Shown here in pieces: positions 1 through 64,000 of a DNA stretch of 64,000 bases. The stretch lies in NCBI GenBank assembly GCA_001544655.2, contig FCOD02000003.1, forward strand, positions 310,001 through 374,000, read 5' to 3'. The notes under the pieces are model-generated. The model had not been told where the DNA came from, did not search any database, and saw only the letters and a list, made by a program, of their open reading frames with translations. The translations under genes and the position numbers were made by a program. The stretch's first letter is position 1. Each line of letters opens with the position of its first letter. The stretch is from Caballeronia turbans. GTDB taxonomy: Bacteria; Pseudomonadota; Gammaproteobacteria; Burkholderiales; Burkholderiaceae.

Positions 1-953
1 TCGTGATCGCGCAGGCGCTGGTACAACGCATCGCGCGTCAACTTGTAGTCGCCTTCCACAAGCACGGGGAAATACGAGTGATTCGTCGTGCCGGCCGCCA
101 GGCCGGGCAGCGGCACGATACCGTCGACATCGGCGAGCAACGTGCGATACAGCGCGTCGATCTCCTGACGGCGCGCCAGCGCGCGGTCGATGTGCTGGAG
201 CTGGAGCAGGCCGAACGCGGCATTGATCTCGCTCATCTTGCCGTTGATGCCGGCCGCGACCACGGTCGTCTCGTTGACGAAGCCGAAGTTCTTCAGATGA
301 TCGATCCGCTGCTTGACCTTCGCATCCGGACAGACGATCGCGCCGCCCTCGAACGTATTGAAGACTTTTGTCGCGTGGAAGCTCAACACCGACAGGTCGC
401 CGTGCGTCAGGATACTGCCCGCCTCGTTGCGCACGCCGAACGCGTGCGCGGCGTCGTAGATCACCTTCAGGTTGTAGTTGTCGGCGATGGCCTGGATCGC
501 TTCGACGTCGCACGGCTGGCCGTAGCAGTGCACCGGCATGATCGCGGTGGTCTGCGGCGTGATGGCGGCTTCGATCTGGCGCGGATCGAGATTCAGCGTG
601 AGCGGGTCCACGTCGACGAACACCGGCTTGATGCCGTTCCACAGCAGCGAATGCGCGGTCGCGACGAAAGAATACGGCGTCGTGATCACTTCGCCCGTGA
701 TGCGCAGCGCCTGCAACGCGGTGACGAGACCCATCGTGCCGTTCGAAAACAGCGCGAGGTGCTGGACGCCGAGGTATTCGCACAGCGCCTTTTCGAGTTG
801 CTGATGAAACGGGCCGCCATTGGTCAGCGTCTTGTTTTCCCAGATCTTCTCGAGGTACGGAACGAATTCTTCGAGCGGCGGCAGGTGTGGCTGCGTGACG
901 AAGATGCGTTCATCGACGGCGGGTTGCTCGCGAAAGAGAGGAATGGCGCTCAT
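1..953 (-). CDS. DegT/DnrJ/EryC1/StrS-family sugar aminotransferase (3' end outside window)
   Basis: PLP-dependent aminotransferase of the family that aminates keto-sugars on nucleotide carriers. The frame reads through to the window edge, so only the first 317 codons are seen. The start at 953 gives MSAIPLFREQP. The PLP aspartate lies in DAAHAFG (about residue 167) and the Schiff-base lysine in SFHATK (K196), followed by FEGGAI, as expected for an active member. It begins 2 bases after the stop of the TPR/GT41 gene, so the two are probably co-transcribed. The position after fliC-fliD-fliT suggests it makes an amino-sugar donor for flagellin glycosylation; that role is inferred. The exact sugar cannot be told from sequence. 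Confidence 0.85.
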   Translation of the reverse strand, partial: MSAIPLFREQPAVDERIFVTQPHLPPLEEFVPYLEKIWENKTLTNGGPFHQQLEKALCEYLGVQHLALFSNGTMGLVTALQALRITGEVITTPYSFVATAHSLLWNGIKPVFVDVDPLTLNLDPRQIEAAITPQTTAIMPVHCYGQPCDVEAIQAIADNYNLKVIYDAAHAFGVRNEAGSILTHGDLSVLSFHATKVFNTFEGGAIVCPDAKVKQRIDHLKNFGFVNETTVVAAGINGKMSEINAAFGLLQLQHIDRALARRQEIDALYRTLLADVDGIVPLPGLAAGTTNHSYFPVLVEGDYKLTRDALYQRLRDH

Positions 954-955
954 GA

Positions 956-3310
956 TCAACCTTGCGTGGTGGCTGCTGAAGTCGCTGCGGCGGGCGCGGC
1001 GGCGAGAAGTTCGGTATCGAAGGATGCGGCGGGCAGGCCGGCGCACCAGCGCTGCCACATGTGACGAAGCGCATGGCTCATGCTCGTCGCGATCACGTCC
1101 GGACAAAAGCGCGCGGATTGCGAGCAGCGCTCGCGCATGCCGGTGCGCAGGGCGGCGAGCGCATCGACATCGCTCGCGTATGCGACGCTCTTCGCGACGA
1201 ATTCGTCCTTGTCGCGTGCGATAAACGCGTCCAGTCCGACCTGGCTCATCAGGGTGCCGCCCGCGCGGCCCGGCATCGTGTCGCCGAGCAGCGTCAGGGT
1301 CGGCACGCCCATCCACAGCGCATGCAGCGTCGTCGTGCCGCCCGCGTACGGGAACGTGTCGAGACACAGATCGACCTGATGGTGCTGCTGCAGATACACC
1401 GACACATTCGAGCGCTTGTGCAGCGACAGCCGGTTCGCGCCGATGCCTTCCTCCGCAAACCACTTGCTCAGTTCGGCGACGGCGCTGTCGTCGGGCATTG
1501 CGCCCATCAGCATCTTCGAGTCCGGCACGGCATGCAGCACGCGCGCCCACAGCGCGATCACCTCGCGGCGCAACTTCGACACGCGGTTGAAGCTGCCGAA
1601 AGTGACGAAGCCCTTGTGGAGCGCGGGCAGCAGATTGACGGGCGGCGAATTCGGGTCGGGCAGGAACGGCGCGGCCGCCGGCAGAAAGGCGAGTTTCTCG
1701 ACGAACTGGTCGTCGATCGGCGCGAAGTGCGGCGTGCGGTTCGCGAAGTAGTAGTCGATGGCGCCGACGCCCGTCGTCTGCGGATAGCCGATCCACGATG
1801 CCTGGACCGGTGCGGGCTTGCGCGCGAAGGCGCGCAGGCGGTTACGGCCGGTATGCCCCGACAGGTCGATCAGGATATCGATGCCGTCGGCGCGCACTTT
1901 TTCCACGAACGCGTCGTCCGAGACGCCCGAGATCACGTTCCAGCGCGGCGCATGTCCACGCAGACGCTGGGTCGTCGAATCCTCGCGCGCATGAGTGCTG
2001 TACACGTGAATCTCGAGGCTCGGGTCTTTCGCGAGCAGTGCCAGCACCGGTTCGAGGAACGAGGCGACGGCATGGCGGAACAAGTCGCCGGACACGAGGC
2101 CGACGCGCAGCGTCTTGTGCGGATCCTTCGCGTTCGTATGCGGACGCCACAGGCGGCGCGCGGGATCGCCATGACGGCGGTCGAATTCGCGATGTTCGTC
2201 GAAGAGTTCGACGGGCGTCAGATCGGTTCGGTGCGTGAGGCAGAACAGCAGGTTGCTGTGCGAAATGAAGTCGTTCGGGTTGTACTCGAGCGCCTTGCGG
2301 AAGCCGTCTTCGGCACGTGCAATCTGACCGTCGTCGAGCAGCACGACGCCGAGGGCGCTGTGCATGTCGGCGTTCTTCGGGGCCAGTGAGATCGCCCGCT
2401 CGCACACTTCGATGGCTTCGCCGTGGCGGCGCATCGCCGACAGGGACACGCCGAGCACGCGATGCGCTTCGGCGTGGTTCGGGTCGCGCGCGATCACCAG
2501 GCGGCACTCGCGTTCGGCGCCGACATTGTCGCCGCGAACCTGCAGCGCGCTCGCGAGCAGCATGCGTGAATGCTGGTCCGTCACCTCCAGTTCGACGGTG
2601 CGGGTGAGCGGCTCGATGGCTTCGACGTAGCGGCCGTTGGCGTAGAGCGCCAGAGCGAGCGAGCGCTGCGCGGCGACGTGATGCGGATAACGCTCGACGA
2701 GTCCGCGCGCCAGCTTGATCGCTTCTTCGTGGCGGCCCTTGTTGTAAAGCGACGCAAACTGGTTCATGTCCTGCGGCGTCGGATTGCCGCGCTTGCCGGC
2801 GGGCGTTTGCGCTGCGTCGCCTACGGCGTCATCGACGGTCTTGGGCGCGAGGCGCGCGAGATGCGCGGCCTCGGCGAGCACGGCCGCCGCGTAGCCCAAG
2901 GGATGCGACAGGCGCTCGATCAGGCCGTCCATCGCCGGACCGCGCACGCCGCGCTGCTGCGCCATTTCCACGGCGAACCAGGCAGCCTGACTCTGATTAG
3001 TGCGCGCGAGCGCGTCGATATACGAGACCCAGTATTGGCCGTTGTCCGGGCGCAGGCCGAGCACCGTCTCGAACAGCGGCACGGCGTCGCCCGGGCGCTG
3101 CGTCTGGACGAGCAGGACCGCGAGGTTATACAGCACGTCCGCGTGATCCGGCTTGTGGTCGAGAATCGCGCGATAGAGCGCTTCGGCGTCGGCATGATTG
3201 CCGGCGTGATGCTGCTCCAGCGCCGACTGCAGCACGGTCGCGATGTCCTGCTCGAACTGTTGCTCCGGCGTCAGCGTCGTGGCGTCCGGAAGCTGTGTGG
3301 AAATGCTCAT
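956..3310 (-). CDS. TPR protein with O-GlcNAc transferase-like (GT41) domain, putative flagellin glycosyltransferase
   Basis: 784 aa from ATG 3310, chosen because AAGGAG lies about 12 bases upstream; the frame stays open further upstream to 3610 but overlaps fliT. Residues 30-360 are tetratricopeptide repeats (A-x-x-x-Y/L pattern repeated roughly every 34 residues, with a low-complexity break near 150-185). Residues 400-750 are a GT41 catalytic domain with LRVGLVSGDL, DLSGHTG, QASWIGYPQTTG and DTFPYAGGTTTLHALWMG, all typical of bacterial OGT-like enzymes. Such enzymes add GlcNAc or a related sugar to protein serine/threonine in the cytoplasm. Genes of this kind beside fliC/fliD often glycosylate flagellin; that substrate is an inference from position. 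Confidence 0.87.
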   Translation of the reverse strand: MSISTQLPDATTLTPEQQFEQDIATVLQSALEQHHAGNHADAEALYRAILDHKPDHADVLYNLAVLLVQTQRPGDAVPLFETVLGLRPDNGQYWVSYIDALARTNQSQAAWFAVEMAQQRGVRGPAMDGLIERLSHPLGYAAAVLAEAAHLARLAPKTVDDAVGDAAQTPAGKRGNPTPQDMNQFASLYNKGRHEEAIKLARGLVERYPHHVAAQRSLALALYANGRYVEAIEPLTRTVELEVTDQHSRMLLASALQVRGDNVGAERECRLVIARDPNHAEAHRVLGVSLSAMRRHGEAIEVCERAISLAPKNADMHSALGVVLLDDGQIARAEDGFRKALEYNPNDFISHSNLLFCLTHRTDLTPVELFDEHREFDRRHGDPARRLWRPHTNAKDPHKTLRVGLVSGDLFRHAVASFLEPVLALLAKDPSLEIHVYSTHAREDSTTQRLRGHAPRWNVISGVSDDAFVEKVRADGIDILIDLSGHTGRNRLRAFARKPAPVQASWIGYPQTTGVGAIDYYFANRTPHFAPIDDQFVEKLAFLPAAAPFLPDPNSPPVNLLPALHKGFVTFGSFNRVSKLRREVIALWARVLHAVPDSKMLMGAMPDDSAVAELSKWFAEEGIGANRLSLHKRSNVSVYLQQHHQVDLCLDTFPYAGGTTTLHALWMGVPTLTLLGDTMPGRAGGTLMSQVGLDAFIARDKDEFVAKSVAYASDVDALAALRTGMRERCSQSARFCPDVIATSMSHALRHMWQRWCAGLPAASFDTELLAAAPAAATSAATTQG

Positions 3311-3572
3311 GGTCTGGGCGTGCTCCTTGCGATTGAACTGATTATCCAAGCGAGGTCGCCAAACCGAAGCGCGGAGATGAACCCGAAAGCCGCCGCAATT
3401 CAGCGGATCGTCGGCGGGGGCGTTGACGGCGCTGCCGCGGCGCGGGCACGGGCAGGTCGTCCCGAAGGAGGCGGCGCAATCGCCGTCACGGCCGCAGCCG
3501 CGTGCATCGTCGGGGCGTAAAAATGCCCGCATGAAGCGGGCACGGCGGAAACAAAACGATGCGCGGTGACGT

Positions 3573-3872
3573 CTAGAACCGTGCGCCTTGCTGATAACGG
3601 TTTGCCGCATTCACGCGCGTCATCGCCGCGTGATATTCGGTGGCGAGTCCGGTGCGGATTGCACTCGCGTGCGCGAGCACGGCGGCGTCGATGCCTTGAA
3701 TCTCCCTGATCTTCGCGAGCGCCTGCGGGCCCTGCTCGCGCGTCAGCGCACGCAAGAGCGGCGTGCGCGCGGCATCGAGTTCCGCTGCGCGCGGCCAGTC
3801 CGCGAGCGTGGCCGCCGCCTCCATGTCCTTCGTCAGTGCGAACAGTTGTTCGACGAGTGCATCCTGGTTCAT
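3573..3872 (-). CDS. fliT: Flagellar export chaperone FliT
   Basis: 99 aa, a mostly helical small protein with the FliT pattern: an N-terminal LVEQLFALTKDMEAAA helix and a charged middle (WPRAAELDAARTPLLRAL). FliT family members bind the C terminus of FliD and keep it export-competent; in enterics FliT also binds FlhD4C2 and damps class II expression. It sits 18 bases downstream of fliD on the same strand, the usual fliD-(fliS)-fliT order. No fliS lies between fliD and fliT here. The call rests on length, composition and position, since the family is weakly conserved. Confidence 0.8.
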   Translation of the reverse strand: MNQDALVEQLFALTKDMEAAATLADWPRAAELDAARTPLLRALTREQGPQALAKIREIQGIDAAVLAHASAIRTGLATEYHAAMTRVNAANRYQQGARF

Positions 3873-3890
3873 CGTGTCGGTTCCCGGGTC

Positions 3891-5453
3891 TTAGGACTTG
3901 TTGGTCGCCATGGCGCCCGCGCTGTTCGTGCCGCCGAAAAGCGCCGTCAGGTACTGCGTGTTCTGGTTCATGTTCGCCATCAGCGTATTGAGCGCCGTGA
4001 ACTGCGCATTGTAGTCCGACGTGAGTTGCGCCGCATAGTTGGTCAACGTCGTCTGCTGCGTCGAGATGTTGGCGAGATCCTTGTTGATCGAGTCGGTCTC
4101 GGACGTGAGCAGGCCGTTCGGTCCGAGATAGCTCGTGATCTTGTCGGTCAACTGCGCACCGACGCCGTTGATCGCGTTGAAGAGCTGCGACACGCCGGTC
4201 GCATTGTTCGTCAGCGCGCTGTTGAGCTTGTCGGTGTCGATGGTCAGGGTGCCGGCCGGCTGCTCCGCTGTTGCATCGAGCGACGAAACCTGGTTGATGC
4301 CGAGCGACGCCAGCGAGATCGAGCCGCTGCCTTTGCCGACCGCGCTGCCGATGATCGCGGAAAGCTGGTTCTTGATCGTGTTGACCGCGGAGTTGCCGAG
4401 CAGCACGCCGCCCTGCGAGCCGACCGACGCGGTGCTGTCGAACGAGGTATAGGAGCTGATCGTCGAGACGACCGTGTTGTACAGGTTGACGAAGTTCGAG
4501 ATCGCGCTCGAAATCGACGACGTGTCCTGCGTGACGGTTACCGTCTGCGTGCTCGCGGGCGTCGTCACGGCCGCCGACGTGAGGTTCAGCGTCACGCCCT
4601 TGATCGCGCTCGTGACCGTATTGCTCGAGCTCGTGCCCGAGACGCCGCCGACCTTGTACATCGCGTCCTGCGCGGAGGCGCTTTGAGACCAGCCGTTGCT
4701 GACGGATGCGTCCGAGATCGTGGAAGCCGCGCCGTTCTGCCCGGCCGTCGATGAGACCGCGAGCTTGTTCAGGTCGCTGCCGTCCGCCGCGCCGCTGATC
4801 GTGGTCGAGATGACGTTCGAGGCGCCCGTCGTCGTGGAGTTGAGCACGAGGTGCTGGCCGTCGGTGCCCGTCACGATGGTCGCGCTCACGCCCGGGTTGC
4901 CCGACGCGTTGTTGATGGCGGCGGCGATGCCCGAGAGCGTGTTGTTGCTGCTCGTGATGTTGATCGACATCGACTTGGAGCCGACGGTGATCTGCATCGT
5001 GCCGGTGCCGAGGTGCTTGTCCGTCGTGAAGCCGGTCGAGGTCAGCGATTGCGCCTTCGCGATCTGCGAGACCGTCACGTCGTAGCTGCCTGCCACGGCG
5101 CCGGTGGCGCCCGTCGCGGTGATGCCCGTGCCGGTCACGTTGGTCGTGAACGTCGACATCAGCGAACCGTCGGTCAGGCTCGTCATCGTGGTCTGAAGCG
5201 TCGAAAGCGCCGACGACAGCGTGCCGATCGCCGAAAGCTTCGTGTTGTCGTTCGTTTGCGCGGCGGCCAGGGATGCGCTTTGGCCGGCCGTTTTCGCGTT
5301 CACCATCGCCGTGACCAGCGAATTGACATCCATCGACGAGTTACCGGTCGCGCCGCTGATGATGGATTGCGCTGCTTCGGCAAGCGCCGCGTTTGCAGCC
5401 GCCTGGGTCTGCGCGGCGGTCGCCGCCGTGGTGGTCGTACTGATCGTGGACAT
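3891..5453 (-). CDS. fliD: Flagellar hook-associated protein 2 (filament cap) FliD
   Basis: 520 aa. It forms the cap at the filament tip and helps flagellin subunits polymerise. N-terminal FliD_N region about 25-130 (SMDVNSLVTAMVNAKTAGQ, then the coiled FLA-type stretch LQTTMTSLTDGSLMSTF); C-terminal FliD_C about 250-500 ending with LFGGTNSAGAMATNKS. The protein is Ser/Thr/Ala rich with almost no cysteine, as normal for exported axial proteins. The ATG at 5453 is the first in frame. An unusually long 12-bp inverted repeat lies in its leader (5529-5566), between it and the fliC terminator hairpin. Co-transcription with fliT is likely. Confidence 0.95.
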   Translation of the reverse strand: MSTISTTTTAATAAQTQAAANAALAEAAQSIISGATGNSSMDVNSLVTAMVNAKTAGQSASLAAAQTNDNTKLSAIGTLSSALSTLQTTMTSLTDGSLMSTFTTNVTGTGITATGATGAVAGSYDVTVSQIAKAQSLTSTGFTTDKHLGTGTMQITVGSKSMSINITSSNNTLSGIAAAINNASGNPGVSATIVTGTDGQHLVLNSTTTGASNVISTTISGAADGSDLNKLAVSSTAGQNGAASTISDASVSNGWSQSASAQDAMYKVGGVSGTSSSNTVTSAIKGVTLNLTSAAVTTPASTQTVTVTQDTSSISSAISNFVNLYNTVVSTISSYTSFDSTASVGSQGGVLLGNSAVNTIKNQLSAIIGSAVGKGSGSISLASLGINQVSSLDATAEQPAGTLTIDTDKLNSALTNNATGVSQLFNAINGVGAQLTDKITSYLGPNGLLTSETDSINKDLANISTQQTTLTNYAAQLTSDYNAQFTALNTLMANMNQNTQYLTALFGGTNSAGAMATNKS

Positions 5454-5528
5454 CGGGTAACTCCGTGTATCGCGCTGTCGATTGGATGCGCGTGATCGCA
5501 GTCAACTGCTCGTTGCGGGAAACAACCT

Positions 5529-5566
5529 CTTGCGTGTGCGTTCGTGAGTACGGGCGCACACGCAAG
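5529..5566. repeat. Inverted repeat in the fliD leader
   Basis: Perfect 12-bp arms CTTGCGTGTGCG (5529-5540) and CGCACACGCAAG (5555-5566) with a 14-base loop, 75 bp upstream of the fliD start. There is no T-tract after either arm, so it does not look like a simple intrinsic terminator. It could be a regulatory RNA hairpin in the fliD leader or an operator. Confidence 0.6.
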
Positions 5567-5597
5567 CGGTCGAAACGCGGCTTCGTCGCCGTGACGG

Positions 5598-5637
5598 CCC
5601 GACGCCGGATCTTCGAAATCGAAGATCCGGCGTCGGG
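5598..5637 (-). terminator. Long hairpin just after fliC
   Basis: Perfect 19-bp inverted repeat (arms 5598-5616 and 5619-5637, only a 2-base gap) starting 19 bases after the fliC stop codon. The stem is stable and GC-rich, but no T-tract follows on the minus strand, so it may be a 3' stabilising stem for the abundant fliC mRNA as well as, or instead of, a terminator. Confidence 0.7.
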
Positions 5638-5656
5638 TGCTGCCTGGGCGGATTGC

Positions 5657-6817
5657 TTAGCCGAGGAGCTTCAGAACTTGCTGCGGCAGCGAGTTCGCTT
5701 GCGCGAGCACCGAGATACCAGCCTGTTGCAGCACCTGCGCCTTGCTGAGGTTCGCCGTTTCCTGCGCGAAGTTCGCGTCGGTGATCTGCGATTGAGCCGA
5801 CGACAGATCGGTCGATTCAGCCTGCTGCGACGACGCGATTGCGCTCAGACGGTTCTGGGCGGCACCCAGCGTCGCCTGCACGTTGTTGAGCGTCTGCAGC
5901 GCGTTGTCGATCGAGACCAGCGCGACGTTGGCACCCGTCGTCGTGCTGATGTCGAGGTTCGCCACCGTGTCCGGCGTGTTGATCTTGTTGATCGACTTCG
6001 TCAGGTCGGCGATCGCGGAGCTCACGGCCGCGCCCATCGAACCGGCGACGCCCGAGCTGAACGACAGCGTGTTTTCATGCGGCGCTGCAGCCGTGCCCGT
6101 GCCCGCGGTGCCCGTGCCGAAGATGGCCGAGACAGCGGTCGAGTTCAGCGCGACGTTGTTCTGGTCGGTGAACGTGAAGCCGCCCTTGCCGTCCGACAGC
6201 ACGTTGATCGAGGTGATCGCCGCGCCGGAAGACGTGTAGCCGCCGCCCGTCGTCAGCGACAGGTTGGAGAACGTGCCGAGCGTGTTGCCCTTCTGAACCA
6301 TGCCGCCGCCGAGCGAATTCGCGCCCATGTCCTGGCTCAGGTCCAGGTTGATCGTCTGACCGACGTTCGCGCCGACCTGGAAGCTCAGGCTGCCAGCGGA
6401 GCCGTCCAGAATGTTCCGGCCGTTGTACGTCGTCTGCGAAGCGATACGGTTCACTTCAGCGATCTGCTGCGACACTTCCTTCTGCAGCGAAGCCTGGTCG
6501 CTCGACGAGAGCGAACCGCTGGCGGCTTGCACGGCCAGCGTACGGATACGCTGCAGGCTGGAGGTCATCGACGAGAGCGCGCTCGAAGCCGTTTGCGCAA
6601 TCGACACACCGTCGTTCGCGTTCGAAACGCCCTGGTTCAGGCCGTTGATCTGCGTTTGCATCCGGTTCGAGATCGCGAGGCCGGCAGCATCGTCAGCAGC
6701 GCTGTTGATGCGCTTGCCCGACGACAGGCGGGTGATGGCCGACGACAGCGCGCTCTGCGTGCTGTTGAGGTTCTGCTGGGCAACCAGCGAGTTGATATTG
6801 CTATTGATACCGATCAT
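5657..6817 (-). CDS. fliC: Flagellin FliC
   Basis: 386 aa filament subunit. The N-terminal D0/D1 coil is the classic flagellin pattern (INSNINSLVAQQNLNSTQ, then LSSGKRINSAADDAAGLAIS near 32-51). The C-terminal D1/D0 coil ends with AGISVLAQANSLPQQVLKLL. The central part (about 180-290) is variable and Gly/Ser/Thr rich, the surface-exposed region where O-glycosylation would occur. The start at 6817 has AGGAG 7 bases upstream. It has its own sigma-28 promoter (6915-6941) and a long hairpin downstream, so it is probably a mostly monocistronic message. The downstream OGT-like gene makes it a candidate glycoprotein. Confidence 0.97.
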   Translation of the reverse strand: MIGINSNINSLVAQQNLNSTQSALSSAITRLSSGKRINSAADDAAGLAISNRMQTQINGLNQGVSNANDGVSIAQTASSALSSMTSSLQRIRTLAVQAASGSLSSSDQASLQKEVSQQIAEVNRIASQTTYNGRNILDGSAGSLSFQVGANVGQTINLDLSQDMGANSLGGGMVQKGNTLGTFSNLSLTTGGGYTSSGAAITSINVLSDGKGGFTFTDQNNVALNSTAVSAIFGTGTAGTGTAAAPHENTLSFSSGVAGSMGAAVSSAIADLTKSINKINTPDTVANLDISTTTGANVALVSIDNALQTLNNVQATLGAAQNRLSAIASSQQAESTDLSSAQSQITDANFAQETANLSKAQVLQQAGISVLAQANSLPQQVLKLLG

Positions 6818-6914
6818 TTTTTGCTCTCCTGGGAGACTTTGTATGGCTTTGGCTTTGGCACCGAGTGTTGCCTGGCGGTCCTGCGCTCGGTGATAGCCGG
6901 CCGCCTACTTGTGG

Positions 6915-6941
6915 TTATCGGGCCCCTCGAAAAAAACTTAA
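6915..6941 (-). promoter_or_regulatory. Sigma-28 (FliA) promoter of fliC
   Basis: On the minus strand TTAAGTTT, an 11-base spacer and CCCGATAA. This differs from the enteric FliA consensus (TAAAGTTT-N11-GCCGATAA) at one base in each box and has exact spacing. Predicted start about 6908, giving a leader of roughly 90 bases before fliC. Confidence 0.8.
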
Positions 6942-7062
6942 GGCCCCGCGCAAACGATTTGTGTAATGAATGCGTTCGTAAGCCTGCGGAAGCTCGCCGG
7001 GCAAGGCACCGCTTTCCCGCGTATCCTTTTTCGTCCGTCCTTTTCGCGCATTCGGAGCACAC

Positions 7063-8013
7063 ATGCAGACACGCAGCATCGGCACATCGGAACTGAAAGT
7101 CGCGCCGCTCGTCTTCGGCGGCAACGTGTTCGGCTGGACCGCCGACGAGCGCACGTCGTTCTCGATCCTCGACGCGTTCGTCGATCACGGCCTGAATTTC
7201 ATCGACACTGCCGACGTCTATTCCGCCTGGGTGGACGGCCACCAAGGCGGCGAATCGGAGACGATCATCGGCAAGTGGTTCAAGGAAAGCGGCAAGCGTC
7301 ACAAAGTCGTGCTCGCGACGAAAGTGGGCAAGCTCTCCACGCGCGCCGGGCTGACGGCGGCCAACATCGCGGCGGCCGTCGACGATTCGCTGAGGCGCCT
7401 GAAAACCGATTACATCGACGTCTACTTCTCTCATTACGACGACGAGAACACGCCGCTCGATGAAACGCTCGCCGCGTATCAGCAGCTCATCAAGGCGGGA
7501 AAGGTGAGGGTGATCGGCGCGTCGAACTACTGGGGCGAGCGGCTGGACGCGGCGTTGAACCTCGCGAAGGAGTCGGGCTTGCCGGCCTATCAGATCCTTC
7601 AGCCCGAATACAACCTCTACGATCGCGAAGAGTACGAAACCGGTCTGGAGCCGGTGGCGACACGGCACAAGATCGCGGTCGTGCCGTACTACGCGCTTGC
7701 GAGCGGCTTTCTGTCGGGCAAGTACCGGTCGAAGGAAGACACGCTGCACAAGACACGCGGCTCGCGCGTCGAAAAATATCTGAACCCGCGCGGCTTCAGG
7801 ATTCTCGATGCGCTCGACGAAGTCGCGAAGCGCAACGACACGACGCCCGCGACCGTCGCGCTCGCATGGATGATCGCGCGCCCGAGCGTGACGGCGCCGA
7901 TCGCCAGCGCCACGTCGGTCGCGCAACTGAAAAGCCTCGCCGCCGCGACGCGCCTGCGACTCGCCGCCGACGACATCCAGCTCCTCGACGAAGCCAGCGC
8001 GTGGCAGAAATAA
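7063..8013 (+). CDS. Aldo/keto reductase
   Basis: 316 aa NAD(P)H-dependent oxidoreductase with the TIM-barrel aldo/keto reductase fold. The catalytic tetrad is visible: Asp in FIDTADVY, Tyr of the same motif, Lys in VLATKVG and His in VYFSHYDD. The GASNYWGERL and cofactor-side APIASAT motifs follow near 150 and 285. It resembles the YajO/Tas-like bacterial group, but the substrate cannot be deduced. It is divergent from fliC, with 245 bases between the starts. Nothing ties it to motility other than position. Confidence 0.9.
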   Translation: MQTRSIGTSELKVAPLVFGGNVFGWTADERTSFSILDAFVDHGLNFIDTADVYSAWVDGHQGGESETIIGKWFKESGKRHKVVLATKVGKLSTRAGLTAANIAAAVDDSLRRLKTDYIDVYFSHYDDENTPLDETLAAYQQLIKAGKVRVIGASNYWGERLDAALNLAKESGLPAYQILQPEYNLYDREEYETGLEPVATRHKIAVVPYYALASGFLSGKYRSKEDTLHKTRGSRVEKYLNPRGFRILDALDEVAKRNDTTPATVALAWMIARPSVTAPIASATSVAQLKSLAAATRLRLAADDIQLLDEASAWQK

Positions 8014-8361
8014 ATCTGTTGCATCAATGAGTTGGATGGATCGGGGGAGTTGGCAGTGGCGCGGTGTTCTGGTAACATCGCGCCCGAATCGAGAAATGTG
8101 CCCGATTTCATGCCTTCGCCTCTGAAAATGACAACGTCAACGAGCAGCGGCGAACGGCTCCGAAACGCGCCTTCGTGTGGTTCTTTCGAAAGCGCATGCC
8201 GCTTCCGCGGCTGAATCCCAACGCTCTCTTTTCCGGCCTCCGTGGCCGCTTTGCTCGTGTCCGTCGCGCCGTTTCGTGTCCGGCGGACGATCGGAGTGCC
8301 GGGGCGCGGCAGCTCGTAACGTCGCGCGCTTGAAAATACGTTTAGCAAACTCAGGATTTAC
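8014..8361. other. 348-base leader region upstream of rpsU
   Basis: No convincing gene. It contains a good sigma-70-like promoter at 8050-8078, which would give rpsU an unusually long leader (about 275 bases). Short open frames here lack codon bias and ribosome sites. I see no clear terminator for the aldo/keto reductase gene. Confidence 0.5.
8050..8078 (+). promoter_or_regulatory. Putative sigma-70 promoter for rpsU
   Basis: TTGGCA (8050-8055), a 17-base spacer and TAACAT (8073-8078): five of six and four of six matches to consensus with optimal spacing. Expected start near 8085. Confidence 0.5.
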
Positions 8362-8574
8362 ATGACCACTATCGTCCTCAAAGAAAACGAGCCGTTCGAT
8401 GTCGCGATTCGGCGTTTCCGCCGCACCATCGAGCGCAATGGCCTGATCGCCGAACTGCGCGAGCGCCAGTCGTACGAAAAGCCGACCACCGAGCGCAAGC
8501 GCAAGAAGGCCGCCGCTGTCGCGCGCCTGCGCAAGCGCCTGCGCAGCCAGATGCTGCCGAAGAAGATGCACTAA
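8362..8574 (+). CDS. rpsU: 30S ribosomal protein S21
   Basis: 70 aa, very basic. S21 sits at the 30S platform near the anti-Shine-Dalgarno and helps initiation. The family core is clear: [20 protein letters not shown], then the [18 protein letters not shown] tail. Length matches the family (about 70). It stands alone here rather than in the enteric rpsU-dnaG-rpoD operon, which is usual in Burkholderia (several have more than one S21 copy). A strong bidirectional terminator follows at 8619-8659. Confidence 0.97.
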
Positions 8575-8618
8575 GCGCCTTTCGCGGGCGAGGATTTTCG
8601 GGTCCTCACCCGCATGGC

Positions 8619-8659
8619 AAAACGGCGGTGCGACCCGTAAGGGCGCACCGCCGTTTTGT
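8619..8659. terminator. Bidirectional intrinsic terminator between rpsU and the converging gene
   Basis: Perfect 14-bp stem AAAACGGCGGTGCG (8619-8632) / CGCACCGCCGTTTT (8644-8657) with an 11-base loop. A/T at the stem ends gives a U-run in both directions, suiting convergent rpsU and the gene ending at 8689. Confidence 0.85.
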
Positions 8660-8688
8660 TTGTGCCTCGAACTACAGGATTGCAGGCG

Positions 8689-9066
8689 TCACACGAAGGC
8701 GTGACGCTTTCCGAGCGCCGCGAGCTGATCCGGCCCATCGGAGATATCGGCGTAATCGTGCACTTCCTCCAGCTCGATCAGCAGATCGATGACGTTCGGA
8801 TCGTAGGCATTCACGTTCGATGCGTACAGCGCGCGCAGCAGCTCGCCGTCGCGCGCGTGCCGATAGTACGAGATCCCGACGCCTTCCAGCTCCGGCTCAT
8901 ACAGATCGTCGCGCACGAGCGAGCCGATCGCGCACTTGCGGCCTTCCGGACTGCGGAGCCGGCACGACCCGTTGTCGTCTTCGGACACCGCACGCTGCGT
9001 CAGCAAGTGCTCGCTGACGCGCTCGTAAATCTCCTTCAGGCTCAACATCGTAATAGGGCTCAACAT
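8689..9066 (-). CDS. Conserved hypothetical protein, paralogue of the upstream gene
   Basis: 125 aa from ATG 9066, or 119 aa from ATG 9048. The two starts sit in a repeated ATGTTGAGCC, so the choice is unsure; AGGTG lies upstream of 9066. It shares an ordered pattern with its neighbour at 9083-9508: an N-terminal helix (IYERVSEHLL), KCAIGSLVRDDLY, EGVGISYY, LLRALYASNVNAYDPNVIDLL and a VHDY motif. I recall similar small proteins of unknown function with a KCAVGCLI-type motif in proteobacteria and phages. No signal peptide or membrane segment. It starts 16 bases after the paralogue stops, so the two look like one transcript. Confidence 0.7.
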   Translation of the reverse strand: MLSPITMLSLKEIYERVSEHLLTQRAVSEDDNGSCRLRSPEGRKCAIGSLVRDDLYEPELEGVGISYYRHARDGELLRALYASNVNAYDPNVIDLLIELEEVHDYADISDGPDQLAALGKRHAFV

Positions 9067-9082
9067 CACAGCACCTGCAATA

Positions 9083-9508
9083 TCACGCAGCCGTTTTGAG
9101 AAGTTCGGCGGACAGCCCGAACTGACGCGCGATCGATGTCAGACGCTCGCGCCATTCCCATCTGCCGAAGACGTCATGCACGTTCTGCAGGCAGGAGAGC
9201 AATTCGACGGTGTTGGGATCGAACACGTTGATGCGCGCACGAAGCAGCGCGCGCCTGAGCGCCGCGACGCCGACATCCATGTACGCCGGCACCTGCTCGG
9301 GCGGCTTCGCGATGTAGCGAATGGGCACGCCTTCCATCGCGGTGATGTAGTCGCGCGGCTTGATGAAGCTCCCGACAGGACAGCCGCCGCAATATCCGCG
9401 ATACGCGCCGCCGCCGCGCGGCAGCAGAGCCGCTTGCCCTTGCACGAAAAGATGCTGTACCGCGCCGTTGAAAATCTCCTGATGGGTCAGGAAGTTCAAG
9501 CTTTTCAT
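9083..9508 (-). CDS. Conserved hypothetical protein, tandem paralogue
   Basis: 141 aa from ATG 9508, picked because GGGGAG lies 6 bases upstream; the ATG at 9514 would leave no spacer. The frame is open further upstream but without a ribosome site. Ordered similarity to the 8689-9066 product: HQEIFNGAVQHLF, then GCPVGSFIKPRDYI, EGVPIRYIA, LRRALLRARINVFDPNTVELL and NVHDVF. A GYCGGC stretch (two cysteines) precedes the GSFI motif and is absent from the paralogue. Function unknown. The pair probably arose by tandem duplication and divergence. Confidence 0.75.
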   Translation of the reverse strand: MKSLNFLTHQEIFNGAVQHLFVQGQAALLPRGGGAYRGYCGGCPVGSFIKPRDYITAMEGVPIRYIAKPPEQVPAYMDVGVAALRRALLRARINVFDPNTVELLSCLQNVHDVFGRWEWRERLTSIARQFGLSAELLKTAA

Positions 9509-9972
9509 GATCATCTCCCCTGCGCCCCTGCGCAGCGGCCAAGCGTTATGTATTCGAGAACCTGCACCTGCTTTCCGAAAGCGGCGGCGTCGTTGCGAAA
9601 GTGATGCAACCTGAATCAACGCTTCGCCGCCCGGACACTGCCTCGAGCATGGCGGTTTCCCGGCCTGGGCCTGCGGTCTCACAAGGCCCCGTGTGCTCGC
9701 GTCGGATTTCTACACTCAGTGAACGGTCCGTACGCCGTCAGTTATAACGGTTCGGTCCGGTAAAAAGGTGCGCCAGCGCACGCGAGGACGCCATTTTTAC
9801 ACGGGCCGTACGTTCGTGCAGTGCGGAAAACCCGGCCAAAACCCTTGCAGTTCGGGCGATTGCGCGTGCTTCTCTGCAAAAAACTCGCCTTCCATAAGGA
9901 TTTACCCTTATGTGTGCGTGCTGTGCTCAAATATGTTGTCAAAAAGCAAAAATTTTCCGCATAGGAATTGCC
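9509..9972. other. 464-base intergenic region with an AT-rich patch
   Basis: No gene that I trust. The stretch 9880-9965 is clearly AT-richer than the surroundings and holds a 7-bp inverted repeat (9893-9912). On the minus strand a TTGACA (about 9949-9954) could be a -35 box for the paralogue pair, but no matching -10 lies at 16-18 bases. Confidence 0.4.
9893..9912. repeat. Short inverted repeat, operator-like
   Basis: CATAAGG (9893-9899) and CCTTATG (9906-9912) separated by 6 bases, in the AT-rich patch upstream of the minus-strand paralogue pair. The geometry resembles a dimeric regulator site; chance occurrence is possible. Confidence 0.35.
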
Positions 9973-10578
9973 TCAATGTGCGGATTTGGCCACGACCTTC
10001 CGTTTGGTCTTGGGTTCTCCTCGCGAAAGGCAACTCGCGGCGTGATCGTTGACCATGCCCGTGGCCTGCATGAAGGCGTAGCAAATGGTCGTGCCGACGA
10101 ACTTGCAGCCGTACTTCCTGAGCGCCTTGCTCAATGCATCCGATTCAGGCGTGGACGCGGGCGTGGGGTTCGCGGCATCGCGCGGCGTGTCGATGGTTTT
10201 GCCGTCGACGAATGACCAGACGAAGTCTGCAAACGAGCCGTGTTCCTGCTGGATCTGCTGCACGGCCCGCGCATTGAGCACCGCCGATTCGATCTTCGCC
10301 CGGTTACGCACGACCCGCGCATCCTGCACGATCCGCTCGATGTCCTTCTCGGTGAAGCGCGCCACCTCGTCGATGTCGAACGCCGCGAAGAGCGCCCGAT
10401 AACCTTCGCGCTTGTTGAGGATCGTCGACCAGGAAAGGCCGGCTTGCGCGCCTTCCAGCACGAGCATTTCGAACAGATGCTGATCGTCGCGCGAGGGCAC
10501 GCCCCATTCGTCGTCGTGGTACTGGATCATCGCGTCGGTCGTGGCCCAGGCGCAGCGGATGTGATCGGTGTCTGCCAT
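9973..10578 (-). CDS. tag: DNA-3-methyladenine glycosylase I
   Basis: 201 aa base-excision repair enzyme that removes 3-methyladenine from DNA. The family zinc snap is complete: Cys in IRCAW (C9), His in YHDDEWG (H21) and the C-terminal His/Cys of NDHAASC. The catalytic region GLSWSTILNKREGYR (about 47-61) is intact. The lysine-rich tail (KTKRKVVAK) is a small C-terminal extension. It stands alone, 114 bases from the divergent kinase gene. Confidence 0.95.
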   Translation of the reverse strand: MADTDHIRCAWATTDAMIQYHDDEWGVPSRDDQHLFEMLVLEGAQAGLSWSTILNKREGYRALFAAFDIDEVARFTEKDIERIVQDARVVRNRAKIESAVLNARAVQQIQQEHGSFADFVWSFVDGKTIDTPRDAANPTPASTPESDALSKALRKYGCKFVGTTICYAFMQATGMVNDHAASCLSRGEPKTKRKVVAKSAH

Positions 10579-10692
10579 TGCGAGTCCTCGTCATTGTTCT
10601 GGATCGCGCCAGCATAGCCGAACGTTCGCGCCGCGCCATCTATGCCATTCGGCCGATTGGCGCGCGCCGTGGCCACCGGTAAGCTTGCGCGC

Positions 10693-11610
10693 ATGACTAC
10701 ATCTTCGACATCGGAATTCAAAGGCTTCCTGCTCGGCATCGACGGCGGCGGAAGCGGAACGCGCGTGGTCCTCGCAGACGCGCAAGGCACCGAACTCGCC
10801 CGCGCGAGCGGCGGGCCTTCGGGTCTCGGGCTTGGGGTCGAACGCGCCTGGCAATCCATCGGCGATGCGTGCCGGCGCGCGTTCGACGCCGCGGCGCTGC
10901 CCTTCGACTGGCGCAACTGCGTGCTCGGCTGCGGACTCGCGGGTGTGAACAACGCGGACTGGCTCGCGGCGTTTCATGCGTGCGCGCCGGACGTGCACGC
11001 GCTGAGCGTCGAAAGCGACGCCTACACGACCGTGCTCGGCGCGCACGGCGGCAAATCCGGCGTGATCGTCGCGCTCGGCACGGGCAGCATCGCGGCGTCG
11101 CTGGACGAGGCGGGCGTTTGCCGCATCGCGGGCGGCTACGGCTTCCCGAGCGGCGATGAAGCCAGCGGCGCGTGGCTTGGTTTGCGCGCGGTCGTTCATC
11201 TTCAGCGCGTGCTCGATGGACGCGCGGCGGAAGACGAATGGTCGCGTGCGCTGCTCGCGCGCACCGGCGCGACGGATCGCGACAGTCTCGTCGTGTGGCT
11301 CTGCGCCGCGAACCAGACCGCCTACGCGACGCTCGCGCCGACCGTGTTCGAGTTCCACGATCATCCGGTCGCGGCGCGGCTGCTCAAACGCGCGGCACTC
11401 GAAATAGAGCGTCTGGTCTCGGCGCTGGATAAGTCGGGCGCGTTGCCAGTCGCGTTGTGCGGCGGACTCGCCGTGCCGTACGAGCCGTTCGTGCCGGCCG
11501 CGTTGCGGGAACGGGTACGAGCGCCGCGCGCGGATTCGGCGGCGGGCGCGCTCGAACTGGCGCGGCGCGCGGCGTCCGCATTCGGGGCTGCCGGCAGACC
11601 GGCGCGATAA
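10693..11610 (+). CDS. BadF/BadG/BcrA/BcrD-type ATPase, probable N-acetylglucosamine kinase-like sugar kinase
   Basis: 305 aa from ATG 10693; the in-frame ATG at 10642 adds residues unlike the family. ASKHA-fold kinase: phosphate 1 motif GIDGGGSGTRVVLAD at the N terminus, phosphate 2 motif IVALGTGSIAASL near 130, GGYGFPSGDEASGAWLG near 150 and an adenosine motif CGGLAVPY near 260. Members of this subgroup phosphorylate amino sugars such as glucosamine or GlcNAc. No sugar transporter or nag gene is adjacent, so the substrate is uncertain. Confidence 0.85.
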   Translation: MTTSSTSEFKGFLLGIDGGGSGTRVVLADAQGTELARASGGPSGLGLGVERAWQSIGDACRRAFDAAALPFDWRNCVLGCGLAGVNNADWLAAFHACAPDVHALSVESDAYTTVLGAHGGKSGVIVALGTGSIAASLDEAGVCRIAGGYGFPSGDEASGAWLGLRAVVHLQRVLDGRAAEDEWSRALLARTGATDRDSLVVWLCAANQTAYATLAPTVFEFHDHPVAARLLKRAALEIERLVSALDKSGALPVALCGGLAVPYEPFVPAALRERVRAPRADSAAGALELARRAASAFGAAGRPAR

Positions 11611-11643
11611 AATACTGAGCTTTGCGGCACCACAAAGGCAGTC

Positions 11644-12483
11644 ATGTACTCGGTCATCGCTACTGATCTCGACGGTACGCTTCTCAACAGCGACCATCAG
11701 CTGGACCCCTTCACCGCTGAAACCGTGCGCACGCTGGCGGCGCGCGGTGTGCCCATCATCATCGCGACGGGCCGGCACTACCGCGACGTCGCAGGCATTC
11801 GCGATCTGCTCGGCGTCGACGCCTATCTGATCACGTCGAACGGTGCGCGCGTGCATGCGCCCGGCGACGAACGCATCTACTCGCGCGACCTCGATCCCGC
11901 CGCCGTGCGCCGACTCGTGCAGCCGGATCTCGCGGGCGCGCATGGGCGCGTCATCGTCAATCTGTTCGCCGACGACGCCTGGCTCATCGACCGCCACGCG
12001 CCCGAACTGCTGGTCTTTCACCAGGATTCAGGCTTCAAGTACGAGGTGATGGATCTGCGCGAGCATGATGGCGAGAACATCGCGAAAGTGCTGTATATCG
12101 GCGATCCGGCCGATCTGAAGGAAATCGCCGCGAATCTCGAGCGGGAATTCGGCGACTCGCTCTACGTCACGTATTCGCTGCCGGATTGCCTCGAAGTGAT
12201 GACGTCGGACGTATCAAAAGGACGGGCGCTGCGTTTCGTGCTGGAGCGGCTCGATGTCGATACCGCGCAGTGCGTCGCGTTCGGCGACAACATGAACGAT
12301 ATCGACCTGCTCGAAACTGCCGGGCATCCGTTCATGATGAACAACGCGAACCCCGATCTCATCAAGCGGCTGCCGAACGTGCCGCGCGTCGGGAACAACT
12401 TCGAGGCCGGCGTCGCGCACCATTTGCGCAAGCTGTTCAGTATCCGCGACGAGCTGGCGTCGCCGGGACAGACGCCCGACTGA
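11644..12483 (+). CDS. Cof-type HAD-IIB phosphatase
   Basis: 279 aa sugar- or nucleotide-phosphatase-like protein. HAD motif I is ATDLDGTLL (nucleophile Asp9, acid Asp11), motif II IIIATGR, motif III Lys in DVSKGRAL and motif IV AFGDNMNDIDLL. A C2B cap lies between motifs II and III. HAD-IIB enzymes are promiscuous toward small phosphorylated metabolites, so no substrate is given. It follows the sugar kinase by 33 bases and may share its transcript. Confidence 0.92.
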   Translation: MYSVIATDLDGTLLNSDHQLDPFTAETVRTLAARGVPIIIATGRHYRDVAGIRDLLGVDAYLITSNGARVHAPGDERIYSRDLDPAAVRRLVQPDLAGAHGRVIVNLFADDAWLIDRHAPELLVFHQDSGFKYEVMDLREHDGENIAKVLYIGDPADLKEIAANLEREFGDSLYVTYSLPDCLEVMTSDVSKGRALRFVLERLDVDTAQCVAFGDNMNDIDLLETAGHPFMMNNANPDLIKRLPNVPRVGNNFEAGVAHHLRKLFSIRDELASPGQTPD

Positions 12484-12529
12484 GCGTCCGTGGCGCCGGG
12501 CCGCCGGGTTCGCCGGCGGCGCTTTGCGC

Positions 12530-12817
12530 TTATCCGCGGTGGCCCCAGTTGTTGCCGTAGCCGCGGTGGTTCCAGCCGGCGCGGTCATAGCGGCCATAGT
12601 CGTGGTCGTAGCCACGGTGCCAGCGCGGCGCTTCATGGCGATAGTACGGCGCGCCATACGCCGGCACCGCAGGACGCACGTACACCGGAGCCGGCGCCAC
12701 GTAAGCCGGCGCGCCGAGCGAAACGCCGATGTGCAGATCGCTATGAGCCTGAGCCGCTCCCACAGCACCGATTGCAAGGCCGGTCGCGACGAGCATTTGG
12801 GTGACGATGCGCTTCAT
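12530..12817 (-). CDS. Small secreted Tyr/Gly/Pro/His-rich protein
   Basis: 95 aa. The signal peptide is clear: MKRIVTQ, a hydrophobic core (MLVATGLAIGAVGA) and an AQA cleavage site near residue 23. The mature part has alternating VAPAPVYVRPAVPAYG, then Tyr/His/Gly/Arg/Trp-rich sequence ending NNWGHRG. AAGGAG precedes the start. Similar short exported proteins with a YRHEAPRWHRG-like tail are common in Burkholderia but have no known function. Periplasmic or envelope location is expected. Confidence 0.75.
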   Translation of the reverse strand: MKRIVTQMLVATGLAIGAVGAAQAHSDLHIGVSLGAPAYVAPAPVYVRPAVPAYGAPYYRHEAPRWHRGYDHDYGRYDRAGWNHRGYGNNWGHRG

Positions 12818-13101
12818 TGTCTTTCTCCTTTAAGGCGACGTGTGTCGCATGAGTTCAATGTAAGCGCCCGCCGTCTTACATGCTTCGAGGACTTGTTACG
12901 GTGTGCAAGGGCGGCGTAAGGGACGCGGGAAGCGGACTTGATCGGGCGATATCGCTGAACGCCTTACCGGGCGGCGCTTTCGCGTCATCCTGTTTCGTGG
13001 CGAAAAGGGCGCCGAGACAATTCATAAGCAGGCTGCGTAATTCGGCATTACATTTGTCGCGCCCGTTTAATCATTCGAAGGCGCGCCGTGGCGCAAAAAC
13101 A
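12818..13101. other. Intergenic region between the small secreted protein gene and the aqpZ terminator
   Basis: About 280 bases with no credible gene. It should hold the promoter of the minus-strand secreted-protein gene. No clear -35/-10 pair was found. Confidence 0.4.
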
Positions 13102-13128
13102 AAAACGGGCGCCTGTCGCGCCCGTTTT
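13102..13128 (-). terminator. Intrinsic terminator of aqpZ
   Basis: 11-bp stem AAAACGGGCGC (13102-13112) / GCGCCCGTTTT (13118-13128). Read on the minus strand it follows the aqpZ stop by 28 bases and ends in TTTT. Confidence 0.8.
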
Positions 13129-13156
13129 CCTTTACTGCTGATTTTTCCGCCGACGC

Positions 13157-13855
13157 TTATTTCTGGCGCGTCAGAGCCGGATAAAGCACGCCCGCGAGAA
13201 TGGCACCGACGATCGGCGCGATCCAGAACAGCCACAGTTGGTCGAGCGCCCAGCCGCCGACGAAGAACGCCTGGCTCGACGAGCGCGCCGGATTCACCGA
13301 CGTATTGGTGACCGGAATCGAAATCAGGTGAATGAGCGTCAGGCACAGGCCGATCGCGAGCGGCGCGAAGCCTTTCGGCGCGCGGTCGTCGGTGGCGCCG
13401 AGGATCACGAACAGGAAGAAGAACGTCATCGCGACTTCGCAGACCAGCGCCGCCGCCATCGAGAAATGACCCGGCGAGTGTTCGCCGAAGCCATTCGCGG
13501 CAAATCCGCTCGACGCGAATTCGAAGTTCGGGTTGCCCGTGGCGATCAGGTAGATGACCCATGCGCCGAGCGTCGCGCCGATCACTTGCGCGGCGATGTA
13601 CGGCACGAGATCGCGCACCGGGAAGCGGCCAGCCGTCGCGAGACCGATGCTCACAGCCGGATTCAGGTGGCAACCGGAAACGTGACCGATGGCGTAAGCC
13701 ATCGTGAGCACCGTGAGACCGAATGCCAGCGAAACGCCGGCGAAACCGATGCCGAGTTGAGGAAAGGCAGCGGCGAGCACGGCGCTTCCGCAGCCGCCCA
13801 GCACGAGCCAGAAAGTACCGAAAACTTCAGCGCCGAGACGCTTCGACAAATGCAT
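13157..13855 (-). CDS. aqpZ: Aquaporin Z
   Basis: 232 aa water channel of the inner membrane. Six transmembrane helices alternate with two half-helices carrying the NPA signatures: [10 protein letters not shown] (about 61-70) and [12 protein letters not shown] (about 186-197). The length fits AqpZ (about 230). The second NPA motif is followed by Arg, the selectivity-filter arginine. Basic start [15 protein letters not shown]. Single gene with its own terminator. Confidence 0.96.
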
Positions 13856-14055
13856 GATTCTGCCTTCGTGAAAGAATGAAAAGCCGTTGATTTAAAACAA
13901 GAACGCGTGGCGCGCTTGCGCAGCGGAGTTTAAGCGCGGAGTCTTTTGCGAACTGTCAAAAATGGTCGATCGGCTCTCGATTCACGGGCATCGGACTGGA
14001 CTTCGGATTCTTCCTTATGGGCGGGGAAAGCGCAGCGCCCGAAGGGCGCGTGCAT

Positions 14056-14086
14056 AAAAAAATGCCGCCCGGCAGCGGGCGGCATT
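14056..14086 (-). terminator. Intrinsic terminator of the GT4 gene
   Basis: 10-bp perfect stem AATGCCGCCC (14061-14070) / GGGCGGCATT (14077-14086), followed on the minus strand by TTTTT (14056-14060). It lies 30 bases after the stop at 14117. Confidence 0.85.
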
Positions 14087-14116
14087 CGATGCGATTTTGA
14101 CAAACAGGCGGCGGTA

Positions 14117-15181
14117 TCAGCCGACTGCAACCTGACGCAGCACCGGGCGCTTCGCGGCCTGGAGCATCGCGGTATAGCTCTCGACGTAGTTCTGCGCCAT
14201 CGTGTGTGCGCTGAATCGGCGTTCGAACTGCGCGCGGATTTCGGTGCGCGACAGCTCATCGAGACGTTGCAGCGCGCCGACTGCGCCCGGCACGTCTTCG
14301 CAGATAAAGCCCGTCACGCCGTGATCGATCACTTCAGGCACCGAGCCACGGTTGAACGCGATCACCGGCGTACCGCAGGCCATCGCCTCGATCATCACCA
14401 GACCGAACGGCTCGTTCCAGTCGATCGGGAAGAGCAGCGCCTTCGCGCCCGACAGGAATTCCGGCTTCTGCGCCTCGGTGATCTCGCCGATGAACTCGAC
14501 ATGCGCCTGCGAGAGCAGCGGCTCGATCGTCGACTTGAAGTATTCCTGGTCGGCCTTGTCCACCTTGGCGGCGATCTTCAGCGGCAGACCGCTCTGTGCC
14601 GCGATCCTGATCGCCAGATCGGCGCGCTTCTCCGGGCAGATGCGGCCCAGGAAGGCGAGATATTCCGGCTTCTTGTGCGGCTGCGGCGTCAGCAGTTCGT
14701 TCGGCAGACCGTGATAAACCGTGTTCAGCCAGTTCGCCTGCGGCAGCGGGCTGCGCTGGTTATCCGAGATCGAAATGACGTTCGCCTTGGTGAACGTGTT
14801 GAAGATCGGCTGCAGTTCCGGCAGGTCGAGGCGGCCGTGCAGCGTCGTCACGAACGGCGTGTCCATCTGCGTGAACAGCGGGAACGGCATGTAGTCGAGG
14901 TGAAAGTGCAGCACGTCGAACTCGTGGGCGCGCTGGCGGACGGTTTCGAGCAACAGCATGTGCGGCGCGAGCGCGTCGCGCACGGTCGGGTCGAGACGCA
15001 ACGCACGCGGCCACACCGCGTCGAGCGTCGCCTTGGTTTGGGAATCGCCGCTTGCGAACAAGGTTACATCGTGGCCGAGCTCGACGAGCGCATCGGTCAG
15101 ATAAGACACGACGCGTTCAGTGCCGCCGTAAAACTTCGGAGGTACTGCTTCGTGCAACGGTGCAATTTGTGCGATTCGCAT
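14117..15181 (-). CDS. Glycosyltransferase family 4
   Basis: 354 aa from ATG 15181 (GGAGAG with a 7-base spacer). Retaining GT-B enzyme: acceptor-side PPKFYGGTERVVSYL at the N terminus, FLGRICPEKRADL near 190 for donor binding, and the E-x7-E motif in EPFGLVMIEAMACGTP near 270. GT4 enzymes use NDP-sugars to build glycans or polysaccharides; the acceptor is unknown. It sits next to and divergent from flhDC, an arrangement I recall from other Burkholderia, but a motility role is not established. Confidence 0.88.
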   Translation of the reverse strand: MRIAQIAPLHEAVPPKFYGGTERVVSYLTDALVELGHDVTLFASGDSQTKATLDAVWPRALRLDPTVRDALAPHMLLLETVRQRAHEFDVLHFHLDYMPFPLFTQMDTPFVTTLHGRLDLPELQPIFNTFTKANVISISDNQRSPLPQANWLNTVYHGLPNELLTPQPHKKPEYLAFLGRICPEKRADLAIRIAAQSGLPLKIAAKVDKADQEYFKSTIEPLLSQAHVEFIGEITEAQKPEFLSGAKALLFPIDWNEPFGLVMIEAMACGTPVIAFNRGSVPEVIDHGVTGFICEDVPGAVGALQRLDELSRTEIRAQFERRFSAHTMAQNYVESYTAMLQAAKRPVLRQVAVG

Positions 15182-15566
15182 AACGTGACTCTCCATGTAG
15201 GTAAGGCATTGCAGTCACGCTCCGGTCGAGCGCTCAACACATGCCATTCGGGCGGGCTGCGTGATGGTGTAGACGCCGCCCGAGATCGGCCCGGAGCTGA
15301 AAACCATCGCGACCGGGTTATCCCTTACTGCCCATTATCGGTATCGAGAGCGGCATTTCACGTCATTTTTCAATCGCTTATCGTTGTTACAGCGCGAAAC
15401 ATGTGCTGTTACGAAGTCAAAAATTGCACCGAAAAAGACGTTGTCGACGGATTTGAAGCGTGAAACACACCGCAGGTTTTAGGAAGCAATTCCCGTTCCC
15501 GAGCGGAGGACGTTGCTCGTATTGTCTCTCCGGCACGCCCGGCCTCGATAAAACGAAATTACGGCA

Positions 15567-15593
15567 TTAAGTCAGACGAATGAATGCCGATAT
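15567..15593 (+). promoter_or_regulatory. Sigma-28-like promoter upstream of flhDC
   Basis: TTAAGTCA (15567-15574), 11-base spacer, GCCGATAT (15586-15593). The -10 box matches 7 of 8 FliA consensus bases and the -35 matches 5 of 8 with exact spacing. The predicted start near 15600 leaves a leader of about 230 bases before flhD. It is not the only possible flhDC promoter. Confidence 0.45.
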
Positions 15594-15600
15594 TCCTGTC

Positions 15601-15612
15601 TGCCGATCGGCA
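15601..15612. repeat. Palindrome near the predicted flhDC start
   Basis: TGCCGATCGGCA, a perfect 12-bp palindrome at the predicted transcription start. TGCCGAT also occurs at 15585-15591 in the promoter. Possible operator. Confidence 0.35.
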
Positions 15613-15829
15613 ATCGGCGGGCTCGGCGTGTAAGAAATATTCCTACATGAAAGTTCGCGAAACTCCGTCTTCTTGTCGGAAGGTTTGTCCGACAGGCGCG
15701 GCCGCGAGCATCGGCGACAATCGAAGCGAAACCAGACAACGTGCGCGGGGCCGCATTCGCTGTCCTTTGCGAATTCGAGCAAACGTTCCCGCCGGGCCTG
15801 ACCAGCCAAAGTATCGATTCGGGGAAAAC

Positions 15830-16153
15830 ATGACGATCAGCAATACGAGTACGCTCGCGGAAATCCGCGAGGTGAATCTGTCGTACTTGCTCCTCGCACA
15901 GCGGCTCCTTCAGGAAGACCGCGTTTCGGCGATGTATCGCCTCGGGCTTTCCGAGCAGGTCGCGCAAGTGCTGACCTCGCTCACGCTCGCCCAGGCGGTG
16001 AAAGTCGCGTCGTCGAGCCATTTGCTGTGCCGCTTTCGTTTCGACGACCACACGCTTCTCTCATCGCTCGCCGACAAGGAGAAGAGCGCTGCGCTCGCGC
16101 ACGCCCATGCAGCGATCCTGCTGGCCGACGGTCCCGTCGAGCAGATCGCCTGA
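15830..16153 (+). CDS. flhD: Flagellar transcriptional regulator FlhD
   Basis: 107 aa subunit of the FlhD4C2 master activator of flagellar class II promoters. The start at 15830 has GGGGA 4-8 bases upstream; the longer frame upstream is not coding-like. FlhD features: LAEIREVNLSYLLLAQRLL at the N terminus (dimer helices), then DRVSAMYRLGLSEQVAQVL and a C-terminal HTH-like region. Length fits the family (about 105-116). FlhC follows after 17 bases. Confidence 0.95.
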   Translation: MTISNTSTLAEIREVNLSYLLLAQRLLQEDRVSAMYRLGLSEQVAQVLTSLTLAQAVKVASSSHLLCRFRFDDHTLLSSLADKEKSAALAHAHAAILLADGPVEQIA

Positions 16154-16170
16154 ATCGCCCGCGAAAACAG

Positions 16171-16746
16171 ATGGCGACGAAAAGCGTGGTCGGGGAAGTC
16201 CGCGAAATCACCCTGGCGATCGAGTTGATTGAGCTGGGCGCGCGGCTGCAACTGCTCGAAGCGGAAACGAGCCTGTCGCGCGACCGTCTCATCAAGCTCT
16301 ACAAGGAGCTCAAGGGCGCGTCGCCGCCCAAGGGCATGCTGCCGTTCTCGACGGACTGGTTCATGACCTGGCAGCCGAACATTCATTCGTCGCTGTTTCA
16401 CGGCATCTACCGGTTCATCGACCAGCACGGCGGCGCCGGAGGCACGCAGAGCACCATCCAGGCGATCGTGAAAAGCTACCGCCTCTATCTGGAGCATGCC
16501 GCGCTTTATGGCGACGAGCCCGTGCTGTCGCTCACGCGCGCGTGGACACTCGTGCGCTACTTCGAATCCGGGATGTTGCAGACGAACGCCTGCACGCGCT
16601 GCGGCGGGCGCTTCGTCGCGCACGCTTATGATCTGCGCACGGGTTATGTCTGCGGTCTGTGCCAGCCGCCGTCGCGCGCGGGCAAGACGCGCAAGGCGGT
16701 TGCATCCTCCGGCGCTCAGGCGTCTGCGCCGCGCATCGCGGCCTGA
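16171..16746 (+). CDS. flhC: Flagellar transcriptional regulator FlhC
   Basis: 191 aa DNA-binding subunit of FlhD4C2. The start at 16171 gives MATKSVVGEVREITLAIEL. Four cysteines that ligate the structural zinc are present: C141, C144, C161 and C164 (CTRC and CGLC). The conserved FSTDWFMTWQPNIHSSLF lies at 59-76. The C-terminal tail after 168 is low complexity and basic. It is followed by an intrinsic terminator, separating the master operon from the sigma-28-driven motA operon. Confidence 0.96.
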   Translation: MATKSVVGEVREITLAIELIELGARLQLLEAETSLSRDRLIKLYKELKGASPPKGMLPFSTDWFMTWQPNIHSSLFHGIYRFIDQHGGAGGTQSTIQAIVKSYRLYLEHAALYGDEPVLSLTRAWTLVRYFESGMLQTNACTRCGGRFVAHAYDLRTGYVCGLCQPPSRAGKTRKAVASSGAQASAPRIAA

Positions 16747-16765
16747 AGCCGCACTTGCAGCGCAG

Positions 16766-16786
16766 CCCCGCTTCCACGCGGGGTTT
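16766..16786 (+). terminator. Intrinsic terminator of flhDC
   Basis: CCCCGC (16766-16771) / GCGGGG (16778-16783) stem followed by TTT, 19 bases after the flhC stop. Short stem and short U-run, so termination may be partial. Confidence 0.55.
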
Positions 16787-16815
16787 ACCGTTTGCCGTCC
16801 CCGCGGATTTGCCCC

Positions 16816-16842
16816 CAAAGTTTTTCAGTCGAGTGCCGTAAA
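16816..16842 (+). promoter_or_regulatory. Sigma-28 (FliA) promoter of the motA-cheZ operon
   Basis: CAAAGTTT (16816-16823), 11-base spacer, GCCGTAAA (16835-16842). The -35 matches the FliA consensus at 7 of 8 and the -10 at 6 of 8, with exact spacing. Predicted start about 16849, about 40 bases before the motA GTG. Confidence 0.75.
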
Positions 16843-16887
16843 CCACTTAACGGCGGTCTTACCGCATCAAAACGTGAGGACTCGACT

Positions 16888-17748
16888 GTGCTGATTTTCG
16901 TTGGATCGCTCGTGACATTGCTGTCCGTCTTTGGCGGTTACGCGCTCGAAGGCGGGCACCTTGGCGCGCTCATGCAGCCGGTCGAGATTCTGATGATCGG
17001 GGGCGCGGGCGTCGGCGCGTTCATCCTCGGCAATAACGTCAAGACCATCAAGGCGACCATTCAGGTCCTCCCGACGCTCTTCAAGGGCGCGAAGTACGAC
17101 AAGAACATGTACATGGAGCTGATGGGCCTGCTCTACGTGCTGCTGGCGAAGGCGCGCAAGGAAGGCACGCTCGCGCTCGAGGCGGATATCGAAGATCCGT
17201 CGAAGAGCCCGGTCTTCAGCCAGTACCCCAGGATTCTCAACGATCACCACATCGTCGAATTTCTGACGGATTATCTGCGCCTCATGGTCAGCGGCAACAT
17301 GAACGCGTTCGAGATCGAAAGCCTGATGGACGAGGAGATCGAGACGCATCACGTCGAGGGCGAGGCGCCCGCGCACGCGCTGACGAAGGTTGGCGACGCG
17401 ATGCCCGCGTTCGGCATCGTCGCGGCGGTGATGGGCGTCGTGCACACGATGGCCTCCGCCGACCAGCCGCCCGCGATTCTCGGCGAGATGATCGCGCAGG
17501 CGCTCGTCGGCACCTTTCTCGGCATTCTTCTTTCCTACGGTTTCATCGGACCGCTCGCGAACGTCGCGGAGCAGCGCGTCGCGGAGCAGACCAAGATGTT
17601 TCAGTGCATCAAGGTGACGATCCTCGCGAGCCTGAACGGTTACGCGCCCGCGATCGCGGTGGAGTTCGGCCGCAAGGTGCTGTTCTCGACGGAACGTCCG
17701 TCGTTCTCCGAGCTGGAAGAACACGTGCGCCGGGTCAAGTCGAAGTGA
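16888..17748 (+). CDS. motA: Flagellar motor stator protein MotA
   Basis: 286 aa proton-channel stator subunit. The start is GTG 16888 (GAGGA 7 bases upstream), which gives the family N terminus M-LIFVGSLVTLLSVFGGYA; any upstream ATG would lie before or within the sigma-28 promoter. Four transmembrane segments lie at about 2-20, 30-50, 170-190 and 200-222. The cytoplasmic loop carries the charged region that contacts FliG. The channel segment reads AVMGVVHTMASADQPP. It is the first gene of the mot-che operon; motB begins 13 bases after its stop. Confidence 0.96.
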   Translation: MLIFVGSLVTLLSVFGGYALEGGHLGALMQPVEILMIGGAGVGAFILGNNVKTIKATIQVLPTLFKGAKYDKNMYMELMGLLYVLLAKARKEGTLALEADIEDPSKSPVFSQYPRILNDHHIVEFLTDYLRLMVSGNMNAFEIESLMDEEIETHHVEGEAPAHALTKVGDAMPAFGIVAAVMGVVHTMASADQPPAILGEMIAQALVGTFLGILLSYGFIGPLANVAEQRVAEQTKMFQCIKVTILASLNGYAPAIAVEFGRKVLFSTERPSFSELEEHVRRVKSK

Positions 17749-17761
17749 CCGGAGCACAGCG

Positions 17762-18757
17762 ATGAGCAACGACAGCGAACGCCCCATCTTCATCAAGCGC
17801 GTGGTCGCCGGCAAGAAGGGTCATCACGGCGGCGCGTGGAAGCTCGCGTACGCGGACTTCATGACCGCGATGATGGCGTTCTTCCTGCTGATGTGGCTGC
17901 TTTCGTCGACATCGCCGGTGCAGCGGCGCGGCATCGCCGAGTACTTCAACATGCCGCTCAAGGCCGCGATGGTCGGCGGCAAGAGCGTCGGCATGGACAA
18001 CAGCATCATCACCGGCGGCGGGCGCGACATCTCCAGCAACGAAGCGGGTTCGGCGCGCAGGTCCGATGGCAGCACGCAACTCGCGCAGCGCGCCTCGTCC
18101 GACACCGACGAGCAACTGCTCAAGGCCGCGCAAGGCGAACTGGAGCGACGCGAGCAGGTGCGCCTGCACGACCTCCAGGTGAAGCTGATGGCGGCGATCG
18201 AGGCTAATCCGACGCTGCACCAGTTCAAGCAGCAAATCCGCATCGAGTCGACGCAACAGGGCTTGCGCATCGAAATCGTCGATACCCAGAAACGCCCCAT
18301 GTTCGCGCTCTCCAGCGACGCCGTGCAGCCTTATATGCGCGACATCCTGCGCGAGATCGGCAGAACGCTGAACGACGTGCCGAACCACATCGTCGTGCAG
18401 GGACACACCGACGCCGTGAAGTACGCGGGCGGCGAAAAGGGCTACAGCAACTGGGAACTGTCGGCGGACCGCGCGAACGCGTCGCGGCGAGAGCTGGTCG
18501 CGGGCGGCATGGACGAAGCGAAAGTGATGCGCGTGCTCGGACTCGCCTCCACGCAGAACCTGAACAAGAAAGATCCGCTCGATCCGGAGAACCGGCGCAT
18601 CAGCGTCATCGTGCTCAATCGCAAGACTGAAATGTCGATGCTGCGCGACGACGGCTCCCCGGGCGCCACGCTCGACAACGGCACGGATGCGCAAGGCAAG
18701 CCATCGGCCTCGTTCGGCTTCATCGGCGGTAGCGCGGCCAGGCCTGCGGCGCGGTGA
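17762..18757 (+). CDS. motB: Flagellar motor stator protein MotB
   Basis: 331 aa. Single N-terminal transmembrane helix with the proton-binding Asp at D32 (YADFMTAMMAFFLLMWLLS). A plug/linker region follows and then a C-terminal OmpA-like peptidoglycan-binding domain (about 180-290) with QGHTDAVKY and NWELSADRANASRR. It anchors the stator to the cell wall. The C-terminal tail after 295 is Gly/Ala rich and probably disordered. Confidence 0.96.
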   Translation: MSNDSERPIFIKRVVAGKKGHHGGAWKLAYADFMTAMMAFFLLMWLLSSTSPVQRRGIAEYFNMPLKAAMVGGKSVGMDNSIITGGGRDISSNEAGSARRSDGSTQLAQRASSDTDEQLLKAAQGELERREQVRLHDLQVKLMAAIEANPTLHQFKQQIRIESTQQGLRIEIVDTQKRPMFALSSDAVQPYMRDILREIGRTLNDVPNHIVVQGHTDAVKYAGGEKGYSNWELSADRANASRRELVAGGMDEAKVMRVLGLASTQNLNKKDPLDPENRRISVIVLNRKTEMSMLRDDGSPGATLDNGTDAQGKPSASFGFIGGSAARPAAR

Positions 18758-18824
18758 GCAAATTCCCCGAAAAACAGGCTCAAGACTCGGCACGTTTCGA
18801 CCGTCATCACGGCAAGAGACAAAC

Positions 18825-19202
18825 ATGATCAAAAACATTCTGGCAATCGACGATTCAGCCGCGATGCGGCAAATCCTCTCGGCGACGCTGGCGACGGCGG
18901 GTTACGAAGTGACCGTCGCGTCGGACGGCGACGAAGGGCTGGAGTGGGCGCTCGCGGAGCACTTCGATCTCGTCCTGACCGACCAGCACATGCCGGGCAG
19001 AAGCGGGCTCGATCTGATCGTGGCGCTGCGCGCGAACCGCGCCTACCGGGCGACGCCGATTCTGGTCCTCACGACCGAAGGCGGTGAGCCGTTCAAGGAC
19101 GCGGCGCGCTCGGCGGGCGCGACGGGCTGGATCGAGAAACCGCTCGATCCGGACCTGCTGACCGAACTGGTTGCCGCGCTCTCTGAAGACACGCAGCACT
19201 GA
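18825..19202 (+). CDS. CheY-like single-domain response regulator (CheY1)
   Basis: 125 aa receiver domain without output domain. Acidic pocket D9/D10, phospho-acceptor D53 (LVLTDQHMPGRSG), Thr in VLTTEGG and Lys in WIEKPLDP. It differs from the second CheY at 26924: it lacks the TAESKKENI pattern and resembles PilG/CheY variants in the VLTTEGGEPFKDAARSAGA stretch. It probably receives phosphate from the adjacent CheA, acting as a phosphate sink or on another target. It lies between motB and cheA, as in other Burkholderia. The start at 18825 follows a weak AAGAG site. Confidence 0.9.
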   Translation: MIKNILAIDDSAAMRQILSATLATAGYEVTVASDGDEGLEWALAEHFDLVLTDQHMPGRSGLDLIVALRANRAYRATPILVLTTEGGEPFKDAARSAGATGWIEKPLDPDLLTELVAALSEDTQH

Positions 19203-19263
19203 ACTGAACTGAAGCGAAAGCCAAAGACAACCCGCGCACGAACGCGCCGATGGTGACTCAAGC

Positions 19264-21534
19264 ATGACACTCGACATTACCCAGTTCTATCAAACCTTCT
19301 TCGACGAAGCGGATGAACTGCTCGCGCAGATGGAGCAACTGCTGCTCGTTCTGGACATCGCGAATCCGGACCCGGAAGACCTCGCGGCGATCTTTCGCGC
19401 GGCGCATTCGATCAAGGGCGGCGCGGCGACATTCGGCTTCACCGCGCTCACCGAAACGACCCACATCCTCGAATCGCTGCTGGACCGGGCGCGTAACAAC
19501 GAGCTCGTCCTGCGCCGCGACATGATCGACACGTTCCTCGCGACGAAGGACGTGCTCTCGGATCAGCTTGCCGCTTATCGCGCGAGCGCGGAGCCGGATG
19601 CGGCCGCGGCCGCGGCGATCTGCGCAAAGCTGGAACGCCTGAAGAACGAGCACGCCGAAGGCGGCCAGGCGAGCCAGATCGAGCCGCCCGCGCTGCCGGG
19701 CACGGAGAACGAAGCGGCAAGCAAAGCGGCGACCATGAACGCCGCGCCCGCCTACGAAGGCCCGAACGCGCCGCCCGTGCATGTGATCGCGCAGGCGACG
19801 GACGCGATCGAGGACGACGGCAACTGGGACGGCGCGTTCGAGCTGACCGATGGGAACACGAATGCAGGAGCCGCTGCCGGCACGCCGGCGGCGGAAGCAG
19901 GACCCCACCTGAAAATTACGCTACGGGGGGTGGGCGAGAAGGACCTGGCGACTCTGATCGAGGAGCTGGGGAATCTGGGAAGCATCGTCGGAGACAAGAA
20001 GACGGACGCCGAGTATGTGGTTTGGCTCGACTCGGACGTCCCGGCCGACGATATCGTCGCCGTGTGCTGCTTCGTGATCGACGAAACGCAGATCACGATC
20101 GGCCGTGGCGACGCGGCGGCGCAATCCGCCGAAGCAGCGCCAGCAGTACCGGCAGTGCAACCCACGCTACACGAGGAGCCGAAGCAATCGCAGGCGCACG
20201 CAGCGCCCGCATCCGCGGCTGGCAAGGAAGCAGTGAAAGAAGAATCGGCGGCGGCGGCGGGCTTGCAGGTCCCGTCCGCTGCCCAACCGACGAAATCCGC
20301 GGCGAGCGACGCCGAGAAGAAAGGGCGCCCGCAGGCCGCCGCATCGGCGGAAGGCAGCTCGATTCGCGTCGGCGTGGAGAAGGTCGATCAGCTCATCAAT
20401 CTGGTGGGCGAGCTCGTCATCACGCAGGCGATGCTCGCGGAAACCACGAGCACGTTCGATCCCGCCTTGCACGACCGTCTTTTCAACGGCATGGCGCAGC
20501 TCGAGCGCAACGCGCGCGACCTGCAAGAGGCCGTCATGTCCATCCGCATGATGCCGATGGATTACGTATTCAGCCGCTTCCCGCGCCTCGTGCGCGACAT
20601 CGCCGGCAAGCTCGGCAAGGAAGTGGAGCTCGTCACGTTCGGTCAGGCGACCGAGCTCGACAAGAGCCTGATCGAGCGCATCATCGATCCGCTCACGCAC
20701 CTCGTGCGCAACTCGCTCGATCACGGCATCGAGACCGTGGAAGCGCGCCGCGCGGCGGGCAAGTCCACCACCGGCCAGCTCGTGCTGTCGGCGGCGCATC
20801 ACGGCGGCAACATCGTCATCGAAGTGAGCGACGACGGCGCCGGCCTGCGCCGCGACAAGATTCTCGCGAAGGCGCAGAAGCAGGGCATGCAGGTTTCCGA
20901 GTCCATGAGCGACGAAGAAGTCTGGCAACTCATCTTCATGCCGGGCTTCTCGACCGCCGAACAGGTGACCGATATTTCCGGCCGCGGCGTCGGCATGGAC
21001 GTGGTGAAGCGCAACATCCAGTCGATGGGCGGCCATGTCGAAATCATGTCGCGCCAGGGCGCGGGCACGACGACGAAGATCGTGCTGCCGCTCACGCTCG
21101 CGATTCTCGACGGCATGTCGGTGAAGGTCGGCAACGAGATCTTCATTCTGCCGCTGAACTTCGTGATGGAGTCGCTGCAGCCGGTCGCCGAAGACATCTA
21201 CACGGTCGCGAACGGCGAGCGCGTCGTGCGTGTGCGCGGCGAATATCTGCCGCTCGTCGCGCTGCATCGCGTGTTCGACGTCGAAGGCGCGCGCACCGAG
21301 CCCACGCAGGGCATCGTCACCATCATGCAGACGGAAGGACGCCGCTTTGCGATGCTGATCGACGAGCTCGTCGGCCAGCAGCAGGTCGTCGTCAAGAACC
21401 TCGAAACGAATTACCGCAAGGTGCACGGCATTTCCGCCGCGACCATCCTGGGCGACGGCAGTGTCGCGCTGATCGTCGACGTGGCCGCGCTCAACCGCGA
21501 ATCGCGCGCACAGCACGGCGCGCACTCTCACTAA
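19264..21534 (+). CDS. cheA: Chemotaxis sensor histidine kinase CheA
   Basis: 756 aa. HPt domain with phosphorylated H48 in [17 protein letters not shown] long Ala/Pro/Glu-rich linker flanks a P2-like domain (about 215-285). Then come a dimerisation helix pair ([18 protein letters not shown]), a HATPase with N box [12 protein letters not shown]1 [11 protein letters not shown] and G2 [13 protein letters not shown], and a C-terminal CheW-like domain (about 610-750). It is longer than the enteric protein (654 aa) because of the linkers. It phosphorylates CheY1/CheY2 and CheB. Confidence 0.97.
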
Positions 21535-21571
21535 CACCATCAGACCAACGACAGGCCAAAAGGGAGCTCTC

Positions 21572-22099
21572 GTGGCAGACATTCAATCGATTCAAAACGC
21601 ATCGCAGACCGGCACCATGCGTCGCGACGCCCAGCACGCCGAAGCCGCCGGACAGGAATTCCTCGTGTTCACGCTCGGCGCCGAGGAATACGGCATCGAC
21701 ATCCTGAAGGTGCAGGAAATTCGCGGCTACGACAACGTTACACGCATCGCGAATGCGCCCGCGTTCATCAAGGGTGTGATCAACCTGCGCGGCATCATCG
21801 TGCCGATCGTCGACATGCGCATCAAGTTCAATCTGGGCCGCGTCGAGTACGACAACCAGACGGTCGTGATCATCCTGAACGTCGCGCATCGCGTGGTCGG
21901 CATGGTGGTCGACGGCGTGTCGGACGTGCTCACGCTCACGCAGGAGCAGGTCATGCCCGCGCCCGAATTCGGCGGCACGCTGGCGACGGAATATCTGACC
22001 GGTCTCGGCACGGTCGACGGCCGCATGCTGATCCTGATGGACATCGAAAAGCTCATGACGAGCCGCGAGATGGAGTTGATCGACTCCGTCGCCGCATAA
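21572..22099 (+). CDS. cheW: Chemotaxis coupling protein CheW
   Basis: 175 aa scaffold joining receptors to CheA. The start is GTG 21572 (GGGAG upstream). The CheW fold runs from [21 protein letters not shown] (about 28-48), with [13 protein letters not shown] and a [15 protein letters not shown] stretch. Located directly between cheA and the receptor gene. Confidence 0.96.
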
Positions 22100-22121
22100 C
22101 GAGCGAAGCGAGAAAGAAGCC

Positions 22122-23954
22122 ATGCTGAAGAAGTTGTCGATCCGCACGACGCTCACGCTCGTTGCCTTGCTGTTCACCGGATGCGCGGCGCTGATCGGCG
22201 CGCTCGCGCTCACCGGGCTCAACTCCGCCGGCGCATCGCTCGCGTCGCTCGCGCAGGAAGACCTGGTCGCGATGCGCGCGCTGTCGGAAACGTCGTCGTA
22301 TTTGTTGCGCTCGCGCATCACGCTCGACCGCGTGCGCTCGCTCACCGAAGCGGGCAGCACGGAAGAAGCGAAGAAGGCGATCGATCGCGGCCAGTATCTG
22401 CTCGACAAGAGCAACGAAAACTGGAAGCTCTACCTCGACACGCCGAAGCCGATGCTGCCGAAGGAAACGCTCGACGCGCTCGTGGCTCAACGCGACGCGC
22501 TCGTGAAGACCGGCGTGGAGCCGGAATTCGCCGCAATCCGTGCGAACGACATGGCCGCGTATCACGCGATCGCCGACACGAAGATCAGCCCGATGTTCGT
22601 CTCGTTCGATCAGGCGGTGACGGCCGCGGTGGCGTCGCATCAGGAGCACGCGGAACGTTCGCGCACGAGCACGGCTTCGCATATCGCGGCGCTCAACATG
22701 GCGATCGGCGCGGTGCTCGTGCTCGCGGTGCTGATGCTGATCGGCACCCGCATGGCGCTCTCGAGCCTCATCGTCAAGCCGATCAACGATGCCGTCGATC
22801 ACTTCGACCGCATCTCGCGCGGCGATCTCACGCAGTCCGCGCACACCGACCGGACCAACGAAATCGGCCGCCTGTTCGCGGGCATCGAACGCATGCGCGG
22901 CAACCTGACCGCGATGGTCGGCTCGGTGCATCGCGGCGCGGAATCGATCGATGTCGGCGCGCATGAAATCGCGAGCGGCAACACGGATCTGTCGCAGCGC
23001 ACGGAGGAGCAGGCGGCGTCACTGCAGGAAACGGCGTCGAGCATGGAAGAGCTGACGAGCACCGTGAAGCAGAACGCCGACAACGCACGCCAGGCAAGCC
23101 AGCTCGCGGTGAGCGCATCGGATATCGCGTCGCGGGGCGGCGCGGTCGTGGAGCAGGTCGTCGAGACGATGCACGCGATCGCGTCGAGCTCGAGCAAGGT
23201 CGTCGACATCATCGGCGTGATCGAAGGCATCGCGTTCCAGACCAACATTCTCGCGTTGAACGCGGCCGTCGAAGCGGCGCGTGCGGGCGAGGAAGGCCGC
23301 GGCTTCGCGGTGGTCGCAGGTGAAGTGCGCTCGCTCGCGCAACGCAGCGCGGCGGCGGCAAAGGAGATCAAGGCACTGATCGGCGATTCGGCCGCGAAGG
23401 TCGACAGCGGCACGGAACTCGTCGCGCGCGCCGGCCAGACCATGGGCGAGATCGTGCAGGCGGTGCGCCGCGTGACCGACATCATGGGCGAAATCAGCGC
23501 GGCGTCCGAAGAGCAGTCCGACGGCATCGAGCAGGTCAACCGCGCCGTCACGCAGATGGACAGCGTGACGCAGCAGAACGCCGCGCTCGTCGAGCAGGCG
23601 GCGGCGGCCGCGGCGTCGCTCGAAGAGCAGACGCGCCAGTTGAAGGACGTGGTCGCGCAATGGCGCCTCGAAAGCGCGGCGCCGGTGCGCGCGAGCGCAT
23701 CGACGGCGGCGGCGCGCATCAAGGCGTCGGCACCGGCGGCGCGCATCGAGCCTTCGGCTGTTCCCGCGCCGACAGTCGAAAAGCGCGTGACGCCCGCAGG
23801 AAACGCGAAAGTTGCGCCGGAAGCGGCCGTTATCAAGGAAGCAGGCAAGCCCGCCAGCAAGCCGACGGTCAAGCCCGCCAGCGTCGTGAAGTCCGCACCC
23901 GCGCCGCGCGCCAAGGCGACGACCGCCGACGACGGCGACTGGGAAACCTTCTAA
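22122..23954 (+). CDS. Methyl-accepting chemotaxis protein with CheR-tether pentapeptide
   Basis: 610 aa Tar/Tsr-like receptor. TM1 about 9-30 and TM2 about 190-212 enclose a four-helix-bundle periplasmic sensor domain. A HAMP domain follows (213-268), then methylation helices and the signalling hairpin tip [20 protein letters not shown] near 365-385. The last residues are DWETF, the CheR/CheB-docking pentapeptide known from E. coli Tar/Tsr, at the end of a roughly 80-residue Ala/Pro/Lys-rich tether. It lies in the che operon, so it is probably a major receptor; the ligand is unknown. Confidence 0.95.
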
Positions 23955-24111
23955 CCGAATCCGAAACGAACACGGCCATGCAGGCATCGCGCATCAGGAT
24001 CGAAAGCCGGCGTTTCATCGAAACGCACGGCGCGCGCGAGTCCGCATGGCCACGCGCGAAGAACGCGCCACATCCGGCGCCGCTAAGGGTGTCAAGGAAG
24101 CACGAAACATC

Positions 24112-25035
24112 ATGATGGCAACGCGCAACCCGCGCATCGAGCTGGCCGCCAGTGTGCGCGGTCCGGAAGTCGAGCGCGATTTCGAATTCACGACGGCGGA
24201 CTTTGCCCGCATCCGCGAGCTGATTCATCGGCGCGCGGGCATCTCGCTGTCGGATCACAAACGCGACATGGCGTACAGCCGCCTCGCGCGCCGACTGCGC
24301 GCCTGCGGCATCGACACGTTCAGGCAGTATCTCGATCGCCTCGAAACGAACGACGACAACGCCGAGTGGGAAGCGTTCGTCAATGCGCTCACCACGAACC
24401 TCACGGCGTTCTTCCGCGAGTCGCATCACTTTCCGATTCTCGCGGAGTTCGTGAAACGTCGGCAGCAGCCGTTCTCTGTGTGGTGCTCGGCGGCATCGAC
24501 GGGCGAGGAGCCGTATTCCATCGCGATGACGCTCGTCGAAGCGCTGGGCGAGCACGCGGCGCGCCAGTGCACGGTGTTCGCGAGCGACATCGACAGCCAG
24601 GTGCTCGCGAAGGCCGAAGCGGGCGTGTATTCGCTCGATCAGGTGAAGGCGTTGTCCGTCGAGCGGCTCAAGCGTTTCTTCCTGAAGGGCACGGGTTCGC
24701 ACGCGGGGCTCGTGAAAGTGCGCCCGGAACTGCGCGCGATGGTGAACTTCGGCCGCGTCAATCTGACGGATGCGCGCTACGACGTGAAAGGCCCGTTCGA
24801 CGCGATCTTCTGCCGCAACGTGATGATCTACTTCGACAAGCCGACGCAAGGGCAAGTGCTTTCGCGCTTCGAACCGCTGATGAAGCCGGGCGCGCTGTTG
24901 TTCGCGGGGCATTCGGAGAACTTCACGTATGTATCGCAGGCGTTCAGGCTGCGCGGGCAGACCGTGTACGAGCTGTCGCGCGACCTGAAGCCGACGGCAA
25001 AGCCGCAGCGCGCGCTCGCTGGGGAGGCGGCATGA
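24112..25035 (+). CDS. cheR: Chemotaxis protein methyltransferase CheR
   Basis: 307 aa from ATG 24112 (AAGGAAG upstream; the in-frame ATG at 24046 has no ribosome site). It transfers methyl groups from SAM to receptor glutamates. N-terminal CheR_N helices ([20 protein letters not shown]), SAM-binding [14 protein letters not shown] near 130 and [15 protein letters not shown] near 235. The receptor encoded just upstream ends in the matching docking pentapeptide. It overlaps cheD by 4 bases. Confidence 0.95.
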
Positions 25036-25754
25036 GCGGACTGCCGATCGCGTCGAATCTCTATTTCGACAATCATTTCAAGAAGCCGGGCGTAAAGCTC
25101 CTGCCGAACGAGTTCTACATGACGAGCGAGGACATGGTGCTCGTCACCGTGCTCGGGTCGTGCGTGGCGGCGTGCATCAATGACCGCACGGCGGGCATCG
25201 GCGGAATGAATCACTTCATGCTGCCCGACGACGGTTCCGACGCGTCGCATGCATCGTCCGATTCGATGCGCTACGGCGCCTACGCGATGGAAGTGCTCAT
25301 CAACGAGCTCATCAAGCGCGGCGGCCGGCGCGAGCGCTTCGAAGCGAAGGTGTTCGGCGGCGGCGCGGTGCTCGCGGGCATGACGACCATCAACATCGGC
25401 GATCGCAATTCGGAGTTCGTGCGGCGCTATCTCGCCCTGGAGAAGATTCGCATCGTCGCCGAGGATTTGCAGGGCATGCATCCGCGCAAGGTCGCGTTCA
25501 TGCCGCGCTCGGGCCAGGTGATGGTCAAGAAGCTGAAGACCGCGCACGATCCGATCGTGGTCGAACGCGAGCAGGCGCTCGTGCAGCGCACGCCGGAAGA
25601 GCGCGCCGAGCGGCTTGCGAAGGCGCGTGCGCGCGTCGAATTGTTTCAGTCGAACGCGACGGTCGCGAAGCCGCGCGCGGAGTTGTTCACGGCGCAGGGC
25701 AAGCCGCGCGCGGAACTGTTCACATCGCGCATGAAGACCGTGGAGGAAGCATGA
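25032..25754 (+). CDS. cheD: Chemoreceptor glutamine deamidase CheD with repeated C-terminal motif
   Basis: 240 aa from ATG 25032, overlapping cheR by ATGA. Family core: [20 protein letters not shown] with the catalytic Cys, MNHFMLP with the catalytic His and KVFGGGAVL. It deamidates receptor glutamines. The C-terminal extension (about 180-240) has three spaced copies of R(V/A)ELF at 201-205, 215-219 and 226-230. This extension is not part of the catalytic fold and looks like a multivalent short linear motif. It overlaps cheB by 4 bases. Confidence 0.95.
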
Positions 25755-26872
25755 CACTCACCCACGCAACGAATACGAAGGCGCAGGCCGTGCCGACGAT
25801 CAAGGTGCTGTGCGTCGACGACTCGGCGCTCGTGCGCAGCCTGATGACCGAGATCATCAATTCGCAGCCCGACATGCACGTGTGCGCGACCGCGCCGGAC
25901 CCGCTCGTCGCGCGCGAGCTGATCAAGCTGCACAACCCGGACGTGCTCACGCTCGATGTCGAAATGCCGCGCATGGACGGCCTCGATTTTCTCGAGAAGC
26001 TGATGCGCTTGCGGCCGATGCCGGTCGTGATGGTGTCGTCGCTGACCGAGCGCGGCAACGAAATCACGCTGCGCGCGCTGGAGCTCGGCGCGGTCGATTT
26101 CGTCACGAAGCCGAAGGTCGGCATTCGCGACGGCATGCTCGACTACGCCGAAAAGCTCGCGGACAAGATTCGCGCCGCGTCGCGCGCCCGCGTGAAGCAG
26201 ACCACGCACGCGGCGGGCGCGCCGTCGAACGCAGCTGCGCACAAGCCCGCGCCGCATTTCAACAACCCGCTCGTGTCGACGGAAAAGCTCGTGATCGTCG
26301 GGGCTTCGACGGGCGGCACGGAAGCCATCCGCGAAGTGCTCGTGCCGCTGCCGCCCGATGCGCCCGCGGTGCTGATCGCGCAACACATGCCGCCGGGCTT
26401 CACGAAGTCGTTCGCGCAGCGCCTGAACGGCCTGTGCCGTATCACCGTGAAGGAAGCCGAGCACGGCGAGCGCGTGCTGCCGGGTCACGCCTATATCGCG
26501 CCGGGCCACGCGCATCTGGTGCTCGCGCGAAGCGGGGCGAACTATGTCGCGCATCTGTCGGATGCACCGCCGGTAAACCGGCATCGGCCGTCGGTCGACG
26601 TGCTGTTCCGCTCGGCGGCGCAGCACGCGGGCAAGAACGCCATCGGCGTGATCCTGACCGGCATGGGCCGCGACGGCGCCGCCGGTCTGCTCGACATGCA
26701 GCAGGCGGGCGCATACACGCTCGCGCAGGACGAAGCGAGCTGCGTGGTGTTCGGCATGCCGCGCGAAGCAATTGCAATGGGCGGCGCAAGCGAAGTCGCG
26801 CCGCTCTCTGAAATGAGCCGGCGCGTGATGGCGCGCCTTGCCTCGATGGGCGAACGCGTGCAGCGCGTCTGA
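25751..26872 (+). CDS. cheB: Chemotaxis methylesterase/glutaminase CheB
   Basis: 373 aa. N-terminal receiver (18-135) with D23/D24, phospho-acceptor D69 ([12 protein letters not shown]) and Lys in FVTKPK. A roughly 50-residue linker follows, then a C-terminal methylesterase domain with catalytic Ser in [11 protein letters not shown], His in AQHMPPGFT and Asp in [11 protein letters not shown]. It removes receptor methyl groups when phosphorylated by CheA, giving adaptation. It starts inside the cheD stop (ATGA). Confidence 0.97.
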
Positions 26873-26923
26873 ACTTTTTGGATTTAAGCGGCGCGGCCGC
26901 GTTGAGAACTCAAGGGAGTAAAG

Positions 26924-27319
26924 ATGGACAAGAACATGAAGATCCTCGTCGTCGACGATTTTCCGACGATGCGCCGTATCGTGCGTAACCTGCTCAAGGA
27001 ACTGGGCTACGGCAACGTCGACGAAGCCGAAGACGGCGCGGCGGGTCTCGCACGCCTGCGCGGCGGCGGCTTCGACTTCGTGATCACCGACTGGAACATG
27101 CCGAACCTCGACGGCCTTTCGATGCTGCAGCAGATCCGCGCGGACGCGGCGCTCGCGCATCTGCCGGTGCTGATGGTGACGGCGGAGTCGAAGAAGGAAA
27201 ACATCATCGCGGCGGCGCAAGCGGGCGCGAACGGTTATGTGGTGAAGCCCTTCACGGCCGCCACGCTCGACGAGAAGCTCACCAAGATTCTCGAGAAGAT
27301 GGCCAAAGCCGGGAGCTGA
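26924..27319 (+). CDS. cheY: Chemotaxis response regulator CheY (motor-binding)
   Basis: 131 aa receiver. D11/D12, phospho-acceptor D56 ([13 protein letters not shown]), and [21 protein letters not shown] with VVKPF (Lys), nearly the enteric CheY pattern. The phosphorylated form binds FliM and reverses the motor. Paired with cheZ 2 bases downstream, which supports this copy as the motor-control CheY rather than the one at 18825. Confidence 0.97.
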
Positions 27320-27321
27320 TC

Positions 27322-28026
27322 GTGAACGATCTGACCACTGAATTCGCAGCCGCGGTCGCCGAAAGCGAAGGCGATCCGTCGAGCGATCGCATCCTCGCGC
27401 GCATCGGGCAACTGACGCGCACCTTGCGCGACTCGATGCGCGAGCTCGGCCTCGACAAGCAGGTCGAAGCCGCCGCGCAAGCCGTGCCCGACGCGCGCGA
27501 CCGGTTGAAATACGTCGCGACGATGACGGAGCAGGCCGCCGAGCGCGCGCTCAACGCGATCGAGCTCGCGAAGCCCGTGCAGGAAGCGATGCAGACGGAG
27601 GCGCAGTCGCTCGATGCGCGCTGGGCCAAATGGTACGAGGCGCCGCTCGCGCAGGGCGAAGCGGGCGAGCTTCTCGCGCAGACGCGCACGTTCCTGCAAA
27701 GCGTGCCCGAGCGGACCCAAGCGACCAACGCGCAGCTGCTCGAAATCATGCTCGCGCAGGACTTTCAGGATCTGACCGGGCAGGTGATCAAGAAGATCAC
27801 GGACGTCGTGTATCTGATCGAGCAACAATTGCTGGGTGTGTTGCTCGAAAATATCGCGCCAGAGCGGCGCGAGCAGTTCGCGGCATCGGCGGCGGCGCTG
27901 ATGTCGTCGGCGACCGGCAGTCCGGAAGGCCTGCTCAACGGACCGCAGATCAATCCGGAAGGGCGCAGCGACGTCGTGCAGGATCAATCGCAAGTGGACG
28001 ATCTGCTCGCGAGTCTCGGCTTCTGA
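27322..28026 (+). CDS. cheZ: CheY-P phosphatase CheZ
   Basis: 234 aa from GTG 27322 (GGGAG upstream). Long helical hairpin with the catalytic region QDFQDLTGQVIKKITDVVYL near 150-170 (Gln inserts into the CheY active site). The C-terminal CheY-binding peptide is DDLLASLGF. Last gene of the operon; a strong terminator begins 50 bases downstream. Confidence 0.96.
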   Translation: MNDLTTEFAAAVAESEGDPSSDRILARIGQLTRTLRDSMRELGLDKQVEAAAQAVPDARDRLKYVATMTEQAAERALNAIELAKPVQEAMQTEAQSLDARWAKWYEAPLAQGEAGELLAQTRTFLQSVPERTQATNAQLLEIMLAQDFQDLTGQVIKKITDVVYLIEQQLLGVLLENIAPERREQFAASAAALMSSATGSPEGLLNGPQINPEGRSDVVQDQSQVDDLLASLGF

Positions 28027-28075
28027 GGCGTTTCGTAGGTAGCCGTCAATTCGACGTACGCAGCGTTGTAAAGTC

Positions 28076-28113
28076 ACGCGAAGCGCATACCATTGCGCTT
28101 CGCGTTTTTTATT
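28076..28113 (+). terminator. Intrinsic terminator of the mot-che operon
   Basis: 12-bp perfect stem ACGCGAAGCGCA (28076-28087) / TGCGCTTCGCGT (28094-28105) with a 6-base loop, followed by six T. Confidence 0.9.
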
Positions 28114-28278
28114 GTGTGCGCTCGCGAACGTTTGGTCTATTCCTCGTGGCTGGCATACTGGCGATATCCCGTGGTCGAAAAAACAGGGACGAATTCCAGT
28201 GGCGCATCTGTCACTTAATCGTCAAGAGCCGGCCGCGAGCAGAGGCGCGCGGGCAATCAGTAACCCAGAGGAGGCCCA

Positions 28279-28809
28279 GTGAAGGCACCGAAGCAATCCC
28301 GTCATGGGCATCTTGTAAGCGCGCTCGCGTTCGTCGCCGGCGCGTTGAGCGTGTGCGCAGCTGCACCCGCCTATGCAGTGCTCGGCGGCGAGCCGATGAA
28401 CGCGCCGCAGGGCGCCACCGCCGAATCCACGAAAGCGGTCGCGCGCGCAGCTGTCGCAAGCGGTGCGTCGAACGCATCGGCGACATCGGCGTCGAACTAC
28501 ACCGTTCGCTCGACCACGCTCGCGAGCGGCACGATCGTCAATGAATACCTGTCCGCGCAGGGCGTCGTGTTCGGCATCGCGTGGCATGGGCCGCGCGTGC
28601 CGGATCTCGCCAGCCTGCTCGGCAACTATTTCCCGCAGTATCAGCAGGGCCTGAAGGCGCAGCGCGCCGCACGCGGCGGCCGTGGGCCGGTGAGCGTGCA
28701 GGGTTCCGGGCTCGTCGTGGAATCGGGCGGTCACATGGGCTCGTTCGCGGGCAGCGCGTATTTGCCGCAATCGTTGCCCGCCGGCGTGTCCGCCAGCGAT
28801 ATCCAGTAA
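28279..28809 (+). CDS. DUF2844 domain exported protein
   Basis: 176 aa from GTG 28279 (GAGG upstream). The signal peptide (VSALAFVAGALSVCAAAPAYA) is cleaved near residue 33. The DUF2844 core follows: YTVRSTTLASGTIVNEYL, GVVFGIAWHGPRVPDL and LGNYFPQY. The region 40-75 is Ala/Ser rich. Function unknown. This family commonly lies next to DUF3443 genes in Burkholderia, as here (17 bases apart), so the two probably act together in the envelope. Confidence 0.85.
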   Translation: MKAPKQSRHGHLVSALAFVAGALSVCAAAPAYAVLGGEPMNAPQGATAESTKAVARAAVASGASNASATSASNYTVRSTTLASGTIVNEYLSAQGVVFGIAWHGPRVPDLASLLGNYFPQYQQGLKAQRAARGGRGPVSVQGSGLVVESGGHMGSFAGSAYLPQSLPAGVSASDIQ

Positions 28810-28826
28810 GCGACGGGAGTCTCAGT

Positions 28827-30128
28827 ATGCATCGAACGACAAGCGGTGATCCCGCCATCTCTTCCTCCCGACGCGGCGGCTTCGCCCGCTGGCTCGGCGT
28901 GCTCTGTCTTTCCGTCATGCTCGCGGCGTGCGGCGGCGGCGGCGGCGGCGACTCCAGTTCCAGCAGCGGCGGCTCGTCCGGCGGCGGCTCGGGTGGCGGC
29001 AGCTCGAGCACCAGCAGCGCGAACGCGCAGCCCATCGCGCCCAACGGCACGAACGCGGTGCCGATCAACGTCAACTCGGGCGTCGCGGGCTTCGTCAACA
29101 TTCCGAACGTGTCGGTGACGGTGTGCGCGCCGGGCTCGTCGGTGTGCCAGCAGATCAACAACATTCAGCTCGATACAGCGTCGTTCGGCCTGCGCATTCT
29201 CGGATCGGCGGCGCAATCCGTGCTCGGCAGCCTGCCCGGTTCGCGCGCATCGAACGGCGGTCAACTCGCCGAATGCGCGGGCTTCGCCGACGGCTATACG
29301 TGGGGCACCGTGCGCACCGCCGACGTGAAGATGGGTACGGAAGTCGCGTCGAACGTGCCGATCCAGATCATCGGCGACCTCGACGCGTCGGCGGCGCCGA
29401 CCGGCGATAACGGCTGTCCGTCCGGCAGCGACGAAAATACGATCGACGACATCGGCGCGAACGGCATTCTCGGCATCGGCCCGCAAACGTACGACTGCGG
29501 CAACGGATGCGTAAGCACGTCGCTCAACGCAATGTACTTCTCGTGCAATAACGGCGCGAATTGCTCGCCCGTCGCCGTGCCGCTCGCGCAGCAGGTGACG
29601 AATCCCGTCACGAAGTTCGCGGTCAACAACAACGGCGTGATCGTGCAGTTGCCGCCGGTCCCCGATAACGGCGCGGCCAGTGCGACCGGCGTGCTGATAT
29701 TCGGCATCGGCACGCAGAGCAACAATTCGGTGAGCAACGTGACGAAGTACGGCACGGACCCCTACGGCGACCTGAGCGGCACCTACAAGGGGAAGACGTA
29801 CAAGACGTTCTTCGACACGGGATCGAACGGCAACTTCTTCCAGGACAGCTTCCCGCTGTGCTCGAGTTCGAGTGCGTTCTATTGCCCGAGCTCGCAGCAG
29901 TCACTGTCGACGACGATCGCCGGCACGGAAGGCAACAGCGCGGTCGTGCCGTTCCTGCTCGCCAACGCGAGCACGCTGACCCAGGGCAGGAGCAAGTTCG
30001 CCTTCAATAGTCTCGGCGGCCAGTTGGGCATGTCCAACTTCTTCGACTTCGGCCTGCCGTTCTTCTTCGGCCGGCATGTGTATGTCGGATACGAGTTGCC
30101 GAACAACCGGGCTTATATCGCGTTCTGA
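28827..30128 (+). CDS. DUF3443 family lipoprotein
   Basis: 433 aa from ATG 28827 (GGGAG upstream). Lipoprotein signal with lipobox LAAC near residue 34, directly followed by a Gly run and a Ser/Gly-rich linker of about 30 residues. The folded part begins at about 75: VPINVNSGVAGFVNIPNVSV, QLDTASFGLRI, GSNGNFFQDSFP and HVYVGYELPNNRAYIAF. It has 10 or more cysteines, probably disulphide-bonded. The motif pattern with D-T-A/G (QLDTAS, FDTGSNG) is reminiscent of a pepsin-like aspartic fold; that resemblance is only my reading. It is paired with the DUF2844 gene. Confidence 0.85.
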   Translation: MHRTTSGDPAISSSRRGGFARWLGVLCLSVMLAACGGGGGGDSSSSSGGSSGGGSGGGSSSTSSANAQPIAPNGTNAVPINVNSGVAGFVNIPNVSVTVCAPGSSVCQQINNIQLDTASFGLRILGSAAQSVLGSLPGSRASNGGQLAECAGFADGYTWGTVRTADVKMGTEVASNVPIQIIGDLDASAAPTGDNGCPSGSDENTIDDIGANGILGIGPQTYDCGNGCVSTSLNAMYFSCNNGANCSPVAVPLAQQVTNPVTKFAVNNNGVIVQLPPVPDNGAASATGVLIFGIGTQSNNSVSNVTKYGTDPYGDLSGTYKGKTYKTFFDTGSNGNFFQDSFPLCSSSSAFYCPSSQQSLSTTIAGTEGNSAVVPFLLANASTLTQGRSKFAFNSLGGQLGMSNFFDFGLPFFFGRHVYVGYELPNNRAYIAF

Positions 30129-30179
30129 TGTGCCGATGACCTGACCGGGATGATTCCGGTCAGGCGCTCCGCCAAATGA

Positions 30180-30216
30180 AAAACCGGCTGCGTTTTGTGC
30201 GCAGCCGGTTTTTTTT
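30180..30216. terminator. Bidirectional intrinsic terminator
   Basis: 13-bp stem AAAACCGGCTGCG (30180-30192) / CGCAGCCGGTTTT (30200-30212), followed by T on the plus strand and TTTTTC on the minus strand. It serves the converging DUF3443 and SDR genes; it touches the SDR stop codon. Confidence 0.85.
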
Positions 30217-30989
30217 CACTCGCCCGCGCGGGGCTTGCGCGGAGCGCGCTCGGCGAGCGCGTCGTAGAGCCAGCGCGGCAACGCGTGCATCAGCGCGCCT
30301 GCTATGCGCATCTGCCAGGGAAAGGTCGCATAGCGCACCTTGCGTTCGATCGCGTCGGCGGTTTTCTCGGCGAAGCGGTCGGCGTCCATGAGAAAGGGCA
30401 TCCGATACGGATTGTGCGCGGTCATCTCCGAGCGCACGTAGCCCGGCGCGATCGTGACGACGGCTACGCCAAGCGGTCGCATCTCGACGCGCAAGGCTTC
30501 GAGATATTTCGCCACCGCCGATTTCGACGCGCTGTACGCACCGCCACCCGGCAATCCGCGCACGCCCGCGACGCTCGCAATGCCGACGAGCGTCCCGTGC
30601 CGCGCGGTTGTCATCGACGCGACGAAGGGCTCGAATGTCGCGACCATGCCGAAGTAGTTCACGTCCATCACGGCGCGGAAGGTGTCGAGATCGCCGTGGC
30701 CTGTCAGCGCGCCGCGGCTCATGCCGGCGTTCGCAATGACGATATCCGCCGCGCCGTGCTCCGCGATGAAGCGGCGCGCGGCATCGGCGAGTGCGTCGGC
30801 GTCCCGCACGTCGGCGGGGTAAATCGAGATGGTGCTTTGAGGATGGCGGGCCGCGAAGGCGGCGAGGGAATCGGCGCGGCGGGCAACGAGGCCGAGCACG
30901 GCCCCGCGCTTTACATATTCCTCGGCCAGTGCGAGGCCGATGCCGCTCGATGCGCCGGTGATGAAGACCTTCAGGCGAACTGCAGTCAT
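30216..30989 (-). CDS. Short-chain dehydrogenase/reductase (SDR)
   Basis: 257 aa classical SDR. Cofactor motif TGASSGIGLALAEEY at the N terminus, NAGMSRG near 90, catalytic Ser in GIASVAG and Y-x3-K in YSASKSAV near 158. The C-terminal residues include LPRWLYDALAERAPRK, a basic tail. Substrate unknown. It follows dsbA by 14 bases and ends the argS-SPOR-dsbA-SDR run, an order seen in other Burkholderia. Confidence 0.9.
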   Translation of the reverse strand: MTAVRLKVFITGASSGIGLALAEEYVKRGAVLGLVARRADSLAAFAARHPQSTISIYPADVRDADALADAARRFIAEHGAADIVIANAGMSRGALTGHGDLDTFRAVMDVNYFGMVATFEPFVASMTTARHGTLVGIASVAGVRGLPGGGAYSASKSAVAKYLEALRVEMRPLGVAVVTIAPGYVRSEMTAHNPYRMPFLMDADRFAEKTADAIERKVRYATFPWQMRIAGALMHALPRWLYDALAERAPRKPRAGE

Positions 30990-31003
30990 GCCGGCGAACG
31001 GGA

Positions 31004-31651
31004 TTACAGCTTTTTGTCGCGGACTTGCTGAACGAGGAAGTCCATCACCTGCGTCGTGCCCGGCAGGCTGTTGGTCATCGCCGGACCGGTTTCGTACTTG
31101 CCCTGCACGACGATCGTCGGCACGCCGTCGATCTTGTAATCCTGCAGCAACTTGGCGTCGCGCTGCACCGCGCTTTGCGTCGAGAACGAGTTATACGCGT
31201 CCATGTACTTCTTCGGATCGACGCCCTGCGTCTTGAGGAAGTCCGCCTGCGCCTGCGGCGTCAGCAGATAGTTCTTCTTCACGTGGATCTCGTTGAACAC
31301 GGCCGGCGTGACCTTCTCGGCGACGCCGAGCGCATCGAGCGCGTGATACATCTTCGAGTGCGGGATGAAGTCGTCGCGGAACGCCACCGGCACGCGCTTG
31401 AACACCACGTCCGGGCCTTGCTTCTTCGCCCATGCCTCGATGTACGGCTCGAATTCGTTGCAGTGCGGGCAGCCGTACCAGAAGAATTCGATGACCTCGA
31501 CCTTGCCTGCGGGCGACGCGATCGGCTGAGCCGCCTGCAGCACGGTGTAGTCCTTGCCTGCGGTGGGCGCGGCCATCGCCGAACTCGCGACGCTCATCGC
31601 TGCGGCTGCGATGCCAAGGGAGAGAGCCAACGCGCTAAAGATTTTTTTCAT
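31004..31651 (-). CDS. dsbA: Periplasmic thiol:disulfide interchange protein DsbA
   Basis: 215 aa from ATG 31651 (MKKIFSALALSLGIAAA signal peptide, cleavage after AMA near 28). Thioredoxin fold with redox site C61-P-H-C64 in FFWYGCPHC and cis-Pro region GVPTIVV. It introduces disulphides in periplasmic proteins, needed among others for the flagellar P ring. Length is typical. Confidence 0.95.
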   Translation of the reverse strand: MKKIFSALALSLGIAAAAMSVASSAMAAPTAGKDYTVLQAAQPIASPAGKVEVIEFFWYGCPHCNEFEPYIEAWAKKQGPDVVFKRVPVAFRDDFIPHSKMYHALDALGVAEKVTPAVFNEIHVKKNYLLTPQAQADFLKTQGVDPKKYMDAYNSFSTQSAVQRDAKLLQDYKIDGVPTIVVQGKYETGPAMTNSLPGTTQVMDFLVQQVRDKKL

Positions 31652-31754
31652 GATTGAAGAGGGTACGCAATGGATACGCGACGGAACAAAAAGCAGGTGC
31701 ATAAGTGGGACATACGACGCTTAAGCCACACTTAAACGCCCGGGCGCTTGCGCC

Positions 31755-31779
31755 TGCGCGGCCGTCTCGCGGCCGCGCA
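31755..31779. terminator. GC-rich hairpin between the SPOR gene and dsbA
   Basis: Perfect 10-bp stem TGCGCGGCCG / CGGCCGCGCA with a 5-base loop, downstream of the SPOR gene on the minus strand. No T-tract, so it may be only an attenuating or mRNA-stabilising stem. Confidence 0.35.
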
Positions 31780-31802
31780 CACACGCGATTTCGTTTGCTG
31801 CG

Positions 31803-32552
31803 TTATTGCTTCGAGAAACGGATCACGGCCGTATCGACGCCCGCGTCGGACAGCCGCTGACGCGCGGTGTTCATGTCCTCGAACTTCGCGAACGGCCCGA
31901 TGCGCACGCGATAGTACGTCACACCGCCCGCATCGCGCTGCGTGACCTTCGATTCGAAGCCCTGGAAGCCGAGACGCGCGCGCTGCTGCTCGGCATCCGC
32001 CTGGGTTTTGTATGCGCCCACTTGCAGGAAATAACCGGTGTTCGGTTCGCCGGGCGCGGGCGGCGTGGCCTTCGCCGTAGCGGGCGCCGAGCCGCCCTTC
32101 GGCGGCGTGGCGTTGGCGTTGCTCGTTGCGTTCGGCGCGCTTTCGGGCTTCTTCGCGGGCGTCGTGCTCGCGGTCTTCGGCGCGGATGCAGTACCCGCCG
32201 ACGGCGGCACCTCGACGATTTGCGGCTCGTCGAGCACGCCCGACGACTGCGTCTGGTTGTTGGTCTGGCCCGGCGCGGTGTTCGGCGGCGCAGGCTGCGC
32301 GGCTTGCGGCACGGCCTGGCCCGGCGACTTGCCTTGCAGCGGACGGTTCGGGTCGTACGGCTGCGCGGCGGCGGGTGCGGAGTTGGCGTCCGCAGGCGGC
32401 GCGACCTTCGCCACGAAGGGCGTGGGCGCGCGCGTGATGTAGAGCGCGACGATCACGGCGATCGCGAGGCCGACGATCAGGCCCAGCACGATGCCGATAA
32501 ACGTCCCCCCGGTTTGTTTCGACTGCTTCGATGTACGGCGTGGTTGTGCCAT
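31803..32552 (-). CDS. SPOR-domain protein, FtsN-like
   Basis: 249 aa from ATG 32552. Short basic cytoplasmic N terminus (AQPRRTSKQSKQ), one transmembrane helix (about 18-40), a long Pro/Ala/Thr-rich periplasmic linker and a C-terminal SPOR domain (about 170-249: TGYFLQVGAYKTQADAEQQR, then VTYYRVRIGPFAKFEDM). SPOR domains bind denuded peptidoglycan at the septum, so a cell-division role is expected. True FtsN is hard to tell from other SPOR proteins. Located between argS and dsbA, as often in beta-proteobacteria. Confidence 0.85.
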   Translation of the reverse strand: MAQPRRTSKQSKQTGGTFIGIVLGLIVGLAIAVIVALYITRAPTPFVAKVAPPADANSAPAAAQPYDPNRPLQGKSPGQAVPQAAQPAPPNTAPGQTNNQTQSSGVLDEPQIVEVPPSAGTASAPKTASTTPAKKPESAPNATSNANATPPKGGSAPATAKATPPAPGEPNTGYFLQVGAYKTQADAEQQRARLGFQGFESKVTQRDAGGVTYYRVRIGPFAKFEDMNTARQRLSDAGVDTAVIRFSKQ

Positions 32553-32688
32553 CGTATGAATCACCTGCGTGAAAGTCTTCTGGTTGGGCGACGATTATAG
32601 CCGTGGGTCAAGACACGCCTGCGCCAGGCTCCCGTCCGCGCACGCCGAAAATTCCGAATTTCGGTGCGCGTAGCGGGGCAGCGGACGA

Positions 32689-34473
32689 TTACATCTTTCG
32701 AGGAGCGGAAACGCCGATGGTCGCGAGACCGTTTTCGAGGACCTGGCGCGTGGCGGCCAGCAGCGCGATGCGCGCGGTGCGTTCCTTCTCTTCGTCCACG
32801 AGCACGCGCTCCGCATTGTAGAACGAGTGAAATTCGCCAGCGAGGTCGCGCAGATAGAACGCGACCGCGTGCGGCGCGAGCTCGTCGGCGGCGTGGGCGA
32901 GCATCTCCGGAAATTCAGCGAGCTTGTTGAGCAGCGCCATCGCACGGTCGCTCGACAGCGGCGAAAGGTCGGCCTGCGCCGCCTTCGACACGTCGCCCGC
33001 GTAGCGTTCCTTCCAGTCGCTGAGAATCGTGCAGATGCGCGCGTGCGCGTACTGCACGTAGTAGACCGGGTTTTCGTCGTTCTGCTTGAGCGCGAGGTCG
33101 ATGTCGAACACGAATTCGGTATCCGCCTTGCGCGAAATGAGGAAGAAGCGCACGGCGTCGCGGCCGCGGCGGATGGTGTCCTCGTCGATCTGGTCAGGCG
33201 CGGTTTCGTGGCCCGGCGTGAGGCCGCCCGACCATTCGATCAGATCCCGCACCGTCACGTAGCTGCCCGCGCGCTTGGAGATCTTCACTTCCTGGCCGTC
33301 GCGCATGACGGTCACCATCTTGTGCAGCACGTAGTCGGGATAGCCCTTGGGAATGCCGACGCCGAGTCCTTGCAGGCCGGCGCGCACCCGCGCGATCGTG
33401 CCGTGATGGTCCGAGCCCTGAATGTTGATGACCTTCGTGTAGCCGCGCTCCCATTTGGTCACGTGATACGCGACGTCCGGCACGAAGTACGTGTAGGTGC
33501 CGTCGGACTTCTTCATGACGCGGTCTTTGTCGTCGCCGTCGTCGGTGGTGCGCAGCCACAGCGCGCCGTCCTGCTCGTAGGTCTTGCCTGCATCGACGAG
33601 CGCCGCGACCGTCTTCTCGACGCGGCCTTCCTTGTACAGCGACGACTCCAGATAAAACTGGTCGAACTTCACGCCGAACGCGGTCAGATCCATGTCCTGT
33701 TCGTGACGCAGATACGCGACCGCGAAATGACGGATGGCTTCGAGATCGTCGACGTCACCTTTACCCTTGACCGGCTCGCCATCTTTCGCCGCGACGGTTT
33801 CGCCCGCCATGTAGTCGCGCGCGATGTCGGCGATGTACTCGCCGTTGTATGCGGCCTCGGGCCACTCGGCGTCGCCCGGCTTGAGGCCGCGCGCGCGCAG
33901 TTGCGTCGAGACGGCGAGGTTGTTGATCTGCACGCCCGCGTCGTTGTAGTAGAACTCGCGGTGCACGTCGTAGCCCTGCGTTTCGAGCAGGTTCGAGAGC
34001 GCGTCGCCGAGCGCGGCCTGACGGCCGTGGCCGACGTGCAGCGGGCCGGTCGGATTCGCCGACACGAACTCGACGAGCACGTGCCTGCCCGCGTCGCGCG
34101 TCGAGCGGCCGAACGTTGCGCCATCGCCCAGCACGGCCGGGATCACCGCTTGCTTCGCCGTGGCGGCAAGACGCAGATTGATGAAGCCGGGACCCGCCAC
34201 TTCGGCGCTCTCGACGAGACCCTTCGCGGCCGGAAGACCGAGCAGCGCATCGACGATTTGCTGCGCGAGCTGGCGCGGATTCGCGCGCAGCGGCTTGGCG
34301 AGCTGCATCGCGACATTCGATGCCACGTCGCCGTGCGCCGCGACCTTCGGTCGTTCGAGGACGATCGAAGGCGTGACGAAGGCCGCTTCGCTGGCGCCTT
34401 GAGTGGCTTGCGCGACCTGCTGGACCGCGTCGGTGATGAGCGTTTCGAGAGTGTGTTTATGTGCGGGCAGCAT
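32689..34473 (-). CDS. argS: Arginyl-tRNA synthetase
   Basis: 594 aa from ATG 34473; the frame runs 33 codons upstream but family N termini begin at [13 protein letters not shown]. Class I synthetase: N-terminal additional domain, HIGH-type motif as HVGHG in [16 protein letters not shown], and KMSK-type loop as KISKRAGS with YVTVRDLI. The C-terminal anticodon-binding helical domain ends with [16 protein letters not shown]. Charges tRNA-Arg. Upstream gene of the argS-SPOR-dsbA-SDR run. Confidence 0.97.
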
Positions 34474-34759
34474 GCTGAATGTGATCCAGTGGAGCGAGTC
34501 CGGATGGGTATGGCGATTGGATTGAGGATGGCGCGCGCTTGCGGCCCGGTTGCGGCTCGTTGCGGACGCCATTCGCCATGTCTGCGAGGCCTCGCAGACA
34601 TATAACGGAGTAAGCCCGGTTATATACCTACAAAGTGGGGATTTTAGCAGGTGCTAATATGTCGAATCAGGGTGTCGTCATGTTGTCAGGGAGACCGGCT
34701 CGTCTGCGCGTTTGGTTTGCAAACCGCCCATGACCCAACATAAACAAAAGGACCATGCC

Positions 34760-35086
34760 ATGCTCATCACATTCAAAACTCCTGCCGCACCGGATGTCAT
34801 GATGCTCGAAGACCTCGCGGAGTACTTGCTCGGCATCATCGGCAAACAGCTCACCGAGAGGGGCGTCGTCACGCACGAAGAACTGCCTTCGGCCATTCAG
34901 AAACTCGAAGCCGCTATCGTCACCGACAAGAAAGTGCGCGCCGAGCACGACGGCCATTTCCACGAAGGCGAGGAAGGGCACGAGCCGCACGAGATTCCCA
35001 TCGGGCTCGCGCAGCGCGCTTATCCGTTCCTCGACATGCTGCGCCTCGCGCAAAAGCACAACACGGATATTCTCTGGGGCGTCTGA
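34760..35086 (+). CDS. DUF1840 domain protein
   Basis: 108 aa from ATG 34760 (AAAGGA about 7 bases upstream). Small cytoplasmic acidic protein: MLITFKTPAAPDVMMLEDLA, then LLGIIGKQLTERGVV and PIGLAQRAYPFLDMLRLAQ. The His/Glu-rich middle (HDGHFHEGEEGHEPHE, about 66-81) looks like a metal-binding patch. The family is widespread in beta-proteobacteria without assigned function. Terminator directly downstream. Confidence 0.85.
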   Translation: MLITFKTPAAPDVMMLEDLAEYLLGIIGKQLTERGVVTHEELPSAIQKLEAAIVTDKKVRAEHDGHFHEGEEGHEPHEIPIGLAQRAYPFLDMLRLAQKHNTDILWGV

Positions 35087-35115
35087 TTTCACGTGATCCG
35101 CCGCGCCGGCAAACA

Positions 35116-35148
35116 AAAACCCGCATCGTTGCCGATGCGGGTTTTTTT
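35116..35148 (+). terminator. Intrinsic terminator of the DUF1840 gene
   Basis: 13-bp stem AAAACCCGCATCG (35116-35128) / CGATGCGGGTTTT (35133-35145) followed by further T. It also works for the converging small gene ending at 35191. Confidence 0.88.
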
Positions 35149-35190
35149 CTTCCGATGAAACGTCTGACGGCCTAGTCGCTGTGCTGCGGA

Positions 35191-35397
35191 TTATTGCGAC
35201 TGGCCGCTTTCCGCGCCGGCGGGCTTCGCAGGCGTATGCGGCTTTTTCGGCTTCTTCGGCTTCTTTTTGTGCTCCGACTGCGGCGGCGAGTACGAAGACG
35301 CCTGAGTGCTGCTCGCCTGCGCGAACGCAGCCGAACTCGATGCTGCTAGCAAGGCCGCGGCGAAAGCTACGGTTACGGCGGACGTCATCTTCTTCAT
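35191..35397 (-). CDS. Small exported Lys/Pro-rich protein
   Basis: 68 aa. Signal peptide MKKMTSAVTVAFAAALLAAS with an AFA/Q cleavage near 26. The mature 42 residues begin with Ser/Gln and end in a strongly basic KKKPKKPKKPHTPAKPAG block. No domain known to me. The basic Lys-Pro block could bind anionic polymers. AGAAAG precedes the start. Confidence 0.6.
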   Translation of the reverse strand: MKKMTSAVTVAFAAALLAASSSAAFAQASSTQASSYSPPQSEHKKKPKKPKKPHTPAKPAGAESGQSQ

Positions 35398-35547
35398 GCG
35401 ACTTTCTCCGTTGACGAAAAGAGTGCGTGTGCCGTCATGGCGACGGCCTTTCGCGCTGACAAGTCTACGGAAACCAAAAATTTCCCGCCTGTTTCGTGCA
35501 TATTTCCGCCATCAGGCGAGGGATATGTCGTTTGTCATTGCTGGGCT

Positions 35548-38265
35548 TCAGCGCAGCGGTGCAAGCGCGCGTTCGGCATCCGCAGTCGACAGCGCCATGC
35601 GTTCGGCGTAGCTCGCGAGCTGATCGTCGCCGATCTTGCCCACCGAGAAGTACGTGCTGTCGGGATGCGCGATGTAGAAGCCCGACACGCTCGCGGCCGG
35701 CAGCATCGCGAGCGACTCGGTCACGCTCATGCCGATTTCGTTCGCCTGAAGCACTTCGAACATGTCGCGCTTCACGAGGTGATCCGGGCACGCCGGATAA
35801 CCCGGCGCCGGGCGGATGCCGACATACTTCTCCGCGATCAGCGCATCGTTGTCGAGCGTTTCGCTCGACGCGTAGCCCCACAGTTCCCGGCGCACGCGCG
35901 CGTGGAGCGCTTCGGCGAAAGCCTCCGCGAAACGGTCGGCCAGCGCCTTGAGCATGATCGCGCTGTAGTCGTCGTGATCGGCTTCGAACTGTTGTTCCTT
36001 TTTGTCGACGCCGAGGCCCGCCGTCACCGCGAAGAGCCCGATGTAATCCTTCACGCCCGACTCCTTCGGCGCGATGAAATCGGCGAGCGAGCGGTTCGGG
36101 CGCATCACGCCATCGACGACCGGACGCACGCTCTGCTGACGCAGATTGCGCCAGGTCATCGCGACTTTCGAGCGTGATTCGTCCGTGTAGATCTCGATGT
36201 CGTCGTCGTTTACGGTGTTCGCGGGCAGCAGCATGACGACGCCGTTCGCCGTGAGCCAGCGGCCCTGAATCAGGCGCGAGAGCATCGACTTGCCGTCGGA
36301 GAACACGCGCCGCGCCGACTCGCCGACGATCTCGTCGTTGAGAATCGCCGGATAGGGACCCGCGAGATCCCACGTCTGGAAGAACGGACCCCAGTCGATG
36401 TAGTTCGCCAGTTCCGCGAGGTCATAGTTCCTGAACACGCGCCGCCCGATGAAGGTCGGCTTTTTCGGCGTGTACGCGCTCCAGTCGATCTTCGTCTTGT
36501 TGGCGCGCGCCTCGTCGTACGTGACCATCGGCTGCGCTTTTCTGTTGGCGTGCTGCGTGCGGATGCGGTCGTAGTCGCTCTTCAGTTCATCGAGATACTT
36601 CGCCGCGCCTTCGTCCGACAGGAGGCTCGACGCCACCGACACCGAACGCGACGCATCCGGCACGTACACGACCGGCCCCTCGTAATGCGGCGCGATCTTC
36701 ACGGCGGTATGCACGCGCGAAGTCGTCGCGCCGCCGATGAGCAAAGGCGTCTGCTTGCCGCGGAAATAATCGTCGCGCTGCATTTCCGAGGCGACGTAAG
36801 CCATCTCTTCGAGACTCGGCGTGATGAGGCCGGAAAGCCCGATGATGTCCGCGCCTTCTTCCTTCGCCTTCTGAAGGATGGTCGCGCACGGCACCATCAC
36901 GCCCATGTTGACCACTTCGAAGTTGTTGCACTGGAGCACGACCGACACGATGTTCTTGCCGATGTCGTGCACATCGCCCTTCACGGTCGCGATGACGATC
37001 TTGCCCTTCGGCCGCACGTCCGCGCCGGCATCGGCGAGACGCTTCTTCTCTTCTTCGATGAACGGAATCAGATGCGCGACCGCCTGCTTCATCACGCGCG
37101 CCGATTTCACGACTTGCGGCAGGAACATCTTGCCCGCGCCGAACAGGTCGCCGACGATGTTCATGCCGTCCATCAGCGGCCCTTCGATGACGTTGATCGG
37201 ACGCCCGCCGGCCTTCTCGATCTTCGCGCGCACTTCTTCGGTATCTTCGACGATGAAGTTCGTGATGCCGTGCACGAGCGCGTGCGACAGACGCGCCTCG
37301 ACCGGCTGATTGCGCCATTCGAGGTTCTCTTCCTTCTTCGCGGCGCCGGTCTTGAACTTGTCGGCGACTTCGAGCAGACGGTCCGTGCCGTCCTCGCGGC
37401 GATTCAGCACGACGTCTTCGACTCTCTCGCGCAGTTCGGCGTCGAGGTCGGCATACACGCCGAGCTGGCCCGCGTTCACGATGCCCATGTCCATGCCCGC
37501 CTGAATCGCGTGATACAGGAACACGGTGTGAATCGCCTCGCGCACGGGATCATTGCCGCGGAACGAGAACGACACGTTCGACACGCCGCCGCTCACCTTC
37601 GCATGCGGCAGGTTCTGCTTGATCCAGCGCGTCGCATTGATGAAATCGACCGCGTAGTTGTTGTGCTCCTCGATGCCCGTCGCGATCGCGAAGATGTTCG
37701 GATCGAAGATGATGTCCTCGGGCTCGAAGCCGACCTCGTTGACGAGGATGTCGTAGGAGCGCTTGCAGATTTCCGTCTTGCGCTGGAACGTGTCCGCCTG
37801 GCCTTTCTCATCGAATGCCATCACGACCGATGCCGCGCCGTATCGGCGGATCAGTTTCGCGTGATGCCGGAACGCATCTTCGCCTTCCTTCAGCGAGATC
37901 GAGTTGACGATCGCCTTGCCTTGCACGCACTTCAGGCCCGCTTCGATCACTTCCCATTTCGACGAGTCGATCATGATCGGCACGCGCGCGATGTCGGGCT
38001 CCGATGCGATCAGATTCAGAAAGCGCACCATCGCGGCTTTCGAATCGAGCATGGCTTCGTCCATGTTGATGTCGATGATCTGCGCGCCGTTTTCGACCTG
38101 CTGCCGCGCGACGGCGAGCGCTTCGTCGAACTGGCCGTTCAGGACCATGCGCGCGAACGCCTTAGATCCGGTTACGTTCGTGCGCTCGCCGACGTTGATG
38201 AAGAGTGAGTTGTCGGTGACGTTGAACGGTTCGAGGCCGGAGAGACGCATCGTGTGATCGGTCAT
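35548..38265 (-). CDS. metH: Cobalamin-dependent methionine synthase, C-terminal polypeptide (pterin, B12 and activation modules)
   Basis: 905 aa from ATG 38265 (AAGAG upstream). Begins with the pterin-binding module ([18 protein letters not shown]), followed by the cap and B12-binding module with the axial His in [10 protein letters not shown] near 445 and a C-terminal SAM-dependent activation domain ([25 protein letters not shown]). It lacks the homocysteine domain, which is encoded by the next gene 22 bases upstream, so MetH is split in two. Together they transfer methyl from 5-methyl-THF to homocysteine. Confidence 0.95.
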
Positions 38266-38287
38266 GTCTGTTATCTCTTGTTCGATG

Positions 38288-39349
38288 TCAGGCTGCATCG
38301 CGATATTGCGAGGGGAAGGCGCGCGGCTTCACTTCAGCGAGCGCTTTCGCGATCTCCGCGATGTGCTCCGGCGTCGTGCCGCAGCACCCGCCCGCGACAT
38401 TCACGAGGCCCGCCGTTGCGAATTCCTTCAGCAATCCCGATGTCACGTCCGGTGTTTCATCGAATCCGGTGTCGCTCATCGGATTCGGCAGGCCCGCGTT
38501 CGGATAGCAGGACACGTAGGTGTCGCACAGCTTCGCCAGTTCGGCGATGTACGGGCGCATCAGCGCCGCGCCGAGCGCGCAGTTCAGGCCGAACGTGAGC
38601 GGCTTCGCGTGACGCAGCGAGTTCCAGAACGCTTCCACCGTCTGCCCGGACAGAATGCGGCCCGATGCATCGGTGACGGTGCCCGAGATCATGATCGGCA
38701 CCAGCTCGCCGGTATCGTCGAAGAGTTGATCTAGCGCGAACAAGGCCGCTTTCGCGTTCAACGTGTCGAAGATCGTTTCGACGAGAAACAGATCGACGCC
38801 CGCATCGAGCAGCGCCTTGGCCTGTTCGTAGTACGCGTCGCGCAGCTCGTCGAACGTGACGTTGCGCGCGCCCGGGTCGTTCACGTCGGGTGAGATGCTC
38901 GCGGTCTTGGGCGTCGGTCCGATCGCGCCCGCGACGAAGCGCGGCTTGGCCGGCGTCGAATACTTGTTGCAGGCTTCGCGCGCGAGCTTCGCCGACTCGA
39001 TGTTCATCTCCGCGGCAAGGTCTTCCATGCCGTAATCGGCCTGCGCGACGCGCGTGGCGCCGAAGGTGTTCGTCTCGACGATGTCGGCGCCCGCCGCCAG
39101 ATACTGCTCGTGAATCTCGCGGATGACCTGCGGCTGCGTGATCGACAGCAACTCGTTGTTGCCCTTGATGTCGCGGCCGTAGTCCTTGAAGCGCTCGCCG
39201 CGATACGCGGCTTCGTCGAGCTTGTAGCGTTGGATCATCGTGCCCATCGCGCCGTCGAGGATCAGGATGCGTTTCTGCAGCAGCGCGGGCAGCGCGGCGC
39301 CGCGCGTATAGGCGCGCGCAGGGGCTTTCGGAAGGGCGTTCTGGGTCAT
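38288..39349 (-). CDS. Homocysteine S-methyltransferase module of split methionine synthase
   Basis: 353 aa from ATG 39349. TIM-barrel Hcy-binding domain: [25 protein letters not shown] and zinc cysteines in GLNCALGAA and [11 protein letters not shown]. It equals the N-terminal third of a one-piece MetH and is useless alone for the B12 reaction, so it must work with the 35548-38265 product. The split form is known in Burkholderia and relatives. Same strand, 22 bases between genes. Confidence 0.93.
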
Positions 39350-39451
39350 GACGGACGAGGCCTGCACCAAGTGTGAAATAGCCTGACATTGTAGCCGCAG
39401 CGCGGAGCGCTCGCCTCCGGGCGGCGGGCGCGCATCGGCGTGAAGCCGCCG

Positions 39452-39480
39452 AAAAAAACCCCGCCGTTTGCAGGGCGGGG
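39452..39480 (-). terminator. Intrinsic terminator of the DUF3567 gene
   Basis: CCCCGCC (39459-39465) / GGCGGGG (39474-39480) stem; on the minus strand it is followed by seven T. It lies 87 bases after the DUF3567 stop, before the metH promoter region. Confidence 0.75.
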
Positions 39481-39567
39481 TCTTCGGGGGATGGCGAGTG
39501 TCGCCTTAACCGCAGGGCCGTGCGGCGGCGGGCGCGGACAGTAGCGAGCCGCCCGCGCGTGCATGCA

Positions 39568-39825
39568 TCAGTGAAGCACGACGGGCTGGTTCATCAAGAT
39601 GTCGAACTGGCCGAGGAATTCGTCGACATCTTCGAGCGACGGCTCTTCCGCGATCAGTTGCTGCACGTGCTCGCGAAACTTCGCGGCGAGCTCGCCGTCG
39701 ATGAAAATTTCCCGCTGCGTGTTCTTGTCCACGATCTCATAGCCGCCCGCCTTCATGGCGAGATGGTTGTCCTGCGGTGGAAACTCGACTACGCAATAGT
39801 TAGGGCTGTTGTAGATCATTTGCAT
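39568..39825 (-). CDS. DUF3567 domain protein
   Basis: 85 aa from ATG 39825, chosen by GAGGAG 7 bases upstream. MQMIYNSPNYCVVEFPPQ, KAGGYEIVDKNTQREIFIDG and a C-terminal acidic helix (VQQLIAEEPSLEDVDEFLG). Small cytoplasmic protein conserved in Burkholderiales; no known function. Confidence 0.88.
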   Translation of the reverse strand: MQMIYNSPNYCVVEFPPQDNHLAMKAGGYEIVDKNTQREIFIDGELAAKFREHVQQLIAEEPSLEDVDEFLGQFDILMNQPVVLH

Positions 39826-39961
39826 GGCGACACTCCTCATTCCTTGTTTGCTCCGTGGCAATCCTGACGCTTAAGTGGAGCGACTGGGTTGGAATTCAAG
39901 GGGTGGCCTCGATGTGATGCCCGCTGTATCGAGGCTTCTTTTGCAGCAAAAAACAGAAGAA

Positions 39962-40750
39962 CTACGTGGAATCGCGCATAAAACCCGCCAGTATTGCGGA
40001 AAAGCGTTGCGATTCCTCCACGGGTGAAAGGTGCGCCGCATTGAGAAGTTCGAATCGCGCGCCGGGCACCATGTCTGCGACAACTTTTGAAGCAGCATGC
40101 GGCGTGCCAACGTCATGCTCACCTGCAACGACGAGCGTGCGCTTCCTCACGGACGCGAGTTTGTCTCGCGCATCGAAACGGCCGACCGCTTCCGCGGCGC
40201 GTGCGAATCCTTCGGCGGGCGTGCCGGCGATCGTATCCGCGATTTGTTCGATCACTTCGGGGTGCGCCTTGCGGAATTCAGGCGTGAACCAGCGGTCGAG
40301 CGTCGCTTCCACGATACTCGCTGTGCCGCTTTCGCGCACGGAGGCTGCCCGTTGCGCGAATGTCGGACGCGCATCCTCGGAAATAAAGGCCGGCGCGCCC
40401 ACGACCGTCAGCGATTCCACTTTGTCCGCATGGTTGATCGCGAACTTCTGCGCCACCATTGCGCCGATCGACAGCCCGACGACATGCGCCGACGGCGCGC
40501 CTAGCCTGTCGAGCAGAACCGCGAGATCGTCGGCGAGGTCGTCAATCGTGAACGGATCCGGCGAAACGGCCGTTTCGCCGTGGCCGCGCAAGTCATAGCG
40601 CAGGACAGTAAAGTCGTTGCGGAAGTAGCCGGCCATCTGATCCCAGACGGAGAGGTCGCCCGCAAGCTGATGGATGAAGACGAGCCAGGGACCGCCGCCT
40701 TCGTTGTCGAGAACATAGCGTGTGTCGATGCCATTGATCGTCAGCTGCAT
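39962..40750 (-). CDS. Alpha/beta hydrolase, 3-oxoadipate enol-lactonase-like
   Basis: 262 aa from ATG 40750 (MQLTINGIDTRY). Alpha/beta hydrolase with HQLAGDLSVWDQM (oxyanion region), nucleophile elbow GLSIGAM (Ser near 95), acid in GEHDVGTP and catalytic His in NAAHLSPVEESQRF near 238. The whole resembles PcaD (beta-ketoadipate pathway). No pca genes are adjacent, so the true substrate is open. Single gene, convergent with none. Confidence 0.75.
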   Translation of the reverse strand: MQLTINGIDTRYVLDNEGGGPWLVFIHQLAGDLSVWDQMAGYFRNDFTVLRYDLRGHGETAVSPDPFTIDDLADDLAVLLDRLGAPSAHVVGLSIGAMVAQKFAINHADKVESLTVVGAPAFISEDARPTFAQRAASVRESGTASIVEATLDRWFTPEFRKAHPEVIEQIADTIAGTPAEGFARAAEAVGRFDARDKLASVRKRTLVVAGEHDVGTPHAASKVVADMVPGARFELLNAAHLSPVEESQRFSAILAGFMRDST

Positions 40751-40845
40751 ATCGGTTCCGTAAAGAGTGCGGTTTGCGATGCTGTTACCGAAGCAAAGCA
40801 CTGCGCTTCGGCCGTGAACCCGTGTCACGCAGTGTGACGGCCGCG

Positions 40846-42063
40846 TTACGGTTTGTCCGGCTGGGACGTCGCAGGCGGGGCGGGCGCGGTTTCCTCAGAC
40901 GCATCTTGCGTGCCCGAGGTGACACCTTGTCCTGCCGACGAAGGCATGCTGAGGCTGCCGGCCCAGAGCAGCTCGATCTGCATTCCGTTCGGTTCGGTTT
41001 GCAGAATCCGCACGGGCAGCCAGCCGATCGACGGCGCGAGCCAGATGTCGAGCTTGCGGCGGTCGCCTTCCTTGCGGGGCAGACGCGTGAAATGGCGGGC
41101 GGTCGTAAAGCCGCCGCGCGCCTGCACGGTTTCATCGCCGACGGTTTCTATCGGCCAGATCTCGTTGCTGTCGTTGTCCGCGACGCTGAATTGCCGCGTG
41201 ACGCCCGGCTTGTATGTGTCCGGCGCGCCGCGCACGAGACTCGCCAGCTGCATGACGACGCTGAAGCGGTCCTGGGCGCCATCCGCGAGCGGCTGACTCT
41301 GCGGCGTCTTCGTATAGACGATCTGCTTCGCCTCGCGATTGAAGATGGCGACGTCGGCGGCGCGGCGGCCGCGCTGTTCCGAATACTGTTCCGGCGCAAT
41401 GCCGAAGCCGTCGATATGACCCTTGCTCGAATACACATATGGACCGACGAAAGGCAACGGGATCGACACGACCATTTCGTAATGCTGGCCGTCGTTGATC
41501 CAGTGGATCGTGCCGGTCTGGTTCATCATGCCGTTCACGAGCGTGTCGTAACGCAACTCGCCCGAGGGCGGAACGCTGAGCTTGTCGCCGGAGACGGCGG
41601 CGGGTTGCGCCGCGGGCGATGGCGATGGCGCTTGCGCCTGTGCTTGCGCTTGCGCGGGCGCCGACGCCGCCACGCCTGCGTCCGCCGCCGGCGCGTCCGG
41701 CTGAGGCGTCGCCGCGGTCAACACCGGAGCGGGAGCGGGCGCCGCTGTGGGCGCGGGGGCGGCAGGCTTGCGCGGCGTCGGAGTGGGCACGCGATCGGCC
41801 GGTTTGGGCGGCTGCGGCTGCGGCGCGGGCGGCGCAATCGGCTTGGGCGTCAGCAATTCGACCTGTACGGGCGGCGCCTCCGGCGGCACATTCGTCGGCT
41901 GCCGATTGTGCTCGATCCACCGCATCGCGCTCCAGTGCAGGCCCGCGACGATCAGCACGACCAGCACCCAGCGCCCACAGCGGCGCGGAATGGCGGAATC
42001 GAAAACAGCGTGGGGCGGCTCGCCCGACGCGGGGCGAGGACGGCGGAATTGAAACAGTGACAT
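40846..42063 (-). CDS. DUF3108 domain envelope protein with TonB-like N terminus
   Basis: 405 aa from ATG 42063. One transmembrane helix (about 33-50, WVLVVLIVAGLHW), a long Pro/Ala/Lys/Gln-rich periplasmic linker (about 60-160) and a C-terminal DUF3108 domain (about 170-370, GELRYDTLVNG, NREAKQIVYT, GWLPVRILQTE). The N-terminal half has TonB-like architecture, the C-terminal half a lipoprotein-type beta fold. Function unknown; envelope location is clear. Confidence 0.85.
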   Translation of the reverse strand: MSLFQFRRPRPASGEPPHAVFDSAIPRRCGRWVLVVLIVAGLHWSAMRWIEHNRQPTNVPPEAPPVQVELLTPKPIAPPAPQPQPPKPADRVPTPTPRKPAAPAPTAAPAPAPVLTAATPQPDAPAADAGVAASAPAQAQAQAQAPSPSPAAQPAAVSGDKLSVPPSGELRYDTLVNGMMNQTGTIHWINDGQHYEMVVSIPLPFVGPYVYSSKGHIDGFGIAPEQYSEQRGRRAADVAIFNREAKQIVYTKTPQSQPLADGAQDRFSVVMQLASLVRGAPDTYKPGVTRQFSVADNDSNEIWPIETVGDETVQARGGFTTARHFTRLPRKEGDRRKLDIWLAPSIGWLPVRILQTEPNGMQIELLWAGSLSMPSSAGQGVTSGTQDASEETAPAPPATSQPDKP

Positions 42064-42156
42064 CGTGGAGGCGTGAAAGGGAGCAGTGCGGGCCAGGCGA
42101 AACGCGTAAGACACGCGCAATGAAAGCGATGTTCCTTACCGCATCGACGGGCGCGG

Positions 42157-42984
42157 TCAGCGCTCGCCCGCTTTATATCCCAATTCGTACGACAGGCCGC
42201 GCGCGCATTCTCGCAGGGCGGAATCGATTTCGCCGCCCCAACGCGTATCGAAGGTGCCTTCGTGACCGAGCGCGATAAGCCCGAGCGCGAGCTCGCCGGT
42301 CGAGTCGAAGACCGGCGTGCAGAACGCGTGGATCGTCGGCAGCAGCATGCCTTCGACGCGCGCCGCGCCGTGCTCGCGCACCTCGGCGAGAAGCGGCTCG
42401 ACGTCGGCCATCGTCTGCTTCATGGCGGCGAGTTCGCGGTCGAGCATCGGTTGCGTCTTGCTGCGCGGCAGATAGGCGGCGAAAAGCAGGCCGGTCGCGG
42501 ACGAGAGCAGCGGCATCACGTCGCCGAGCTTGAGCGACGCCTTCGCCGGATGACTCGATTCCATCCAGTGCACGACCGTCGGTCCCTGATTGCCCCACAC
42601 CGCAATGCCGACAGTCTGATCGAGCCGGTCGCGCATCTGCGCGAGCGCGATGCGCGCGAGCCTCACGCCGTCGACGCGCGCGAGCCGCGCCAGTCCCATC
42701 TGCAACGCGAATCCGCCGAGTTCGTAGCGCCCCGACACCGGATCCTGCGACGCCACGCCAAGCCGCAGGAAACTCACGAGATAGCGATGCGCCTTCGCCG
42801 GGCTCATGCCCGCGCGCTGCGCGAGATCGCGCAGCATCATCGCGCGCGGCTCGTTGGTGAGCACGTCGAGCAGCCGGAAGCCGACTTCGATCGATTGAAT
42901 GCCGGAGCGCGTTTTCTCCTCGGTGGCGTCGGTGGCGTCGAGGTGGTCTTCGTCGTCGGGAAGAGCGGATTGGGTCGATTGCAT
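42157..42984 (-). CDS. IclR-family transcriptional regulator
   Basis: 275 aa from ATG 42984; ATG 43017 is an alternative but would sit nearly on the divergent promoter. N-terminal winged HTH (about 25-90: SIEVGFRLLDVL, LAQRAGMSPAKAHRYLVSF) and C-terminal IclR effector domain (RLGLGVV-type region, GMLLPTIHAFCTPVFDSTGE). Divergent from the fumarylacetoacetase-family gene (84 bases between starts), so it probably controls that gene in response to an aromatic or related acid. Confidence 0.9.
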   Translation of the reverse strand: MQSTQSALPDDEDHLDATDATEEKTRSGIQSIEVGFRLLDVLTNEPRAMMLRDLAQRAGMSPAKAHRYLVSFLRLGVASQDPVSGRYELGGFALQMGLARLARVDGVRLARIALAQMRDRLDQTVGIAVWGNQGPTVVHWMESSHPAKASLKLGDVMPLLSSATGLLFAAYLPRSKTQPMLDRELAAMKQTMADVEPLLAEVREHGAARVEGMLLPTIHAFCTPVFDSTGELALGLIALGHEGTFDTRWGGEIDSALRECARGLSYELGYKAGER

Positions 42985-43004
42985 GAAGCGCGAAATCACA
43001 GCCA

Positions 43005-43067
43005 GGGGATTCACCATCGTAAAATAGATTTCCCTTAACGTCATCTCAAGTCAACGACTCCCGCTCT
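43005..43067. promoter_or_regulatory. Divergent promoter region between the IclR and fumarylacetoacetase-family genes
   Basis: AT-richer stretch TCGTAAAATAGATTTCCC inside an otherwise GC-rich area, between the two starts. The TAAAAT could be a -10 for the plus-strand gene. No inverted repeat is obvious. Confidence 0.3.
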
Positions 43068-44054
43068 ATGAAACTTGCCACGCTGAAGGACGGCACGCGC
43101 GACGGCCAACTGATCGTCGTCTCGCGCGAGCTGCGCACGGCGGCCATCGCCGATGAAATCGTTTCGACGCTGCAACGCGCGCTCGACGACTGGACCTTCT
43201 ACGCGCCGCAGCTCATGGACGTCTACGAGGCGCTGAACGCCGGCCGCGCGCGCAACACGTTTCAGTTCGATCCGAAAGCCTGCATGGCGCCGCTGCCGCG
43301 TGCGTTCCAGTGGGCGGACGGCTCGGCGTACGTGAATCACGTGGAGCTCGTGCGCCGCGCGCGCAACGCGGAAATGCCGCCCGAATTCTGGACCGATCCG
43401 CTCATGTACCAGGGCGGCAGCGATGATTTCATCGGCCCGACGGACGACATCGTGTGCGCGACCGAATCGTATGGCATCGACTTCGAGGCGGAAGTCGCCG
43501 TCATCACGTCCGATGTCCACATGGCCGCGATGCCCGACGAAGCGCTCCGCAGCGTGCGTCTGCTGATGCTCGTGAACGACGTGTCGCTGCGCAATCTCAT
43601 TCCCGCGGAACTCGCGAAGGGCTTCGGCTTCTTCCAGAGCAAGCCCGCGACCGCGTTCTCGCCCGTCGCCGTGACGCCCGACGAGCTCGGCGACGCGTGG
43701 CGCGATGGGCGGGTGCATCGGCCGATGATCGTGCACTGGAACGGCAAAAAGGTCGGCCAGCCGGATTGCGGCACGGACATGGTGTTCCACTTCGGGCAAC
43801 TGATCGCGCACGCGGCGAAGACGCGCAACCTGCGCGCGGGCTCGATCGTCGGCTCGGGCACGATCTCGAACAAGGACGCGAAGCGCGGCTACTGCTGCAT
43901 CGCCGAGAAGCGGTGTCTCGAAACCATCGAGCACGGCGCGCCGCAGACGGACTTTATGAAGTTCGGCGACAGCGTGAAGATCGAGATGTTCGACGAAAGC
44001 GGCAAGTCGATCTTCGGCGCGATCGATCAGGCGATCGTCCCGCCGGGGCACTGA
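43068..44054 (+). CDS. Fumarylacetoacetate hydrolase-family protein
   Basis: 328 aa metal-dependent C-C bond hydrolase/isomerase family (FAH). Metal-site acidic residues in GIDFEAEVAVITSDV near 140-154 and the conserved GFGFFQSKPATAFSP near 186. The last third contains GTISNKDAKRGYCC. Length fits the about 330-aa subgroup found with aromatic-acid catabolism. Regulated probably by the divergent IclR gene. Exact substrate unclear. Confidence 0.88.
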   Translation: MKLATLKDGTRDGQLIVVSRELRTAAIADEIVSTLQRALDDWTFYAPQLMDVYEALNAGRARNTFQFDPKACMAPLPRAFQWADGSAYVNHVELVRRARNAEMPPEFWTDPLMYQGGSDDFIGPTDDIVCATESYGIDFEAEVAVITSDVHMAAMPDEALRSVRLLMLVNDVSLRNLIPAELAKGFGFFQSKPATAFSPVAVTPDELGDAWRDGRVHRPMIVHWNGKKVGQPDCGTDMVFHFGQLIAHAAKTRNLRAGSIVGSGTISNKDAKRGYCCIAEKRCLETIEHGAPQTDFMKFGDSVKIEMFDESGKSIFGAIDQAIVPPGH

Positions 44055-44163
44055 ATCCACGCATCGCAACGGGTTTCGCCCGATGCGATGCGCGCAAGCC
44101 TCGCCTTACACTTTGCCGGCTGCATGTGCGCGGCAGAAGAACTATCAAAAAAAGGAGACTCGG

Positions 44164-45333
44164 ATGGCGGCAGGCAAGTGGAAATTTCTGGCGGGCGCGG
44201 CGCTCACGGTCGCCGCAACGACAGCGGCATTCGCGCAAACGGCGCAGCACGTGAAGATCGGCCTCGTGTTGTCGCTCACGGGGCCGGCCGCGTCGCTCGG
44301 CATTCCCGCGCGTGACACCGTCGCGCTGCTGCCGAAAGAGATGGGCGGCAAGCCGGTCGATTACATCGTGCTCGACGATGCTTCCGACACCACGCAAGCC
44401 GTTCAGTCGACCAAGAAGCTCATCAGCGAGGATCAGGTCGATGCGATCATCGGCTCGTCGATCACGCCGAACTCGCTCGCGATGATCGATGTCGTCGCGC
44501 AAGGGCAGACGCCGATGATCTCGCTCGCGTCGTCGTCGAAGATCATCGAGCCTGTCGACGACAAGCGCCGCTGGGTGTTCAAGACACCGCAAACCGACGC
44601 GATGATGGCCTCCGCGATCGCCGAACACGCGAGCAATCACGGCGTGAAGACGCTCGCGTACATAGGACAGGCGGACGCGCTCGGCGAGACCTTCTACGCC
44701 GAAGTCGCGAAGTTCGCGCAATTGCACAAGATCGAAGTGGTCGCGAACGAGCGCTTCAACCGCACCGATCCGAGCGTGACCGGGCAAATCCTCAAGATTC
44801 TCGCGGCGAAGCCGGATGCGGTTGTCGTCGGCGCGGCCGGCACGCCCGCCGCGTTGCCGCCGAAGACCCTCGCGCAGCGCGGCTACAAAGGCAAGGTCTA
44901 TCACAATCACGGCGTGGGCAATCGCGACTTCCTGCGCGTGTGCGGCGCGGACTGCAACGGCACGTTCCTGCCCGCGAGCCCGGTGCTCGTCGCCGCGCAG
45001 TTGCCCGACGATCATCCGGCCAGGCGCCTCGCGCTCGAATACATCAAACTGTACGAAGCGAAGCAGGGCGCGGGCACGGTATCGGCGTTCGGCTCGTATG
45101 CGTGGGACGCGGGCGTGCTGCTCAATCGCGCGGTGCCGATCGCCCTGAAGGCGGGCGCGCCGGGCACGCCGGCATTCCGTGGCGCGTTGCGCGATGCGCT
45201 CGAAGGCACGAAGAATTTCTCCGATACCAACGGGCAGGTCAACATGACGCCCAACGATCACATCGGCCTCGATCAGCGCGCGCGCGTGATGGTCGAGATC
45301 CGCGACGGCAAGTGGATCTATCAGCCGCGCTAA
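44164..45333 (+). CDS. ABC transporter periplasmic substrate-binding protein (Leu/Ile/Val-binding type)
   Basis: 389 aa from ATG 44164 (AAAGGAG upstream). Signal peptide cleaved after AFA near 25. Periplasmic-binding-protein type I fold: [17 protein letters not shown], then [32 protein letters not shown] and [18 protein letters not shown]. Family ligands are branched amino acids, amides or aromatic acids. No permease or ATPase genes are adjacent, so it is an orphan binding protein using components from elsewhere. It follows the FAH-family gene and precedes an enoyl-CoA hydratase gene, which hints at an aromatic/acyl catabolism context. Confidence 0.9.
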
Positions 45334-45352
45334 CTCTCGATTGAACAGAACC

Positions 45353-46180
45353 ATGAGCGATCTCTCCTTCTACGCGAGCTACAAGTCGCTGGAGTTGCGC
45401 CGCCGTCCGCACGGCGTGCTCGAAGTGGTGATGCCCGGCGCGGGCGCGAACAAGAGCGGCCTGTCTACCGCCGACGCCAACATGCATCGTGAGCTGGCGG
45501 ATATCTGGCGCGACATCGATCGCGATCCCGAAACACGCGTCGCGCTGATCCGCGGCGAAGGCAAGGGCTTTTCGGCGGGCGGCGATCTCGGGCTCGTCGA
45601 GGAGATGGCGAACGACTTCGATGTGCGCGCGCGCGTATGGCGCGAGGCGCGCGATCTCGTCTATAACGTGATCAACTGCGGCAAGCCGATCGTCTCCGCG
45701 ATGCATGGCCCCGCGGTCGGCGCGGGACTGGTCGCGGGCCTGCTCGCGGATATCTCGATCGCGACGAAGTCGGCGCGCATCATCGACGGGCACACGCGCC
45801 TCGGCGTCGCAGCGGGCGATCACGCGGCGATCGTCTGGCCGCTGCTGTGCGGCATGGCGAAGGCCAAGTACTATCTGCTGCTATGCGAGCCGGTGAGCGG
45901 CGAGGAAGCGGAGCGCATCGGTCTGGTGTCGCTCGCCGTCGACGAGAACGAACTGATGCCGAAGGCGATCGAGGTGGCGAATCGTCTTGCACAAGGCTCG
46001 CAAACCGCGATCCGCTGGACCAAGTACGCGCTGAACAACTGGCTGCGCTCGGCGGGGCCGACCTTCGATGCGTCGCTCGCGCTCGAATTCATGGGTTTCG
46101 CGGGGCCGGACGTCCACGAAGGCATGCGCTCGCTGCGCGAGCGGCGCGCGCCGGACTTTCCGGGCGGCGCGCCGTTCTGA
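45353..46180 (+). CDS. Enoyl-CoA hydratase/isomerase
   Basis: 275 aa crotonase-fold protein from ATG 45353. Oxyanion-hole motifs [12 protein letters not shown] near 67 and [17 protein letters not shown] near 120; [14 protein letters not shown] near 153 occupies the active-site helix. The catalytic Glu positions of mitochondrial enoyl-CoA hydratase are not obvious here, so another crotonase reaction is possible. 19 bases after the binding-protein gene. Confidence 0.88.
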
Positions 46181-46220
46181 GCTACGCGAATCTCACACGC
46201 ACGAAAACAAGGAGAGTCGA

Positions 46221-46985
46221 ATGACCGATAACACTGGCGGCACGCCGCCCTACACGATTCCCGGTTTTCCCGGATTCGGCCAGGCCGACATGATGGGCAA
46301 GATGTGGGAACTGATGCGCCTGAATCCGTTCGCCGCCGCGATGCCGGGCGGCGGGCAGGGCGTGGGTCCTTCCCTCTCGATGATGTCCGACATGCTCGCG
46401 CCGCTCACGAACATCGAAGAACTCGACAAGCGCGTGACGGACATGCGCGCCGTCGAGCACTGGCTGAAGCTCAATCTCAATATGCTGCAATCGGCGATTC
46501 AGGCGCTCGAAGTGCAGCGCGCGACGCTCGCGACGCTGCGCGCGTTCGGGGCGTTTGCGCAGTCGTCTGTCGAGGGTGCGCAAAGCGCGGCCACCGAGAA
46601 TGCGAAGGCCGCGACCGCAGGCTGGCCGATGAGCGGCGCGGCCAAAGCGGACGCGCCGAAACAGGAGCCCGTGCGCGAAGCGCCGGCGAGCGGAACATCG
46701 GCGCAAGGCGAGACGGCGGCGGGCGACGCGTCCGCACCGCCGCCCGGCTTCGACCCTGCCGGCTGGTGGAACGTGCTGCAATCACAGTTCAATCAACTGG
46801 CGCATCTCGCCATGCTGCAGCCGGGCATGACTGGCCCGCTGAACCCGACGGGCGAATCGGGCGAGCAGCCCGCCGCAGACGAGACCGATGCCGGGCAGCC
46901 GGCGCACGGCGACGCGGATAAATCGGAGGCCGCCGCGAAAAAAGCGCCCGCTCGCAAGGCTGCGCCGCGCAAGAAGCCCGTCTGA
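46221..46985 (+). CDS. phaM: Polyhydroxyalkanoate granule regulatory protein PhaM
   Basis: 254 aa from ATG 46221 (AAGGAG upstream). N-terminal PhaM_PhaF-type region: [19 protein letters not shown], then [19 protein letters not shown] and [14 protein letters not shown]. The middle is Ala/Glu/Pro rich. The C-terminal histone-like tail [17 protein letters not shown] is as in PhaM proteins, which link PHB granules and PHB synthase to the nucleoid and help granules segregate at division. Its position at the end of a fatty-acid-type cluster is consistent. Confidence 0.93.
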
Positions 46986-47243
46986 GTTCGCGTCTACTGG
47001 CGCTCCCGTTCTGATCCCATGCCGGCGGCGCGCAATGCGCCGCCAGTTCCTTCGATGCGCAACGTTGCATCGAACCGCGTCTCGCGCCATTGCTTCGTCT
47101 ACTTGCCGGAATGTATTTCAGCCCCGACGAGCGTCTCGATTTTGTCTATGATGAAACATCGACGTCGATAGGACTTGTCCACCTTTAATACCGGGCACGT
47201 AATCTGCATCGAACGCGACGTGTGGTTTCGAAACGATTTGTCC

Positions 47244-48248
47244 ATGACGAACTCATCAGAACAAGACTTCGATTCAGAGCCGGTTTCCGATGGCGCCGAC
47301 GCGCCGGAACCCGACCCGCCGCGCACTGCGGCGACGGGCGTCACGGGAATCGGCATTGGCGCAATCGCTCAGGAGATTGGTCTGACGAAGGACACGCTGC
47401 GTGTCTGGGAGCGCCGTTACGGCTTTCCGCAGCCGATGCGGTCGCCCGGCGGCGAGCGGCTCTATCCGCAGGAGCAGGTGACGAAGCTGCGGCTCGTGAA
47501 GCGCCTGCTCGACGCGGGGCACCGGCCGAGCAAGGTGCTCGGGCAATCCATCGATTTATTGCAGCAGTTGGCCGAGAGTTCGGGCGTCGGGCAGGACGCA
47601 CCGGACGCCGAGCTGGATCATCTGATCGCGCTGTTGCGTACGAGCGCTTACGACGAGTTCCGCTTCGTGCTTCTCAAACGCGCGACGCGCGACGGGCTCG
47701 AGCGTTTCGTGCTGGATGTCGCGGCGCCGTTGTCGGCGCGGATCGGCAATGCGTGGGCGGCGGGCACCTTGCAGGTCTATCACGAGCATCTGTTCAGCGA
47801 AGCGATCCAGTCGGCGATGCGCACGCTGTTGCGTCCGCTCTCCGACGCCGTGCGCGGGCGCGGCGGCCGTCCGCGCGTACTGCTCACGACGCTCTCCGGC
47901 GAGGGCCACGGCCTCGGCATCCTGATGGCCGAAGCGATGTTCACGCTCTCCGAGTGCGATTGTGTCCAGCTCGGCCTGCAGACGCCGTTGCACGATATCG
48001 TCAATGCAGTAGCGGCGCATGACGTCGATATCGTTGCGCTGTCGTTTACCGCGGTGCTGCCGGCGCAGTCCATCGCGAACGGCCTTACCGACCTGCGCAA
48101 CCTGCTGCCGCCGCATGTGCGCATCTGGGTCGGCGGAAGCAGCCCGGCGCTGCGTCGCAAGCTCGACGATGGCGTGCAACACGTCGCAGGGTTGACCCCG
48201 ATCGATGAAACTGTCGCGCAATGGCGTGAATCGACCGTGCTAAGATGA
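47244..48248 (+). CDS. MerR-type regulator with cobalamin-binding domain, CarH/LitR-like
   Basis: 334 aa from ATG 47244. A short acidic N-terminal extension (about 1-34) precedes a MerR DNA-binding domain (38-105, GAIAQEIGLTKDTLRVWERR, FPQPMRSPGGERLY). Then comes a helical B12-cap domain with W171-x9-E181-H182, then a cobalamin-binding Rossmann domain with E220-x-H222-x-x-G225. These are the W-x9-EH and (E/D)xHxxG signatures of CarH/LitR B12 photoreceptors. The residue after the Trp, a His in the Thermus protein as I recall, is Ala172 here. The next gene encodes a di-iron desaturase-like enzyme. A regulator responding to B12 and possibly light is likely; light sensing is inferred. Confidence 0.85.
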   Translation: MTNSSEQDFDSEPVSDGADAPEPDPPRTAATGVTGIGIGAIAQEIGLTKDTLRVWERRYGFPQPMRSPGGERLYPQEQVTKLRLVKRLLDAGHRPSKVLGQSIDLLQQLAESSGVGQDAPDAELDHLIALLRTSAYDEFRFVLLKRATRDGLERFVLDVAAPLSARIGNAWAAGTLQVYHEHLFSEAIQSAMRTLLRPLSDAVRGRGGRPRVLLTTLSGEGHGLGILMAEAMFTLSECDCVQLGLQTPLHDIVNAVAAHDVDIVALSFTAVLPAQSIANGLTDLRNLLPPHVRIWVGGSSPALRRKLDDGVQHVAGLTPIDETVAQWRESTVLR

Positions 48249-48253
48249 AAAAC

Positions 48254-48269
48254 GCTCGCCGCGGCGAGC
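48254..48269. repeat. 16-bp perfect palindrome after the MerR-type gene
   Basis: GCTCGCCGCGGCGAGC flanked by A-run and TTT, 5 bases after the stop codon. Either an intrinsic terminator with a weak U-run or an operator. Confidence 0.5.
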
Positions 48270-48539
48270 TTTAAGCGCGGAGTTCGCGTGGCATGCGCGT
48301 CGCTGTCATGTGAGCACGTCATACTGGCCGGCCCGCACGGTTTCGGCGGCAGGATCGCGCCACTTGAAGATACCCCAGGCACAGGTTTCGCTCCTCACCC
48401 ACGGTAGAACAAGACGCACAACAGCAACATCTGCACGGGGAAGTGCAGTGTTTCGCAGGGCGCGAGCGTCCCGCAGCGCCAAATTTGCGCGCTCGTTGTC
48501 GCTTTTCGGCTTTGGCCGACCGAATCCCGCGTAAAATTG

Positions 48540-48567
48540 AAAGCTTGGCTGCTTGCGTGCAAGCTTT
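48540..48567. repeat. 8-bp inverted repeat upstream of the di-iron protein gene
   Basis: AAAGCTTG (48540-48547) and CAAGCTTT (48560-48567), 12-base spacer. Candidate regulator site, 63 bases before the start codon. Confidence 0.4.
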
Positions 48568-48630
48568 TCGCGCGACTCAGCCAAAGTCAATACAGATATA
48601 ACGTCGCATAAGTGGCATCAGGGGTGGACA

Positions 48631-49506
48631 ATGAACACCATGCTTTATCCGGAACTTTATAAATCGCTGGAATCCGTCCGCTGGGATATGGAGAAGGACA
48701 TTCCTTGGGACAAATTCGATGCGTCCCTGCTCACCGACGAGCAGGCCAGGACGATCAAGATGAACGCGATCACTGAATGGTCCGCTCTCCCCGCAACGGA
48801 AATGTTCCTGCGTGACAACCACGATGACAGCGACTTCTCCGCTTTCATGAGCGTGTGGTTCTTCGAGGAACAGAAGCACTCGCTGGTACTGATGGAGTAT
48901 CTGCGGCGCTTCAAGCCCGACATGGTGCCGACCGAAGAGGAACTGCACGCGGTGCGCTTCGAATTCGACCCGGCGCCGCCGCTCGAAACCTTGATGCTGC
49001 ATTTCTGCGGTGAAATCCGTCTGAACCACTGGTATCGCCGCGCGGCCGAATGGCACACGGAACCGGTCATCAAGCACATCTACGAAACCATTTCGCGCGA
49101 TGAAGCCCGCCACGGCGGTGCGTATCTGCGCTACATGAAAAAGGCGCTCGCGAATGCGGGCGACACCGCGCGCGCCGCGTTCGCGAAGATTGGCGTGCTG
49201 ATGGCTTCCGCGCGCCGCACGGAAAAGCCGCTGCATCCGACTAATCTGCATGTGAATCAGGCGCTCTTCCCGCGCGATACCGTGCAGTCGCGCCTGCCCG
49301 ACCCGGAATGGCTCGAGCGCTGGCTCGACGACCAGATCCGCTTCGACGACAGCTGGGAGAAGAAGGTCGTCGAACGTATCTTGCACAACCTGTCGATTCT
49401 GTTCGAGCGTTCGTTTGCGACCGCACAGGAGCTGAATCGCTATCGCAAGGAAGTGACGCAGCGTCTGCAAGCCGCGTCGGGCGGGGCGGCCGAGCAACCG
49501 GCCTGA
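48631..49506 (+). CDS. Di-iron ferritin-like / acyl-ACP desaturase-like protein
   Basis: 291 aa from ATG 48631. Four-helix-bundle di-iron pattern is complete: E49 (ITEWSALP), E80-x-x-H83 (FFEEQKHSL), E128 (CGEIRLNHWY) and E158-x-x-H161 (SRDEARHGGAYL). This is the E..ExxH..E..ExxH arrangement shared by stearoyl-ACP desaturases, AurF-like N-oxygenases and ferritin-like oxidases. No signal or membrane segment, so a soluble enzyme. Substrate uncertain. Its placement behind a B12-type MerR regulator suggests coupled regulation. Confidence 0.85.
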   Translation: MNTMLYPELYKSLESVRWDMEKDIPWDKFDASLLTDEQARTIKMNAITEWSALPATEMFLRDNHDDSDFSAFMSVWFFEEQKHSLVLMEYLRRFKPDMVPTEEELHAVRFEFDPAPPLETLMLHFCGEIRLNHWYRRAAEWHTEPVIKHIYETISRDEARHGGAYLRYMKKALANAGDTARAAFAKIGVLMASARRTEKPLHPTNLHVNQALFPRDTVQSRLPDPEWLERWLDDQIRFDDSWEKKVVERILHNLSILFERSFATAQELNRYRKEVTQRLQAASGGAAEQPA

Positions 49507-49535
49507 GCGTCAGGCCTCCACGCCTTGAAGACGAG

Positions 49536-49568
49536 ACGGCCCGCCGGGTAGAACCGGCGGGCCGTTTG
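49536..49568 (+). terminator. Intrinsic terminator after the di-iron protein gene
   Basis: 12-bp stem ACGGCCCGCCGG (49536-49547) / CCGGCGGGCCGT (49554-49565) with 6-base loop, followed by TTT. Confidence 0.75.
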
Positions 49569-49651
49569 CATGTGTGTCCGCATCGATTCGAATTGCGTGC
49601 AAAGCGCCGTGGCACAATGCGCGCTTTCAGCACATCGCAACCCGCGCCGCC

Positions 49652-50134
49652 ATGCCCGCCATTTTCGAACGCAAGATCACCACGCGCGAAGCGCTCGCCG
49701 TGCGCCGTCCGACCCTTACCGGTCCCGTCGTCTTCACCAATGGGGTCTTCGACATTCTTCATCGCGGTCACGTGACCTATCTCGCCGACGCGAAAGCGCT
49801 CGGCGCGACGCTCATTGTCGGCGTGAACAGCGATGCCTCCGTGCGCACGCTCGGCAAGGGCGACGATCGCCCGATCAATCGCGAGGACGATCGCATGGCG
49901 CTGCTCGCGGCGCTGGAGAGCGTCGACTGGGTCGTAAAGTTCGAAGAATCGACGCCGCTGGAACTCATCGGCGCCTTGCGCCCGGACGTGCTCGTGAAAG
50001 GCGGCGACTACGACATGGACAAGCTGGCGGAATCGGCGCTCGTGCGCGGCTGGGGTGGCAAGGCGCTCGCCATCGCGTTCGAGCACGATCGATCGACGAC
50101 CGCGCTGCTCAAAAAGGTCCGCGCGCAGTCCTGA
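49652..50134 (+). CDS. hldC: D-glycero-beta-D-manno-heptose 1-phosphate adenylyltransferase
   Basis: 160 aa from ATG 49652. Nucleotidyltransferase fold: FTNGVFDILHRGHVTYLADA with the HxGH catalytic motif (HRGH), GVNSDASVRTLGKG, and VDWVVKFEESTPLELI. It equals the C-terminal half (rfaE2) of the bifunctional HldE; the kinase half is not adjacent. It makes ADP-heptose for LPS inner core. Confidence 0.94.
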   Translation: MPAIFERKITTREALAVRRPTLTGPVVFTNGVFDILHRGHVTYLADAKALGATLIVGVNSDASVRTLGKGDDRPINREDDRMALLAALESVDWVVKFEESTPLELIGALRPDVLVKGGDYDMDKLAESALVRGWGGKALAIAFEHDRSTTALLKKVRAQS

Positions 50135-50149
50135 TTCGCGCTCGCGATT

Positions 50150-50389
50150 TCATTGCCCGAGCGGCGCGGCCTGCACGTTGGCGGCAGGCGCCGGTCCGCC
50201 GACACGCGGCTGATCGAACGCTTCCTCGGGCCCGAGCGGGCGCGTCGCGAGCGCTTCGGGATGGACCTGCTGCAACAGATGATGCGGCTCGCGCGCGCCC
50301 GCGGCGGGAAGCGGGCCGAACATGCCGCGCATGACCGCGAACATCAGCAAGTTGGCGAGAATCAGAAGGGCGATCAGCCAGCGCAGCAT
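50150..50389 (-). CDS. Small single-span membrane protein
   Basis: 79 aa. N-terminal transmembrane helix (MLRWLIALLILANLLMFAVM), then a Pro/Ala/Gln-rich soluble tail with HHLLQQVHPEALATRPLGPEEA. GGAGCAAAGA precedes the start. Situated 32 bases after coaX on the same strand, so likely co-transcribed. No function can be given. Similar proteins next to coaX in related genomes may carry a longer C-terminal domain; this one is short. Confidence 0.6.
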   Translation of the reverse strand: MLRWLIALLILANLLMFAVMRGMFGPLPAAGAREPHHLLQQVHPEALATRPLGPEEAFDQPRVGGPAPAANVQAAPLGQ

Positions 50390-50421
50390 TCTTTGCTCCG
50401 TCCGTCAGTCAAATCAGTTAA

Positions 50422-51231
50422 TCAGGATGAATGCCGCGCCGTCGCGTCGCGCGCAATGAGCGCGAGCCCGGACAGCACGAGGGAATCGTGGCGCGTATGC
50501 GGCACGTCGAGCGCGCCCGCGATTTCATTTGCGGCGCCGCCGCCGAGCACCAGCCGGACGTCAGCTTGCCAGTCCGCTTTCAGGTCATGCCACGCGCGCT
50601 CGATGAGCGCCGCCTGCGCGAGCAGGCAGCCGGCCGAGAGCGCGGCGGCGGTATCGGTGGCGAAGAGACTGCGTGTCTGATTCAGCGCCTCGCGCGCCGA
50701 TGCGGCGTCGAGCGTCGGCAATTGCGCGGTGTGGCTGCCGAGCGATTCCATCATCAGCGACCAGCCGGGCGCGATCAGGCCGCCCGTGAAGACGCCGTCG
50801 GCGCGTAATGCTTCGAGCGTCGTCGCGGTGCCGAAGGTCGCCACGAGCAGATGCTCGCCGGGATACGCGGCGCGCGCGGCGATCATGCCGGCCCAGCGAT
50901 CGCTGCCGAGACGCGTCGGGTCGGCGTAAGTGTTGATCACGCCGCACTGCTCGGCGCGCGCGCGCACGACGGTGCGCGGCAGCGTCGGCCAGCGCGCGTC
51001 GATCAAACGTTGCATGCGGTTCTGCACCGGCATGCCCGCGACGTTCGAAATCCATGCGCTCGCCGGCGTCGGCAACTCGGACCATTCGCCGAGCGCGGCG
51101 TCATCGGCGACGGTCGAATGATGCGCGTGCTCGAAGGCGCCGGTCGTCAGCGACGCGCCGGTTTCATCGACGAGCGACCACTTGATGCGGCTGTTGCCCG
51201 CGTCGATGAGCAGATACGGCGCTTCGCTCAC
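50422..51231 (-). CDS. coaX: Type III pantothenate kinase
   Basis: 269 aa from GTG 51231, overlapping the birA stop by 4 bases (GTGA). First step of CoA synthesis. ASKHA motifs: [12 protein letters not shown] (P-loop Asp), [14 protein letters not shown] and [10 protein letters not shown], later GGGAANEI. Frame extends upstream but within birA. In Burkholderia birA and coaX form one operon. Confidence 0.94.
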
Positions 51232-52115
51232 GGACGCTCCCTCGCGAGGCGCAGCGTGAGTTCGCCGGTCGTGACGGTGCGCGGGCCCTCGGGCGCGTCG
51301 ATCAGCAACTGGCCGCTTTCGTCGACGCCCGATGCGATCCCGCGCGTCACTTCCATGCCTTGATCGATCAGCACGACCTCGCGCCCGGCCCACGCGTGCG
51401 CGTCGAGCCAGCGCTGGCGAAACGGCCTGAAGCCTTCGGCTTCGAAACGCGGCAGCGCCGCGTCGAGCGCGTTGAGGAGCGCGGCGAGGGTGTCGGTGAG
51501 ATTGGCGTCGGGCCATGCGCGCGCGAGCGTGGCGGGCGCGGTGCCGGGCGCGGACTGCGAGGCCTTGCGATTCGCATCGTCGACCTGGGCGGCGAGCTGT
51601 TCCGCGCCATGCAGGTTCAAGCCGATGCCGATCACGACCGCCGTCGCGTCCGGCGTGTTCCACGCGGTTTCGATCAGGATGCCGGCGAGCTTCCCGTCGT
51701 CGAGCAGGACGTCGTTCGGCCATTTCAGCGCGGGCCGTGCGGAAGGCGAAAGCGGCAGATGCGCAAGCGCATCGAGCACCGCGACGCCGATGGCGAGACT
51801 CAGCCCCGACAGCCCTTCGATCGGCCGCTTCAGCACGCAGCCGACCGACATCAACAGCGCATTGCCCGGTTCGGCGAGCCACGCGCGGCCGCGCCGTCCG
51901 CGTCCGGCGGTCTGCGAATACGCGACGCGAGCTATCGGCGCGGGCGTGCTGCCGCGACGCGACGCGCGCAAGCGCTCCATCAGGTCGGCGTTCGTCGAGC
52001 CCGTTTCGTCGACGATGTCGATGGTCCAGTCGCGGGCGGGCCGTTCGGCGAGCGTCGCGAGCCGGGTGCGGTCGATGCGCCAGGGCGCGTCGGGGGCGAA
52101 GGGAGTTGAGTTCAT
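51228..52115 (-). CDS. birA: Biotin-[acetyl-CoA-carboxylase] ligase (monofunctional BirA)
   Basis: 295 aa. Attaches biotin to the carboxyl carrier protein. Motifs: [32 protein letters not shown] (biotinoyl-AMP binding loop), [20 protein letters not shown]. The N terminus lacks the E. coli HTH, so this is the ligase-only type. A TACAAT box lies on the minus strand at 52123-52128, only 8 bases upstream of the ATG, so the mRNA could be nearly leaderless. Confidence 0.94.
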
Positions 52116-52296
52116 GGCGGATATTGTAGCGGCGCGATGGGCGTTTTTCGCCTGCTGCGGCGGCGTCCGCTCCGCGCGCCCGAACCTCGCCTCGTAACGT
52201 GCGGCGCCGGGTCCGGGCGCCTGCTGCGCGGGACCGCCCGCGAATTTGTCCGTTCGCCATGCGCGCCACCATCGCCGCGCCTCGATGGCACACTTC

Positions 52297-52302
52297 GCTA
52301 CA
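52297..52302 (+). promoter_or_regulatory. Putative -10 box for the Mla-like operon
   Basis: TACAAT inside CGCTACAATGTCC. The same CGCTACAATRTCC core occurs on the minus strand upstream of birA. No convincing -35 at 17 bases. Its position implies that the operon's first start lies downstream, supporting the TTG at 52346. Confidence 0.35.
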
Positions 52303-52345
52303 ATGTCCTCTCCCTTTCAACCGCGTCTCACCGCGCCATCGATCC

Positions 52346-53473
52346 TTGGACTTCGACACGCCGCCGCGCCTAAGAGTGGAAGCCGGCCAGCACGGCAAGG
52401 TGGTCCGGCTCTCGGGCCAGTGGACCGCGCTCGCGCTCGCCCGCGACCGCGCGAAGAGCGGCGTCACGCGGCGGCTGCGCGCCATCGGGCGTGAGGCGAT
52501 CAGCCAGTGGGATCTGTTGTCCGTCGAGCGGCTCGATCACGTCGGCGGTCAGGCGCTGTGGCGTGTCTGGGGCCGCAGGATGCCTGCGACCGTCGCACTG
52601 TCGGATACCCAGCGCGAAATCTTCGAGCGCGTCGCGCTGCTCGATGCCGAGCGCGAGGAACCCGAGCCCGTCGATCGCGTCGATCCCGTCACGCGCCTCG
52701 GCCAGCTGATCTTCGGTTTCTTCGATCACCTCTACGACGGTCTCGCAATGTTCGGCGGCTTCATGCTCGATCTCGCCGGGCTCGTCCGGCGTCCGCAGCG
52801 CATTCCGTGGACGGAAATCTCGGCGAACATCTACAGCGCCGGCGCACAGGCGCTCGCGATCACCGCGCTCGTCGCGTTTCTGATCGGCATCGTGCTGAGC
52901 TATCTGTCCGCGCAGCAGTTGCAGGCGTTCGGCGCAAATCAGTACATCGTGAATATTCTCGGGCTGTCGGTGATCCGCGAGCTCGGACCGGTGCTCTCCG
53001 CGATTCTCGTCGCCGGGCGCTCGGGTTCGGCGATCACCGCGCAGATCGGCGTCATGCGCGTCACGGAGGAACTCGACGCGATGCAGGTCATGGGCATTCC
53101 CCACGGCCTGCGGCTCGTGCTGCCGCGCGTGGTCGCGCTCGGCGTCGCGATGCCGCTGCTCGTCATGTGGACCAACATCATTGCGTTGACGGGCGGCGCG
53201 CTCGCGGCGAAGCTCGTGCTGTCCATCGACATGAACTTCTTCATCCGCTCGCTGCCGTCGGTGGTGCCGATCGCCAATCTGTGGATCGGGCTCGGCAAGG
53301 GCGTCGTGTTCGGCATGCTGATCGCGCTCGCCGCGTGTCATTTCGGCTTCCGCATCAAGGCGAATTCGCAGAGTCTCGGCGAAGGCACGACGACGTCCGT
53401 CGTGACGTCGATCACCATCGTCATTCTCGCGGACGCCGTGTTCGCGATCCTGTTTCAGCACGTCGGACTCTGA
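52346..53473 (+). CDS. MlaE-family lipid ABC transporter permease
   Basis: 375 aa assuming TTG 52346; in-frame ATG 52259 lies upstream of the likely promoter. N-terminal soluble domain of about 115 residues ([19 protein letters not shown], a STAS-like stretch) precedes a five-helix MlaE permease domain: [49 protein letters not shown]. Together with the ATPase, MCE protein and lipoprotein downstream it forms a phospholipid transport system at the inner membrane. Confidence 0.9.
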
Positions 53474-53478
53474 CCGCC

Positions 53479-54357
53479 ATGTCGACCACGCTCGCCACCG
53501 CCGTTCGCCATCAGCCGCCGCCCGTCATCGCGGAGCCGGTGATCGAGGTGCGCGATGTCACCAAGCGCTACGGGCGCACGGTGATCCACGAGCATCTGAA
53601 TCTGGATGTGCGGCGTGGCGAGATCGTTGCGCTCCTGGGCGGATCGGGCTCGGGCAAGACGACCCTCGTGCGGCAGATTCTCGGGCTGGAATCGCCGACA
53701 TCGGGCACCATTCGCGTGCTCGGCGAGGAATGGGCGCGCATGGACGAAGAAACGGCGAAAATGCTGCGCACGCGCTCCGGCATGATGTTCCAGCAAGGCG
53801 CGCTGTTCTCGTCGCTGACTGTATACGACAACATCGCCCAGCCGTTTCGCGAGCTCGGCAAGATTCCCGAGGATCTGATCCGCGAATTCGTGATGCTGAA
53901 GCTCGAGATGGTCGGGCTGTCGTGCAAGCATGCGAGCAAGATGCCGTCGGCGCTGTCGGGCGGGATGGTGAAGCGCGTGGGCATCGCGCGGGCGATCGCG
54001 CTCGAACCCGAGCTGCTCTTTCTCGACGAACCGACCGCCGGCCTCGACCCGAAGGCATCCGACGAGTTCGTCGATCTGATCGCCACGCTGCATCGCGCGC
54101 TCGGGCTGACCGTCGTCATGGTCACGCACGATCTCGATACGATGGTCGCGCTCTCGACGCGCGTCGCCGTGCTCGCGGACCGGCGCGTGCTCGTCGCGGC
54201 GCCGGTGGAGGAGGCGTGCGCGGTGGATCATCCGTTCATTCGCGAGTATTTTCTCGGGCGGCGCGGGCGTCGCGCGCTGCAGGCGCTGCCGCCCGAGCGT
54301 CGCGCGAAACTGCCGCCGGCCGCGCTCGAGGACGCGCCGATCGCCGTCAACAAATAG
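53479..54357 (+). CDS. MlaF-type ABC transporter ATP-binding protein
   Basis: 292 aa. Walker A GGSGSGKTT, Q-loop FQQGALFSSLTVYDNIA, signature LSGGMVKRVGIARAI, Walker B LLFLDEPTAGLDP, H-loop VTHDLDTM. The N terminus is about 20 residues longer than E. coli MlaF and the C-terminal tail is extended. It energises the permease encoded 5 bases upstream. Confidence 0.94.
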   Translation: MSTTLATAVRHQPPPVIAEPVIEVRDVTKRYGRTVIHEHLNLDVRRGEIVALLGGSGSGKTTLVRQILGLESPTSGTIRVLGEEWARMDEETAKMLRTRSGMMFQQGALFSSLTVYDNIAQPFRELGKIPEDLIREFVMLKLEMVGLSCKHASKMPSALSGGMVKRVGIARAIALEPELLFLDEPTAGLDPKASDEFVDLIATLHRALGLTVVMVTHDLDTMVALSTRVAVLADRRVLVAAPVEEACAVDHPFIREYFLGRRGRRALQALPPERRAKLPPAALEDAPIAVNK

Positions 54358-54405
54358 CCGAACGACGCTCCACCGACGCCGCCGCGAAGTCAAAGGAATC
54401 TGCCG

Positions 54406-55365
54406 ATGGAAAACAAATCACACGCGTTCTGGACCGGGCTCTTCACGATCGCCCTCGTGCTGGCCATCGCTTTCGCCGTGTTTTTCTTCAACGTGGATCG
54501 CACCGTGCGCGTGCCCTACGACCTGATCGCGCGCACCAACGTGACCGGCCTTTTCACGGACGCGTCCGTGCGTTATCGCGGTCTGGGCGTCGGCAAGGTG
54601 GAGTCGATCCGCTTCGACAAGGCGCATCCGGGGCAGATCCGAATCCGCATTCTCGTCGACAAGAACGCGCCGATGACGCATTCGACCTTCGCGACGCTCG
54701 GCTTTCAGGGCGTGACCGGCATCGCGTTCGTGCAGCTCGACGACACCGGCAATGATCCGAGTCCGCTTGCTTCGTCGCCGCAGCACGTCGCCGAAGTGCC
54801 GATGCGCCCGGGTCTTTTCGAACAGTTGCAGCAGCGCGGCGACGTGATCCTGAAGAAGTTCGAGCGCCTGTCCGAAGACGCCGACAAGTTCCTCTCCGAC
54901 GACGTGCGCAATCAGCTCATGGCCACGACGAAGAGCCTGCAGGGCGCGGCGGACAGCATCGCGACGCTTGCGGGGCAGGTGCAGCCGGTCACGGCGCAGT
55001 TGCCGCAGACGCTGAAGCAGATCAACACCACGCTCGCCTCGACCAACCAGCTCGTGCAGAACCTGAATCGTCCGGATGGCCCGTTCGTCATCAATCTGAA
55101 CAAGGCGGGCAAGGCCGCCGAGGACGCGAGCGCCGCGCTCGCGGACATGAACGAGTCGCTGCGCTTCGTGACCGCGCGCGTCGGCTTCGAGGCGTTGCCG
55201 CGCTTCTATTCGTTCAGCGACGACGTGAGCGCAGCCGCGCGTTCGGTCGATCGCGCCGCCGACGCGTTCAGCACCAATCCGCGCAGCGTGCTCTTCGGCG
55301 CGCCGCAAAAGGAGCCGGGACCGGGCGAGCCGGGCTTCACGTGGCCCGCGAAAGCGGCGCATTGA
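54406..55365 (+). CDS. MCE (MlaD-like) substrate-binding protein
   Basis: 319 aa. Anchor transmembrane helix about 8-30 (FWTGLFTIALVLAIAFAVFF), MCE domain about 40-120 with RYRGLGVGKVESIRF, GFQGVTGIAFVQLDD. A long C-terminal helical/coiled region (about 140-290) follows, longer than in E. coli MlaD (183 aa) and like the PqiB/YebT-type or LetB-like extended members. It probably forms a hexameric lipid conduit in the periplasm. Confidence 0.92.
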   Translation: MENKSHAFWTGLFTIALVLAIAFAVFFFNVDRTVRVPYDLIARTNVTGLFTDASVRYRGLGVGKVESIRFDKAHPGQIRIRILVDKNAPMTHSTFATLGFQGVTGIAFVQLDDTGNDPSPLASSPQHVAEVPMRPGLFEQLQQRGDVILKKFERLSEDADKFLSDDVRNQLMATTKSLQGAADSIATLAGQVQPVTAQLPQTLKQINTTLASTNQLVQNLNRPDGPFVINLNKAGKAAEDASAALADMNESLRFVTARVGFEALPRFYSFSDDVSAAARSVDRAADAFSTNPRSVLFGAPQKEPGPGEPGFTWPAKAAH

Positions 55366-55378
55366 TCGAGAAAAACAC

Positions 55379-56005
55379 ATGGCAGACATCGACATGAAAG
55401 GAGCAGTCGCGGCGTTCGCGCTCGCTTGCGTCACCTTGCTCGCGGGCTGTGGATCGACGTCCACCGCGATGCCGAACGCGCATTACGACCTCGGCGCGCC
55501 GCCTGCGGCCGGCGCGACGGCCAACGCCTTGCCGACGCCGCCGGTGAAGGTGCTCGCGGTGGCCGCGCCGCGCAGCCTGGAAACCGATGCGTTCGCGTAT
55601 CGCCTGAGCTACGTAGACGCCCAGCGCACGGGCAGCTATTCGGACAGCCACTGGACGATGCCGCCCGCGCAGCTCCTCACGCAGCGTCTGCGCAACGCGC
55701 TCGCGGCGCGCGGCCCGATCCTGTCGGGCGCCGATCCGGTGCGCGCCGTGCCGCTGCTCGAAGTCGAGCTGACGAGCTTCGAACAGGTCTTCGACGCGCC
55801 CGAGCAAAGCCATGGCCTCGTGTCCGTGCGCGCGACGCTGACGCAGCAAGGCCGCGTGGTCGGCCAGCGCAGTTTCGCCGCGAGCGCGCCTGCGCCGAGC
55901 GCCGATGCATCCGGCGGCGCGCGGGCGCTCGCGGCCGCATCGGACGATGTAATCGCGCAGCTTTCCGCGTGGCTCGCCGCACAACCCCTTTCCGCTTCGC
56001 GATGA
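55379..56005 (+). CDS. ABC-type transport auxiliary lipoprotein (PqiC-like)
   Basis: 208 aa. Lipoprotein signal with LLAGC (lipid-attached Cys near 24). The C-terminal domain (about 50-200) matches the auxiliary lipoprotein family (DUF330/PqiC): VAAPRSLETDAFAYRLSY, WTMPPAQLLTQRLRNAL, SVRATLTQQGRVVGQ. It probably joins the MCE assembly to the outer membrane. It follows the MCE gene by 13 bases. Confidence 0.9.
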   Translation: MADIDMKGAVAAFALACVTLLAGCGSTSTAMPNAHYDLGAPPAAGATANALPTPPVKVLAVAAPRSLETDAFAYRLSYVDAQRTGSYSDSHWTMPPAQLLTQRLRNALAARGPILSGADPVRAVPLLEVELTSFEQVFDAPEQSHGLVSVRATLTQQGRVVGQRSFAASAPAPSADASGGARALAAASDDVIAQLSAWLAAQPLSASR

Positions 56006-56054
56006 CCTTCTGTTGTTTCACCATCCGCCCAGCGCGGAGGCGTCCGGGCGGCTC

Positions 56055-57227
56055 ATGACGATCAAGCAATGGCAGCGCCGCCCGTCGGCGTTTTCCCGGC
56101 AGGCGCTCGCCGCATACGCGGCGCTCGTGGTCTACGGTTCGCTCTATCCGTTCTCGGGCTGGCGCTCGCTGGGCCTGAGTCCGTTCGCGTATCTCGCCGA
56201 TCCGCTGCCGCAGTATCTGACCGCCTTCGATGTCATCACGAACGTGCTCGGCTACATGCCGCTCGGCTCGCTGATCGTGCTCGCGCTCTATCCGCGCTTT
56301 CGCGGCACGCTCGCGGTGGGCGCGGCGCTCGCCGGCGGCGCGTTGCTGTCCGGCACGATGGAAGCCATTCAGACGTATTTGCCGACGCGCGTCGCCTCGA
56401 ATCTCGATCTCGCCGCCAATGCGTTCGGCGCGCTCGTCGGCGGCGTGCTCATCGCGCCCGCGACGAGTGCACTGCTCGACCGCGGCCTGCTGCGGCGCAT
56501 CCGCTTCACGTGGTTCGAGCGCGACGCGGCGTATGTCATCGGGCTGTCGGCGCTGTGGCCGTTCGCGGCGATGTTCCCCGCGCCGTATCTCTTCGGCGGC
56601 GGCGACCTGCCGCGCGTGCTATGGGACGAGCTCGACCCGTCGATGCAGGACGCGATCCTCGCGTGGACGCCTGCGCCATGGGACATCGAAAGCTGGCCCG
56701 ACCGGTTGGGCGCGCTGCTCCCGGACGACGCCTGGGAAGCGCTGATCACGTCGACGAGCCTCTTTGCGGCGCTCGTGCTCGCGACGCTGCTCACGCGCAA
56801 GCGCGCGCCGCGCATCCGGCTGATGCTCAGCCTCGTCGCGATGACGCTCTTCGCGAAAGCGGGCGCGACTTTCCTGCAATCGCGCGCGGGCCTGACCTTC
56901 GACTGGGCGACGGACGGCGCGCTCGAAGGCATTGCCATCGCGGTGACGGCGGGCGTGCTGTCGGTGTCGCTGCCGCGCGGACTGCGCGCGGCGCTCGCGG
57001 GCGCCGCGCTCGTCGCCTCGCTCGCGCTCGTCAATCTGCTGCCGGTGAATCCGTATTTCGACATCGTGCTCGCCGACTGGCGGCAGGGACGCTACCTGCA
57101 TTTCAACGGGCTCGCGCACTGGCTCGCGTGGGTCTGGCCGTATGCGGCGCTCGGCTGGCTCGCGTCCGCGGCCGAGCGCGCGTGGCTCGCGCGGCGTCGC
57201 GCGCGCAAGGCGAGCCGCCCGGCGTGA
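56055..57227 (+). CDS. VanZ-family membrane protein
   Basis: 390 aa from ATG 56055. Multi-pass membrane protein, about 8-9 helices. N-terminal VanZ domain (about 15-135): LVVYGSLYPFSGWRSLG, ITNVLGYMPLGSLIVLAL, DLAANAFGALVGGVL. VanZ proteins relate to teicoplanin resistance in Gram-positives; in proteobacteria the role is unknown. It follows the lipid-transport operon by 49 bases and could be its last gene. Confidence 0.85.
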   Translation: MTIKQWQRRPSAFSRQALAAYAALVVYGSLYPFSGWRSLGLSPFAYLADPLPQYLTAFDVITNVLGYMPLGSLIVLALYPRFRGTLAVGAALAGGALLSGTMEAIQTYLPTRVASNLDLAANAFGALVGGVLIAPATSALLDRGLLRRIRFTWFERDAAYVIGLSALWPFAAMFPAPYLFGGGDLPRVLWDELDPSMQDAILAWTPAPWDIESWPDRLGALLPDDAWEALITSTSLFAALVLATLLTRKRAPRIRLMLSLVAMTLFAKAGATFLQSRAGLTFDWATDGALEGIAIAVTAGVLSVSLPRGLRAALAGAALVASLALVNLLPVNPYFDIVLADWRQGRYLHFNGLAHWLAWVWPYAALGWLASAAERAWLARRRARKASRPA

Positions 57228-57264
57228 CGCCCGGCGTGTCGCGGCGGGCACGAACATCGCTCGC

Positions 57265-57270
57265 TATAAT
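57265..57270 (+). promoter_or_regulatory. -10 box for the ferredoxin gene
   Basis: TATAAT, perfect consensus, 29 bases before the ATG at 57299. No good -35 at the right distance, so activity may depend on an activator. Confidence 0.4.
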
Positions 57271-57298
57271 CGACCGACACTCTCATCGCACCCCGCTC

Positions 57299-57628
57299 AT
57301 GGATTCCTTCTACAAGTATCACGTGTTCTTTTGCCTGAACCAGCGCGACGCCGATGCGCCGCGCCCCAGTTGCGCGAACTGCAACGCACAGGCCATGCAG
57401 GAGCACGCGAAAAAACGCGTGAAGCAACTCGGCCTCGCGGGCGAAGGCAAAGTGCGCATCAACAAGGCCGGGTGTCTGGACCGCTGCGAGCTCGGGCCGG
57501 TCGTGGTCGTGTATCCGCAAGGCACGTGGTACACGTATGTCGATGAAACCGATATCGACGAAATCGTGGAGTCGCATCTGGCCAACGGAAAAATCGTCGA
57601 ACGTCTTCTCATCGATCAACCGGCATGA
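57299..57628 (+). CDS. Thioredoxin-like [2Fe-2S] ferredoxin
   Basis: 109 aa. Cysteines C12, C25, C28, C59 and C63 in a thioredoxin-like fold (FFCLNQRD, SCANC, AGCLDRCELGPVVVVYP); four of them probably ligate the cluster. Ends with HLANGKIVERLLI. The partner is unknown; the downstream alpha/beta hydrolase overlaps it by 4 bases. Confidence 0.88.
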   Translation: MDSFYKYHVFFCLNQRDADAPRPSCANCNAQAMQEHAKKRVKQLGLAGEGKVRINKAGCLDRCELGPVVVVYPQGTWYTYVDETDIDEIVESHLANGKIVERLLIDQPA

Positions 57629-58251
57629 ACGCGCAAACCGAAAAATTTCTGATCGACGGGCCGGTCGGCAAGATCGAATGCGCGCTCGACCGTACCGATT
57701 CAGCGCCGCGCGGCATCGCGCTCGTCGCGCATCCGCATCCGCTCTTCGGCGGCACGATGGACAACAAGGTCGCGCAGACGCTCGCGCGCACTTTCGTTCA
57801 GCTCGGCTACACGACGTATCGCTCGAATTTTCGCGGCGTCGGCGCGACGGGCGGCGAGCATGACAACGGCATCGGCGAGCAGGACGATCTGCTCGCGCTG
57901 ATCGACCACATGCGCGCGCAACCCGGGCAGGCCGATGTGCCGATCGTGCTCGCGGGCTTTTCATTCGGCACCTTCGTGCTGTCGCATGTCGCGAAGCGCA
58001 TGCTCGAAGCGGGCAAGCAAATCGAGCGGATGGTGTTCGTCGGCACGGCCGCGAGCCGCTGGGAGGTCGCGCCCGTGCCGGACACCACCCTCGTGATCCA
58101 CGGCGAAGTCGATGACACCGTGCCGATTCAATCCGTCTACGACTGGGCGCGGCCGCAGGAACTGCCGGTCGTCGTGATTCCGGGCGGCGAGCATTTCTTT
58201 CACCGCAAGCTGCATATTCTCAAGCGCGTGATCGTCGACGCGTGGCGCTGA
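57625..58251 (+). CDS. Alpha/beta hydrolase
   Basis: 208 aa small hydrolase. AHPHPLFGGTMDNKV at the oxyanion region, nucleophile elbow GFSFGTF (Ser near 115), acid in GEVDDTVP and His in GGEHFFHRK. The family includes dienelactone-type/OsmC-like hydrolases of unknown substrate. Starts within the stop of the ferredoxin gene (ATGA overlap), so translationally coupled. Confidence 0.88.
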   Translation: MNAQTEKFLIDGPVGKIECALDRTDSAPRGIALVAHPHPLFGGTMDNKVAQTLARTFVQLGYTTYRSNFRGVGATGGEHDNGIGEQDDLLALIDHMRAQPGQADVPIVLAGFSFGTFVLSHVAKRMLEAGKQIERMVFVGTAASRWEVAPVPDTTLVIHGEVDDTVPIQSVYDWARPQELPVVVIPGGEHFFHRKLHILKRVIVDAWR

Positions 58252-58664
58252 GCACGCGCTCGACCCGCGAGCGGCGCAAGGCTTCTGAAGGGCTGTGCGC
58301 GCGCATCGTTTCCTGATCGGTAAAAGCGGCTAAGCGCAGCCTGAAAAACGTTAAAACGCGCGGCAGAAGGGCAGATTCAAAGGAAAACGGAAGCGGGCCA
58401 CGCGTATAATGGCGCAGAATTTTTTCGCTGTTTCCGGCCGTGCGATGCTCCGACGAACTTGTCGCGGTCATCGAAACTCCGGCTTCCGAGAACCGTTTTC
58501 GCGTCCGTCTGTCGAACGAGCGCTTTTCGCCGCGGCGCCCCGTGCCGCTGTCCTGGCGATCAGCCCGACCGACAGCGACGGTCAGCCTGTTCAACCCGTG
58601 CTTCGCCGATCATCCGATCCCCGATCGTCCTCGTCGCAGCCTGCTTTTTCCGCCGATCGATCCT
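58252..58664. other. Leader region of dacC
   Basis: 413 bases without a clear gene. A TATAAT at 58405-58410 is a plausible -10 box. The open frame covering 58440-58664 is Arg/Pro rich and lacks a proper start for a signal peptide. Confidence 0.4.
58405..58410 (+). promoter_or_regulatory. -10 box upstream of dacC
   Basis: TATAAT (perfect) preceded by GCG; no -35 identified. Gives a leader of about 250 bases. Confidence 0.35.
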
Positions 58665-59879
58665 ATGCGCTTTGTCCCTGCCGGCCTGTCTCTCCCTTCT
58701 GTTTCCATCGTTCAACATCGCGCCATCAAAGCCGCACTCGTGCTGCCGGCCGTGCTGGCCGCCGCGAGCGCCTTCGCGCAAGTGCCGCCGCCCGACGTGA
58801 CCGCGCGCTCGTGGGTGCTCGTCGATGCCACCAGCAATCAGGTGCTCGCGTCGGGCAATCCCGATGAGCGCGTCGAGCCCGCATCGCTCACGAAGCTGAT
58901 GACCGCGTATCTCGTCTTCGATGCGCTGAAGGCGAAGAAGATCAACATGGATCAGACCGTCATGCCGAGCGAGGCCGTGCGCCGCGTGCGCACGGACGAG
59001 TCGCGCATGTTCATCGAGGCGAACAAGCCGGTCACCGTGCACGATCTCGTCTACGGCATGATCGTGCAGTCGGGCAACGATGCGGCCATCGCGCTGGCCG
59101 AACTCGTCGGCGGCAGCGAAAGCAACTTCGTGCAGTTGATGAACGCGGCAGCGAAGCGCATCGGCATGACTCACACGAACTTCGCCGATGTGAACGGCAT
59201 GCCCGATCCGCAGCACTACACGACCGCCGGCGATCTCGCCGTGCTGTCCACGCGCCTCGTGCGCGACTTCCCCGAGTACTACAGCATCTTCTCGGTGAAG
59301 GAATTCACGTACAACAAGATCAAGCAGCCGAACCGCAACCGCCTGCTGTGGCTCGATCCGACCGTCGATGGCCTCAAGACCGGCCACACGAAGGCCGCGG
59401 GCTATTGCCTGATCGCGACCGCGAAGCGCTCGCTCGTGGGCGTGCCCGATGCGAGCCGCCGTCTCGTCGCCGTGGTGATGGGCGAGCCCAAAGAGCACAA
59501 CCGCGTGCAGGACAGCCTGAAGATGCTGAACTACGGCTACACCGCGTACGACGCACTGCGTCTGTACAAGGCGAATCAGGTGATCGAATCGCCGCGCGTG
59601 TACAAGGGCGCCGCGGACAACGTGCAGGCGGGCGTCACGACGGATCAGTACATCACCGTGCCGAAGGGTTTGGGCGAGAAGGTCAAGCCGACCGTCACGC
59701 ACAACGATCTGATCGTCGCGCCTATCAAGAAAGGCCAGCAGATCGGAACCGTCAAGATGATGGCGGACGGCAAGGAGGTCGCGCAGTTCCCGCTCGTGGC
59801 GCTGCAGGACGTGCCGGAAGCGGGCATCTTCGGCCGCCTGTGGGATTCGGCGCTGCTCTGGTGGCAGAAGCGCAAATAA
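58665..59879 (+). CDS. dacC: D-alanyl-D-alanine carboxypeptidase (DacA/DacC type, PBP5/6-like)
   Basis: 404 aa from ATG 58665. N-terminal export signal near 20-39 (cleavage AFA/Q). Penicillin-binding motifs: S74-LTK (catalytic Ser), S136-G-N and K238-T-G. C-terminal PBP5_C domain and amphipathic anchor ending SALLWWQKRK. Trims the pentapeptide side chains of peptidoglycan. First gene of the dacC-dat-ybeD set. DacA or DacC naming is not settled by sequence. Confidence 0.93.
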   Translation: MRFVPAGLSLPSVSIVQHRAIKAALVLPAVLAAASAFAQVPPPDVTARSWVLVDATSNQVLASGNPDERVEPASLTKLMTAYLVFDALKAKKINMDQTVMPSEAVRRVRTDESRMFIEANKPVTVHDLVYGMIVQSGNDAAIALAELVGGSESNFVQLMNAAAKRIGMTHTNFADVNGMPDPQHYTTAGDLAVLSTRLVRDFPEYYSIFSVKEFTYNKIKQPNRNRLLWLDPTVDGLKTGHTKAAGYCLIATAKRSLVGVPDASRRLVAVVMGEPKEHNRVQDSLKMLNYGYTAYDALRLYKANQVIESPRVYKGAADNVQAGVTTDQYITVPKGLGEKVKPTVTHNDLIVAPIKKGQQIGTVKMMADGKEVAQFPLVALQDVPEAGIFGRLWDSALLWWQKRK

Positions 59880-59929
59880 TCGAAGTCAGCGAAGTTTGAG
59901 CGGCAGTTTTTGAGAAAGGAGCGGTCCCG

Positions 59930-60853
59930 ATGAGCCAAGCCGAAGTTTTCGATCCGACGGTTTATCTGAACGGCGAGTGGGGGCCGCTTTCCGAAGCGCG
60001 CATTCCCGTGCTCGACCGCGGGTTCATCTTCGGCGACGGCGTGTATGAAGTCGTGCCGCTCTACGGGCAAGCCGATGGCACGCGCCTGCCGTTCCGGCTC
60101 AAACAGCATCTCGCGCGGCTGAATCGCAGTCTCGGCAAGATCCGTATCGACAATCCGTTCGACGATGCCGGCTGGCGTGCGTTGATCGATCGCGCGATCA
60201 GCGAAAACGCCGGCAACGGCGACGCGCTCGTCTACATTCAGGTCACGCGCGGCGTCGCGAAGCGGCGCGGGCATGCATTTCCGGCCGGCATCACGCCGAC
60301 CGTGTTCGTCATGCTCGGCCAGCTCGTTTTTCCGAGCGTGGCGGATCGCGCACGCGGCGCGGTGGCCGTGACCGCCGAGGACAAGCGCTGGCTGCATTGC
60401 GACATCAAGTCGGTGTCGCTGCTCGGCAATGTGCTGATGGCGCAGCACGCCGCGGAAAACGACGCGCTCGAAACCATCCAGTTGCGCGATGGCTTGCTGA
60501 CCGAAGGTTCGTCCTCGAATGTGTGGGTCGTGAAGCGCGGCACGCTGCTCGGCGCGCCGCGCGGACCGCGCATCCTGGAAGGCATCCGCTACGGGCTCAT
60601 CGAGGAGCTGGCGAGCGAGGCGGGCATTCCATTCGAGGAGCGTGACATCACGGAAGCCGAATTGCGTTCGGCCGACGAAGTCATGATCAGCTCCGCGACG
60701 AAGGAAGTCATGCCGATCACGACGCTCGACGGAAAAAGCGTCGGCGACGGCCGTCCCGGTCCAATCTATGCTGCGCTGTACGACGCCTACCAGCGGGCCA
60801 AGGCGCGCGAGTTCGCGCACGAGGCCGCGCGAGCCAAGCCAGGCGCGAAGTAA
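59930..60853 (+). CDS. dat: D-amino acid aminotransferase
   Basis: 307 aa fold-type IV PLP enzyme. LDRGFIFGDGVYEVVPLYG near 28, catalytic K160 (HCDIKSVSLL), and TEGSSSNVWVV near 200. Makes D-Glu/D-Ala for peptidoglycan, fitting the dacC neighbour. It also resembles branched-chain aminotransferases, but the DIKS pattern favours D-amino acid specificity. Followed by ybeD after 11 bases. Confidence 0.9.
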   Translation: MSQAEVFDPTVYLNGEWGPLSEARIPVLDRGFIFGDGVYEVVPLYGQADGTRLPFRLKQHLARLNRSLGKIRIDNPFDDAGWRALIDRAISENAGNGDALVYIQVTRGVAKRRGHAFPAGITPTVFVMLGQLVFPSVADRARGAVAVTAEDKRWLHCDIKSVSLLGNVLMAQHAAENDALETIQLRDGLLTEGSSSNVWVVKRGTLLGAPRGPRILEGIRYGLIEELASEAGIPFEERDITEAELRSADEVMISSATKEVMPITTLDGKSVGDGRPGPIYAALYDAYQRAKAREFAHEAARAKPGAK

Positions 60854-60864
60854 AGGAGAACGCC

Positions 60865-61173
60865 ATGTCTGACAAGCCACAATCCACCGATCCAACCGAT
60901 TCCGCCGCGCACAGCGCCGACGAACTGTTCGACTTTCCCTGCGACTTCCCGATCAAGGTAATGGGCAAGACGCATCCGGAATTCCACGACACGATCGTCA
61001 GCCTGCTCAAGGAGTTCGACCAGGATTTCGACGCCTCGCGTGTCGAGGCCCGTCCGTCGTCCGGCGGTAATTACACCGGTCTCACCTGCACCGTGCGTGC
61101 GCAGAATCGTCCGCATCTTGACGACATCTATCGCGCGCTCACCGGCCATCCGATGGTCAAGGTAGTGCTTTGA
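60865..61173 (+). CDS. ybeD: YbeD/DUF493 family protein
   Basis: 102 aa. FPCDFPIKVMGKTHPEFHDTI, then ARPSSGGNYTGLTCTVRA and LTGHPMVKVVL; ACT-like ferredoxin fold. The gene normally precedes lipB-lipA. It converges with the LysR gene and overlaps it by 17 bases. A role in lipoate assembly is suggested only by position. Confidence 0.92.
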   Translation: MSDKPQSTDPTDSAAHSADELFDFPCDFPIKVMGKTHPEFHDTIVSLLKEFDQDFDASRVEARPSSGGNYTGLTCTVRAQNRPHLDDIYRALTGHPMVKVVL

Positions 61174-62110
61174 GCTTGCTCGCCGGCGCGTCGCACACCG
61201 CCGGCGTGCGCTCGTAGAGCAGCCTGAACTGCTCGGCTTCCTCGAACACCCATTCCCTGAACGCCTGCACGCGCTTCGTCTGAAGGAGCGCCGTCGGACA
61301 CACGAAGTAGTACTTCCACGGACTCGGGCCGTCTATGTTGAAGAGGCGCACGAGCCGTCCCGCGATGATCTCCTGCATCGCGAGCGATCGCCGCACGAGT
61401 GCGACGCCTTGTCCGTCGATGGCCGCCTGCAGCAGATTCGACGAATCTTCATACAGCACGCCGCGCTTCGGCTCCGGAAGATCCGTGAGGCCGGCCGCGT
61501 CGAACCACGGGCGCCACAATTCCTCATCCGACCGCAAGAGCGGCGTGGCCGCCAGATCGCCGGGCACGCGCGGCAACGCGCCGCCGCGAAAATTCGGCGA
61601 GCACGCGGGAAAGAACACCTCGTCCAGCAACTCCTCCGCGTGCAGACCCGCGTACTTGCCGTAGCCGAAACGGATGGCGACATCCACATCGTCGCGGTTG
61701 AAGTCGGTGAGCGCGTTCGTCGACAGCAATTCGAGATCGACTTCCGGATGTTTCTCGATAAACCGGCCGACGCGCGGCGTCAGCCACCGCGCCGAAAACG
61801 ACGACAGCATCGACACGATCAGCCGCCGGTCGCGATCGCCCGAGCGGATGCGGCGCGTGGATTCGGCCAATGCGACCAAGGCCGCGCGCACCTCCGCGGC
61901 GTATTGCCTGCCCCGGTCGGTGAGACGCACGCGCTTGCCGTCGCGCGCGAAGAGCGACACGCCCAGTTCGGCCTCCAGCGCGCGGATCTGATGACTGACC
62001 GCGCCGTGCGTGACGAAAAGCTCGTCGGCGGCGCGGGAGAAGCTCTCGTGACGGGCGGCGGCCTCGAAGGCACGCAACGCGTTCAGGGCGGGAAGCTGTC
62101 GGAGGTCCAT
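61157..62110 (-). CDS. LysR-family regulator, GcvA-like
   Basis: 317 aa from ATG 62110. N-terminal winged HTH (about 5-65): LNALRAFEAAARHESFSRAA, ELFVTHGAVSHQIRALEAEL. C-terminal substrate-binding domain (about 90-295). In the GcvA group these control glycine cleavage or other genes; here it lies between ybeD and lipB, divergent from a DUF2917 gene (124 bases between starts). It probably regulates that gene or itself. Confidence 0.92.
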   Translation of the reverse strand: MDLRQLPALNALRAFEAAARHESFSRAADELFVTHGAVSHQIRALEAELGVSLFARDGKRVRLTDRGRQYAAEVRAALVALAESTRRIRSGDRDRRLIVSMLSSFSARWLTPRVGRFIEKHPEVDLELLSTNALTDFNRDDVDVAIRFGYGKYAGLHAEELLDEVFFPACSPNFRGGALPRVPGDLAATPLLRSDEELWRPWFDAAGLTDLPEPKRGVLYEDSSNLLQAAIDGQGVALVRRSLAMQEIIAGRLVRLFNIDGPSPWKYYFVCPTALLQTKRVQAFREWVFEEAEQFRLLYERTPAVCDAPASKLKALP

Positions 62111-62233
62111 GTGGATCGTTGGCGTGGTCGTTGTCAATACAGCTCACATAGCGGTGAAAATTGATCGTTTTGTCTGATGCCTTGCCACGCCTAGGATTGT
62201 AGTCATCGAAACGTTCCTCTGGCGGAGTGGATC

Positions 62234-62560
62234 ATGCGAGAAATATCAACAAGCGTCACCTTCGAAATCAAGCCCGGCGAAACCGTGCCGATGCGCATTG
62301 CGCGAGGCTCGCGTCTGACGGTCCACGGCACCGCCGTCTGGGCGACGCGCAGCAACGACATCGAAGACTACTGGCTCGTCCCCGGCGACCACCTCAAGCT
62401 GCGCGAACGCGAGCGGCTCTGGCTTTCCGTCGAAGGCGACCGTCCGGCGCACGTCGTCTTCACGATCCTGCCGCGCTGCGACGAGCGTGCGATGCACTGG
62501 CTTTCGACGCGCATCGAGCGTCTTGCCCAACGTCTTCGCGCCGGATGGCGCACCGTCTGA
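62234..62560 (+). CDS. DUF2917 domain protein
   Basis: 108 aa. Cupin-like small protein: TFEIKPGETVPMRIARGSRL, HGTAVWATRSNDIEDYWL, PGDHLKLRERERLWLSVEG. Common in Burkholderia beside LysR genes, function unknown. Expected target of the divergent LysR regulator. Separated from lipB by 82 bases. Confidence 0.88.
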   Translation: MREISTSVTFEIKPGETVPMRIARGSRLTVHGTAVWATRSNDIEDYWLVPGDHLKLRERERLWLSVEGDRPAHVVFTILPRCDERAMHWLSTRIERLAQRLRAGWRTV

Positions 62561-62642
62561 GCCAACTATTCGAATTTGCCATCGAAGGCATGCGAATTCA
62601 CCATCGGCGGGCATGGGCCTATTTCGGTAAACTACCGGCACC

Positions 62643-63425
62643 ATGTCCGCCACACCGCTCGCAGTCCCACAAGAAATTCACGACGCGCCCGACACCGTGC
62701 TCAGTTCCGGTGAGTTTCCGGTTGCGTTGCGCTGGCGCGGCCTCGAGCCGTACAGCCAGAGCTTCGACGCGATGCGGGCCTTCACCGACGCCCGCACGCC
62801 CGACACACCGGACGAAATCTGGCTCGTCGAGCATCCGCCGGTTTTCACGCTCGGTCTCGCGGGCGATCCGGCGCATCTTCTGCTCGCCGAAAGCGGTATT
62901 CCGCTTCTCAAGGTGGATCGCGGCGGACAGATTACCTATCACGGGCCGGGACAGATCGTCGCTTATCTGCTGATCGATTTGCGTCGCCGCAAACTCATGG
63001 TGCGCGAGCTGGTGCGGCGCATCGAAGAGGCCGTGATCGAAACCCTCGCGACGTATAATCTCGCGACCGACCGCAAGGCCGGCGCGCCCGGCATCTATGT
63101 CACGCGGCCATCGGCGCGGCAGGTCGAACATAATGCGAACGTTCGTTCGCATGAACGCCATGAGGGCGCGAAGATCGCCGCGCTCGGACTCAAGATTCGC
63201 AACGGCTGCAGTTATCACGGCGTGAGCCTCAATGTGAGCATGGACTTGCAGCCGTTCCTCGCAATCAACCCGTGTGGCTACGCGGGGCTCGAAACGGTCG
63301 ACATGGCGACGCTCGGCGTCGCGGCCGACTGGCGCGACGTAGCTCTCGTGCTGGCCGTTCGGCTGGCACTTCAAATCGGCGGCCTCCCCGCAACTGCCGC
63401 CGCAACAACCGGATCGACCGAATGA
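62643..63425 (+). CDS. lipB: Octanoyl-[ACP]:protein N-octanoyltransferase
   Basis: 260 aa. First step of lipoate synthesis: moves octanoyl from ACP to lipoyl domains. Catalytic Cys189 and Lys177 in [33 protein letters not shown] near 100, and RGGQITYH. A short basic insertion ([16 protein letters not shown]) precedes the catalytic Lys. Overlaps lipA by 4 bases. Confidence 0.95.
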
Positions 63426-64000
63426 CTGACGCAACCGCAAACCTGGCCGGCGATACCGCTGCTCCCGCCTACGACGCCACTGCCAAGCAAAAGGCCCAAG
63501 CGAAGACGTCGCGTATTCCGATCAAGGTCATCCCCATCGAGAAGCTGAAGAAGCCGGACTGGATCCGCGTGCGCACGGCGACGGGCAACTCACGCTTCAA
63601 CGAGATCAAGCACATCCTGCGCGAGCACAACCTGCATACGGTGTGCGAGGAAGCGAGCTGCCCGAACATCGGCGAATGCTTCGGCAAAGGCACCGCGACG
63701 TTCATGATCATGGGCGACAAGTGCACGCGCCGCTGCCCGTTCTGCGACGTCGGTCACGGCCGCCCCGATCCGCTCGATGCGGACGAGCCGCTGAATCTCG
63801 CGCGCACCATCGGCGCGTTGAAGCTGAAGTACGTGGTGATCACGTCCGTCGATCGCGATGATCTGCGCGACGGCGGCGCGGCGCACTTCGTCGAGTGCAT
63901 CAAACAGGTCCGCGAGCATTCGCCGGAGACGCGCATCGAGATTTTGACGCCGGACTTCCGCGGCCGCCTGGATCGTGCGATCGGCATCCTTACCGCCGCG
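63422..64000 (+). CDS. lipA: Lipoyl synthase (3' end outside window)
   Basis: Radical-SAM enzyme that inserts sulphur into octanoyl groups. 193 codons are seen. Auxiliary cluster cysteines C75, C80, C86 ([12 protein letters not shown]) and radical-SAM triad C101, C105, C108 (CTRRCPFC). It starts with ATG 63422 within the lipB stop and runs to the window edge without a stop. Confidence 0.96.

Follow-up and report, generated by a model that had tools for sequence, protein, structure and literature searches.

The window, a 64,000-nucleotide stretch of DNA from the soil bacterium Caballeronia turbans, carries two adjacent genes on the same strand, one for a predicted cobalamin-binding regulator and one for a di-iron protein, together with the following features.

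47141..47155, plus strand: a further putative LitR site, TTTGTCTATGATGAA (matrix score 10.2 bits, second among the 63,986 positions of the window)
47237..47251, plus strand: putative operator of LitR, TTTGTCCATGACGAA, which covers the ATG of litR (matrix score 17.3 bits)
47244..48248, plus strand: LitR/CarH-family MerR regulator with a cobalamin-binding domain (W171, A172, E181, H182, E220, H222, G225; Pfam, phmmer and alignment)
48376..48408, plus strand: conserved block between the genes, CAGGCACAGGTTTCGCTCCTCACCCACGGTAGA (alignment of 15 Caballeronia loci)
48527..48538, plus strand: element CCGCGTAAAATT, conserved in front of the di-iron gene (upstream alignment)
48631..49506, plus strand: ferritin-like/acyl-ACP-desaturase-type di-iron protein of 291 residues (E57, E80xxH83, E128, E158xxH161; Pfam and alignment)

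The regulator gene, litR, starts with an ATG at 47244 and ends with a stop codon at 48246-48248, encoding 334 residues. Its product exceeds the Pfam cut-offs for MerR_1 in the N-terminal helix-turn-helix (PF13411, 48.4 bits versus 21.6), for B12-binding_2 in the four-helix half of the cobalamin-binding domain (PF02607, 31.0 versus 23), and for B12-binding in the Rossmann half (PF02310, 43.5 versus 32.1), and residues 38-313 align with Thermus CarH in phmmer (E 2.5e-24). The residues named in the first-pass annotation, W171-x9-E181-H182 and E220-x-H222-x-x-G225, are all in place, and with W-x9-EH and E-x-H-x2-G the protein, judged from its sequence, is a class I-like member of the LitR/CarH family. 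The signature GxxW/EH/GxxH/GxxxP, described as the mark of light-responsive MerR-CBD proteins (PMC11796333), can likewise be found as GNAW (168-171), EH (181-182), GEGH (219-222) and GLQTP. Class II was rejected because class II proteins lack the Rossmann half, but PF02310 is present here, and class III because both PF02607 and PF02310 are found and the C-terminus resembles a B12 domain. Against the NCBIfam 'repressor CarH' equivalog (NF052513) the protein scores 123.8 bits, under the cut-off of 400, and so is not filed as a CarH equivalog. Among the literature matches listed, which cover subscription papers thinly, none concerns this protein.

In the pocket, the positions W, E, H, E, H and G show no variation among 31/31 Caballeronia-clade LitR sequences, which average 79% identity to the window protein over their whole length (missing residues scored as different); in one of the 31, G219 of the GxxH motif is replaced by Asp. 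From the intact pocket we infer that the window LitR binds adenosylcobalamin (AdoCbl), and the host genome encodes an adenosyltransferase (CobA/CobO/BtuR) as well as methylmalonyl-CoA mutase, an enzyme that uses AdoCbl. The residue after Trp171 had been remarked upon as Ala where Thermus CarH has His, and the phmmer alignment does pair W-A with W-H, placing Ala172 at the position of the Co-binding upper-ligand His132. This substitution is typical of the clade, and not peculiar to the window: none of the 80 closest loci, taken from the top of 412 confirmed loci and so tilted towards close relatives, has His (A in 52, M in 14, L in 6, T in 4, I in 2, and S and V in 1 each). The title of one paper reportedly terms the upper-ligand His semi-conserved. 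Residues other than His at the equivalent position have already been described for light-responsive CtMerR, SasPcob and AbDPcob (PMC11796333).

The His-to-Ala replacement also bears on the stimulus, as it might have removed the photoswitch, leaving a protein that senses AdoCbl, not light, and reports B12 status. For instance, one study found Thermus CarH H132A still largely a tetramer after illumination, by which Ala172 could blunt a light response, whereas an earlier report described disassembly; moreover, the stable Thermus CarH tetramer forms only with AdoCbl (PMC10442372). However, CtMerR, with Arg at this position, still goes from a dark tetramer to a light monomer by native mass spectrometry (PMC11796333), and in relatives where this position is taken by A, M, L, T or the like, genes for photolyase and FolE2 lie alongside, an arrangement that favours light sensing and makes a B12-only sensor unlikely.

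The promoter of litR was compared across 80 LitR loci, of which 30 belong to the Caballeronia clade (L090-L118 and L129; titled Caballeronia in 25 cases and Burkholderia or Candidatus Burkholderia/Paraburkholderia in 5) and 50 do not. In a de novo count of gapped palindromes, TTGTC-N3-GACAA came first in the 50 non-Caballeronia upstream regions (26 versus 0 downstream) and tied first in the 30 clade regions (13 versus 0). The palindrome TTTGTC-N3-GACAAA, in a looser form, precedes litR in 45/50 non-Caballeronia loci and occurs downstream in 0/50, these loci including one with 17 upstream bases (L169) and two with shortened downstream controls (L121, L131). With a matrix of 92 site strings from the non-Caballeronia loci, read on both strands so that palindromes may count twice, TTTGTCCATGACGAA at 47237-47251 ranks first of 63,986 window positions, a test that is partly independent only, since the motif idea came from Caballeronia itself. 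This site is one of two places in the genome at one mismatch, and the second predicted operator, TTTGTCTATGATGAA, stands 96 bp upstream of it. Among the 18 clade loci that hold two or more sites, 10 show this spacing (96-99 bp). In the clade, 29/30 loci have a site scoring 5 bits or more, and in 24/30 it lies at the same place as 47237-47251. Binding at 47100-47243, as had been proposed, thus finds one predicted operator inside that interval and another at its end. By eye, the centre of TTTGTCTATGATGAA, TATGAT, resembles a -10 hexamer. An unpaired TTGTCCA at 47175, tried as a third operator, scored -8.2 bits and was dropped.

Binding had also been proposed at 48249-48630, between the genes, and this finds no support: the best match scores -1.8 bits (rank 45 of 63,986), and in 0/30 clade loci does any site in the 420 bp that follow litR score 5 bits or more. 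In front of the di-iron gene, GCGTAAAAT is invariant in 20 aligned regions, including those of genera with no LitR hit in the sample, and CCGCGTAAAATT is probably part of the gene's own promoter, as this alignment suggests. The conserved block CAGGCACAGGTTTCGCTCCTCACCCACGGTAGA is partially present in two loci of another genus (L031 and L034). A riboswitch or some other known RNA was sought in this interval, with three Rfam matches, all under the gathering score. The GCTCGCCGCGGCGAGC hairpin after litR, considered as a terminator, is listed on the minus strand only, with a fold no better than shuffles (z 0.21).

The adjacent gene was said to encode an E..ExxH..E..ExxH di-iron protein, and both the ligand pattern and Pfam agree. 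The ligands E57, E80-x-x-H83, E128 and E158-x-x-H161 are invariant in 24/24 aligned sequences (leaving out L147, with an internal stop, and L159, matched in two pieces), and FA_desaturase_2 (PF03405) scores 35.1 bits versus a cut-off of 22.7, its best stretch covering only residues 137-187; it is by ligand pattern and Pfam that the protein is assigned to the acyl-ACP-desaturase type. BioE-type di-iron oxygenases share the E, ExxH, E, ExxH pattern, and BioE was considered as a candidate function from their description (PMC12915131). LitR evolves faster than its neighbour, with a median dN/dS of 0.19 (465 pairs, 31 Caballeronia-clade sequences) versus 0.043 for the di-iron gene (406 pairs, 29 sequences), a point against the autorepressor reading given below.

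Elsewhere in the Burkholderiales, LitR is found beside photolyase, FolE2, glutathione peroxidase and furan-fatty-acid-type genes. Families at the 50 non-Caballeronia loci include amine oxidase (42), DUF1365 (28), CMAS (25), GSHPx (23), photolyase (15) and FolE2 (14), as assigned by a scan of 20 representative proteins followed by BLAST transfer (E 1e-8, 40% length) to reading frames from a simple script that missed small genes. With photolyase so frequent (15/50), the genes that LitR first controlled would seem to match the known photo-oxidative regulon. At these loci 89 sites score 10 bits or more, and the gene starts close to them are those of LitR (64), GSHPx (33), amine oxidase (11), FolE2 (4), CMAS (2) and other frames (10), or of none (15), where one site may count for two genes.

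The di-iron gene is part of this picture, being present at 18/50 non-Caballeronia litR loci by tblastn (16/50 by BLAST transfer) and in relatives often lying either immediately after litR or at the end of the run of FolE2/Ufa-type genes. Because the LitR of relatives sits in a sunlight-damage cluster, often with the di-iron gene, the Caballeronia pair looks like a remnant. Among 150 genomes sampled from the order, 35 hold both LitR and the di-iron gene, 25 the di-iron gene only, 14 LitR only and 76 neither (p 6e-8 by a Fisher test that takes genomes as independent, ignoring relatedness; LitR counted at E 1e-15, a threshold that also admits remote hits with as little as 27% identity), and in 22 of the 35 the two lie within 12 kb. 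The link between LitR and the di-iron gene across the order is well supported by these sequence comparisons.

Such linkage, together with same-strand adjacency in 15/15 sampled Caballeronia genomes (the window's included) and the di-iron gene lying immediately behind litR in 16/50 non-Caballeronia loci, would suit direct control of the di-iron gene by LitR, in response to light or B12, from within 48249-48630. This is improbable given the operator scores there and in the clade, the promoter-like element shared with genera without LitR, and the 25 of 60 di-iron-bearing order genomes that have no LitR. Direct control in the window is weakly supported because the di-iron gene lacks an operator and carries a promoter element of its own, and because this genome contains neither PF04244 photolyase nor DUF1365. 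Of the earlier suggestion that light or B12 controls an oxidation gene, the AdoCbl pocket and the order-wide di-iron association are supported, and binding before the di-iron gene is not.

The same absences, of an operator at the di-iron gene and of PF04244 photolyase and DUF1365 from the genome, would also fit genes that are neighbours by inheritance only, with LitR acting on itself or on distant targets and with no physiological link between the two, as would litR copies with no di-iron gene nearby (L101, on a short contig, L109, and three in G446). Against this speaks the adjacency in all 15 Caballeronia genomes sampled, in a family sample where most genera carry the di-iron gene without LitR. 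Inheritance alone is a real possibility, if somewhat short of an even chance, and is compatible with autorepression by LitR.

Distant targets were sought with the operator pattern, which matches the genome 29 times (18+11) versus 32 times (16+16) for a reversed-pattern control, so that no wider LitR regulon shows in this genome. Besides the two litR sites, five matches are intergenic (L256, L258, L261, L266 and L268), each with 2 mismatches, and most others fall inside reading frames. A second pattern, taken from the litR promoter, gave 205 matches versus 96 in the control, an excess unexplained by targets; outside litR, 10 of its 11 places with 0-1 mismatch are in reading frames (one doubtful, L069) and one (L072) is unplaced, since sites were taken to be centred, an assumption that was also wrong for L259. 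The statement that no carotenoid or photolyase genes are near holds for the 28 of 39 script-listed frames scanned between 27.3 and 63.4 kb, and carotenoid control was set aside, as no carotenoid-synthesis family is among those 28.

Taken together, the pocket, operators, cluster and co-occurrence found in the sequences make it probable that LitR is an AdoCbl-dependent, light-released autorepressor, and that its cluster has shrunk in Caballeronia to litR and the di-iron gene. In the dark, LitR would bind AdoCbl, His222 serving as lower ligand while Trp171 and Glu181 face the adenosyl group, and the loaded protein would oligomerise and sit on a pair of TTTGTC-N3-GACAAA palindromes within the litR promoter, one of them spanning the litR start codon. 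Light would cleave the Co-C bond of the bound AdoCbl. With Ala at position 172, the bis-His state of Thermus CarH would be impossible, and release would therefore follow another route, possibly like that proposed for CtMerR with its Arg at the equivalent position, resulting in derepression of litR. In related Burkholderiales, the same predicted operators are placed in front of litR and, through divergent transcription, in front of photo-oxidative genes. In Caballeronia, where the ancestral cluster may have been reduced to the two genes, the di-iron gene would use its own promoter element and feel light at most through read-through from litR. The switch most likely controls mainly its own gene.

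A broader and more tentative proposal is that the Burkholderiales LitR clade senses light with AdoCbl and no upper-ligand His, acts through spaced palindromes, and controls genes including the family's nearly invariant di-iron oxygenase as an unrecognised lipid-modifying photo-oxidative step beside furan-fatty-acid genes, with Caballeronia retaining a minimal circuit. The clade supplies candidate B12 photoreceptors naturally without the histidine credited with driving the CarH switch, and the natural loss of His, combined with an exact predicted operator, makes the need for bis-His ligation directly testable. The highly conserved di-iron enzyme, found beside furan-fatty-acid-type genes, may belong to the response of bacteria to sunlight.

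Among known systems, acyl-ACP desaturases (FA_desaturase_2) and BioE-type oxygenases resemble the window di-iron protein in the E, ExxH, E, ExxH ligands, with PF03405 over its cut-off, although the closest match to a solved structure, DesA2 (1za0), has an E of only 0.025. The class III LitR of Burkholderia multivorans is of the same family and also from the Burkholderiaceae, but is reported to have a C-terminal domain without similarity and to require another chromophore (PMC9758184, PMC6739363). In the case of the Pseudomonas class II LitR regulon (PplR1-3, PmlR1/2), the photolyase, short-chain dehydrogenase, FAD oxidoreductase and UfaM neighbours, and FolE in the regulon, recall the Burkholderiales loci. 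Those proteins, however, retain just one half of the B12 domain, the four-helix one, of which the window LitR has both halves; PmlR2 is under LOV protein control, the sites are TGTACA-N12-TGTACA in place of the predicted TTTGTC-N3-GACAAA, and no di-iron gene is named in that description of the regulon (PMC9758184). Thermus thermophilus CarH (PDB 5c8d, 3whp) shares the MerR helix-turn-helix, the cobalamin-binding domain, and the W, E, H and ExHxxG pocket residues, and differs in having His132 where the window LitR has Ala172, and in its operator of tandem 11-bp direct repeats, nnnnTnnACAn (PMC9304148), as opposed to the predicted palindromes, whose half-site TGTCCA fits the complement of TnnACA. 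No carotenoid gene is among the window frames scanned. CtMerR (PDB 8JBS/8JBT), a distant relation of the window LitR (E 7.4e-9), shares with it both the GxxW/EH/GxxH/GxxxP signature and a residue other than His, in this case Arg, at the 132 position (PMC11796333).

The regulator gene litR and its di-iron neighbour lie where the first-pass annotation had placed them, and with the methionine synthase (MetH) frames of the window they are as follows:

47244-48248, plus strand: litR, LitR/CarH-family MerR regulator (reading frame and Pfam domains)
48631-49506, plus strand: di-iron gene, 291-residue product with E57, E80xxH83, E128 and E158xxH161
38288-39370, minus strand: homocysteine S-methyltransferase part of MetH
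35548-38298, minus strand: remainder of MetH, including the B12 domain

Judged from its sequence, LitR belongs to the LitR/CarH family and by its domains (MerR_1, B12-binding_2 and B12-binding above the Pfam cut-offs) resembles class I. It is not a CarH equivalog, for which 400 bits are required and it scores 123.8. Among solved structures the best matches are chains of Thermus CarH (3whp, E 2.5e-24; 5c8d, E 3.1e-24). The residues named by the annotation, W171, A172, E181, H182, E220, H222 and G225, are all found, and the protein has GNAW, EH, GEGH and GLQTP at the light-responsive signature GxxW, EH, GxxH, GxxxP set out in a section of PMC11796333. Across 31 Caballeronia-clade LitR sequences W171, E181, H182, E220, H222 and G225 are invariant, with A172 replaced by Thr in one and G219 by Asp in one; mean identity to the window protein in this set is 79% over the whole protein and 44% over the N-terminal 35 residues, missing residues being scored as different. 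Purifying selection acts on both litR (median dN/dS 0.19) and the di-iron gene (0.043). The closest LitR among the best 80 of 412 loci, at 92% identity, is from Caballeronia sp. INDeC2, and the nearest named relatives of the genome (7.35 Mb, 120 contigs) are Caballeronia. Because this genome encodes methylmalonyl-CoA mutase, MetH, HpnR and a CobA/CobO/BtuR adenosyltransferase, adenosylcobalamin (AdoCbl) should be available. MetH itself is split over two overlapping minus-strand frames (35548-39370).

Upstream of litR, 15 aligned Caballeronia promoters share recurring TTGTCYA boxes, one of them inside TTTGTCCATGACAAA, which spans the start codon, and 20 litR promoters of other genomes carry the TTTGTCCTAGTCA and TTTGTCTAGGACAA types. 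When exact 5-N(0-8)-5 palindromes were counted de novo in upstream versus downstream regions, TTGTC-N3-GACAA was the top palindrome in 50 non-Caballeronia regions (26 versus 0) and shared the top place with a shifted form of itself in 30 Caballeronia-clade regions (13 versus 0). A looser palindrome occurs in 45/50 upstream and 0/50 downstream regions, with a shuffled upstream mean of 0.2/50, in a set that includes one region nearly devoid of upstream bases and two shortened downstream controls. A matrix built from the non-Caballeronia sites, a test only partly independent because it was Caballeronia that first suggested the motif, ranks two window positions ahead of a third at 7.4 bits; these, and a conserved element before the di-iron gene, are:

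47237-47251: predicted LitR operator 1, 17.3 bits, rank 1 of 63,986
47141-47155: predicted LitR operator 2, 10.2 bits, rank 2 of 63,986
about 100 bp upstream of the di-iron gene: GCGTAAAAT, kept in 20 aligned loci

Sites scoring 5 bits or more are found ahead of litR in 29 of 30 clade loci, in 24 of them at the start codon as in the window; 18 loci have at least two sites, spaced by 96-99 or 120-122 bp in 15. In other genera the common spacing is 62-64 bp (20 of 36 intervals, 28 loci), or roughly six turns of the helix; by eye, the upstream site seems to overlap a -35 element, an arrangement suggestive of a single oligomer bridging both sites. At a threshold of 10 bits the 50 non-Caballeronia loci yield 89 sites, close to the start of LitR (64), GSHPx (33), amine oxidase (11), FolE2 (4), CMAS (2) or another frame (10), or of none (15), one site sometimes counting for two genes. 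In the best-supported model, LitR would be an AdoCbl-dependent autorepressor released by light.

LitR binding had also been proposed at 48249-48630; no predicted operator is present there (best match -1.8 bits), and the 420 bp after litR in the 30 clade loci reach only 1.2 bits. For relatives in which 25-185 bp separate the genes, a common transcript of litR and the di-iron gene is likely; upstream of litR, 15 of the 16 directly paired loci, which belong to the set used to build the matrix, have a site scoring 10 bits or more. In Caballeronia, where about 386-468 bp lie between the two genes, co-transcription is possible but unsupported. The element GCGTAAAAT is also kept in genera without a LitR match. 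A further block, CAGGCACAGGTTTCGCTCCTCACCCACGGTAGA (48376-48408), shows strong conservation across 15 Caballeronia loci and is retained in part in L031 and L034, loci of a genus without a LitR match. The block shows a GG-N10-GC layout like that of sigma-54 promoters.

A search of the whole genome for TTTGTCYHDGACAAA, allowing at most 2 mismatches, gave 18+11 matches, and the pattern in reverse gave 16+16; the matches to TTTGTCYHDGACAAA include both litR sites, and most others fall inside reading frames. An earlier pattern taken from the litR promoter gave 205 matches versus 96 for the control, its 0-1 mismatch places outside litR lying nearly all in reading frames. For 21 Caballeronia genomes, litR stands beside the site in 15 of 24 inspected loci with at most 1 mismatch, and by coordinates 16 genomes have such a site at litR; no further recurrent target was seen across these genomes, for which the site lists are short.

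In relatives, gene content indicates that LitR is part of a light/photo-oxidative gene set. A fairly full version, L238 (Burkholderiales, genome G294), comprises DPRP photolyase, LitR, FolE2, flavin amine oxidase, DUF1365, CMAS and Chalcone_3, followed by MFS_2, DUF3833, SDR, SnoaL, di-iron and RfaE2-type cytidylyltransferase genes. Neighbours in the 50 non-Caballeronia loci include amine oxidase (42), DUF1365 (28), CMAS (25), GSHPx (23), photolyase (15) and FolE2 (14). DUF1365 is present in UfaO of furan fatty acid synthesis (PMC7380195, in part), and by family and gene order the amine oxidase is putatively UfaD-like and the CMAS UfaM-like. As the annotation had remarked, no photolyase or carotenoid genes are near, none being among the 28 of 39 reading frames scanned (27.3-63.4 kb), and a search of the genome for PF04244 photolyase and DUF1365 found neither.

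The di-iron gene occurs in 120 and LitR in 24 of 150 Burkholderiaceae genomes, both being present in 15/15 Caballeronia genomes sampled. It lies downstream in 21 of 24 family LitR loci, 20 of them within about half a kilobase, the remaining one being about 1.2 kb from a litR with a stop codon. Among 150 genomes of the order, 60 have the di-iron gene, 49 LitR, 35 both and 76 neither (Fisher p 6e-8, uncorrected for relatedness); the pair is within 12 kb in 22 of the 35, adjacent in 11, with starts 2.6-2.8 kb apart in 7 and about 9-10 kb apart in 4. Each of six examined 2.6-2.8 kb pairs has one photolyase-family gene in between. The di-iron gene is found at 18 of the 50 non-Caballeronia loci, in 16 of them immediately 3' of a co-oriented litR with the match ends about 25-185 bp apart, and in 5/143 genomes of the class sample. 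On a LitR tree of 61 rows the window falls in the Caballeronia clade, and the di-iron label changes 7 times versus 20.5 in shuffles; thus the linkage forms clusters and has been gained or lost several times. The link is best modelled, from gene distribution, as an order-wide association that shrank to two genes in Caballeronia.

Several loci depart from this arrangement. In genus g8 of the same family, LitR adjoining the di-iron gene lacks the pocket W, E and H (L052, L053, L055, L056; L052 has SAGGSPSAAHAP instead of WAAGTLQVYHEH), so AdoCbl binding is probably gone and the HTH retained. Four more g8 genomes of 1.1-1.2 Mb have no LitR match; the di-iron gene is retained in three and, in the fourth (G007), fragmented and interrupted by stop codons. 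From the small genomes one might guess that g8 is endosymbiotic. No di-iron gene is found in the stretches examined around the Caballeronia litR copies L101 (short contig), L109 and L297-L299 (genome G446); these last three each have a TTTGTCTATGATAAA site, and the L297 and L299 stretches are near-identical, with transposase-like frames by eye.

Residues E57, E80xxH83, E128 and E158xxH161 are identical in 24/24 aligned di-iron proteins. Given its FA_desaturase_2 similarity and the Ufa-type neighbours, the protein is probably an O2-dependent enzyme with a fatty-acyl or other lipid substrate, and its presence in 120/150 family genomes with very low dN/dS suggests a role beyond the light response.

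In Pseudomonas, genes for photolyase, SDR, FAD oxidoreductase and UfaM lie in the light-induced pmlR1 region (PMC9758184, in part), and in a Vibrio cholerae chrR mutant blue light strongly raises the merR-phr operon (PMC5241685, in part). Thermus CarH has His132 directly after the Trp, the upper Co ligand in light according to a portion of PMC10442372, whereas LitR of the window has Ala172. The annotation was correct in pointing to this alanine, which is clade-wide and not peculiar to the window: among the best 80 of 412 LitR loci, all from named genomes, the position holds A (52), M (14), L (6), T (4), I (2), S (1) or V (1), and His in 0/80. The full strict signature is present in 42 of these 80, and in most of the remaining 38 a PQExH-like stretch replaces GxxH. 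Light-exposed Thermus H132A largely remained a tetramer in one study, which cites an earlier report of disassembly (PMC10442372, in part). In CtMerR, which has Arg at this position, the tetramer becomes a monomer in light, and the anaerobic light structure shows a Glu rearrangement and no bis-His (PMC11796333, in the sections on this protein).
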